DNA from: Blastococcus sp. CCUG 61487
GTDB lineage: Bacteria; Actinomycetota; Actinomycetes; Mycobacteriales; Geodermatophilaceae
Assembly (NCBI RefSeq): GCF_005222955.1
Contig: NZ_LWUA01000268.1
Span: 1 to 45,648, forward strand
DNA: 45,648 nt
Direction: 5' to 3'
How positions within the stretch are numbered: the stretch's first letter is position 1; the number at the start of each line of letters is the position of its first letter. Positions 1 to 45,648 of the stretch are shown one piece after another. The translations under genes and the position numbers were made by a program. The notes beneath the pieces are model-generated. The model was not told where the DNA came from. It was given only the letters and a program-made list of their open reading frames with translations, and did no database searches.

Positions 1-957
1 GTCCACCTCCCCCGAGCTGCCCGCGGTGAGCCACCAGGCCAGGCTGGCCATCGGCACGCCCAGGGCCGCGACCAGCAGCGCCCCGAGCACGGCGGGCGCG
101 GCGATCAGGCCGGCGCCGCGGAGCTCGCGCGGGGAGCGCCGGCGAGCGGCGCCCGGGCCCAGCCGGGCGAACCGCGCCCGGCCCCGGCTGCGCAGCTCGG
201 CGGTCACGACCAGCGCGGTGACCGCCACGAGCAGCAGCGACAAGGTCGTGGGGACGAGCCGGGTGAAGCTGTTCTCCATCGAGATCGCGATCGACCGGGT
301 GAGGGTCTCGACGCGCATGATCGCGACCGACCCGAAGTCGGCGAGCACGTAGGTGACCGCCAGGAGACCGCCGGCGGTCACGGCCGGGCGCAGTTGGGGC
401 AGCACCACCCGGCGGAACACCGTCCGGGGCGAGTGCCCGGCGGCCCGCGCCACCTCTTCCCACGCGGGATCGAGGCCACGGAGCGCGGCGACCACCGGTA
501 GGTAGACGTAGGGGTAGCAGCACAACGTGAGCACGAGCGCGGCGCCGGCGAAGCCCTGGACCGCGGGGACCGCGGCCAGCCAGGTGTAGGCGGCGACGTA
601 CGAGGGGACCGCCAGCGGCAGGGCGACGAGGATCGCGAACGTCCGTCGGCCCGGGAACTCGAACCGCTCGACGATCCAGGCCGCGCCGACGCCCAGGACG
701 ATGCTGCCGGCACCGACCACGGCGGCCAGGCCGAGCGTCGTCACCAGCAGGTCCCGCGTGCGCGGGCGCAGCAGGACGTCGACCATCTCCCCCGCGTTGA
801 GCCCGGCGGCGACACCGATCAGGTGCGCCAGGGGCAGCAGCACCAGGGCGCAGGAGACGACGGCCGCCGCGAGCAGGCCGCGCGGTAGCCGCCGCCGTCC
901 CGGCAGCGTCCCGCCGCGAGCCGCAGGGACCCCCGCCTCCGTCAGCGGCGGCAGCAC
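1..957 (-). CDS. fbpB: Iron(III) ABC transporter permease (partial, runs off window)
   Basis: Inner-membrane permease expected to pass periplasmic or lipoprotein-delivered Fe3+ into the cytoplasm together with an ATPase that should lie beyond the window. Read on the minus strand, the frame is open from the GTG at 957 to base 1 (319 codons), with several hydrophobic segments. A permease EAA loop (EEVARAAGHSPRTVF...VVLPQ) contacts the ATPase. The length already seen and the presence of only part of the second half suggest the fused two-module FbpB/AfuB type. The next in-frame candidate upstream is only a CTG touching the fbpA stop, so GTG 957 is preferred, though its Shine-Dalgarno is poor. It follows fbpA in the same direction and is separated from it by a strong hairpin. 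Confidence 0.85.
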   Translation of the reverse strand, partial: MLPPLTEAGVPAARGGTLPGRRRLPRGLLAAAVVSCALVLLPLAHLIGVAAGLNAGEMVDVLLRPRTRDLLVTTLGLAAVVGAGSIVLGVGAAWIVERFEFPGRRTFAILVALPLAVPSYVAAYTWLAAVPAVQGFAGAALVLTLCCYPYVYLPVVAALRGLDPAWEEVARAAGHSPRTVFRRVVLPQLRPAVTAGGLLAVTYVLADFGSVAIMRVETLTRSIAISMENSFTRLVPTTLSLLLVAVTALVVTAELRSRGRARFARLGPGAARRRSPRELRGAGLIAAPAVLGALLVAALGVPMASLAWWLTAGSSGEVD

Positions 958-965
958 CTCCGGAA

Positions 966-991
966 CCCCGGTGCCCCAGGGGGCACCGGGG
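966..991. repeat. Perfect 12-bp inverted repeat between fbpA and fbpB
   Basis: The arms CCCCGGTGCCCC (966-977) and GGGGCACCGGGG (980-991) are perfectly complementary with a 2-nt gap. The hairpin sits in the 80-bp gap between the fbpA stop and the permease start. There is almost no T-run after it, so it fits a transcript-stabilising or attenuating stem better than a classical intrinsic terminator. Such a stem could keep the abundant binding protein above the permease; this role is inference. Confidence 0.6.
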
Positions 992-1037
992 TCCGGTGGC
1001 CGGCCGGCCGCACTCGGCCGCGAGGTGAGGACGTCGC

Positions 1038-2183
1038 TCAGGTCAGACCCACCCGGTCGAGCAGATCGAGGGTCCTGGACAGGGAGGCGAGTTCGTCGAG
1101 GTCGATGTCCGGGGAGTCCAGCTCGTCGAGCGCGGGCAGCTCGGCCGCCGTCGGCACCGCCGAGGTCATCGGGTACTCGTAGGTCTCGTTCGCGAAGTAC
1201 TCCTGCGCCTGCTCCGAGAGCAGGAACTCCACGAGCGCGAGGGCGTCCGCGGACCGGTCGGTGGAGCTGACCACACCGGACCCGCTGACGTTGACCAGGG
1301 AACCGGCCTCGCCGTCCTGCAGGTAGTGCAGCTGGGCGGTGACGTTGTCGGCACCGACCTCGACGGCCCGCTCGAACCAGTAGTAGTGGTTGATCAGCCC
1401 CATCGGCACCTCGCCGGCGTCGACGGCCTCCAGGATCTCGCCGTTCTTGCTGTACACCGGCGCGTCGGTGTCGACGAGCGCCTGCACGAACTCCTCGGCG
1501 GCGTCCTCGCCCTCCTGGACGCGCAGCGCGGTCACGAAGGCCTGGAACGAGGCGTTGCCCGGCGCGATGGCGATCTGGCCGGCGAAGCGCTCGTCGACCA
1601 GCTCGGCGGTGGTCTGGGGCAGGTCCTCCTCGGCGATCAGCTCGGGGTTGTAGACGACGACACGGGCGCGGCCGGTGACCGGCACCCAGCGGCTGTCGTC
1701 GTCCGCGTACGCCTCGAACGTCTGCCCCGTGACGTCCTCGGGAAGGTCGGCGAGGCAGCCGGCGTCGGCCAGGGCCCCGAGGGCACCGGCGTCCTGGAGC
1801 AGCACGACGTCCGCCGGGCTGTCGGCCCCCTCGGCGAGCAGCTGCGCGGTGATGGAGGGCGTCGACCCGTAGCGCACGGACAGCTCGGTGCCGGTCGCCT
1901 CGGTGAACTCCTCGAGCAGCGGGGCCACGAGCTCCTCGTTGCGGCCGGAGTAGACGACCAGGGCGCCCTCGTCGACCTCCACCGCCCCGGCGTCGTCGTC
2001 GATCTCCCCGTACGCGACCGCACCGGCCTCGCAGGTGCTCTCGGGTGCGGGCGCGGCGTCGACGTCATCGGCCGAGGACTCGCCGCAGGCGGCCAGGCCC
2101 ACGCCCAGGACGGCGATGGCGCCTACGGCCACCCCCCGGAGCAGCCCGGTGGATCGGCGGCGGGGCAGGACGTTCGGGGACAT
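1038..2183 (-). CDS. fbpA: Iron(III) ABC transporter substrate-binding lipoprotein
   Basis: Captures ferric iron outside the membrane and hands it to the FbpB permease. The 381-aa protein starts with Arg residues, a hydrophobic stretch and the lipobox LAAC (Cys33), so it should be lipid-anchored. Family features include VVYSGR near residue 77 and the paired tyrosines of INHYYW (Tyr267, Tyr268), the ferric ligands in FbpA proteins. I prefer the ATG at 2183 because GGAG lies six bases upstream; an in-frame ATG at 2204 adds seven residues and lacks a good site. An IdeR/DtxR-like box lies 40 bases upstream, so iron repression is likely. A thiamine or sulfate binder is less likely given the Tyr pair and the box. 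Confidence 0.88.
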   Translation of the reverse strand: MSPNVLPRRRSTGLLRGVAVGAIAVLGVGLAACGESSADDVDAAPAPESTCEAGAVAYGEIDDDAGAVEVDEGALVVYSGRNEELVAPLLEEFTEATGTELSVRYGSTPSITAQLLAEGADSPADVVLLQDAGALGALADAGCLADLPEDVTGQTFEAYADDDSRWVPVTGRARVVVYNPELIAEEDLPQTTAELVDERFAGQIAIAPGNASFQAFVTALRVQEGEDAAEEFVQALVDTDAPVYSKNGEILEAVDAGEVPMGLINHYYWFERAVEVGADNVTAQLHYLQDGEAGSLVNVSGSGVVSSTDRSADALALVEFLLSEQAQEYFANETYEYPMTSAVPTAAELPALDELDSPDIDLDELASLSRTLDLLDRVGLT

Positions 2184-2222
2184 TCCGGGCTCCAGGCTGT
2201 TCATGGGTCAGGCCGACGTTGC

Positions 2223-2241
2223 TTAGGTGAGGCTAAGCATA
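2223..2241 (-). promoter_or_regulatory. IdeR/DtxR-type iron box overlapping the fbpA promoter
   Basis: TTAGGTGAGGCTAAGCATA matches the DtxR/IdeR consensus TTAGGTTAGGCTAACCTAA at 15 of 19 positions. On the minus strand its edge contains TATGCT (2241-2236), a TANNNT -10, so a bound repressor would cover the -10 and the transcript start. Known biology: Fe2+-loaded IdeR represses iron uptake genes. Operator identity is inferred from sequence only. Confidence 0.75.
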
Positions 2242-2329
2242 GATCTCAGCGGGTTCTCTCCGGGGGTGGCGCGACCCCCCGCCCGGGTGGCCCCGCCGCC
2301 GCCGAGGTGCTGGTGGGACGGGAGGTCAG

Positions 2330-2335
2330 TAGCGT
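2330..2335 (+). promoter_or_regulatory. Putative leaderless -10 for glgE
   Basis: TAGCGT fits TANNNT and ends 8 bases before the ATG at 2344. That spacing places the transcript start at or next to the start codon. No useful Shine-Dalgarno lies at normal distance; the GGAGGT at 2321 is too far away. Confidence 0.45.
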
Positions 2336-2343
2336 GGTGCGAG

Positions 2344-4371
2344 ATGACTGGCCGCGCTGATCTCCGCCTCGGCATCACCGATGTCGCCCCCGTCGTGTCC
2401 TGCGGTTCGTTCTCCGCACGCGCCGTGGTGGGCGAGCACGTCCCGATCACCGCGACGGTGTTCCGCGAGGGGCACGACGCCGTCGCCGCGAACGTCGTCT
2501 GGACCTCCCCGGACGGCGAGGCCGGCCCGTTCATCCGCATGGCCAAGCTGCCCCCCGAGCCCGACCGCTGGATCGCCACGGTCGTCCCCGACCGCGAGGG
2601 CCGCTGGTCGTTCCGGATCGAGGCCTGGAGCGACCCGCTGGAGACCTGGAAGCACGCCGTCGAGGTGAAGGTGGAGGCCGGCCAGGGCGCCGACGAGCTC
2701 GCCAACGACCTCGAGGAGGGCGCGCGGCTGCTCGACCGGGTCGCCAAGGAGGCCGAGGAGGACTGGCGGGGCCGGGTCGAGGCCGCCGCGGCCGCGCTGC
2801 GCGACACCTCCCAGGAGCTCACCGTGCGCATCGCCCCCGCACTGGCGGCGGGGCTGCAGCAGTACCTGCGCGAGCACCCGGTGCGCGAGTTGGTCACCCG
2901 CTCCCCCGACCACGAGATCTGGGTCGACCGGAAGACGGCGCTCTTCGGCTCCTGGTACGAGTTCTTCCCCCGGTCCGAGGGGCCGGTCGTGGGCGGCACG
3001 CCCACGCACGGCACCTTCACGACGGCGGCCGACCGGCTGCCCGCGATCGCCGACATGGGCTTCGACGTGGTCTACCTGCCGCCGATCCACCCGATCGGCC
3101 GGGTCAACCGCAAGGGCCCGAACTCGACCCAGTTCCCCGGCGGCAACCCGCACGAGGTCGGCCCGGACGACGTCGGCTCCCCGTGGGCCATCGGCAGCGC
3201 CGAGGGCGGCCACGACGCCGTGCACCCGCAGCTCGGGACGATGGAGGACTTCCGCGCCTTCGTGGCGCGCACCCGCGAGCTGGGCATGGAGGTGGCGCTC
3301 GATTTCGCGCTGCAGGCCGCGCCGGACCACCCGTGGGTCGCCGAGCACCCGGAGTGGTTCACCACCAAGCCCGACGGCACGATCGCCTACGCGGAGAACC
3401 CGCCGAAGAAGTACCAGGACATCTACCCGATCAACTTCGACAACGATCCCGAGGGCATCTACGCCGAGTGCCGTCGCGTCCTGCAGGTGTGGATCGACGC
3501 CGGGGTGAAGATCTTCCGCGTCGACAACCCGCACACCAAGCCGCTGAACTTCTGGCACTGGCTGATCTGGGACGTCAAGCAGAGCCACCCCGACGTGCTG
3601 TTCCTGGCCGAGGCGTTCACCCGGCCGGCGATGATGCACCAGCTCGCGCGGCTGGGGTTCACCCAGTCCTACACGTACTTCACCTGGCGCACCGAGCGCG
3701 GCGAGCTCGAGGAGTACGGCCGCGAGCTGGCCGCCCACAGCCACTACATGCGGCCCAACTTCTTCGTGAACACCCCGGACATCCTCCACGAGTCGCTGCA
3801 GTTCGGCGGCCCGCCGATGTTCAAGATCCGGGCGGTGCTCGCGGCGATGATGAGCCCCACGTGGGGCGTCTACTCCGGCTTCGAGCTGTTCGAGCACGTG
3901 GCGGTCAAGCCCGGCAGCGAGGAGTACCTGGACAGCGAGAAGTACAAGCTGCGCCCGCGCGACTGGGCCGGCGCCGAGGCCTCCGGCCGGAGCCTGGCGC
4001 CGTACCTGCGCCGGCTCAACGAGATCCGTCGCGCGCACCCGGCGCTCCAGCAGCTGCGCACCCTGCACTTCCACCCGGTCGACAACCCGAACCTGCTCTG
4101 CTTCTCCAAGACCGATCCCGGGTCGCAGGACGCCGTCCTCGTCGTGGTCAACCTGTCCAGCAGGGACACCCACATCGGGACGACGGCGCTGGACCTCCCC
4201 GTCCTCGGACTGGACTGGCACGAGCGGTTCGGCGTCACCGACGAGCTCAGCGGCGCCCGGTACGACTGGGGCCAGTTCAACTACCTGGAGCTGGACCCGC
4301 ACCGGGAGCCGGCGCACGTCTTCGCACTCGAGCTGCCGCGCCAGGTGCAGTTCCCCGCACCTGTCTCCTGA
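2344..4371 (+). CDS. glgE: Alpha-1,4-glucan:maltose-1-phosphate maltosyltransferase
   Basis: Cytoplasmic GH13_3 enzyme that transfers maltosyl units from alpha-maltose-1-phosphate to the non-reducing end of alpha-1,4-glucans. The 675-aa product has an N-terminal beta-sandwich, an inserted helical segment (about 115-180) and a TIM barrel. With the ATG at 2344, the nucleophile is Asp394 in [12 protein letters not shown] and the acid/base is Glu423 in LFLAEAF. These are the same numbers as in the Streptomyces coelicolor enzyme, which supports this start. The frame stays open upstream to 2227, but that extension is low-complexity. It is first in a run with treS, mak and glgB, the genes that make its donor and branch its product. 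Confidence 0.96.
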
Positions 4372-4421
4372 AGTCAGGACCCCGCCCACCCGCCGTTCGA
4401 CTCGAGGGGCCGATCCTTCCG

Positions 4422-6253
<1,832 letters not shown>

Positions 6254-6257
<4 letters not shown>

Positions 6258-7624
6258 CCGCGCTGGCCGATCTGCTGCGCGAGTGGATGCCCGGGCAGCG
6301 GTGGTTCGGGAGCAAGGGCCGCGAGTGGGCCGGCATCACCGAGGAGGGGTTCTTCCTCGACCGCAGCGAGCCGGTCCTGTCGGTGCACCGGGTGACGATC
6401 ACCTACGCCGACGGCGGCTCCGACACCTACCTGGTCCCGCTGTCCTGGCGCGACCACGCCGTCGAGGACCTGGCGTCGGCGTTCGTGGGGTCGGTGACCA
6501 ACGACGGCCAGGAGTCCTTCGCCTACGACGCGATGCGCGACCGGGACGCCACGACCCCCTGGCTGATCCACCTGGCCAACGCCTCGACGGTCGGGCCGAT
6601 GCACTTCCACCCGACCGGCGTCGCCCACATCCCCGAGGGGCTCCCCGGCGACGTCCTGTCCACCGAGCAGAGCAACACCTCCCTGGTCTACGGCCAGGAG
6701 GCGATCTTCAAGCTGTTCCGCCGGCTGGAACCCGGGCTCAACCCCGACGTCGAGATCCACGACGCCCTGCGGAACTCGGAGAACCCGCACATCGCGCCGC
6801 TGCTCGGGCACATCGAGATCGACGATCCCGACCCGTCCCGCCCGCCGGCGACGGTGGCGATGCTGCAGACCTTCATCCCCAACGCCAGCGACGGCTGGCG
6901 GCTGGCCACGGCCAGCTTCCGCGACCTCTACGCGGAGGGCGACCTGCACGCCGACGAGGTGGGCGGGGACTTCGCCGCCGACAGCGAGCGGCTCGGCGCG
7001 GCGACGGCGTCGGTGCACACCGACATGGCCGCCGCGCTGCCCACCCAGCCCGCCGACCGGGACTGGTTCGCACTGGTCGCCCGCCAGATGGCCGAGCGGC
7101 TCGACGCGGCGATCGAGATCGTGCCGCAGGTGGCCGAGCACGCCGACGGGATCCGGAGGCTCTACGCCGCGGTGGCCGAGAGCACCGAGCCCGTCGTCCG
7201 CCAGCGGGTGCACGGCGACCTGCACCTCGGCCAGGTGCTGCGGACGGCGACCGGCTGGATCGTGCTGGACTTCGAGGGCGAGCCCGCCCGGCCGCTGGCC
7301 TCCCGCCGCGAGCTGGACAGCCCGCTGCGGGACGTCGCCGGGATGCTGCGCAGCTTCGACTACGCGGCCCGGCACCTGCTGGTCGAGCAGCCCGAGGACG
7401 CCCAGCGCGCCTACCGGGCGCAGGAGTGGGCGGACCGGAACCGCGCCGCGTTCTGCACCGGGTACGCCGAGGCCAGCGGGCTCGACCCGTGCGGAGAGTC
7501 ACCACTCCTTCGGGCGTTCGAGGCCGACAAGGCGGTTTACGAGTGCGTCTACGAGGCACGGAACCGACCGCACTGGCTGATGATCCCGCTCCACTCCCTG
7601 TCCCGGCTCACCAGTCGCGACTGA
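6254..7624 (+). CDS. mak: Maltokinase (Pep2/Mak)
   Basis: Phosphorylates maltose with ATP to alpha-maltose-1-phosphate, the GlgE donor. The 456-aa protein has the N-terminal cap typical of maltokinases ([13 protein letters not shown] near 11-23) and an aminoglycoside-phosphotransferase-like C-lobe. The catalytic loop is VHGDLHLGQ (319-327) and the metal-binding motif is DFEGEP (339-344). The GTG start at 6254 overlaps the treS stop by four bases. There are 26 bases between its stop and glgB. Confidence 0.95.
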
Positions 7625-7650
7625 CGCACACGGCACCGGAGGACGAGACG

Positions 7651-10326
7651 ATGAGCAGCCCTGACCGAGAGGAACCGGTGGCCGGCAACGACGAGCTGCA
7701 GCGCGCCGTGGAGGACCGGGTCGCCGCGGCCGAGGCAGCCGCCGGCGGCGAGCCGGTGATCAACGCACCGGCGAAGAAGACGGCCCGCAAGGCCGCCGCC
7801 AAGAAGGCACCGGCGAAGAAGGCCGCCAAGCGGACGCCGGCGAAGAAGGTCACCGTGACCGGCAACGTCGCCCCGCCCGGCGACACCACGACCGACGAGC
7901 AGCCGAGCACCGCCTCGACGGCACCCGAGGGCGGCCCCACCACGGTGCCCCCGGTGGTCGCGCCCGCGCCGATCGCCGAGCCGGGCGACGGGACGGGCAC
8001 TCCGGCCGGCCCGCCGGACCCGCCGAGCCCCGACCCCGCGGAGCCCAGCAGCCCGCAGGCTCCCGACGACGACGCCGCCGCTGCTGGTGCTGCGGGCCCC
8101 TCGCCCACCGGGCTGGCGGCTCCCGGTGAGCAGCCCAGCCTCGACGAGCCGGGCGAGGACGACCTGCGCGCCATCGTCGAGGGGTGGGCCCACGACCCGC
8201 ACCGCGTGCTCGGCGCCCACCAGGCCGGGGACGGCTGGGTCGTCCGGACGCTGCGCCCGGACGCGGTCTCCGTGACGGTGCTGGACGAGGACGGCGGGCG
8301 CTACGAGGCCCGCTCCCTGCACGACGGCGGGATCTTCGAGGCGACGCTCCCCCAGCAGCCGGGCGACTACCGGATCGAGGTCGTCTACCCCGACGGCCAG
8401 GGCGGCAACAGCACGCACACCGTCGACGACCCGTACCGCTGGCTGCCCACGCTCGGCGCGATGGACGAGCACCTGATCCGCGAGGGCCGCCACGAGCGGC
8501 TCTGGGAGGTGCTCGGCGCGCACGTGCGCCGCTACGAGACGCCGCGGGGCACCGTCGAGGGCGTCTCCTTCGCCGTGTGGGCGCCGGCCGCCCGCGGGGT
8601 GAAGGTCACCGGCGACTTCGACTACTGGCAGGCGCGCGCCTACCCGATGCGGTCGCTGGGCTCCTCCGGGGTCTGGGAGATCTTCATCCCCGGGGTGCAG
8701 GTCGGCAGCCGCTACCGCTACCACGTGCTCGGCGCCGACGGGCAGTGGCGGGAGAAGTCCGACCCGCTCGCGTTCGCCACCGAGGTGCCGCCGCTGAACG
8801 CCTCGGTGGTCACCGAGTCGACCCACGAGTGGAACGACGACGCCTGGCTGGCCGAGCGGGCCGCGGGTGGCTGGCACGAGAAGCCGATGAGCGTCTACGA
8901 GGTGCACGCCGGCTCGTGGCGGCAGGGGCTCTCCTACCGGGAGATGGCCGACGAGCTCGTCGACTACGTGAAGGCGGCCGGCTTCACCCACATCGAGTTC
9001 ATGCCGCTGGCCGAGCACCCCTTCGGCGGCTCCTGGGGCTACCAGGTCACCTCCTACTACGCGCCCACGTCGCGCTTCGGCAGCCCGGACGACCTGCGCT
9101 ACCTGATCGACCGCGCCCACCAGGCCGGCATCGGCGTCATCGTCGACTGGGTGCCGGCGCACTTCCCCAAGGACGAGTGGGCGCTGGCCCGCTTCGACGG
9201 GACACCGCTCTACGAGCACGGCGACCCGCGCCGCGGCGAGCAACTGGACTGGGGCACGCTCGTCTTCGACTTCGGCCGCTCGGAGGTGCGCAACTTCCTC
9301 GTCGCCAACGCGCTGTTCTGGTGCAAGGAGTTCCACGTCGACGGCATCCGCGTCGACGCGGTGGCCTCGATGCTCTACCTGGACTACTCCCGCGACGAGT
9401 GGGTGCCCAACCAGTACGGCGGCCGGGAGAACCTCGAGGCGGTCGCCTTCCTGCAGGAGTTCAACGCCACCGTGTACCGCGAGGTCCCGGGCGTCGTGAC
9501 GATCGCGGAGGAGTCCACCGCCTGGCCCGGCGTCACCCGGCCGACCCACCTCGGGGGCCTGGGCTTCGGCTTCAAGTGGAACATGGGCTGGATGCACGAC
9601 TCGCTCTCCTACGTGGAGCGGGAGCCGGTGTACCGGAGCTACCACCACGGCCAGCTCACGTTCTCGATGCACTACGCCTACTCCGAGAACTACGTGCTGC
9701 CGATCAGCCACGACGAGGTCGTCTACGGCAAGGGCTCGATGCTGCGGAAGATGCCCGGAGACCGGTGGCAGCAGTTGGCCAACCTCCGCGCCTTCCTCGG
9801 CTACATGTGGGCTCACCCGGGCAAGCAGCTGCTCTTCATGGGCTCGGAGTTCGCCCAGGACTCGGAGTGGGCGGAGAGCCGCTCGCTGGACTGGTGGCAC
9901 CTGGACGACCCGGCGCACCGGGGCATCCTGCAGCTGGTCACCGACCTGAACGCGCGCTACCGAGAGCTGGACGCGCTCTGGTCGCTCGACGTCGACCCCG
10001 CCGGCTTCCGGTGGATCGACGCGAACGACGCCGGCGGCAACGTGCTGTCGTTCCTGCGCTTCGGCACGGGGACCGAGGACGACCGTGCCGCGGTCGCCTG
10101 CGTGGTCAACTTCGCCGGCAACCCCCACCACGAGTACCGGGTGGGGCTGCCCCGCCCGGGCATCTGGCGGGAGGTGCTCAACACGGACGCCGAGGGCTAC
10201 GGCGGCTCCGGGGTGAGCAACTACGGCGGCGTGGAGGCGGTCGAGGAGCCCTGGCACGGCCAGCCGTACTCGGCGACGGTGTCGGCACCCCCGCTCGGGA
10301 CCGTCTGGTTCCTCCACGAGGGCTGA
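7651..10326 (+). CDS. glgB: 1,4-alpha-glucan branching enzyme with long N-terminal tail
   Basis: Introduces alpha-1,6 branches into the glucan built by GlgE. The protein is 891 aa, about 160 longer than usual. The ATG at 7651 follows GGAGG at good spacing, so the extension appears real. It has a charged start (1-39), a Lys/Ala block with repeated AKK units (40-66) resembling histone H1 or HU tails, then a Pro/Ala/Asp linker to about 170. The enzyme proper starts at [15 protein letters not shown]. It contains two beta-sandwich modules, a GH13_9 barrel with nucleophile Asp569 (DGIRVDAV), the acid/base Glu in IAEEST (620-621) and [13 protein letters not shown]. It is last in the glgE-treS-mak-glgB run. 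Confidence 0.95.
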
Positions 10327-10340
10327 GCGGACACCAGGGG

Positions 10341-11732
10341 GTGGCGGGCGCAGGAGGACGGCGGGCGGCACTGCTTCCCGCCGTCCTCGCCTGCCTGCTG
10401 GTGCTCACCGGCTGCTCGATGGTCGTCGTGGGGCAGGCGATCCCCGCCCTCCCGCCGGTCACCGATGCCGAGCCCGGAGAGATCGAGGTCGTCGGCGCGA
10501 CCGACCAGGAGGTCGACGTCCTGGCGCGCAACGCCCTGGCCGATCTCGAGACCTTCTGGGCCGAGCAGCAACCGGCCGTCTTCGGCCTGCCCTTCGAGCC
10601 ACTGGAGGGCGGCTACTTCAGCGTCGACCCGGGCGACGTCGACCCGCGGCTGTACCCCACGGGGATCGGCTGCGGCGCCGACCCCCGCGAGGTGGAGGAC
10701 AACGCCTACTACTGCCTCGCCCGGGAAGCACCCAACTCCGACGCGATCAGCTATGACCGGACGTTCCTCGGCGACCTCGGTGCGGACTTCGGGCGCTTCA
10801 TCCCGGCGCTGGTGATGGCGCACGAGTTCGGGCACGCGGTGCAGGCGCGGGTCGGCTCGCCGGAGTTCTCGATCCTCGTCGAGACCCAGGCCGACTGCCT
10901 GGCCGGCGCCTGGTCGCGCTGGGTCGCCGACGGCGCGGCCGAGCACACGGTGCTGCGGACGAGCGAGCTCGACGACGTGCTGCGCGGCTACCTGCTGCTG
11001 CGCGACCCGGTCGGCACCAACCCGGGGCAGCCGCAGGCGCACGGCTCCTACTTCGACCGGGTCTCGGCGTTCCAGGAGGGCTTCGAGCTCGGCGCCGAGG
11101 CGTGCCGCGACAACTTCGACGTGGCCCGCCCCCTGACCCAGGACCGGTTCCGCACCGTGGGGGAGATCGAGACCGGGGGCAACGCGCCCTACGAGGTGCT
11201 GCTGGACATCGCTGCCGAGACGCTGCCCCAGGCCTGGGCGTCCGCCCTCGGCGACGACTTCCGGCCGCCGTCCGTCGAGCGGTTCGACGGCGAGGCGCCC
11301 GACTGCGCCCCGGACCCCGGGCTCGATCTCGTGTACTGCCCCGACGACGGCCTGGTCGCCTTCGACGAGACGGACCTCGCCGTCCCGGCGTACGAGGAGC
11401 TGGGCGACTTCGCCGTCGCCACCGCCATCTCCCTGCCCTACGGGCTGGCGGTGCGCGACCAGCTCGGGCTCTCCGTCGACGACGAGGACGCCGCCCGGTC
11501 GGTGGTCTGCCTCAGCGGCTGGTACGCCGAGCAGCTCTACAGCGACCCGCTCGGCGCCGACGGGATCTTCACCTCGTCGATCTCACCGGGCGACGTGGAC
11601 GAGAGCGTGCAGTTCCTGCTCACCTTCGGCAGCGAGCCGGAGGTGCTCCCCGGCGTCGACCTGACGGGCTTCCAGCTGGTCGACCTGTACCGGGCCGGGT
11701 TCTTCGAGGGCCTGGACGCCTGCGGGCTGTAG
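10341..11732 (+). CDS. Neutral zinc metallopeptidase, predicted lipoprotein
   Basis: A 463-aa protein with a lipoprotein signal (RRAALLPAVLACLLVLTGC, lipid Cys25) and a zinc motif AHEFGHAVQ (HEFGH at 161-165). This is followed by SILVETQADCLAG, the third-ligand region of the putative neutral zinc metallopeptidase (YpfJ-like) family. It is therefore expected outside the membrane; substrates are unknown. The GTG at 10341 sits 14 bases after the glgB stop, with AGGGG next to it, so it may be co-transcribed with the glucan genes without an obvious functional link. The rest of the protein (about 200-463) is not recognised. It is convergent with the next gene, with five bases between stops. Confidence 0.8.
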   Translation: MAGAGGRRAALLPAVLACLLVLTGCSMVVVGQAIPALPPVTDAEPGEIEVVGATDQEVDVLARNALADLETFWAEQQPAVFGLPFEPLEGGYFSVDPGDVDPRLYPTGIGCGADPREVEDNAYYCLAREAPNSDAISYDRTFLGDLGADFGRFIPALVMAHEFGHAVQARVGSPEFSILVETQADCLAGAWSRWVADGAAEHTVLRTSELDDVLRGYLLLRDPVGTNPGQPQAHGSYFDRVSAFQEGFELGAEACRDNFDVARPLTQDRFRTVGEIETGGNAPYEVLLDIAAETLPQAWASALGDDFRPPSVERFDGEAPDCAPDPGLDLVYCPDDGLVAFDETDLAVPAYEELGDFAVATAISLPYGLAVRDQLGLSVDDEDAARSVVCLSGWYAEQLYSDPLGADGIFTSSISPGDVDESVQFLLTFGSEPEVLPGVDLTGFQLVDLYRAGFFEGLDACGL

Positions 11733-11737
11733 ACCCG

Positions 11738-12715
11738 TCAGAACAGCGCGGTCGTCAGCGCCCGGCGGGCCGCGGCCACCCGCGGGTCCTGGTCGCCGAC
11801 CACCGAGAAAAGCTCGACGAGGTGCCGACGGGCCTGGTCGCGCTCCTCGCCGGCGGTCCGGCGGATCACGTCGAGCAGCCTGTCGAAGGCGGCCTCGATG
11901 TTGCCGGTGCCCAGCAGGAAGTCCGCGGCGCGGGTCTGCGCCGCGACGTCGTCCGGTGCGGCGTCGGCGGCGGCCAACGCGTCGGGGCCGGCCTCCTCGG
12001 CGCGCCGGAACAGCTGCACCTGCCGCAGCGCGATGCCAGCGTCGGGGTGGTCGGGCTCCTCGGCCAGGATCGCCTTGTAGGCCGCCTCCGCGGCGGCCAG
12101 GTCGCCCCGCTCGAGCGCGGCCTCGGCGGCGTCCAGCCGCGGGTCCTCCGCCGCCGGCGCCTCGCCGGCGTCGCCGGGCACGGCCCCGCCGGTGGTGGCC
12201 CGGACCAGCTCGGTGACGAACTGGCGCGCCTGCTCCTCGGGGATGGCGCCGTTGAACTCGGCGACCAGCTGCCCCTGCCAGACGGCCTTCACCGCGGGGA
12301 TGCCCTGCACCCGCAGGCCCTGGGCGAGCGCGGGGTTGGCGTCGACGTCGACCTTGGCCAGGACCCAGGACCCACCGCCCTCGGCGGCGAGCCGCTCGAG
12401 CACCGGGGAGAGCTGCTTGCACGGCCCGCACCACTCCGCCCAGAGGTCCAGCACGACCGGGACCTGGAAGGAGCGGTCGAGCACCTCGGCCTGGAACGTG
12501 GCCTCGGTGACGTCGACGACCGCGCTCCCCGGGGCGCCCGCCGGGGCGGCGGCGCTCGGCGGCGGCGCCGCCTGGGCACGGGCGGCCGCCTCCGAGCGGG
12601 CCTTCACGGCGGCGAGGTCGACGGCGCCGGCCATCGCGGCGGCCATCTGCGCCTGCTGGGCCTGCGCCCGGGGGTCGGGACGTCCAGGACGGGTGGGCTG
12701 CATGCCGGCGATCAT
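11738..12715 (-). CDS. Thioredoxin-domain TPR protein (CnoX/YbbN-like)
   Basis: Likely cytoplasmic redox or chaperone-like protein. The 325-aa product has a Gln/Ala-rich N-terminal helix region (about 10-60) and a thioredoxin fold with active site WAEWCGPCK (Cys96 and Cys99). A C-terminal TPR-like half follows ([19 protein letters not shown] and later repeats). The order thioredoxin then TPR matches CnoX/YbbN. The C-x-x-C pair is intact here, unlike the E. coli protein. The ATG at 12715 has GGAG about five bases upstream; another ATG at 12703 is possible. It lies 11 bases downstream of the acylase gene. Confidence 0.88.
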
Positions 12716-12726
12716 CCCACTCCGCG

Positions 12727-15480
12727 TCACCTCGGGCGGTGGCCGGTGAACGCCACCACCTGCTGGAACGTCGGACGGTTCTGCCAGTCGACGTCGCGCA
12801 CGCCGACCACACCCGTCGCCTTGGCGCGGATGTCGTCCTGGTGCTTGTCGTAGGTCAGCTCGGCGAGCGACCCGGCGCCCTGCGCGGCCAGCGTCCGCTC
12901 GATCGCGCCGCTCAGCGACGCCCGCAGGTCCTCGGTGCACTGCGCGGCGTCGCCGCCCCCGCAGTAGCTGCGGGACCAGGCGCCGTCGTCGTCGCCGCCG
13001 AGGTCCCGGACGACGTAGCCGTACCAGGCGACGTTGTTCCAGGCCGAGCCGAGCCCCTGCCGCGGGTGGTCGTCCAGCCGCTGTGGCAGCTCGGTGACCA
13101 GGTCCCCCAGCGTGCCGCGCAGCAGGTCGTGCGCCACCGAGTCGACGCTGCCGTCCTCGGCCGCTGACTCCCACCAGGCGTCGAACAGCGCGATCGCCGC
13201 CTGGTCGTCGTAGGCGCCGTCCCTGTCCGCGTCGATCCGGTGCGCCCCGCGGGCCTGCCAGTCGCGCAGCAGCGCCGTCGCCTCGGCCAGCGCCGGGTCG
13301 TCGCCGATCGTCTCGAGCAGCGCCGGGAGCGTTTCGACGGCGCGGACGTCGACGGTCGCGGCGTCCTGCACCAGGGCAACGAGGTCCGTGGTCGTCACGC
13401 CGCCGTCGCCGACCAGCGCGTCGAGCCGGTCGGACAGAGCCAGGCTGCGCTGCACCGGACCCCAGCCCCACGTGTCGTCGGCCGCGGCCCAGCCCGGTGC
13501 GGGCTTGTTGTTCCACGAGACCAGGTAGCCCGAGGGCGGGTTCACCTGCTGCGGATGGTCCTCCGCGGCCAGCCAGCCCTGCCAGTCGTACTCCTCGCCC
13601 GCCCACCGCGGCAGGTGCGGGTCGGTGCCCTCGGCGCGCACGGGGACGAGGCCGGAGGAGTAGAACGCGATGTCCCTGTCGTCGGCGTAGAACCAGTTGA
13701 AGGTGTAGTCGATGGCCTCGGCCGCCTCCTGGAAGCTCTCGGCGTCCCGGACCCGGTCGGGGTTGCCGAACCGCTCGAACCCGATCACCGAGTCGAGCTC
13801 CCGCCCGTAGGTGCTGCGCTGCAGGACGACGCCGACCGGCTCCCCCCCGGCGGTGGTGCGCAGCTGCACGATGCCCTGCTCGGTGCGCAGCACGAGGAAG
13901 CGCAGCGTCTGCGGGGCACCGATGCCGCCCAGCGTCGGCAGCGCCACCTGCTCGTGCACGTGCCGGTCCATCGGGACGCAGCTGTCGCCGTCGAGGTAGC
14001 CCTCGGACTCCACCGTCGCCGGGCCGCCGGCCGGGTCGCACAACCGGACGACGACGGTGTCCACGTTGTCGTGGTTGGCGCTGGTGGCCGACCACGCGTA
14101 GTCGACGCCGCGGCCGAGCTGGACGACGAGGTTGGTGCCGGCGAAGGAGACGCCGCGCGCCTCGATCCCGGGGGCGACGACGGCCTGCTCGGTGAGCAGC
14201 TGCGGCGCGTAGTAACCGGTCTGCGGGCCGAAGACGGCCCGCGGCTTGCCGTCGTCGGTGTGCTCACCGGCCACGAGGGCGGCGTTGCTCATGCCGTCGC
14301 CGGCCGCGCCGAGGTCGAGCGTGCCGAACGGGCCGGTGATCCGCTTCGGCGCGGGCGCCAGGGCTCCGCCGAGCGAACCGAGCGACGGGAGCGGGATCGG
14401 GGAGCCGCCGGCGTCGGAGCCGGTGCCGGGCGCGGTCGGGCCGTCGAGATCGGGCAGCGCGACACCGGGCAGCGTCGGGTCGACCGGCGTGCCGCCCCCG
14501 TTGGGCGCGGCCTCCGATCCCGTCGTCGGCGCCTGGGGGTCGTCGGCCGAGCGCAGGTCGTCGAAGATCCGCCGTCCCTCGTCGTCCCCGAACTGCTGCT
14601 GGAGCTGCTGCAGCCAGCGGGCGTTGGCGTACTCCGCGCCGCCGCCCTTGCCGAAGATGCCGCCGACCAGCGAGGCGATGTAGACGATGTCGGCGCGGTC
14701 CCAGTCCTCCGGGAGCTTCTGCAGCGCGACGTACTCGACCGGGCAGTGCGCGCCGAGCACCAGGCCCGGGCAGAGCGCCCGCTGGCCGGCGTTGATCCCC
14801 TCGAGGTAGGCGTCGGTGGCACGGAGCAGTGCCGCGCCCTCCTCGCCGAAGCGGGCGGCGACCTCCTCGACCTGGGCGGCCGCCTCCTCCTCGGTGTAGA
14901 ACGCGGTCCGGACCTGCTCCTGGTCCATCGCGATGTTCTCCTCGCTGGGGCCGAGGAACTCCGCGGCCCGGCCGGCGCCCACGTGCCGCAGCACGTCCAT
15001 GAGGAACATCCGGTCCTGCGCGCCGGCGTAGCCGGAGGCCCAGGCGGCCAGCTCGCGCGTCTCCGCCTCGATGTAGGGCACCCCGAAGGCGTCCCGCCGG
15101 ATGACGACGCCCTCGCGGGGGCGCTCGATGCGGACCGCGTCCTCGTCGGACAGCGTGAGCGGGGCGTCCTTGTAGAACTCGCCGAGCCGGTCCTCGGTGA
15201 GGGCATCGAGGTCGGCGGCGTTGAGCGCGTCGTACATCTCCAGCTGGTCGGAGAAGTTGACCGGTGCGTTCCGGCCGTCGACCGCCTGCCGGCCCAGCGG
15301 GTCACCGAGGATCGCGCCCACGGCGGCGGGCAGCGGCATCCCGCCCGACTGGCCGGGCGGCAGGATGTTGCGCACCCCGCCGTACTCGGTGGCCTGCTCC
15401 TCGTGGGCGACGGCGGTGTTCGGCACCGCCAGGCCGACGACCGCCACCGCCCCTGCCACCAGCACTGTTGCGATCCGCAC
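12727..15480 (-). CDS. Secreted penicillin-acylase family amidohydrolase
   Basis: N-terminal nucleophile hydrolase. Members cleave amides such as beta-lactam side chains, acyl-homoserine lactones or other N-acyl compounds; the substrate here cannot be read from sequence. The 917-aa precursor has a Sec signal ending near AVAHEE (about residue 25). An alpha chain ([26 protein letters not shown]) is followed by a Pro/Gly-rich spacer (about 315-375). The beta chain should start at Ser398 in [12 protein letters not shown] after self-cleavage. The GTG start has GGAGGA five bases upstream. It lies 57 bases after a MarR gene and 11 before the thioredoxin gene, all in one direction. Confidence 0.88.
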
Positions 15481-15537
15481 GACGTTCCTCCGAGGTCGGG
15501 GGTATTGCCGTGCCTCAACGACACACCTACCTGTGGG

Positions 15538-16059
15538 TTACGTCACCGGATCCACGTCGGCCACGTCACCGGCGCCCAGCCGCACCTGGCGCAGGATCTC
15601 GAACAGCGTGACCTGCTCGGCTTCCGGCAGGTCGCCGAGCCCGAACTCGAGCTCGGTGAGCGCGCGGGTGGCGACCTCCACCACCTCGCGCCCCCGGGCG
15701 GTGATGGCGGCCAGGACGCCGCGCCCGTCGGCGGGGTTGGGCCGCCGGTCGACGTAACCGGCCGCCACCAGCCGGTCGATCGCGTTGGTGACGCTGGTGG
15801 GGTGCACCATCAGCCGGCTGCCGATGACCTTGAGCGGGAGCTCGCCGCGGCGGCTGAACGTGAGCAGCACGAGCACCTCGTACCGGGCGAAGGTCAGCCG
15901 GTGCGGCTTGAGCACCTCGTCGAAGCGGGCGAGCAGGATCTGCTGGACGCGGAAGACGCTCGTCGCGGCCCGCATCGCCGCGGCCGGGCCGAACCGTTCC
16001 TCCCACGTCTCCCCCGCGCGCTCGATCGGGTCGAACGGCAGCCCCAGCGGTCGGACCAT
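15538..16059 (-). CDS. MarR-family transcriptional regulator
   Basis: DNA-binding regulator of 173 aa with the MarR winged-helix layout: dimer helices at both ends, a central HTH (LPLKVIGSRLMVHPTSVTNAIDRL) and a wing with the typical D-x-R motif (RRPNPADGRGVLAAITARG). It is directly upstream of, and co-directional with, the penicillin-acylase gene. It may regulate that gene or itself; the effector is unknown. The start ATG is preceded by a leaderless-type -10. Confidence 0.88.
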   Translation of the reverse strand: MVRPLGLPFDPIERAGETWEERFGPAAAMRAATSVFRVQQILLARFDEVLKPHRLTFARYEVLVLLTFSRRGELPLKVIGSRLMVHPTSVTNAIDRLVAAGYVDRRPNPADGRGVLAAITARGREVVEVATRALTELEFGLGDLPEAEQVTLFEILRQVRLGAGDVADVDPVT

Positions 16060-16066
16060 GCGCGCG

Positions 16067-16072
16067 ACGCTA
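16067..16072 (-). promoter_or_regulatory. Putative leaderless -10 for the MarR gene
   Basis: On the minus strand TAGCGT (TANNNT) lies 7 bases before the ATG at 16059, and no Shine-Dalgarno is seen. Confidence 0.4.
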
Positions 16073-16209
16073 CCGGGGCGTCATGGCGCTCACCGAGATC
16101 TGCCCCCGGCCGGCATCCCCCGTCCGGGACACCGGCAGGACGCGCATTTCGCCGATGGGCCCTGTGGATACCTCCGGTCAGAGTGCTCCCGATCGGCCAG
16201 GGTGCCGGG

Positions 16210-17103
16210 GTGCCACCTCTGCCGCACCGCCCTCCCCCGCTGTCCGGCACCGTCTTCCGCGGCTCGACCGTGGTGCGGGACGGACTCCTCACCCGGCACC
16301 AATTGCAGAGCAGCGCATGGCGCCGTCTCTTCCCGGACGTGTACGCCGACGCCGACCTGCCGGTGACGCACGCGCTACGGGCCCGCGCGGTCCTGAACCA
16401 CCTCGTCCCGGGCGCTGTCGCCGCCGGCCGCACGGCTGCCGTGCTGTGGGGCGTCGACCTCGCCGGACCGGACGACGACGTCGAGTGCATCCTGCCCCCG
16501 GGTTCGCGCGCGCGATCGATCGCCGGCACCCGCCCCAGTCGCCGCCGACTCCACCGGGACGACGTCGTCCGACGGCAGGGCCTCCTCGCGACGAGCGGCG
16601 TCCGTACGGCAATCGACCTCGCGCGCACCCGCCCGCTCGATGCCGCCGTGATAGCGGTCGACCGGTTCCTGCAGCCGGGCACAGCGCTCCTCGACGACGT
16701 CCGGGCCTCGGCCTCGGCGCTGGCGGGGCGGGACTGCCGGCACGTGCGAGACGTGGTCGGCCTCACCGACGGGCTCGCGGGGTCGCCGCAGGAGACCCGC
16801 GTCCGGCTGCTCCTCCACCGGTCCGACCTCCCGGCGCCCGTGGCGCAGTACGTGATCCGGGTGGACGGTCGCTTCGTCGCACGGGTCGACTTCGCGTGGC
16901 CCGATCTGCGACTGGCCCTCGAGTACGACGGCGCCTGGCACGGGGAGCCGGGTCAGTTCGCTCGGGACCGCGATCGGCTCAACCGGCTGACCGAAGCCGG
17001 GTGGGTGGTCGTCTTCGTGACCGCCGCAGACCTGCACCATCCCGCGGGGCTCCTGGAGCGCATCCGTTCGGCCCTCGCATCGAGATGCGCGATCGGCCGC
17101 TGA
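16210..17103 (+). CDS. DUF559 / AbiEi-antitoxin-like protein
   Basis: About 297 aa. The N-terminal third (STVVRDGLLTRHQLQSSAWRRLFPDVYADA) looks like the winged-helix of AbiEi-type antitoxin domains. The C-terminal part has a Vsr-like PD-(D/E)XK pattern: ARVDFAWPD, LALEYDGAWHG and a closing strand WVVVFVTAADL. Such proteins are very common and usually solitary in actinobacteria, and their function is unclear. No toxin partner (AbiEii/nucleotidyltransferase) is next to it. The start is uncertain: GTG 16210 or GTG 16183, neither with a clear ribosome site. Confidence 0.7.
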   Translation: MPPLPHRPPPLSGTVFRGSTVVRDGLLTRHQLQSSAWRRLFPDVYADADLPVTHALRARAVLNHLVPGAVAAGRTAAVLWGVDLAGPDDDVECILPPGSRARSIAGTRPSRRRLHRDDVVRRQGLLATSGVRTAIDLARTRPLDAAVIAVDRFLQPGTALLDDVRASASALAGRDCRHVRDVVGLTDGLAGSPQETRVRLLLHRSDLPAPVAQYVIRVDGRFVARVDFAWPDLRLALEYDGAWHGEPGQFARDRDRLNRLTEAGWVVVFVTAADLHHPAGLLERIRSALASRCAIGR

Positions 17104-17473
17104 CCCGCGGCCGGGAGAGCGGCTCGGCGCAGATCTCGCCGCAACGGCGTCGACGTGACCCGGTCCACATCGACCCGGTTATTCCCAGTGCCGGCGCGGC
17201 TTGTCGACCCGTCGACTGCTCGACAAGCCGCCTCCCGGGTTGAGGCCCCCTGCCCCAGTTCCTACCGTGGTCGGAGCCGGCCGGGTGGTCGTCGCCCGAC
17301 GAGGGTGGCCCCGCGCCGGTACCGCCGGACGGACGCCGCCCGGGGTGCCTGCCAGGCGCCCGGCGAGCCGCGGCCACGACGCCGCCGTCCCGCCCCTCAC
17401 TCCCCCATAGCCCCGTGGCCCTGTGCTGCGTCGTGCCGGGGGCCCGGCGGACGAACGGAAGGAGAGCCGCCCC
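17104..17473. other. 370-bp intergenic region upstream of the NlpC/P60 gene
   Basis: No convincing gene is seen. It holds a 12-bp perfect inverted repeat (17196-17231) and a GC-rich leader ending in GGAAGGAGAG just before the start at 17474. I looked for the conserved parts of a c-di-AMP (ydaO) riboswitch, common before cell-wall hydrolases in actinobacteria, and did not find them. Confidence 0.5.
17196..17231. repeat. 12-bp inverted repeat with 12-nt loop
   Basis: The arms GCGGCTTGTCGA (17196-17207) and TCGACAAGCCGC (17220-17231) are perfectly complementary, and the loop is itself rich in GTCGAC. It lies 93 bases after the DUF559 gene and 242 before the NlpC gene. It could be a terminator without a T-run or a protein-binding site. 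Confidence 0.5.
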
Positions 17474-17974
17474 ATGGCGACCACTCGCCCGACCCAGTCC
17501 CGCCTCCTGCGCCGCACCGGCGCCGGCCTGCTCGCCGGCGCCGCGGCCTCCCTGACCCTGGTCGGCGTCCCGGGCACGGCCGCCGCCGTCGAGCCCGTCC
17601 CGGCGCAGGCCGCGGCACCGGCGCCCGCGCCGGCCCAGGTCGCCGTCGACACCGCCTACGCCCAGGTCGGGAAGGGCTACCAGTACGGCGGCTCCGGTCC
17701 CGACAGCTTCGACTGCTCGGGCCTGACCCAGTTCGCCTACCGCGCCGCCGGCATCGAGCTGCCGCACTCCAGCCGCGCCCAGTCGGAGATGGGCGTGACG
17801 GTGCACCCGTACGACATGCAGCCCGGCGACCTGGTCTTCTTCTACTCGCCGGTGAGCCACGTGGGCATCTACATCGGCGACTCGAAGATGGTGCACGCGG
17901 GCAGCGAGTCCACCGGTGTCGAGATCACCGATGTCGGCATGCCGGGCTTCACCGTCGCCAAGCGCATCGTCTGA
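17474..17974 (+). CDS. Secreted NlpC/P60 peptidoglycan endopeptidase
   Basis: A 166-aa cell-wall hydrolase expected to cut D-Glu-diamino-acid bonds in peptide stems. It has a Sec signal (basic start, hydrophobic 15-35, AAA near 38) and a short Pro/Ala linker (40-57). The compact NlpC/P60 domain has nucleophile Cys81 (SFDCSG), His129 (VSHVGIYIG) and a third polar residue near His141 (MVHAGS). The ATG at 17474 is well placed behind GGAAGGAGAG. There is no anchoring or binding domain. It is convergent with the FAD oxidoreductase, with 21 bases between stops. Confidence 0.9.
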   Translation: MATTRPTQSRLLRRTGAGLLAGAAASLTLVGVPGTAAAVEPVPAQAAAPAPAPAQVAVDTAYAQVGKGYQYGGSGPDSFDCSGLTQFAYRAAGIELPHSSRAQSEMGVTVHPYDMQPGDLVFFYSPVSHVGIYIGDSKMVHAGSESTGVEITDVGMPGFTVAKRIV

Positions 17975-17995
17975 TCGCCGGCCGCTGCGTCCGGC

Positions 17996-19474
17996 TCAGT
18001 GCAGGGCCGGGCGCAGCGGCGGGACCTCGCGCACGCCGAAGACGTCCCGCAGCGCGGTGCGCGCGGCCAGGTCGCCGCACATGCCGTGCACCGCGGGCCC
18101 CGGCGGGGTGGCCGCCGACGCGAGGTACACGCCCCGCACCGGCGTCCGGTAGGTGTTCCACCGCGGCACCGGCCGGGCGAGCATCTGCCGCAGCGTCGCC
18201 TGGCCGTTGGAGATGTCGCCGCCCAGGTAGCTGGGGTTCCACTGCTCCATCTGGACGGCGGTCTTGGTGGCCCGCTCGACGATCGTGTCCTTGAAGCCGG
18301 GCGCGAACCGCTCGACCTGGTCCTCGATCGCGGCGGTCATGTCGACGTCCGACCCGTGCGGCACGTGCACGTACGCCCAGAAGATGTGCCCGCCCTCGGG
18401 CGCCCGCGACGGGTCCGGCACCGTCGGCTGCACGGCGAGCACGTAGGGCTTGTCGGTGAGCCGCCCCTCGTTCGGCGCCCGCTCCCCCGCGATCGTCTCC
18501 TCGAGATCGCCCGCGACGTGGATGGTGCCCGCCCGCCGCACGTCGGGGTTCGCCCACGGCACCGGCTCGGACAGGATCCAGTCGATCTTGAACACTCCGG
18601 CGCCGTGCTTGTACCTGCGCACCCAGCGGCGATAGCCCTCGTTGAGCCGGTCCCCGGCCATCGCGACGAAGTCGCCGGGCGAGGTGTCCAGCAGCACGGC
18701 CGGGATGCCCTCGAACTCGCCCAGGTCGGTCACGCGGTGGCCGGTCACCACCTCGCCGCCCTGCTCCTCGAGCGCGGTGACCATCGCATCGGCCAGCTTC
18801 TGGGAGCCGCCCTCGATCAGCGGCCACCCGACGTGGTGCGAGAGCATCGCCAGCAGCATGCCGAGCGCGGAGGTCAGCGGCTGGCTGAGGTCGAGCATGC
18901 CGTGCGCCGCCGCACCGGCGATGAGCGCCTGACCCTCGTCGGTGTCGAAGTACCGCTGCGAGAGCCACCGCACGTTGGGCAGCCCGGTGAGGGCGAACTT
19001 CGTGATCTGCGGAACGCTCCTCGTCGGCAGCGAGCGCAGCCGGCTGGACAGGAAGAAGTCGATGACGTCGGTGCCGTGCTCGACCAGCGGCCCGAACAGC
19101 CGGCGGTAGGCGTCGGCGTCCGCGCCCAGCCCCGCAGCTGTCTCCTCCAGCGAGCGGAAGGACAGCGCCGCCGCGCCGCCATCCAGCGGATGGGCGAAGT
19201 TGACCTCGGGGTGCACGTAGCGCACGCCGCGGCTCTCGGCGTCGAACTCCCGGAAGAACGGCGCCGCCACCGCCATCGGCTGCACGGTCGAGCACACGTC
19301 GTGGTGGAACCCCGGCCGGATCAGCTCCTCGGTGCGCATCCCGCCGCCCGGGCGCTGTCCGGCGTCGACCACCTGCACGCGCAGCCCGGCCGCGGACAGC
19401 CGCAGGGCCGCGGCCAGGCCGTTCGGGCCAGCCCCGACGACGACGGCGTCCGGTCGTCCCGCGAGCCCACTCAC
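17996..19474 (-). CDS. FAD-dependent oxidoreductase, phytoene-desaturase/PYROXD2-like
   Basis: A 492-aa flavoprotein with an N-terminal Rossmann motif (AVVVGAGPNGLAAALRLSAAG) followed by RPGGGMRTEE and a C-terminal FAD segment (VRGVYLASAATPPGPAVHGMCGDLAA). This is the layout of CrtI-like amine oxidoreductases, closest in feel to the PYROXD2/all-trans-retinol-saturase-like group. No carotenoid genes are adjacent, so a carotenoid role is not supported. The GTG start at 19474 has GAGG eight bases upstream. The frame stays open to 20068, but the added part is antisense to the neighbouring genes. Confidence 0.82.
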   Translation of the reverse strand: MSGLAGRPDAVVVGAGPNGLAAALRLSAAGLRVQVVDAGQRPGGGMRTEELIRPGFHHDVCSTVQPMAVAAPFFREFDAESRGVRYVHPEVNFAHPLDGGAAALSFRSLEETAAGLGADADAYRRLFGPLVEHGTDVIDFFLSSRLRSLPTRSVPQITKFALTGLPNVRWLSQRYFDTDEGQALIAGAAAHGMLDLSQPLTSALGMLLAMLSHHVGWPLIEGGSQKLADAMVTALEEQGGEVVTGHRVTDLGEFEGIPAVLLDTSPGDFVAMAGDRLNEGYRRWVRRYKHGAGVFKIDWILSEPVPWANPDVRRAGTIHVAGDLEETIAGERAPNEGRLTDKPYVLAVQPTVPDPSRAPEGGHIFWAYVHVPHGSDVDMTAAIEDQVERFAPGFKDTIVERATKTAVQMEQWNPSYLGGDISNGQATLRQMLARPVPRWNTYRTPVRGVYLASAATPPGPAVHGMCGDLAARTALRDVFGVREVPPLRPALH

Positions 19475-19588
19475 CCGGCGATCCTCACACGGCGCCGCGG
19501 ATGCGCAAGTTCCGTGGCCCGTGAGTCGGCCTGGTGCGCCTGGGGCGACCCGCGCGCGTGCCCGTGGCCGGCCGCGCCCCGCCGGACC

Positions 19589-19594
19589 TAGCCT
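19589..19594 (+). promoter_or_regulatory. Putative leaderless -10 for the gene at 19601
   Basis: TAGCCT (TANNNT) ends 6 bases before the GTG at 19601, and there is no Shine-Dalgarno. Confidence 0.4.
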
Positions 19595-19600
19595 GCGCCG

Positions 19601-20089
19601 GTGCAGTCCTCCGTACTCCCCCCACCGACGGCCGAACCCGAGGTGCTCCGGCTCTCCCCGTCCGCCCGCCGGCGGCGGATGGCCGCCGTGCTCGTCGTCC
19701 TCGGGCTCCTCCTGGCCGGCACGGTGTGGGGGGACGACGACGAGTTCCCGTTCGGCCCGTTCCGCATGTACTCCACGCGCAACGACCCGAACACCCCCGT
19801 GATCTCCACCCGCGCCGTCGGCGTGACCGCCGCGGGCGAGGAGGTGCGGCTGTCGGGCGGCCAGGTCGGGCTGCGCCGCGCGGAGTTCGAGGGCCAGATC
19901 GGCCGGCTGCGCGAGCACCCGGAGCTCCTGGGACTGCTCGCCGAGGCCTACCTCGAGGCCAACCCGTCGGCCCCCGACCTGGTCTCGGTGCAGGTGATCC
20001 ACCGCAAGTTCGGGCTGTCCGGCGGGCGCCCGACCGGCGAGTACACCGACACCGTCGTGGTCGAGCACGAGCTGGCGGACGACGAGTGA
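19601..20089 (+). CDS. Single-TM protein paired with the HTTM gene
   Basis: A 162-aa protein I do not recognise by family name. It has a basic N-terminal region (SARRRRMAA), one hydrophobic segment (about 29-43), then a short motif DDEFPFGPFRMYSTRNDPNTPV and a soluble mixed domain to the end. This is consistent with one membrane anchor and an extracytoplasmic domain. Its stop overlaps the next start as GTGA, so the two proteins are probably made together. The fixed pairing suggests it assists the HTTM-like enzyme; that is inference. Confidence 0.72.
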   Translation: MQSSVLPPPTAEPEVLRLSPSARRRRMAAVLVVLGLLLAGTVWGDDDEFPFGPFRMYSTRNDPNTPVISTRAVGVTAAGEEVRLSGGQVGLRRAEFEGQIGRLREHPELLGLLAEAYLEANPSAPDLVSVQVIHRKFGLSGGRPTGEYTDTVVVEHELADDE

Positions 20090-20973
20090 GCACCGAGTCC
20101 GGAGCGCCCGCCCTGCCGACGTCGTCGCGCTGGTGGTTCAGCCCCGTCCCGCTGGCCCGCGTCGCGGTGTTCCGCGTGCTGGCCTACCTGTTCATCCCGA
20201 TCGACGTCTTCCTCACCACCGCGTGGGTGAAGGCGCACGCCGACGTCCCCACCGAGTGGTACCAGCCGGTGCTCATCGCCCGGCTGCTGCCGCTGCCCAC
20301 ACCGACGCACACGGTCGTGGTCGTCGTGCAGTGGGCGCTCGTCCTCGCCGCCCTGGCCGCCGCCACCGGACGGGCGCCGCGCGTGCTCGGGACGACCGTC
20401 TTCCTCCTGTACCTGGAGTGGATGGTCATCGCGATGAGCTACGGGAAGGTCGACCACGACCGGATCGCCTTCCTCGTGGCCCTCGCCGTCCTGCCGACGA
20501 TCGGTCGGGCGCGGTTCCGGGACCGGCGACTGTCGGAAGCTGCGGGCTGGGCGATGGCGGCGGTGTTCGTCTCGGTCATGCTCACGTACTTCCTGGCCGC
20601 CTGGGCGAAGGTCCGGTTCGGCGGCTGGGACTGGCCCACCGGCTCCACGCTCACCCGGGCGGTGCTGCGCCGCGGCACGGACCTCGCCGACTGGACCGTG
20701 GACGTGCCGTACCTGCTGCCGTTCGCGCAGTGGGCGATCCTGATCCTGGAGTTCCTCGCCCCGCTGATGCTGCTCGTGCGCAGCGACCGGGCCAGGGTGG
20801 CGCTGGTGGCCTTCCTGATCGGCTTCCACGTGATGACCTACGCCGGCGTGCAGATCATCTTCCTGCCGCACTGCATCGCGATCCTGTCGATCCTGCCGTG
20901 GGAACGGCTGACCGCGCGGTTCGGGCGGCAGCCGGTTCAGAGCCTGGCGACGAGTTCGTCGGCGGCGCGGTAG
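20086..20973 (+). CDS. HTTM-like (vitamin-K-carboxylase-like) membrane protein
   Basis: A 295-aa multi-pass protein with about six to eight hydrophobic segments. It opens with PLARVAVFRVLAYLFIPIDVF, the start typical of HTTM proteins related to the membrane part of vitamin-K-dependent gamma-carboxylase. It also has YGKVDHDRIAF, WAKVRFGGWDWPTGSTL and IGFHVMTY. The activity of bacterial HTTM proteins is mostly unknown. The GTG start at 20086 overlaps the upstream stop. Its last 37 bases overlap the 3' end of meaB on the other strand. Confidence 0.72.
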   Translation: MSTESGAPALPTSSRWWFSPVPLARVAVFRVLAYLFIPIDVFLTTAWVKAHADVPTEWYQPVLIARLLPLPTPTHTVVVVVQWALVLAALAAATGRAPRVLGTTVFLLYLEWMVIAMSYGKVDHDRIAFLVALAVLPTIGRARFRDRRLSEAAGWAMAAVFVSVMLTYFLAAWAKVRFGGWDWPTGSTLTRAVLRRGTDLADWTVDVPYLLPFAQWAILILEFLAPLMLLVRSDRARVALVAFLIGFHVMTYAGVQIIFLPHCIAILSILPWERLTARFGRQPVQSLATSSSAAR

Positions 20974-21962
20974 GGGTCGGTCTCCCCGGCCACCACCTGC
21001 GCGGCCAGCGCATCCAGCGCGGTGCTGCCGCGCAGATCGCCGATCCGCTCGCGCAGGGCCGCCAGCGCGATCGCCTCGATCTCGCGGGCCGCCCGCTCGG
21101 CCCGGCGCCGCTGCCCCTCGCCGGAGGACTCCAGCCACAGCCGGTGCTCCTCGACCCGGGCCAGCACCTCGTCGATGCCGTTGTCGGTCTCCCGGGAGGC
21201 GATGGTCTTCACGATCGGCGGCCGCCAGCCACCCGGCTCGGCGTAGCGGCCACCCAGCGACTGCATGTACCGCAGGTCGCGGACCGCCTGGTGGGCGCCG
21301 TCCCGGTCGGCCTTGTTGACGACGAACAGGTCGGCGACCTCGAGGATCCCCGCCTTGGCCGCCTGGATGCCGTCCCCCATCCCGGGGGCGACCAGCACCA
21401 GGGTCGTGTCGGCGAGCGAGGCGATCTCCAGTTCCGACTGCCCCACGCCGACGGTCTCGATCAGCACGACGTCGCAGCCGGCGGCATCGAGCACGCGCAG
21501 CGCCTGCGGCGTGGCCCAGGACAGGCCGCCCAGGTGCCCGCGCGAGGCCATCGACCTGATGAAGACGCCGTCGTCACCCGCGTGGTCCTGCATGCGGACG
21601 CGGTCGCCGAGCAGCGCGCCGCCGGAGAACGGGGACGACGGGTCGACGGCGAGCACGCCGACCCGCTTGCCGGCCTGCCGCAGGCCGCGCACGAGCGCGG
21701 TCGTGGTGGTGGACTTGCCGACCCCCGGTGAGCCGGTGAGCCCCAGCACCTGGGCGTGACCGGTGTGCGGCGCCAGCGCGGCAGCGACCTCGCGCAGCGC
21801 GGGGCTGGCGTCCTCGACCAGCGAGATCAGCCGGGCGACCGAGCGCGCATCCCCCTCGCGCGCCCGGGCGACGAGGTCGGGGACGTCGACGGAGCGGCGC
21901 CCCCGCCGCCCACGAGGGGCGGCGGGGGCGTCCGTCTGGACGGCGAGGCCGTCCGAGGTCAC
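20937..21962 (-). CDS. meaB: MeaB/ArgK-type G3E-like GTPase (B12 mutase chaperone)
   Basis: GTPase that loads and protects adenosylcobalamin-dependent acyl-CoA mutases. The 341-aa protein has P-loop GSPGVGKST (77-85), [28 protein letters not shown] and the guanine motif NKAD. The GTG at 21962 gives a four-base GTGA overlap with the thiolase stop, better than an ATG at 22016 that would run into thiolase. The likely client in this window is the B12 mutase at 32267-34285. The 3' end overlaps the convergent HTTM gene by 37 bases. Confidence 0.93.
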
Positions 21963-23164
21963 GCCGAGGCGGGCGCGTGCAGGATCAGCGCGTCGCCCTG
22001 ACCGCCGCCACCGCACAGCGCGGCGGCGCCGAGCTTGGCGCCCCGACGGCGCAGCTCGAGCGCCACGTCGAGGACCAGCCGGGCGCCGCTCATGCCGATC
22101 GGGTGCCCCAGGGCGATCGCGCCACCGTTGGGGTTCACCTTCTCGGGGTCGATGCCGAGCTCGCGGGTGGAGACGATGCCCACCGCGGCGAACGCCTCGT
22201 TGAGCTCGACGACGTCGAGGTCCTTGGGGTCGATGCCCTCGCGCTCGCAGGCCTTCTGGATGGCCCGCGACGGCTGGCTCTGCAGCGTGGCGTCCGGGCC
22301 GGCGACGACGCCGTGGGCACCGATCTCGGCGATCGGGGTGATGCCCAGCTCGGCGGCCTTGGCCGCGCTCATGACCACCACGGCGCAGGCACCGTCGGAG
22401 ATCTGCGAGGCGGTGCCGGCGGTGATCGTGCCGTCCTTGGCGAAGGCGGGCCGGAGCTTGCCCAGGCTCTCCGCGGTGGTGTCGGCGCGGATGCCCTCGT
22501 CCTCGGTGAACTCGATCGGGTCGCCCTTGCGCTGCGGGATCAGGACCGGGGTGATCGACTCGGCGAAGACGCCGTCCTTGTGCGAGCGCGCGGCCTTCTG
22601 GTGGCTGGCCGCGGCGAACTCGTCCTGCTCCTCGCGGGTCAGGTTGTAGCGGGAGTTGGCCTTCTCGGTCAGCTCGCCCATCGCGACCTGGTCGAAGGTG
22701 TCGGAGAGGCCGTCGTGGGCCATCGCGTCGATCAGCTTCGTGTCGCCGTACTTGGTGCCGGTGCGCGAGTTGGCGAGCAGGTGCGGCGCCTGGGTCATCG
22801 ACTCCTGGCCACCGGCGACGACGATGTCGAACTCGCCGGCGCGGATGAGCTGGTCGGCCATCGCGATGGCGGTCATGCCCGACAGACAGACCTTGTTGAC
22901 GGTCAGCGCGGGCACCGACATCGGGATGCCGGCCTTGACGGCGGCGGGACGGGCCGGGTTCTGGCCGGCACCGGCCTGGATGACCTGGCCCATGATCACG
23001 TACTCGACCTGCTCGCCGGAGATGCCGGCCCGCTCGAGAGCGGCCTTGATGGCGAAGCCACCGAGATCGGCGGCGGAGAAGTCCTTCAGCGAGCCGAGGA
23101 GCCGCCCCATGGGGGTACGGGCACCGCTGACGATGACGGAGCGGGCTCGGTTGTTCTCGCTCAT
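21959..23164 (-). CDS. Acetyl-CoA C-acetyltransferase (thiolase)
   Basis: Condenses two acetyl-CoA to acetoacetyl-CoA, or the reverse. The 401-aa protein has the acylated Cys93 ([12 protein letters not shown]), [22 protein letters not shown] and a second catalytic Cys in [13 protein letters not shown]. The ATG has GGAGG six bases upstream. A promoter-like TATCCT is present on the minus strand at 23258-23253. It is divergent from the epimerase gene and coupled to meaB. With ccr and the dehydrogenase nearby, a biosynthetic role at the entry of the ethylmalonyl-CoA route is plausible; fatty-acid or isoleucine breakdown is the alternative. Confidence 0.92.
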
Positions 23165-23356
23165 GGGGGGCCTCCAGTGCCGGGCCGCCGGCGCCGGCGA
23201 CCGTGTCAGATGCTGCGGGCCGCGCGGGACGCGCGGCGTCGGGCTACCCACGAGGATAGGACCTGCGGTCAACGGCCCACCGAGGGGCGGAATCGGCGTC
23301 ACCCGACCGTGGTCACGGCCGACCCGGAGTGTCGCCCCGGAGGGCCTCGCGGCAGG

Positions 23357-23827
23357 ATGCCCGTCGTGACCTCCAACGACGCTGCGTCGGCCGGCCTGCC
23401 CGAGGGCCTGTTCACGACGATCGACCACGTGGGCATCGCGGTGCCCGACCTCGACGAGGCGATCGCCTTCTACGCCGAGAAGTACGGCGTGCGATCGGTG
23501 CACGAGGAGACCAACGAGGAGCAGGGCGTCCGCGAGGCGATGCTCGCGGTGGGCGACGGCGACACCCGCATCCAGCTGCTCGCTCCGCTCACCCCCGAAT
23601 CGACGATCGCGAAGTTCATCGGCCGCTCCGGTCCGGGTCTGCAGCAGCTCGCCTTCCGCGTCGACGACGTCGAAGCGGTCAGCGCCACCCTGCGCGAGCG
23701 CGGCCTGCGGCTGCTCTACGACACCCCCAAGCGCGGCACGTCGGACAGCCGGGTGAACTTCATCCACCCGAAGGACGCCGGCGGCGTGCTCGTCGAGATC
23801 GTGCAGCCCGCGGCCTCCGCCCACTGA
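23357..23827 (+). CDS. mce: Methylmalonyl/ethylmalonyl-CoA epimerase
   Basis: Interconverts 2R and 2S isomers of methylmalonyl-CoA; family members also act on ethylmalonyl-CoA. The product is about 156 aa with two VOC half-domains: [20 protein letters not shown] at the start and [14 protein letters not shown] in the middle, with a final Glu in VLVEIVQP as metal ligand. The position often held by His in the second motif is Gln here. Start is ATG 23357 or GTG 23366; AGGA eight bases before the GTG slightly favours the latter. It lies 67 bases upstream of ccr on the same strand. Confidence 0.9.
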
Positions 23828-23843
23828 CCGATTCGGAACCTGG

Positions 23844-23861
23844 TGTTACCCGTCGGTAACA
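23844..23861. promoter_or_regulatory. Palindromic operator-like site upstream of ccr
   Basis: TGTTACC-CGTC-GGTAACA has 7-bp perfect arms. It lies in the gap after the epimerase gene and 33 bases before the ccr start. The AT-rich arms stand out in this GC-rich DNA and look like a TetR- or GntR-type operator. The regulator is unknown and not obviously in the window. Confidence 0.5.
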
Positions 23862-23894
23862 TCACGCCACCGCTTAGACGACCCAGGAGTTCGC

Positions 23895-25226
23895 GTGAAC
23901 GAGATCAGGGACGCCATCCTCGCCGACCAGCTGGACGCGCTGGGGGGCCTGGCTGTGCCGGAGTCCTACCGCGCCGTGGTGGTGCGCAAGGACGAGCAGG
24001 ACATGTTCGAGGGGGTGGCCACCAGGGACAAGGACCCCCGCAAGTCGCTGCACGTGCAGGAGGTCGCCACCCCGGAGCTGGGCCCCGGTGAGGCGATCGT
24101 CGCCGTCATGGCGTCGTCGGTGAACTACAACACCGTCTGGACGTCGATCTTCGAGCCGGTCTCGACCTTCGGCTTCCTCGAGCGCTACGGCCGCCTCTCG
24201 GAGCTGACCAAGCGCCACGACCTGCCCTACCACGTGGTGGGCTCCGACCTCGCCGGCGTCGTGCTGCGCGTGGGCCCGGGTGTCAACAAGTGGAAGCCGG
24301 GCGACGAGGTCGTCGCGCACTGCCTCTCGGTGGAGCTCGAGGACCCGGCCGGCCACGACGACACGATGATGGACCCGCAGCAGCGGATCTGGGGCTTCGA
24401 GACCAACTTCGGCGGCCTCGCCGACCTGGCGCTGGTCAAGAGCAACCAGCTCATGCCCAAGCCCGCCCACCTCTCCTGGGAGGAGGCCGCGGCGCCCGGG
24501 CTGGTCAACTCCACCGCCTACCGGCAGCTGGTGAGCAAGAACGGCGCCAACATGAAGCAGGGCGACACGGTCCTGATCTGGGGCGCCTCCGGCGGCCTGG
24601 GCTCCTACGCGACCCAGATGGCGCTCAACGGCGGCGCCATCCCGGTCTGCGTCGTCAGCAGCCCGGAGAAGGCCGAGATCGTCCGGCGGATGGGCGCCGA
24701 GCTGGTCATCGACCGCTCCGCCGAGGGATACAAGTTCTGGAAGGACGAGAACACCCAGGACCCCAAGGAGTGGCAGCGCTTCGGCAAGAAGATCCGTGAG
24801 CTGACCGGCGGCGAGGACGTCGACATCGTCTTCGAGCACCCCGGCCGGGAGACCTTCGGCGCGAGCGTCTACGTCGCCAAGAAGGGCGGCACGATCGTCA
24901 CCTGCGCCTCGACCAGCGGGTACATGCACCAGTACGACAACCGGTACCTCTGGATGAACCTGAAGAAGATCCTGAGCTCGCACTTCGCGAACTACAAGGA
25001 GGCGTGGGAGGCCAACCGGCTCATCGACAAGGGCCTCATCCACCCGACGCTGTCGAAGGTCTACCCGATCGAGGAGGTCGGGCAGGCCGCCCTCGACGTC
25101 CACAAGAACGCCCACCAGGGCAAGGTCGGCGTGCTGACGCTGGCCCCCGAGGAGGGGCTCGGCGTCAAGGACGCCGAGAAGCGCGAGAAGCACCTCGAGG
25201 CGATCAACCGCTTCCGCGGGGTCTAG
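23895..25226 (+). CDS. ccr: Crotonyl-CoA carboxylase/reductase
   Basis: NADPH-dependent reductive carboxylation of crotonyl-CoA to ethylmalonyl-CoA, the signature step of the ethylmalonyl-CoA pathway; it also makes extender units. The 443-aa MDR-family protein has the cofactor motif GASGGLGSYA. The four CO2-pocket residues described for carboxylating Ccr are present: Asn79 (VNYNTVW), Phe168-Glu169 (WGFETNFGG) and His363 (SSHFANYK). All are offset by two from the Kitasatospora numbering. The GTG start has AGGAG five bases upstream. A palindrome precedes it and a strong hairpin follows. Confidence 0.95.
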   Translation: MNEIRDAILADQLDALGGLAVPESYRAVVVRKDEQDMFEGVATRDKDPRKSLHVQEVATPELGPGEAIVAVMASSVNYNTVWTSIFEPVSTFGFLERYGRLSELTKRHDLPYHVVGSDLAGVVLRVGPGVNKWKPGDEVVAHCLSVELEDPAGHDDTMMDPQQRIWGFETNFGGLADLALVKSNQLMPKPAHLSWEEAAAPGLVNSTAYRQLVSKNGANMKQGDTVLIWGASGGLGSYATQMALNGGAIPVCVVSSPEKAEIVRRMGAELVIDRSAEGYKFWKDENTQDPKEWQRFGKKIRELTGGEDVDIVFEHPGRETFGASVYVAKKGGTIVTCASTSGYMHQYDNRYLWMNLKKILSSHFANYKEAWEANRLIDKGLIHPTLSKVYPIEEVGQAALDVHKNAHQGKVGVLTLAPEEGLGVKDAEKREKHLEAINRFRGV

Positions 25227-25245
25227 TCGAGACCCTGCAGCCCGT

Positions 25246-25279
25246 CGAGGGCCCGGCTCCCCAGGGAGTCGGGCCCTCG
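25246..25279. terminator. Hairpin terminator downstream of ccr
   Basis: A 15-bp stem with one G-U pair: 25246-25260 pairs with 25265-25279 around loop CCAG. It starts 20 bases after the ccr stop and before the DivIVA gene. There is no long T-run, as is usual in high-GC actinobacteria. Confidence 0.65.
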
Positions 25280-25375
25280 GCCGTTCCGGGTCACGCCAGT
25301 GGCGGTCGTGGCGGTTGGGAACGGTCGCACCCGACACGCTGACGCGCCGTTCCGGCGTCTGCGAAGATGTGCCGC

Positions 25376-26485
25376 ATGAGCGACCCCCGCCACGATCTGC
25401 CGATGCACGAGGCCCAGCACTCGTTCGACGTGGTGCTGCGCGGCTACGACCGCAGCCAGGTCGCCGACACGATCGAGCGGCTGGAGGCCGACTTCCGCAT
25501 CGCGCTCGCCGACCGCGACGCCGCCGTCGCCCGCTCGGCGGACCTGGCCGGTCAGCTCTCGGCGATGCACAACGAGATCGAGGCGCTGCGCCGCAAGGCC
25601 GCCACCGCCTCCGCGCCGACCTTCGAGAACATCAGCGAGCGCATCCAGCACATGCTGCAGCTCGCCGAGGAGGAGGCCGGCGAGATCCGCAAGGCCGCCG
25701 AGGTCGAGGCGCAGGCCGTGCGCGAGCAGACCGCCGCCGAGGAGCGCGCGCTGCTCGAGCGGCACGCCGCCGGGCAGGCCGAGGTCGAGCGGATGATCGC
25801 CGAGGCCCGGCAGAACGCCGACCAGATCATGCAGAAGGCGCAGCAGCGCGCCGACGAGCTCGTGGCCAAGGCCCAGGAGCGGGTCGCCCGCCTGGACGCG
25901 GAGTCGCAGGCCCGCCGGGCGAAGGTCGAGGAGGACTTCGACATCGCCCAGCGCGCCCGCCGCGCGGAGGCCGCCCGGGTCGAGGAGGAGCGCGAGCGCG
26001 TCTCCACCCAGGCCGCCCGGCAGCGGATCGCCGCCGCGGAGCAGCACGCCGCCCAGCTCATCGCCGAGGGCGAGGCGAAGGCCGAGGCGATCCGCGGCGT
26101 CCGCGACGAGCTCACCTCCCGGCTGGTGGCGGCCCGTCGCCTGCTGGACGGGCTCCCCGACCTCACCGATCGTCCGGAGTCGGAGGAGGCCGCCGAGTCC
26201 GGCGAGAGCGAGCGCCCCCAGCCCGCGGCGGAGGCGACGCAGAAGCCCGAGACGACCCAGAAGCCGGAGACGACGCAGCCCGCGGCGGCGCAGTCCGGCC
26301 AGGAGCCTGCTCCCCAGCCGGCCGCCCAGGCCGCACCGCCCGCCCGGGCCGAGGCCACGCCGACGCGCCAGCTGCCGCTCCCCTCCCGGCAGGGTGGCCA
26401 GGAGCCTGCGGGTGCGACCGCGGCTCCCGCCGGCGGTCCCGCCACGCAGGCCATCGACCAGCCCACCGGGCGGGGCCGCTCCTGA
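25376..26485 (+). CDS. DivIVA/Wag31-like coiled-coil protein
   Basis: A 369-aa cytoplasmic protein. The N-terminal DivIVA-type membrane-targeting segment (HSFDVVLRGYDRSQVADTIERLEADF) is followed by about 200 residues of Ala/Glu/Arg-rich coiled coil. The tail is a disordered Pro/Gln/Ala region that includes a short PETTQK repeat near 285-300. Such proteins scaffold polar growth or septation. It is not necessarily the main Wag31, which normally sits by the ftsZ cluster. ATG 25376 is chosen; an in-frame ATG at 25367 adds three residues. The sortase gene begins about 20 bases after its stop. Confidence 0.82.
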   Translation: MSDPRHDLPMHEAQHSFDVVLRGYDRSQVADTIERLEADFRIALADRDAAVARSADLAGQLSAMHNEIEALRRKAATASAPTFENISERIQHMLQLAEEEAGEIRKAAEVEAQAVREQTAAEERALLERHAAGQAEVERMIAEARQNADQIMQKAQQRADELVAKAQERVARLDAESQARRAKVEEDFDIAQRARRAEAARVEEERERVSTQAARQRIAAAEQHAAQLIAEGEAKAEAIRGVRDELTSRLVAARRLLDGLPDLTDRPESEEAAESGESERPQPAAEATQKPETTQKPETTQPAAAQSGQEPAPQPAAQAAPPARAEATPTRQLPLPSRQGGQEPAGATAAPAGGPATQAIDQPTGRGRS

Positions 26486-26505
26486 GGGGAGCTGCCCGGC
26501 GCGGG

Positions 26506-27723
26506 GTGACCACCCTGCTCCTGGCGGTGGTCGCCGCGCTCCTGCTCGGTCAGGGAACGGCGGCAGCCGACGAGCCGGGGCGGCTGCGGATCGCGCACCT
26601 CTCCCCCGACACACCTGCCGTCGACGTCGCGCTCACGCCGGCACCGGCGTCGGGACCGGCCGCGGACCCGGGGCCCGACGTCGCCACCGCACTGCAGTAC
26701 GGCGACGTCGGCGAGTACCTCGAGCTCGCCGCCGGCGCCTACGCGGTCAGCGTCCGTCCCGCGGGCAGCCCAGCAGACACGTCTCCGGCGCTGTCCACCC
26801 GCGTCCAGCTGCCGGCCGGCGGCGTCCGCACCCTGGCGCTCTCGGGTCCGTTCGCCGACCTGGCCCTGACCGAGCTGACCGACGAGCCGGCACCCGCCGG
26901 AGCCGCCACCGCACGGGTCCGGGTCGTGGCGGCCGCCGCCGGCGCACCCGTCGTCGACGTGGCGGTCGACGACGGCCCCCTGCTGGCCGCCGACCTGGCC
27001 TTCCCCGGCGCCGGTGACCACGTCCTCGTCGACGCCGGGCCGCTGACGCTGCGGCTCGCCGGAGGTGGTACCGACACCACCGTGTCGCTCGATCTCGAGG
27101 CCGGGACCGTCGTCAGCCTCCTGGTGGTGGACGCTCCGGACGGAGGGCTCACGGTGCAGCCGGTCGTCGACGCCGCCGCGCCGGCGAGGGTGCCCGTCGG
27201 GGGCGTCGAAGCCGGTGGTGGCCTGCCGTCCTCCGCGTCGACTGCGGAAGGTGCCGTGCCCGCCGTGCCGCTCGCCGCGGCGCCGGCGGTCCCGGTGCGG
27301 CTGCGGATGCCCGCGGTCGGCATCGACGCGTCGGTGGCACCCACCGGGCTCGGCGCCGGCGGCGACCTGGCGGTCCCGGCCGCGCCGGAGCTGGCCGGCT
27401 GGTACGCGGGCGGACCGGCCCCGGGTGAGCGCGGGCCGGCGGTGCTCACCGGGCACGTCGACTGGGGCGGGCTGCCGGCGGTGCTGCACGGGCTGGCGGG
27501 AGCAGCGCCGGGCGACGAGGTCGTGGTCGACCGGGCCGACGGGACGAGCGTGCGGTTCACGGTCACCCGCGTGGCGCAGGTGCCGAAGACCGCCTTCCCG
27601 ACCGGGGACGTGTACGGACCGGTCCCGGGAGCCGAGCTGCGGCTGATCACCTGCGGCGGGCGGTTCGATCGGGCGACCGGCAGCTACGCCGACAACGTCG
27701 TGGTGTTCGCCCGTCTCGGTTAG
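26506..27723 (+). CDS. DUF4397 domain fused to class E/F-like sortase
   Basis: Secreted or membrane-linked protein of about 405 aa. A short signal (TTLLLAVVAALLLGQGTAAADE) is followed by a DUF4397 beta-rich module (RIAHLSPDTPAVDVAL, QYGDVGEYLELAAGAYAVSV), a Pro/Ala linker (about 222-262), and a sortase fold with His317 (LTGHVDW), Cys383 (LITCGG) and an Arg at 386 or 389. The usual actinobacterial class-F form is a sortase alone, so the DUF4397 front is notable. GTG 26506 is the first standard start; a CTG at 26482 overlapping the DivIVA stop would add an Arg-rich signal n-region. The stop overlaps the convergent gene by four bases. Confidence 0.78.
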   Translation: MTTLLLAVVAALLLGQGTAAADEPGRLRIAHLSPDTPAVDVALTPAPASGPAADPGPDVATALQYGDVGEYLELAAGAYAVSVRPAGSPADTSPALSTRVQLPAGGVRTLALSGPFADLALTELTDEPAPAGAATARVRVVAAAAGAPVVDVAVDDGPLLAADLAFPGAGDHVLVDAGPLTLRLAGGGTDTTVSLDLEAGTVVSLLVVDAPDGGLTVQPVVDAAAPARVPVGGVEAGGGLPSSASTAEGAVPAVPLAAAPAVPVRLRMPAVGIDASVAPTGLGAGGDLAVPAAPELAGWYAGGPAPGERGPAVLTGHVDWGGLPAVLHGLAGAAPGDEVVVDRADGTSVRFTVTRVAQVPKTAFPTGDVYGPVPGAELRLITCGGRFDRATGSYADNVVVFARLG

Positions 27724-28025
27724 CGACGGCGGTCGCGCGCCCGCCAGCAGGTGGCGTGCCAGTGCCGCCGCCAGTCCGCCGCGGACTCGGTGTCCCAGGG
27801 GTCGAGGTCGGAGTCGCGGGCGTAGGCCGGCCAGGTCACCAGGTGCGGCGTCCCCGGGCGGATCTCCTGGTCGCAGCCGGGACAGCGGTAGGTCTTGGTC
27901 GCGCCGGAACCGGTGAGCGTGCGCACGACCCAGTCGCCGTCACCGGCCTCCTCGACCGTCTCGACGCGCCGCGCCGGCTCGCGACCACCAGGTCGTGAGC
28001 CGGCGCGGGGACGGCGTCGAGGCAC
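27720..28025 (-). CDS. Small conserved Cys-rich protein
   Basis: A 101-aa protein: basic N-terminus (PRRRPRAGSRPGG), then DWVVRTL, YRCPGCDQEIRPGTPHLV and HWHATCWRARDRRR. The CxxC plus HxxC arrangement looks like a zinc ribbon or HNH-like knuckle. It resembles a short actinobacterial family often labelled ATP/GTP-binding without evidence, so function is unknown. The GTG start lies three bases after the dehydrogenase stop, suggesting co-transcription. A large inverted repeat covers its first codons, so a later start cannot be excluded. Confidence 0.68.
   Translation of the reverse strand: MPRRRPRAGSRPGGREPARRVETVEEAGDGDWVVRTLTGSGATKTYRCPGCDQEIRPGTPHLVTWPAYARDSDLDPWDTESAADWRRHWHATCWRARDRRR
27969..28008. 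repeat. 18-bp hairpin across the start of the Cys-rich gene
   Basis: Positions 27969-27986 pair with 27991-28008 around loop ACCA, with one G-U pair. Outer arms TCGACGC (27961-27967) and GCGTCGA (28014-28020) extend the fold. It lies about 10-65 bases after the dehydrogenase stop, where a terminator would be expected, yet inside the next reading frame. Confidence 0.55.
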
Positions 28026-28028
28026 CCG

Positions 28029-29780
28029 TCAGCGGCTGCTGTAGTCCCAGAAGCCGCGACCGGTCTTGCGACCGAGGTACCCGGCGGTGACCAGGTGCTC
28101 GAGCAGCGGCGCGGGCGCCAGGGCCGGGTCGCGGAACTCGGTGTGCAGCTCCTGCTCGATGGCCAGCGACACGTCGTTGCCGACGACGTCGAGCAGCTCG
28201 AACGGCCCCATCGGGTAGCCCAGCCCCGCCTTCACGGCGGTGTCGATGTCGGCGGCGGAGGCGTAGTGCGCCTCGAGCATGCTCACCGCGTCGTTCAGGT
28301 ACGGGAAGAGCAGCGCGTTGACGATGAAGCCCGCGCGGTCGTTGCACGACACCGCGACCTTCTTCAGCTTCGCCGAGACCGCGTGCACGGTGGCGGCCAC
28401 GTCGGGAGCGGTGGAGACGGTGGAGACCACCTCAACCAGCTTCATGACCTGGGCGGGGTTGAAGAAGTGCATGCCGACGACGTCGGCCGGGCGGCCGCTG
28501 GCCTGCGCGCACTTGATGACCGGCAGGCTCGACGTCGTCGTGGCGAGCACCGCGCCGGCCTTGGCGATCCGGCCGAGGTCGGCGAAGAGCGCCTCCTTGA
28601 CCGGCAGCGACTCGACGACGGCCTCGATGACCAGGTCGACGTCGGACAGCGCCTCCACCGAGGTGGCGCCCTTCACGCGGCCGAGGACCTCGTCGCGCAC
28701 CGACTCCTCGAGCCGGCCGCGCTGCACCTGCTTGTCCAGGGACTTGGCCAGGGCCTTCTCGACGTTGGCGACCTTCTCGTCGGACCGCGCGATGAAGGTG
28801 ACGTCGTAACCGCCCTTGGCGACGACCTCGATGATGCCGGTCGCCATGGTGCCGGAGCCGACGACGCCGACGGTCTGGACCGGGCGCGCGCCCTCGGCGG
28901 CCCCGCCGGGCGTGGGCGTCGAGGCGTCGGCGACGACCTCGGCCGAGCCGGCCTCGGCGTAGGTGTAGAAGCCGCGGCCGGACTTCTGGCCCAGGACGCC
29001 CGCGGTCGTCATCTGCTTGAGGACGGGGCTCGGGGCGTGCAGCCGCTTGCCCGACTTCCGGTGCAGCGCGTCCAGCACGTCGTAGGTGGTGTCGACGCCG
29101 ATCTCGTCCACGACCTGCAGCGGGCCCTTGGGCAGGCCGCAGCCGAAGCGCATGGCGGCGTCGATGTCCTCGCGGCTGGCGTACTTGTTCTCGAACATCG
29201 AGACCGCGTGGTTGAGGTAGCCGAACAGCAGCGCGTCGACGATGAAGCCGGGCTCATCGCCGACCGTCACCTGGACCTTGCCGAGCCGCTCGGCCAGCGC
29301 CTGCGCGTCCTCGACGGCGGCGGCGTCCGCGATGGCGGTGCGCACGACCTGAACCAGCTGGGCGTCCTTCGCCGGGGTGGCGAAGTGCAGGCCGACCACC
29401 TTGCCCGGCCGGCCGGTCGCCACCGCGAGCTCGGTGACCGAGAGGCTCGAGGTGTTGGTCGCGAGCACGGTGTCCGGGCCGCAGACCTTGTCGAGCTGCG
29501 CGAGGATGCCGGCCTTCAGCTCCGCGCGCTCGGGCACCGCCTCGACGACCAGCTCGGCCGCGGCGAGGTCGTCCAGCGACGTGGTGAAGCGGATCCGGCC
29601 GAGGACGGCGTCCTTCTCCTCACCGGCGGACCGCTCGATCGCCGCGCGGGCGCGAGCGACGGCCTCGTCGCTGACCTCGACCGCCGTGACCGACAGGCCC
29701 GCCTGGGCCAGTACCTCCGCGATGCCGGCACCAGCGGTGCCCAGCCCCACGACGCCGACCTCGTTCAATTCCCTGGCCAC
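28029..29780 (-). CDS. 3-hydroxyacyl-CoA dehydrogenase, tandem fused copies
   Basis: NAD-dependent oxidation/reduction of 3-hydroxyacyl-CoA, probably hydroxybutyryl-CoA. The 583-aa protein holds two full HCDH units. Copy 1 (about 1-285) has VGLGTAGAGI at its start; copy 2 (about 300-583) has VGSGTMATGI. Copy 2 keeps His438, Glu450 (GMHFF...KLVEVV) and Asn488 (GFIVNALL). Copy 1 keeps His132 but has Gln144 in place of the catalytic Glu and Asp182 in place of the Asn, so it is probably inactive or altered. A linker with a TPTPGG run joins them. GTG 29780 is preceded by GGAGGAGA. Confidence 0.9.
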   Translation of the reverse strand: MARELNEVGVVGLGTAGAGIAEVLAQAGLSVTAVEVSDEAVARARAAIERSAGEEKDAVLGRIRFTTSLDDLAAAELVVEAVPERAELKAGILAQLDKVCGPDTVLATNTSSLSVTELAVATGRPGKVVGLHFATPAKDAQLVQVVRTAIADAAAVEDAQALAERLGKVQVTVGDEPGFIVDALLFGYLNHAVSMFENKYASREDIDAAMRFGCGLPKGPLQVVDEIGVDTTYDVLDALHRKSGKRLHAPSPVLKQMTTAGVLGQKSGRGFYTYAEAGSAEVVADASTPTPGGAAEGARPVQTVGVVGSGTMATGIIEVVAKGGYDVTFIARSDEKVANVEKALAKSLDKQVQRGRLEESVRDEVLGRVKGATSVEALSDVDLVIEAVVESLPVKEALFADLGRIAKAGAVLATTTSSLPVIKCAQASGRPADVVGMHFFNPAQVMKLVEVVSTVSTAPDVAATVHAVSAKLKKVAVSCNDRAGFIVNALLFPYLNDAVSMLEAHYASAADIDTAVKAGLGYPMGPFELLDVVGNDVSLAIEQELHTEFRDPALAPAPLLEHLVTAGYLGRKTGRGFWDYSSR

Positions 29781-29853
29781 GCTGCCATCTCCTCCACCGT
29801 CGGTGATCGCCGGTGAGTCTCTCACCCTCCGGTGGCCGGACTCGCAGGGTGGC

Positions 29854-30525
29854 TCAGAAGAGGCGCTGGGACGGGTCGTCGGTGCCCTTGAGGACGGCGT
29901 AGTCGACGGTCACGCAGTCGATGCCGCGATCCTGCGCCAGCACCCGGGCCTGCGGCTTGATCTCCTGCGCGGCGAACACGCCCTTGACCGGCGCCAGCAG
30001 CGGATCGCGGTTGAGCAGTTCGAGGTAGCGGGTCAGCTGCTCCACGCCGTCGATCTCCCCGCGACGCTTGATCTCCACCGCGACGGTCGTACCGGACGCG
30101 TCCCGGCACAGCAGGTCGACCGGCCCGATGGCGGTCGGGTACTCGCGGCGCACGAGCGACCAGCCGGCGCCGAAGGTCTCCACGTGCAGCGCGAGCAGCC
30201 GCTGCAGCTCCGCCTCCACGCCGTCCTTCTGCAGGCCCGGGTCGACTCCCAGATCGTGGGAGTGGTCGTGGTGGACCTCGTCGATCGTGATGATCAGCTG
30301 CTCGCCGGCCTTGTTGGTGACGGTCCAGGTGCCGGTGCCGTCGACGAGGTCGTCCTTGAGCGTGCAGGGCGGCGTCATCCAGTTCAACGGCTTGTAGGCG
30401 CGGTCGTCGGCGTGGATGGACACCGACCCGTCGGCCTTGACCAGCAGCAGCCGGGTGGCCATCGGCAGGTGGGCGGTCAGCCGCCCGACGTAGTCGACGG
30501 AGCAACGAGCGATCACCAGGCGCAC
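29854..30525 (-). CDS. nucS: NucS/EndoMS mismatch-specific endonuclease
   Basis: Cuts both strands at mismatches; it is the core of the non-canonical mismatch repair of most actinobacteria, which lack MutS/MutL. The 223-aa protein has an N-terminal beta-barrel-like domain ([20 protein letters not shown]). The RecB-like nuclease has Asp137 (GPVDLLCRD), Glu151 and Lys153 (VAVEIKRRG) and Gln163. It ends in QRLF, matching the C-terminal sliding-clamp binding tail known in EndoMS. The GTG start follows a leaderless-type -10; the frame extends to 30609 but the extra part overlaps the divergent gene. Confidence 0.95.
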
Positions 30526-30533
30526 GGGCGCCG

Positions 30534-30539
30534 ACGGTA
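30534..30539 (-). promoter_or_regulatory. Putative leaderless -10 for nucS
   Basis: On the minus strand TACCGT (TANNNT) ends 8 bases before the GTG at 30525, with no Shine-Dalgarno. Confidence 0.45.
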
Positions 30540-30580
30540 CCTGCTCGGAACCGAGGGCCGCGGTGCGACGTCCTAGGGGC

Positions 30581-31447
30581 ATGGCGACCCTGCGGACCAT
30601 CCGGACCACCGCGGTCCTCCTGCTGCTGTGCGGCCTGGCCGCGTGCGCGGAGCCACCCGGGCCGCTGCGCGTCGAGCCCCCGGCGACGCCTTCCGACGAC
30701 CCGGGAGCGCTGGTGCTCCGGGTGCAGCAGGTCGGCGGCTACACCCCGCCCGGCGCCGACGCCGCCCGGCTGCCCGTGGTCAGCGTGTACGCCGACGGTC
30801 GCGTGTTCGGGCTGGGGCCGGTCGCGGCGATCTATCCCGGGTTCGCCTGGCCGAACCTGCAGGTGCGCCAGGTGCCCGTCGAGCAGGTGCAGGCGCTCGT
30901 GGACCGGGCGCTCGAAGCGGGGGTGGGCGACACGGGCGACCTCGGATCACCGCCGCTGGCCGACGTTCCCACCACCCGCTTCACGCTGGTCACCGCCGAG
31001 CAGCGGTTCGTGCGCGAGGTCTACGCGCTCGCCGAGGGCGCCGACGGCGAGGGGCTCACCGAGATCCAGCGCGCCGCCCGCGCGGACCTGCAGTCCTTCC
31101 TCGACGAGCTCGTGGAGGTCGCGCAGCCCTACGACGGCTCCCCCGAGGTCTACGAGCCGGCGGCGATCGCCGCGGTCGTCCGGCCCTGGACCGCGCCCGA
31201 GGACGACGGGTCCGGACTCGAGTACGGAGGGGCACAGCGCTGGCCCGGGCCGCCGCTGCCCGGCGAGCCGATCGGGCCGGACGTGCACTGCCTGGTGGCC
31301 ACCGGCGAGGAGGCGACGGCGGTGCGCACGGCGGCCGACCGGGCGAACGAGCTCACCCGGTGGGAGGCGGCCGACGGGACGACGTGGTCGGTCACCTTCC
31401 GGCCGCTGCTCCCGGACGAGGCGACCTGCGGCGACCTGACCGGCTGA
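30581..31447 (+). CDS. Predicted lipoprotein of unknown function
   Basis: A 288-aa protein starting [22 protein letters not shown]; the LAAC lipobox puts a lipid on Cys22. The mature part has a beta-rich pattern ([32 protein letters not shown]) followed by a longer mixed region ending [10 protein letters not shown] do not recognise a catalytic motif. It is divergent from nucS, with 55 bases between starts. ATG 30581 is preferred over GTG or ATG candidates further upstream because it gives a normal lipoprotein signal. Confidence 0.78.
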
Positions 31448-31477
31448 CCCGACGGGCGGTCGGACTCGGCTCGAGCA

Positions 31478-32248
31478 TCAGTCCGGCCAGACGGGTGGGC
31501 GCTTCTCCAGGAACGACGCCATCCCCTCACGCGCTCCCGGGAGCTGGCTCGCCGCGGCCATGACCTCGATCGCCGTCGCGTAGGCGTCGCGCTCCGGTCG
31601 GTCGAGCTGGGCGTACATCGTCTGCTTGCCCCAGGCCTTGCTCGCCCGCGAGCCGCGGGTCGCCCGGGCCATGAGGTCGTCGACGGCGTCGTCTAGCTGG
31701 TCGTCGGGCACCACCCGGTTCACCAGGCCCCAGTCCAGCGCCGTCCGCGCGTCGATCACGTCGCCGGTGAGCGCCAGCTCCATCGCCCGCTTCCGTCCGA
31801 CGTTCCGCGCGATCGCCACCATCGGGGTGTGGCAGAACCAGCCGCCCTTGCCGCCGGGCGCGGCGAAGCCGGCCGACTCCGCCGCGACCGCCAGGTCGCA
31901 GGAGGCGACCAGCTGGCAGCCCGCCGCGGTGGCCAGCGCGTGGACACGGGCGATGACGACCTGCGGCACGTCCTGGATCGTCTGCATCAGCTCGGTGCAC
32001 AGCCGCAGCAGGCTGCGCACCTCGGGCAACGGCCTGCCGGAGACGTCGGCGAAGTCGTGGCCTGCGCTGAACACCGGGCCCTCCCCACCCAGCACGATGC
32101 CCGCCACGTCGGTCCGCCCGGCCTCGGTGACCGCGGCCAGCAGCTGGGTCAGGTGCTCGCGGGAGAGCGCGTTGCGGCGCTGCGGCCGTGCCATCGTGAT
32201 GCGGACGACGTCGCCGTCGCGCTCTACCCGGGGTGCGCCGTCAGCCAT
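31478..32248 (-). CDS. Crotonase-fold protein, ECHDC3-like
   Basis: A 256-aa enoyl-CoA hydratase/isomerase-superfamily protein with the CoA-binding fold (RPQRRNALSREHL, VFSAGHDFADV). In the oxyanion region TAAGCQLVASCD, the first catalytic Glu of true hydratases is Gln112; the second Glu position (usually FGxPE) is Gly132 (FAAPGGKGGWF). It is very similar in pattern to the ECHDC3 group, so simple hydration of crotonyl-CoA is doubtful. It sits 18 bases downstream of the B12 mutase gene, with its own leaderless-type -10 in the gap. Confidence 0.85.
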   Translation of the reverse strand: MADGAPRVERDGDVVRITMARPQRRNALSREHLTQLLAAVTEAGRTDVAGIVLGGEGPVFSAGHDFADVSGRPLPEVRSLLRLCTELMQTIQDVPQVVIARVHALATAAGCQLVASCDLAVAAESAGFAAPGGKGGWFCHTPMVAIARNVGRKRAMELALTGDVIDARTALDWGLVNRVVPDDQLDDAVDDLMARATRGSRASKAWGKQTMYAQLDRPERDAYATAIEVMAAASQLPGAREGMASFLEKRPPVWPD

Positions 32249-32254
32249 GGGCCG

Positions 32255-32260
32255 ACGCTA
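32255..32260 (-). promoter_or_regulatory. Putative leaderless -10 for the ECHDC3-like gene
   Basis: On the minus strand TAGCGT (TANNNT) ends 6 bases before the ATG at 32248, within the 18-bp gap after the mutase gene. Confidence 0.35.
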
Positions 32261-32266
32261 CCGACC

Positions 32267-34285
32267 TCAGGCCGGCTGCGGCACCTGCTCCGAGAGGCCG
32301 TTGGCCTCGCGGATCACGTCGACCACCGTGCCCATGATGTCGGTCAGCCCGAAGTCCTTGGGCGTGAAGACACGGGCGACGCCGAGCTCGCGCAGCCGGC
32401 GCGCGTCGCTGTCGGGGATGATCCCGCCGACGACCACGGGGACGTCGTCCAGGCCGGCCTGCTTCAGCCCGTCGAGGACCGCCGGCACCACCTGCAGGTG
32501 CGAGCCGGAGAGCACCGACAGCCCGACGACGTGCACGTCCTCCTCGACGGCCGCCGAGACGATCTGCGACGGCGTCAGGCGGATGCCCTGGTAGATGACC
32601 TCGAACCCGGCGTCGCGGGCCCGCACGGCGATCTGCTCGGCGCCGTTGGAGTGCCCGTCGAGGCCGGGCTTGCCGACCAGGAACCGCAGGCGGCCCCCGA
32701 GCTCCTCACCGGTGAACCGGACGCGGTCGCGGATCTCGACGAGGGTCTGGTCGGCCTCGCCGCCCCCGGTCGCCGCGGCGACCCCGGTGGGCGCCCGGTA
32801 CTCGCCGAAGACCTCGCGCAGCACCCCGGCCCACTCCCCCGTCGTCACCCCGGCACGGGCGCAGTCGAGGGTGGCCTCCATGAGGTTCTCGTCGGTCCCT
32901 GCGGCTCGGCGCAGCCGCTCGAGGGCCGCGTCCGCCTTCGCCTGGTCACGCTCGGCGCGCCACTTCTTCACCGCCTCCTGGGCGGCCTGCTCCACCGCGG
33001 GATCCACGGTCATGATCGCGGTGTCCAGGTCGGCGGTGAGCGGGTTGGGCTCGGTGGTCTCGAACTTGTTGACCCCGACGACGACGTCCTCGCCGCTCTC
33101 CATCTTGCGGCGCCGCTCGGCCAGCGAGGCCACGAGCTGGCCCTTCATGTAGCCGGACTCGACGGCGGCCACGGCGCCACCCATCTCCTCCACCCGCGCC
33201 ATCTCGGCGCGCGCGCCCTCGATCAGGTCGGCCACCTTCTTCTCGACCACGACCGACCCGGTGAACAGGTCCTCGTACTCGAGCAGGTCGGTCTCGTAGG
33301 CCAGCACCTGCTGCAGCCGCAGCGACCACTGCTGGTCCCACGGCCGGGGCAGGCCCAGCGCCTCGTTCCAGGCCGGCAGCTGCACGGCGCGGGCACGGGC
33401 GTCGCGGGACAGGGTGACGGCGAGCATCTCCAGCACGATGCGCTGGACGTTGTTCTCCGGCTGCGCCTCGGTCAGCCCGAGGGAGTTGACCTGCACGCCG
33501 TAGCGGAACCGGCGGTGCTTGGGGTCCTGCACGCCGTAGCGCTCCTTCGTCAGCTCGTCCCAGAGCTGGGTGAAGGCGCGCATCTTGCACATCTCCTCGA
33601 CGAAGCGGACGCCCGCGTTGACGAAGAATGAGATGCGCGCGACGACCTCGCCGAACTTCTCCTGCGGCACCTGGCCGGAGTCGCGCACCGAGTCGAGGAC
33701 GGCGATCGCGGTGGAGAGGGCGTAGGCGATCTCCTGCTCCGGCGTCGCCCCGGCCTCCTGCAGGTGGTAGCTGCAGATGTTGGTCGGGTTCCACTTCGGC
33801 ATGGCCGTCACCGTGTAGGCGACCATGTCGGTGATCAGCCGCATCGAGGGCGCCGGCGGGAACACGTAGGTGCCCCGCGACAGGTACTCCTTGATGATGT
33901 CGTTCTGCGTCGTCCCGGCGAGCTTGCTGACGTCGTGCCCGTGCTCCTCGGCGACCGCCTGGTAGAGCGCGAGCAGCCACATCGCGGTGGCGTTGATCGT
34001 CATCGACGTGTTCATCTCGTCGAGCGGGATGCCGTCGAACAGGGCCCGCATGTCCCCGATGTGGGTGACCGGGACACCGACCTTGCCGACCTCGCCGACG
34101 GCCAGCTCGTCGTCGGGGTCGTAGCCCGTCTGCGTCGGCAGGTCGAACGCCACCGAGAGGCCCGTCTGCCCCTTGGCGAGGTTGCGCCGGTACAGGGCGT
34201 TGGACTCGGCCGGCGAGGAGTGGCCGGCGTAGGTGCGCATGACCCAGGGACGGTCGCGCTCCGACGGGTTCGATGGGAACGGCAT
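32267..34285 (-). CDS. ecm: B12-dependent acyl-CoA mutase, ethylmalonyl-CoA mutase (MeaA) type
   Basis: Predicted to rearrange (2R)-ethylmalonyl-CoA to (2S)-methylsuccinyl-CoA. The 672-aa single polypeptide has a substrate barrel (RPWVMRTYAGHSSPAESNAL, MNTSMTINATAMWLL) and a C-terminal cobalamin domain with LDGHSNG (His545 as cobalt ligand), SVLSGSH and VVVGGIIP. The start DRPWVMRTYAGHS and the one-chain layout match MeaA/Ecm rather than the two-subunit methylmalonyl-CoA mutase. The specificity call rests on pattern memory plus the presence of ccr, epimerase and meaB nearby. The ATG at 34285 has no Shine-Dalgarno but a leaderless-type -10. Confidence 0.88.
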   Translation of the reverse strand: MPFPSNPSERDRPWVMRTYAGHSSPAESNALYRRNLAKGQTGLSVAFDLPTQTGYDPDDELAVGEVGKVGVPVTHIGDMRALFDGIPLDEMNTSMTINATAMWLLALYQAVAEEHGHDVSKLAGTTQNDIIKEYLSRGTYVFPPAPSMRLITDMVAYTVTAMPKWNPTNICSYHLQEAGATPEQEIAYALSTAIAVLDSVRDSGQVPQEKFGEVVARISFFVNAGVRFVEEMCKMRAFTQLWDELTKERYGVQDPKHRRFRYGVQVNSLGLTEAQPENNVQRIVLEMLAVTLSRDARARAVQLPAWNEALGLPRPWDQQWSLRLQQVLAYETDLLEYEDLFTGSVVVEKKVADLIEGARAEMARVEEMGGAVAAVESGYMKGQLVASLAERRRKMESGEDVVVGVNKFETTEPNPLTADLDTAIMTVDPAVEQAAQEAVKKWRAERDQAKADAALERLRRAAGTDENLMEATLDCARAGVTTGEWAGVLREVFGEYRAPTGVAAATGGGEADQTLVEIRDRVRFTGEELGGRLRFLVGKPGLDGHSNGAEQIAVRARDAGFEVIYQGIRLTPSQIVSAAVEEDVHVVGLSVLSGSHLQVVPAVLDGLKQAGLDDVPVVVGGIIPDSDARRLRELGVARVFTPKDFGLTDIMGTVVDVIREANGLSEQVPQPA

Positions 34286-34293
34286 AACCGCGG

Positions 34294-34299
34294 AGTCTA
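34294..34299 (-). promoter_or_regulatory. Putative leaderless -10 for the B12 mutase gene
   Basis: On the minus strand TAGACT (TANNNT) ends 8 bases before the ATG at 34285. No B12 riboswitch is seen upstream; the divergent neighbour starts only 105 bases away. Confidence 0.5.
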
Positions 34300-34389
34300 G
34301 GGCCGGGCCAGGGGAGGCGTTGCCTCCGCCGGGGTGACATGACCGGTGGCACACTCGAACGCGCTAAGGACCCCGTCGGGGAGGAAGCC

Positions 34390-34698
34390 GTGAGCGGAGG
34401 GCTCGGGCCGATCCTGGTCGTCGCCGTCGTCCTCGCCGGACTGGCGCTGCTGACCCGCTGGGCCTTCGGGCCCGGGTACGGCCGCGGCACCCCTCCGGCG
34501 GAACGCTCCGACGACGGACTGCTGGTGCCGGTCGCGACGGTGTCGTCGCCGGAGACGGCCCGCGCGCTGCGGGCGGTGCTCTCCGATGCCGGGATCCGCT
34601 CGACGCAGCGCACCCACCCCTCGCGGCGGACCGACGTGCTCGTCTTCCCGGACGACGCCGCCCGCGCCGGCACCCTCGCCGCCGGCTTCGGGGGTTAG
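34390..34698 (+). CDS. Small single-TM protein with DUF2007-like domain
   Basis: A 102-aa protein: N-terminal membrane segment ([21 protein letters not shown]) and a small cytoplasmic domain ([39 protein letters not shown]) resembling the DUF2007 fold. Function unknown. The GTG at 34390 has GGGGAGGA six bases upstream; an ATG at 34339 in the same frame lacks support. Its stop overlaps the murA stop on the other strand in a TTAG. Confidence 0.68.
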
Positions 34699-35969
34699 TC
34701 GGGCCGGCGGGTCCGCTCCACCTGCACGCCCAGTCCGCGCAGCTGCTCGACGAAGCGGGGGTAGCCGCGGTCGACGTGGTGCACCTCCTGCACCTCGGTG
34801 ACCCCGTCGGCGACCAGCCCGGCCAGGACCAGACCCGCGCCCGCCCGGATGTCGGTGGCCACCACGGGCGCGCTGGAGAGCCGTTCCCGGCCGCGGACGA
34901 CGGCGTGGTGGCCGTCGATGCGCACGTCGGCACCGAGCCGCACCAGCTCGTTGACGAACATGAACCGGCCCTCGAAGACGTTCTCGGTGATCAGCGCCGT
35001 CCCCGTGGACACGGCGGCCAGCGCGACGGCCATCGGCTGCAGGTCGGTCGGGAACCCGGGGAAGGGCAGGGTGACGACGTCGACCCCGCGCGGCCGCTCG
35101 CTCATCGCGACCCGCAGGCCCTCGGGCAGCACCTCGACCGTGGCGCCGGCGTCGGCGAGCTTGTCCAGCACCACCCGGAGGTGGGTGGCGACGGCCCGCT
35201 CGATGACGACGTCGCCGCGGGTCATGACCGCGCCGATCGCCCAGGTGCCGGCGACGATCCGGTCGGGGACGGTGCTGAACGTGACGGGCCGGAGCTCGTC
35301 GACGCCGTCGACCGTGAGCGTCGAGGTGCCCGCGCCGTCGATGCTCGCGCCCATCGCGGTGAGCATCGCGCAGAGATCCACGATCTCCGGCTCGCGCGCG
35401 GCGTTGTCGATCACCGTGGTCCCCCGCGCCAGCACGGCGGCCATCAGCAGGTTCTCGGTGGCGCCGACCGAGGGGAAGTCCAGCCAGATCGAGGTGCCGG
35501 TCAGCCGGGGCGCGGTGGCGACGAGGAAGCCGTGCTCGCTGATGATCGTGGCGCCCAGCCGCTCGAGCCCCGCGATGTGCATGTCCAGGCCGCGCGAACC
35601 GATGGCGTCACCACCGGGCAGGGCGACGCGGGCGCTGCCGCAGCGCGCCACCAGCGGCCCCAGCACGCTGATCGACGCTCGCATGCGGCGGACCAGGTCG
35701 TAGTCGGTCTCGGTGGAGGGCTGCTCCGGCACGTCGACGACCAGCCTGCCGCCCCCGCCCTCCGACGGCGCGTACTCGACGCCGCAGCCCAGCCGGCGCA
35801 GCACCTCGCTCATGATCGTGACGTCGAGGATGTCGGGGACCTCGTCGATCGTGCTCCGGCCCGGTGACAGCAGCGCCGCGGCCATGAGCTTCAGCGCGCT
35901 GTTCTTGGCCCCGGTGACCCGGACCCGCCCCGACAGGGCGGTTCCGCCCGACACCTCGAAGCACTCCAC
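34695..35969 (-). CDS. murA: UDP-N-acetylglucosamine 1-carboxyvinyltransferase
   Basis: First committed step of peptidoglycan synthesis: enolpyruvyl transfer from PEP to UDP-GlcNAc in the cytoplasm. The 424-aa EPSP-synthase-fold protein has [15 protein letters not shown] near the start and [12 protein letters not shown] near the end. The active-site loop reads [11 protein letters not shown], with Asp121 where E. coli has Cys115. That substitution is known in mycobacteria and blocks fosfomycin alkylation. The GTG start has no Shine-Dalgarno and lies 6 bases after a leaderless -10 shared with the divergent gene. Confidence 0.95.
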
Positions 35970-35975
35970 CGGGTC

Positions 35976-35985
35976 AGCCTAGGCT
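35976..35985. promoter_or_regulatory. Symmetric bidirectional -10 palindrome (murA / adenosyltransferase)
   Basis: AGCCTAGGCT is a perfect 10-bp palindrome in the middle of the 22-bp gap between divergent start codons. It reads TAGGCT (TANNNT) on both strands. On the plus strand TAGGCT ends 6 bases before ATG 35992; on the minus strand it ends 6 bases before GTG 35969. Both genes would be leaderless and the two -10 elements overlap by two bases. Confidence 0.55.
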
Positions 35986-35991
35986 TCCGGC

Positions 35992-36579
35992 ATGACGGTC
36001 CGGCTGACGCGCATCTACACGAAGACCGGCGACGCCGGGCAGACCCACCTCGGCGACATGAGCCGGGTGTCCAAGACCGACCCGCGGCTCGTCGCCTACG
36101 CCGACGTGGACGAGACCAACAGCGTCCTCGGGACGGCCCTGGCGCTGGGCTCCCCCGAGCCCGGGCTCGCCGATCTGCTGCGCGGCATCCAGAACGACCT
36201 CTTCGACGTCGGCGCCGACCTATGCACGCCGGTCACGCCCGACCCGGAGTACCCGCCGCTGCGGATCACCCCGGCCTACACCGAGCGGCTCGAGGCCCTC
36301 TGCGACGAGTACAACGAGACGCTGACCAAGCTCAACAGCTTCATCCTCCCGGGCGGCACCCCGCTCGCCGCGCTGCTGCACCAGGCCCGGGTGGTCGCCC
36401 GGCGGGCCGAGCGCAGCGTGTGGGCGCTGCTGGCGGCGGACGAGGCGGACGGGCAGAGCGGTCGCACCAACGACGAGACCGCGCGCTACCTCAACCGGCT
36501 CTCCGACCTGCTGTTCATCCTCGCGCGGGTCGCCAACCCCGGCGGCGACATCCTCTGGGAGCCCGGCTCTCGACAGTGA
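35992..36579 (+). CDS. PduO-type ATP:cob(I)alamin adenosyltransferase
   Basis: Adds the 5'-deoxyadenosyl group to cob(I)alamin, making the cofactor for acyl-CoA mutases. The 195-aa helical-bundle protein has the ATP-binding start RIYTKTGDAGQT, VDETNSVLG, LFDVGADL and a C-terminal RRAERSVWAL...LNRLSDLLFILAR. This supplies the B12 mutase at 32267-34285 and is handed over with MeaB. It is divergent from murA across 22 bases and convergent with the DUF2550 gene across a hairpin repeat. Confidence 0.94.
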   Translation: MTVRLTRIYTKTGDAGQTHLGDMSRVSKTDPRLVAYADVDETNSVLGTALALGSPEPGLADLLRGIQNDLFDVGADLCTPVTPDPEYPPLRITPAYTERLEALCDEYNETLTKLNSFILPGGTPLAALLHQARVVARRAERSVWALLAADEADGQSGRTNDETARYLNRLSDLLFILARVANPGGDILWEPGSRQ

Positions 36580-36585
36580 TGGAAC

Positions 36586-36646
36586 GGCCGCCCTTCAGGG
36601 GCCCGCGCCGAGCGTGCGAGGCGTGGGGGGAAGGGTGGTCCTTCTC
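36586..36646. repeat. Hairpin repeat, copy A (conserved core, variable stem)
   Basis: The outer arms GGCCGCCCTTC (36586-36596) and GAAGGGTGGTCC (36630-36641) enclose the inner stem CCCGCGCC/GGCGTGGG and loop GAGCGTGCGA (36610-36619). TTCTC follows and directly abuts the stop of the minus-strand DUF2550 gene. It fills the whole gap between two convergent genes and may terminate both. Confidence 0.7.
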
Positions 36647-37048
36647 CTAGCGGACCGGCGGGGCGCTCTCCACCCAGGAGAGGAAACCGGTGACGGTCGA
36701 GGGGTCCATGGCCAGCTCGCGGGGCCCCTCGGCCGTGGAGCACGACAGGACGACGACGTCGTCCGGGAGCGGCAGGTCGTCGCGGCCGGCCGCCCGCTGA
36801 CCTGTGACGGCGAACTCCGACCGACCCAGCCGGTGCGTCGGGCGCACGGACAGGGAGAGCGCCCGGTACCAGAGCAGCGCGTCCCCGCCGTACCAGGCGA
36901 CCCCCACCGACCAGCGGGAGGCGCCGGGCGTGCGCAGCCACATCGTGACCGCCCCCAGCCCGGAGAGCAGGAACCGTCGGCGGAGCAGGAAGACGACCGC
37001 GACCAGGACGAGCACCAGCCCGGCGAGGACCAGGAGCGCGGTCGTCAC
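36647..37048 (-). CDS. DUF2550 family membrane protein
   Basis: A 133-aa actinobacterial protein with one N-terminal membrane segment (TTALLVLAGLVLVLVAVVFLL) and a cytoplasmic domain (WSVGVAWYGGDALLWYRALS, ELAMDPSTVTGFLSWVESAPP) of the DUF2550 family. It commonly sits just after atpC, as here (37 bases). Function unknown; its position suggests a link to the membrane or ATP synthase expression rather than proof of one. Confidence 0.85.
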   Translation of the reverse strand: MTTALLVLAGLVLVLVAVVFLLRRRFLLSGLGAVTMWLRTPGASRWSVGVAWYGGDALLWYRALSLSVRPTHRLGRSEFAVTGQRAAGRDDLPLPDDVVVLSCSTAEGPRELAMDPSTVTGFLSWVESAPPVR

Positions 37049-37085
37049 GGGGCGGTCCTGGTCGCTGCGGGGTGAGCCGGACGGG

Positions 37086-37475
37086 TCAGGCGGTCTCGCC
37101 GGCGGCGCGCAGCCGGGACTGCGCCCGCCGGGCCGCGGCCACGGCCTCGGCGTCGTCGTCCGCGGACTCGGCCCGGCGCAGCGCCTCGCGGGCGCGCTCG
37201 ACGTCGATCTCGGTGGAGATCTCCGCCGTCTCGGCGAGGATCGACACGCCGTTCTCGGTCACCGACAGGAAACCGCCGTGCGCGGCGACGACGAGGTCCT
37301 CACCGGACTCCGTGCGAATCGTGACGACGCCACCGGCGGCGAGTTCACCGAGCAGCGGCGCGTGGCCGGGCATGACGCCGAGCTCGCCCTCGGTCGTGCG
37401 GGCGATGACCATCGTCGCCTCGCCGGACCAGATCTTGCGCTCGACTGCCACCAACTCGACCTGCAGGGTCGCCAC
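37086..37475 (-). CDS. atpC: F1 ATP synthase epsilon subunit
   Basis: Rotor subunit that couples and restrains F1. The 129-aa protein has the N-terminal beta-sandwich ([33 protein letters not shown]) and a C-terminal helical pair ([30 protein letters not shown]). The GTG start has AGGAG a few bases upstream. It is 515 bases from atpD rather than adjoining it, with its own promoter-like element, so it may be transcribed separately. Confidence 0.95.
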
Positions 37476-37506
37476 GACACTCCTCGGATCCACGGACGGA
37501 CGCCCC

Positions 37507-37512
37507 ACTGTA
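37507..37512 (-). promoter_or_regulatory. Putative -10 for atpC
   Basis: Minus strand reads TTATACAGT (37515-37507), giving TACAGT as TANNNT, 31 bases before the atpC start. It is one of the most AT-rich short stretches around. It implies a short leader with the AGGAG site. No good -35 was found. Confidence 0.4.
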
Positions 37513-37513
37513 T

Positions 37514-37575
37514 AAGGACGCCTCCGCCCCGGTCCTGGCGGGCTCGGACGCGTGGGGGGAAGGGTGGTCCTTCTC
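37514..37575. repeat. Hairpin repeat, copy B (degenerate left arm)
   Basis: Its right half, GCGTGGGGGGAAGGGTGGTCC plus tail TTCTC (37550-37575), is identical to copy A. The left half has diverged; AAGGAC (37514-37519) still pairs with GTCCTT (37567-37572). The tail again abuts a minus-strand stop codon, that of the small ORF at 37576. Confidence 0.6.
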
Positions 37576-37761
37576 TCAGGCGGCGCGGCGGTACAGCAGG
37601 GTGAAACGGCCCACCCGCACCCACGGGTGGCGCACGGTGGAGGCCGGCGCCCACTCGCCGAGGTCGAACGGCGGAGCGGTGAGCGGCTCCGGACCGTGCG
37701 GCGGCCAGGTCCAGACCTGCTCCTCGGCAGGTTGCCGGTGCAGCGTCGCGTTCGCATCCAC
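37576..37761 (-). CDS. Small hypothetical protein between atpD and atpC
   Basis: About 61 aa from GTG 37761 ([17 protein letters not shown]... to ...FTLLYRRAA). The frame is open further up to 37872, but codon bias is convincing only from here. Nearly every third codon position is G or C, and the product is Trp/Pro-rich ([19 protein letters not shown]). I do not recognise it. It lies between two hairpin repeats and after a strong hairpin, where atpD and atpC normally adjoin. Confidence 0.45.
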
Positions 37762-37878
37762 GTGGCGGACCCCAGGGACGGCGTCCGCCGATCGGACGCA
37801 CTCCTGAGATGGTCGGCACGGGCGGCCGACCTCTGCAGGCTGTGACCTGAGAAACACACGGTCGGGTGACACGAACGC

Positions 37879-37916
37879 CGACGGCCGGGCCTCCCCGGAG
37901 GGAGACCCGGCCGTCG
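37879..37916. terminator. Strong hairpin between atpD and the small ORF
   Basis: An 11-bp perfect stem (37879-37889 with 37906-37916) contains an inner CCTCC/GGAGG pair. In the atpD direction it is followed by GCGTTCGTGT. Together with repeat copy C it should end most transcripts coming from atpD. Confidence 0.6.
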
Positions 37917-37932
37917 ACGTGAGCTACTGGTC

Positions 37933-37990
37933 GGCCCCGCTGCAGGGACCCGCGCTGAGCTTGCGAAGCGTGGGGGGCAGCGGGGTCCTT
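37933..37990. repeat. Hairpin repeat, copy C
   Basis: The outer arms GGCCCCGCTGC (37933-37943) and GCAGCGGGGTCC (37977-37988) differ from copy A yet pair with each other. The inner stem CCCGCGCT/AGCGTGGG and loop GAGCTTGCGA (37957-37966) follow copy A with a compensatory C-to-T/G-to-A change. It ends two bases before the atpD stop. Confidence 0.7.
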
Positions 37991-40466
<2,476 letters not shown>

Positions 40467-40470
40467 CGGG

Positions 40471-42108
<1,638 letters not shown>

Positions 42109-42153
42109 GTCTCTGGTCCTCTTCCCTGCGGGTTGTCGATGAGTGCGAGTCGA

Positions 42154-42975
42154 TCAGCCGGCCAGCCGCCGGCGGGCGGCTTCCAGCCGATGGGCGATGC
42201 TGCCGTCGATGACCTCGTCGCCCACCTGGACGACCAGGCCGCCCAGGACGGCGGGGTCGACGGTCACCTGCAGCCCGATCGGGCGGCCGTAGATCCGGGT
42301 GAGCACCTCGGTCAGGCGCTGCTCCTGCGCGCCGGTCAGCGGCGCCGCCGACGTCACGTGGGCGACCGAGCGGCCGCGACGGCGGCTGGCCACCTCGGAG
42401 AGCCGCTCGATGGCGTTCTCCGCCTGCCCGACGTTCGACGCGGTGAGCACGTTGCGCAGCAACTGCTCGGTGACCGGGCTGACCCGGCCGGCGAGGAGCT
42501 GGTCGAGCAGCGCACGCTTGCCCTCGGTGGGGGCCGACCTGTCGCTGAGGATGCGGGCGAGCTCCTGGTCGGCGGCGACGATGCGCCCGAACCGGAAGAG
42601 CTCGTCCTCCACCGCGTCGAGCTCGCCGCGCTGGTCGGCGGCGTCCAGGGACGCCTCCGTGGCCACGGTGACCGCCGCGTCGACCAGGTCGATCGGGTAG
42701 GACCACCGCTGCCGCGCGATCGTCTCGACGAGGTCCAGCGCCGTCGAGGAGAGCTTCCCCTCGAACAGCCGGCGCACGAGCTGGGCCCGCTCCTCGGGCT
42801 TGCGCGAGGGGTCGGCCATCGCCCGGCGCAGGGAGAGCTGGTCGTCCAGCACCCGCGCGACGGCGAACAGCTCGTCGGCGAGCGCCAGCAGCTCCGGCCC
42901 GGTGGCCGCAGGACGGGTCAGCTCCTCCAGGCGCTCGCGCACCTGGATCGTCGCCGACCTGGTCGAGGCCTCCAT
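42154..42975 (-). CDS. atpH: F1 ATP synthase delta subunit
   Basis: Peripheral-stalk connector, 273 aa, the long actinobacterial form (E. coli is 177). The C-terminal part VTSAAPLTGAQEQRLTEVL and VDPAVLGGLVVQVGDEVIDGS is the conserved OSCP signature. The ATG overlaps the atpF stop by one base (TGATG), so translation is coupled. No fused b-like region is present, as atpF is separate. Confidence 0.94.
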   Translation of the reverse strand: MEASTRSATIQVRERLEELTRPAATGPELLALADELFAVARVLDDQLSLRRAMADPSRKPEERAQLVRRLFEGKLSSTALDLVETIARQRWSYPIDLVDAAVTVATEASLDAADQRGELDAVEDELFRFGRIVAADQELARILSDRSAPTEGKRALLDQLLAGRVSPVTEQLLRNVLTASNVGQAENAIERLSEVASRRRGRSVAHVTSAAPLTGAQEQRLTEVLTRIYGRPIGLQVTVDPAVLGGLVVQVGDEVIDGSIAHRLEAARRRLAG

Positions 42976-43544
42976 CAGCGGTTGCTCTCGCCCGCGGGGA
43001 CCGCCCCGCCCTGGCCGTTGCCGGCCGCGGACATGCCGTCGAGCTCCGCGAGGAAGCGGTCGACGGTGCCGCTGCGACGGGCGTCGTCGGCCAGCGACTC
43101 GCCGACCACCCGGCCGGCCAGGTCGACCGCCAGCGTGCCGATCTGCCCGCGCAGCTCCTGGACGATCTGCTGGCGCTGGGTGGCCAGCTGCTCCTCGCCG
43201 CGGGCGACGATGCGAGCCGACTCCTCCTGCGCCTGGGCGCGCAGCTCCTCGAGGATCTGCTGCCCCTCGGCGCGCGCGGCGTCGCGGATCTGCGCCGCCT
43301 CCTCGCGCGCCTCGGCGAGCTGGGCGCGGTACTGCTCGAGCGCAGCCTTCGCCTCGGCCTGCATGACCTCCGCGCGCTCGATGCCGCCCTCGATCGCCTC
43401 GCGGCGGGCCTGGAAGACCTGCTCGAAGCGGGGTGCGACGAACTTGACCACCACGAACAGCACGATCGCGAAGGCGATCAGGCCGATGATGATCTCGCCG
43501 ACGGGCGGTACCAGGACGCTCTGTTCCGCGGCCAGGATGTTCAT
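42975..43544 (-). CDS. atpF: Fo ATP synthase b subunit
   Basis: Peripheral stalk, 189 aa. One N-terminal membrane span ([20 protein letters not shown]) is followed by a long charged coiled coil ([20 protein letters not shown]...). The tail after about 170 is Gly/Ser-rich. It lies between atpE and atpH. Confidence 0.95.
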
Positions 43545-43597
43545 GCTCTCAACGTCCCTGTCTGGAATCGGTGGTCGTCACGCGGGATGCGGACGAC

Positions 43598-43828
43598 TCA
43601 GGTGCCGTAGACGAGGGGGGCGACGAAGCCGATGAGGGCCAGCGCCTCGGCGAGGGCGAAGCCCAGGAAGGCGTAGGTACGGGTCAGGCCGGCGGACTCC
43701 GGCTGACGGGCGGTCGCCTGGATGTAGGCGGCCCACACCAGACCGACACCGATGCCCGGGCCGATCGTGGCGATGCCGTAGCCGACCGAACCGATGCTGC
43801 CCTGGAGCTCTGCGAGAACCTCGATCAT
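43598..43828 (-). CDS. atpE: Fo ATP synthase c subunit
   Basis: Proton-carrying ring subunit, 76 aa, with two membrane helices. Helix 1 is Gly-rich (GYGIATIGPGIGVGL), the loop is ARQPE and helix 2 carries the essential Glu61 (FALAEALALIG). No clear Na+-binding signature is seen, so proton use is inferred. Confidence 0.96.
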   Translation of the reverse strand: MIEVLAELQGSIGSVGYGIATIGPGIGVGLVWAAYIQATARQPESAGLTRTYAFLGFALAEALALIGFVAPLVYGT

Positions 43829-43931
43829 TGCGGGGTGTTCCTCCTGTGTCGTCGCCCGGCGGTCACCGGGCGGCTGGCGGGTGGTGCGGTGGTGCAGTAC
43901 GAGGGGCGGCCGCGGAGGCCACCGGGTCAGG

Positions 43932-44759
43932 TCAGTGCGCGGCCTCGACCGAGCCGTTGAGGTAGGTCCCCATCAGCATCGTGAAGACGTAGGCCTGCAG
44001 GAAGATGACCAGCAGTTCGAAGAACGTCATCGCGATCGCCATCAGCGCGGAGATCGGTCCGAAGACGGCGGAGAAGTTGCCCACCTGCAGCAGGTACACC
44101 GCGCCGAGGGAGAACGTCACCAGCAGCATGTGGCCGGCGAACAGGTTGGCGAAGAGTCGGATCGCCAGCGTGAAGGGCCGGACGACGAAGTTCTGCAGCA
44201 GCTCCAGCGGCGTGATGAGGACGTACATCGGCTTGGGGACGCCGGGCAGGAACATGATGTCGCGGAAGTACGGCCACAGGCCCTGGTTCTTGATGCCCAC
44301 CGCGATGTAGACGGCCCAGCAGATCAGGGCCAGGACCAGCGGGAAGGCGAACTTCGACATCGGCGAGATCTGGGCGAACGGGATGATCGCCATCAGGTTG
44401 TTCGCGAGGATGAAGAAGAAGAGCGCGGCGAGGAACGGCGCGAACGGGAGCCCCTTCGGGCCCACCACGTCGCGGGCGATGCCGTCCCGTACGAACGAGT
44501 AACCCGACTCGCCCAGGAACTGCATCTTGCCCGGCACGATCTGCGGGTTGCGCACCGTCGCGATCAGGAAGGCGACCACCGCGAAGGTCGCGATCCAGAG
44601 CAGCAGCGTGATCCGGGTGATCTCGAACTCGATGCCGAGGATCGAGGGGCTCCAGAGCACCTTGGGGAAGAACTCCCCGATGCCGGGGGGCGTGAAGCCG
44701 TCACCGGAGCCGCTCGCCGCGGCGAGGACGTCGCCGAGCGCGTGGGCGCTGGAGGTCAC
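43932..44759 (-). CDS. atpB: Fo ATP synthase a subunit
   Basis: Proton-channel subunit, 275 aa, with five to six membrane helices. The essential Arg201 lies in RPFTLAIRLFANLFAGH. The GTG start at 44759 overlaps the upstream stop as GTGA, with AAGGGA before it. A 103-bp gap separates it from atpE. Confidence 0.96.
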   Translation of the reverse strand: MTSSAHALGDVLAAASGSGDGFTPPGIGEFFPKVLWSPSILGIEFEITRITLLLWIATFAVVAFLIATVRNPQIVPGKMQFLGESGYSFVRDGIARDVVGPKGLPFAPFLAALFFFILANNLMAIIPFAQISPMSKFAFPLVLALICWAVYIAVGIKNQGLWPYFRDIMFLPGVPKPMYVLITPLELLQNFVVRPFTLAIRLFANLFAGHMLLVTFSLGAVYLLQVGNFSAVFGPISALMAIAMTFFELLVIFLQAYVFTMLMGTYLNGSVEAAH

Positions 44760-45079
44760 CGTTGTCCCTTCTGCGTCCTGGACCGGCTACCTCGCCCGCC
44801 CGGGGTGTGGCTGCTCCGCGACCCGGGGTGTGGATCGACGGCTCCGTACTTGACGACGACCACGTAGATCGCCACCGCGATGCCGAGGATGACGCCGACC
44901 GGGAAGAACACGCGCGTGTCCCACCACTGGTCGAGCAACCAGCCGACCCCGCCCCACACGGCCATCCCGGACAGCAAGGTCCCGGTGACTCCCCAGCCCA
45001 TGTCAGCACCACTGGGCTGACGAGGCCGGTGTGTCGGGCGCGATCGGGCACCCCCGTCCCCGGGCATGTCCTCGGCCAT
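44756..45079 (-). CDS. AtpZ/AtpI-like small membrane protein
   Basis: A 107-aa protein with two membrane segments: GWGVTGTLLSGMAVWGGVGWLLDQW and FFPVGVILGIAVAIYVVVV. The GW-x-LDxW...G layout is typical of the AtpZ/AtpI-like proteins encoded before atpB, which help assemble the c-ring or take up Mg2+. The C-terminal tail is basic and hydrophilic. The ATG at 45079 follows a leaderless-type -10, suggesting an internal promoter for the atp operon. Confidence 0.8.
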   Translation of the reverse strand: MAEDMPGDGGARSRPTHRPRQPSGADMGWGVTGTLLSGMAVWGGVGWLLDQWWDTRVFFPVGVILGIAVAIYVVVVKYGAVDPHPGSRSSHTPGGRGSRSRTQKGQR

Positions 45080-45087
45080 CGGGACGG

Positions 45088-45093
45088 ACACTA
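45088..45093 (-). promoter_or_regulatory. Putative leaderless -10 at the head of the atp operon
   Basis: On the minus strand TAGTGT (TANNNT) ends 8 bases before the ATG at 45079, in the 47-bp gap after the preceding gene. Confidence 0.45.
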
Positions 45094-45126
45094 TCAGCCG
45101 CCCACCGGGGCTGATCCGGGTACGGG

Positions 45127-45582
45127 TCAGCGCCCGCTCCCCGTGCCGGGGGGCGGCGGGGGCGGGACGTAGTACAGCTGGCGGGTCCAGACCCACCGGA
45201 GCTGCACGACGCTCCACAGCAGCGCGCCGACGACCACCGACCAGGCGAGCGCCCGGCGGTCCGGCCAGCCGTCCTCGGGCAGCGCCTGCAGCACCCCGAA
45301 GAGCACCGTCGCCTTGACGAGGAACGCGAGCAGCGCGGCCGGCAGCGTCAGGGTGTCCCCGATCCGGCCCGCCCAGGCGACCACCAGCCCGGAGACGACG
45401 AAGAAGGCGGTGACGATCACGGCGCCGGCCAGCACCCCCGCAGCGGCGTCCCACCCCGCCACCAGGGCCGTGACGGGCGCGGCCACGGCGGTGACCGCGG
45501 CGGTCGCGAGCGCCCCCACCCGGAGGAACGAGACGTCCCAGGGTGTCTCCGTCCGGTCCGGGCCCCCGCCGGCCGCGCTCAC
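45127..45582 (-). CDS. atpI: ATP synthase protein I-like membrane protein
   Basis: A 151-aa protein with about four membrane segments (VGALATAAVTAVAAPVTALVAG, VLAGAVIVTAFFVVSGLVVAWAG, LPAALLAFLVKATVLFGVLQAL, ALAWSVVVGALLWSVVQL) and a Pro-rich end. Its position before the atpZ-like and atpB genes and its topology fit the poorly conserved AtpI group. The GTG start overlaps the upstream stop as GTGA. Confidence 0.7.
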   Translation of the reverse strand: MSAAGGGPDRTETPWDVSFLRVGALATAAVTAVAAPVTALVAGWDAAAGVLAGAVIVTAFFVVSGLVVAWAGRIGDTLTLPAALLAFLVKATVLFGVLQALPEDGWPDRRALAWSVVVGALLWSVVQLRWVWTRQLYYVPPPPPPGTGSGR

Positions 45583-45648
45583 CGGAGCACCTGCCGCGCG
45601 ACGCCCGCCGCCGGCTGCACCTCGGCCTCGGCCTCGGCCGGAGCGGCC
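45579..45648 (-). CDS. 3' end of an upstream gene (partial)
   Basis: Only the last 22 codons are in the window (AAPAEAEAEVQPAAGVARQVLR, then TGA), overlapping the atpI-like start by four bases. The residues seen are an Ala/Glu-rich tail and give no function. In many actinobacteria a WecA/MraY-like glycosyl-phosphate transferase precedes atpI; that is only a guess from gene order. Confidence 0.5.
   Translation of the reverse strand, partial: AAPAEAEAEVQPAAGVARQVLR

Follow-up and report, generated by a model that had tools for sequence, protein, structure and literature searches.

A hairpin repeat placed at stop codons in Geodermatophilaceae, probably a mobile REP/MITE-like element whose fold favours the antisense strand

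Introduction

What kind of element places a palindrome within a few nucleotides of the stop codons of several neighbouring genes? The question is raised by a stretch of 45,648 nt of contig NZ_LWUA01000268.1 of Blastococcus sp. CCUG 61487 (hereafter, the window), in which an earlier note had described three hairpins of one design within 1.4 kb, each close to the 3′ end of a minus-strand gene, and had wavered between a terminator or mRNA 3′ stabiliser and a REP-like mobile palindrome. The copies, as we argue below, are probably non-autonomous, mobile, palindromic repeats of the REP/MITE kind that belong to the family Geodermatophilaceae, a group of bacteria from soil and stone. The comparisons make it a testable question how such a repeat comes to sit nucleotides away from genuine stop codons while its copy number varies from 0 to at least 150 among species of one genus.

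Three gene ends in the window

Copy A (36586..36641, minus strand) is a hairpin running from GGACC to GGCC, 5 nt past the stop codon (36647-36649) of a DUF2550 gene (36647..37048, minus), and copy C (37933..37988, minus), with the same boundaries, lies 2 nt past the stop codon (37991-37993) of atpD (37991..39529, minus, ORF as listed). They are the two matches in the window at E<=0.01 to a covariance model of the repeat, at 36580-36645 and 37927-37992, with 86.4 and 87.2 bits, respectively (E ~1e-16, 437 kb searched), although both were among the sequences from which the model was built and their scores are thus not independent of it. Their differing outer arms, compensatory inner-stem change and near-constant loop are as the earlier note described. 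Copy B (37550..37575, minus), past the stop codon (37576-37578) of a 98-aa ORF (37576..37872, minus), comprises the gene-proximal half only: its first 26 nt (37575-37550) are identical to A, the sequence diverges beyond, and its model score of 15 bits (E 0.47) leaves it off the E<=0.01 list. Because full-length copies occupy the orthologous site in two other genomes of the genus (G006 and G003), with decayed ones in several other species, copy B is best regarded as the remaining half of a decayed copy and not as a full element. Hence, the common design ascribed to the three elements applies to A and C but not to B, whereas the proximity to minus-strand stop codons is common to all three, which lie 0-5 nt past the stop or overlap it.

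The far side of copy A faces a convergent cobalamin adenosyltransferase gene, whose stop codon is 6 nt away; the folded strand of copy A would be the plus strand. A GC-rich hairpin of the ordinary kind, outside the repeat family, is located 3′ of atpD (37874..37921, minus). The 98-aa ORF, which is situated between atpD and atpC and for which a search yielded no Pfam match, shows similarity at the same place in 23/23 genus genomes (44-99% identity, in some cases over partial length). Rfam 15 gave no matches in the window at gathering scores, and with permissive settings the region 36450-38100 yielded none that overlapped A, B or C.

Distribution of the repeat

A sequence pattern retrieved 28 places in the genome to which the window belongs, of which 14 were retained by eye for building the covariance model, with copy B and 13 places lacking the full design set aside. 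The model recovered 52 matches in that genome (E<=0.1) and matches in 22/23 genomes of the genus (E<=0.001), with copy numbers from 0 (G001), 2 (G016) and 4 (G007) up to at least 150 (G008); the high counts are lower bounds, as at most the best 150 candidates per genome were scored. In G011, nine matches in a contiguous 400 kb agree with its genome count of at least 109. The same design recurs widely in the genome and its relatives, an outcome that the earlier note had named as support for its claim; the observation is real and the family is larger than is visible from the window alone.

Beyond the genus, 101/112 Geodermatophilaceae genomes carry the repeat. In the order, 53/298 genomes match, 50 of the 53 lying within Geodermatophilaceae and the remaining three having 1-2 copies each (both copies of G164 are on a single contig), and in the class 3/394 genomes match, two belonging to the genus of the window and the third being weak (E 2e-5). 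A pattern scan of named genomes gave, among the 80 loci listed, 26 from Blastococcus, 26 from Modestobacter, 24 from Geodermatophilus, two from other Geodermatophilaceae, one from Trujillonella and one from a MAG labelled Frankiales; viral contigs contained no match to the exact pattern. By these family, order, class and named-genome counts, the hairpin repeat is close to restricted to Geodermatophilaceae. We found no description of such a repeat in Geodermatophilaceae in open-licence PMC text; in the available part of PMC9686282, on Geodermatophilaceae genomes, 'transposase' and 'intergenic' gave no hits and the two 'palindromic' hits refer to CRISPR. Within that body of literature, a repeat that is abundant across an entire bacterial family has seemingly gone undescribed.

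Covariation and the strand of the fold

Each unit consists of a hairpin some 56 nt long, which in part of the copies carries a right tail (GTTCCA...TCAC): G(T/C)TCC(A/G) follows GGCC in 59/189 copies, and a longer tail is found in 44. When the strand antisense to the adjacent gene is folded, the outer stem has 11 bp and the inner stem 8 bp, with a conserved 5/2 internal loop (AGGGN/GG) between them; the apical loop, GAGCNNGCGA, has 10 nt, and a short T-rich stretch comes after the hairpin.

In a sense-strand alignment of 14 copies, 95.6% of the cells were paired and covariation was 0.405, each value being reached in 0/500 shuffles; two weaker measures were reached by 2/500 and 8/500 shuffles, and slid versions of the alignment had covariation of at most 0.111. 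For the 123 copies from named genomes, aligned by fitting to the covariance model, the corresponding values were 94.9% and 0.349 (0/500 shuffles as high), whereas 56/500 shuffles matched the count of pairs with changes on both sides and 28/500 that of pair types. An antisense alignment of 80 copies, drawn from 125 that are exactly 66 nt long and leaning towards high-scoring ones, gave 99.3% pairing cells, 220 double-change cells and covariation of 0.422 (0/500 shuffles as high), with pairs changed on both sides reached by 9/500; left out of this set were eight genus copies, L098 and L066 without good reason, and 37 that came later in list order. Covariation had been taken as a sign of selected structure, and indeed both stems covary strongly, but part of the signal represents exchange of whole stems between copies.

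The fold had also been assumed to form on the gene-sense RNA strand, but the conserved fold fits the antisense strand better: a conserved A.C mismatch on the sense strand reads as G.U on the other. At one inner-stem position, the 226 distinct copies that measure 60 nt or more have A.C in 157 cases, A.T in 32, G.C in 29, G.T in one and other combinations in seven, so that a standard pair (G.U, U-A or G-C) is formed by 218/226 copies on the antisense strand versus about 60 on the sense strand. Taking the 18 pairs of the model together, cells of the A.C type outnumber those of the G.U type on the sense strand by 119 to 38, and by 83 to 37 without the one pair that supplies 36 of the 119, although the copies are related and these cells do not represent independent events. 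The antisense strand also folds better in 224/232 copies (mean -38.4 versus -32.1 kcal/mol for the sense strand). Given the conserved mismatch and the better antisense folding and pairing, selection most likely acts on a single strand, RNA or DNA, that has the antisense orientation with respect to the upstream gene. The repeat is a case where the structured strand can be read from sequence alone. At the foot of the hairpin, an invariant T is paired as G.U in 80/80 copies by RNAalifold, but a bulged form is equally mismatch-free; being invariant, this position provides no evidence for either pairing or bulge.

Placement at stop codons

The aligned matches number 215, of which named loci contributed 123 and the window's genome together with genus loci 92; 204 of the 215 were usable, being at least 60 nt long with a 60-nt flank. 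A stop triplet begins 3-10 nt ahead of GGACC in 180/204, compared with 7.4% and 8.5% for positions drawn at random from those loci, and, with genes called by a simple codon-usage gene caller, 156/204 full-length copies lie directly past the stop of a called gene and in the orientation of that gene. The concentration at gene 3′ ends suggested by the window therefore extends to the family at large. Among the other 48, 24 follow a stop triplet without a called gene and 24 have no stop triplet, one of the latter being inside a called gene. Stop adjacency amounts to 34/48 in the window's own genome (its 52 matches minus four short ones), and to 32/36 for genus loci and 90/120 for named loci, two sets that lean towards well-conserved copies. 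Among the 156 stop-adjacent copies, GGACC is separated from the stop by 0 nt in 12, 1 nt in 21, 2 nt in 20, 3 nt in one, 4 nt in 83, 5 nt in 14, 6 nt in two and 7 nt in three; accordingly, 151/156 fall within 0-5 nt, a spacing of 4 nt is favoured and one of 3 nt is nearly absent.

In a background of 1.02 Mb, counted on both strands, there are 992 gene stops and, in intergenic sequence, 3068 further stop-like triplets; relative to these numbers, real stops are preferred about twenty-fold (156 to 24), a preference to which counter-selection of insertions upstream of genes may contribute. Targeting of a DNA triplet fails as the full explanation, unless selection removes the rest, because all 82 copies with TGA at -7 follow called genes despite 2035 intergenic TGA triplets versus 860 TGA stops of genes in the background. 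The notion that the element itself supplies the stop codon was likewise discarded, as orthologous gene ends usually have a stop without the element too; the left end of five nested copies does read TGA or TAG. A terminator shared by convergent genes was also rejected, the next gene being convergent in 48/153 cases (three copies had no next gene) versus 322/971 in the background (p 0.71). Nineteen of the other 48 copies have a divergent gene start within 60 nt, and some of the non-stop copies are located inside older copies. By eye, the TA adjoining many of the divergent-start copies looks like part of the putative -10 box of the gene, and one copy (L167, near 1458-1521) adjoins an apparent tRNA gene on the other strand.

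Turnover at orthologous sites

After atpD, the element is present in 6/23 genus genomes, once in degenerate form, whereas the ordinary hairpin farther on is visible by eye in all 23, irrespective of the element; hence, the repeat did not replace the atpD hairpin. The nearly or entirely repeat-free genomes G016 and G001 group with each other beside G003 and G012, which have at least 129 and at least 85 copies, respectively, in a tree of one atpG-atpD stretch in which several nodes are weak. Four different complementary stems are found in G004, G011, G008 and G005 at one and the same stop codon, that of a gene with the C-terminal residues PPLLYDD, while the surroundings remain constant, and one site of this gene shows repeated right tails. 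In the genus of Geodermatophilus siccatus, a single stop codon is associated, depending on the species, with single, nested, inverted-nested, decayed or missing forms. Nested copies with similar junctions are found at L190, L202 and L206, and arrays of right halves at L240, L199, L111 and other loci. Presence and absence, nesting, arrays and decay are characteristic of repeats that move or are amplified in some other way; no target duplications could be resolved at orthologous sites, where the species are too diverged between genes.

Several further arrangements were observed at such loci. The right halves at L111:1315-1566, L240 and L199 stand in tandem (units of about 45-62 bp) beside a full copy, and G011:C24:140444-140641 holds three 66-nt matches in exact tandem. 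In two loci (L321, about 6942-7020, and L320, near 6960-7010), two tandem copies of a different palindrome, with the core CGAGATCGCCGATCTCG, lie just past a stop codon where other species have the hairpin element; this palindrome did not occur elsewhere among the loci examined.

A mobile repeat and its rivals

Of the two options originally put forward, the REP-like mobile palindrome fits best: within one genus the copy number ranges from none to at least 150, orthologous sites are polymorphic, and copies nest and decay. We envisage that a putative factor acting in trans would copy the unit upon recognizing the antisense-strand fold, and that this recognition would keep the two arms complementary. 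New copies would land, or survive, directly 3′ of stop codons in the orientation of the gene, with a minority adjoining divergent gene starts or entering older copies, and many would decay afterwards. The use of genuine stops might reflect targeting tied to translation or mRNA, or else survival only at gene ends.

The terminator or stabiliser option is less well supported. A 3′-end RNA element of the upstream gene, be it a terminator, a block to 3′ exonucleases or a hairpin met by the terminating ribosome, which has spread and been kept by selection, would account for the tight, oriented placement and for the twenty-fold preference for real stops; the latter exceeds what motif targeting would give and counts against mobility. 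The sense hairpin is also stable (mean -32.1 versus about -27 kcal/mol for random 66-mers), and, according to the part of the source available, E. coli REPs can reduce translation when a stop codon is less than 16 nt away (PMC12306157). By the same token, gene-end copies may affect expression in the stress-resistant Geodermatophilaceae. Nevertheless, we regard a selected 3′-end element, although it is the strongest of the rivals, as unlikely, given that the conserved fold fits the antisense strand, that atpD keeps its ordinary hairpin with or without the repeat, that copies decay, that two genomes nearly lack the repeat beside copy-rich sisters, and that a simple terminator scan for a hairpin plus T tract was negative at all three elements of the window, whichever strand was read. 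A terminator or insulator acting on the antisense strand, stopping transcription into the 3′ side of the gene or into a promoter from upstream, would agree with the strand of the fold, its 3′ foot at the stop codon, the mean of 3.4 T in the next 8 nt (1.1 in a control stretch) and the copies adjoining divergent gene starts. However, convergent neighbours are not enriched, the internal and apical loops are conserved beyond the needs of a terminator, and the terminator scan found nothing at the elements, which together make this role improbable. Ectopic gene conversion among dispersed copies, with the covariation arising from whole-hairpin exchange instead of selection for pairing, would explain how complete stems differ at one orthologous site amid constant surroundings and why a restricted set of arms keeps recurring (63 distinct in 191 copies, the top five accounting for 79). 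Yet, it leaves the strand asymmetry, the constant loops, the new sites and the nesting unexplained, and we consider it very improbable as an alternative, even if conversion and mobility are compatible and can act together.

If the repeat is mobile, what could move it? REPs and BIMEs of Proteobacteria are associated with RAYT (Y1) transposases, and the dispersed, strand-specific palindromes near stop codons look REP-like, but a classical RAYT-driven system is scarcely credible here: the Y1 transposase profile PF01797 was matched in 0/23 genus genomes by a search that was positive in 5/14 control genomes, and we reject it for the genus of the window, while allowing that a diverged Y1 protein could escape the profile. 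SINE-like spread by reverse transcription was considered as well, since the copies end fairly precisely on the side of the gene but variably on the other; with a reverse transcriptase profile in only 4/23 genus genomes, it amounts to speculation. No clear long element that could represent an autonomous parent was apparent in the scanned loci of at least 5 kb, which contained one half-pair: at L221:2164, a left half lies 2753 nt upstream of a right half with a complementary arm, the latter seemingly part of a nested copy. Tentatively, and with rather low confidence, the element might be inserted or kept at genuine stops by way of the mRNA or the terminating ribosome and not of a DNA motif, with the antisense-folded RNA as the recognized form and with spread by an enzyme that differs from known REP transposases.

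Comparison with known repeats and terminators

Mycobacterial MIRU elements are short actinobacterial repeats located at stop codons (DTGA sites) in the orientation of the gene, and in these respects they resemble, by their general description, the Geodermatophilaceae repeat. To our knowledge, MIRUs are not built on a covarying hairpin, and it is the possession of one that, as far as that description goes, sets our repeat apart. MITEs, which are small, non-autonomous, palindromic and multi-copy, with polymorphic sites, offer another parallel in that the Geodermatophilaceae repeat has many copies and is absent from some orthologous sites, but the ends of its copies vary and neither a target duplication nor a parent transposon has come to light. 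With intrinsic terminators, the repeat shares a GC-rich hairpin at gene 3′ ends and a short T-rich stretch on the antisense strand, although it differs from them in its conserved internal and apical loops, the antisense fold and the lack of a real T tract.

REPs and BIMEs, as far as the available part of PMC12306157 describes these, are likewise short intergenic palindromes that are dispersed, favour one strand and in part lie near stop codons, whereas the sequence and fold of our repeat are different and the genus has no detectable Y1 transposase. The names Blastococcus and Modestobacter and the stem Geodermatophil- are absent from the main text of PMC12306157, in the part available. Placement differs as well: in that source, 446/4,072 predicted E. 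coli REPs (about 11%) lie within 15 nt of a stop codon, compared with 151/204 copies of the Geodermatophilaceae repeat within 0-5 nt.
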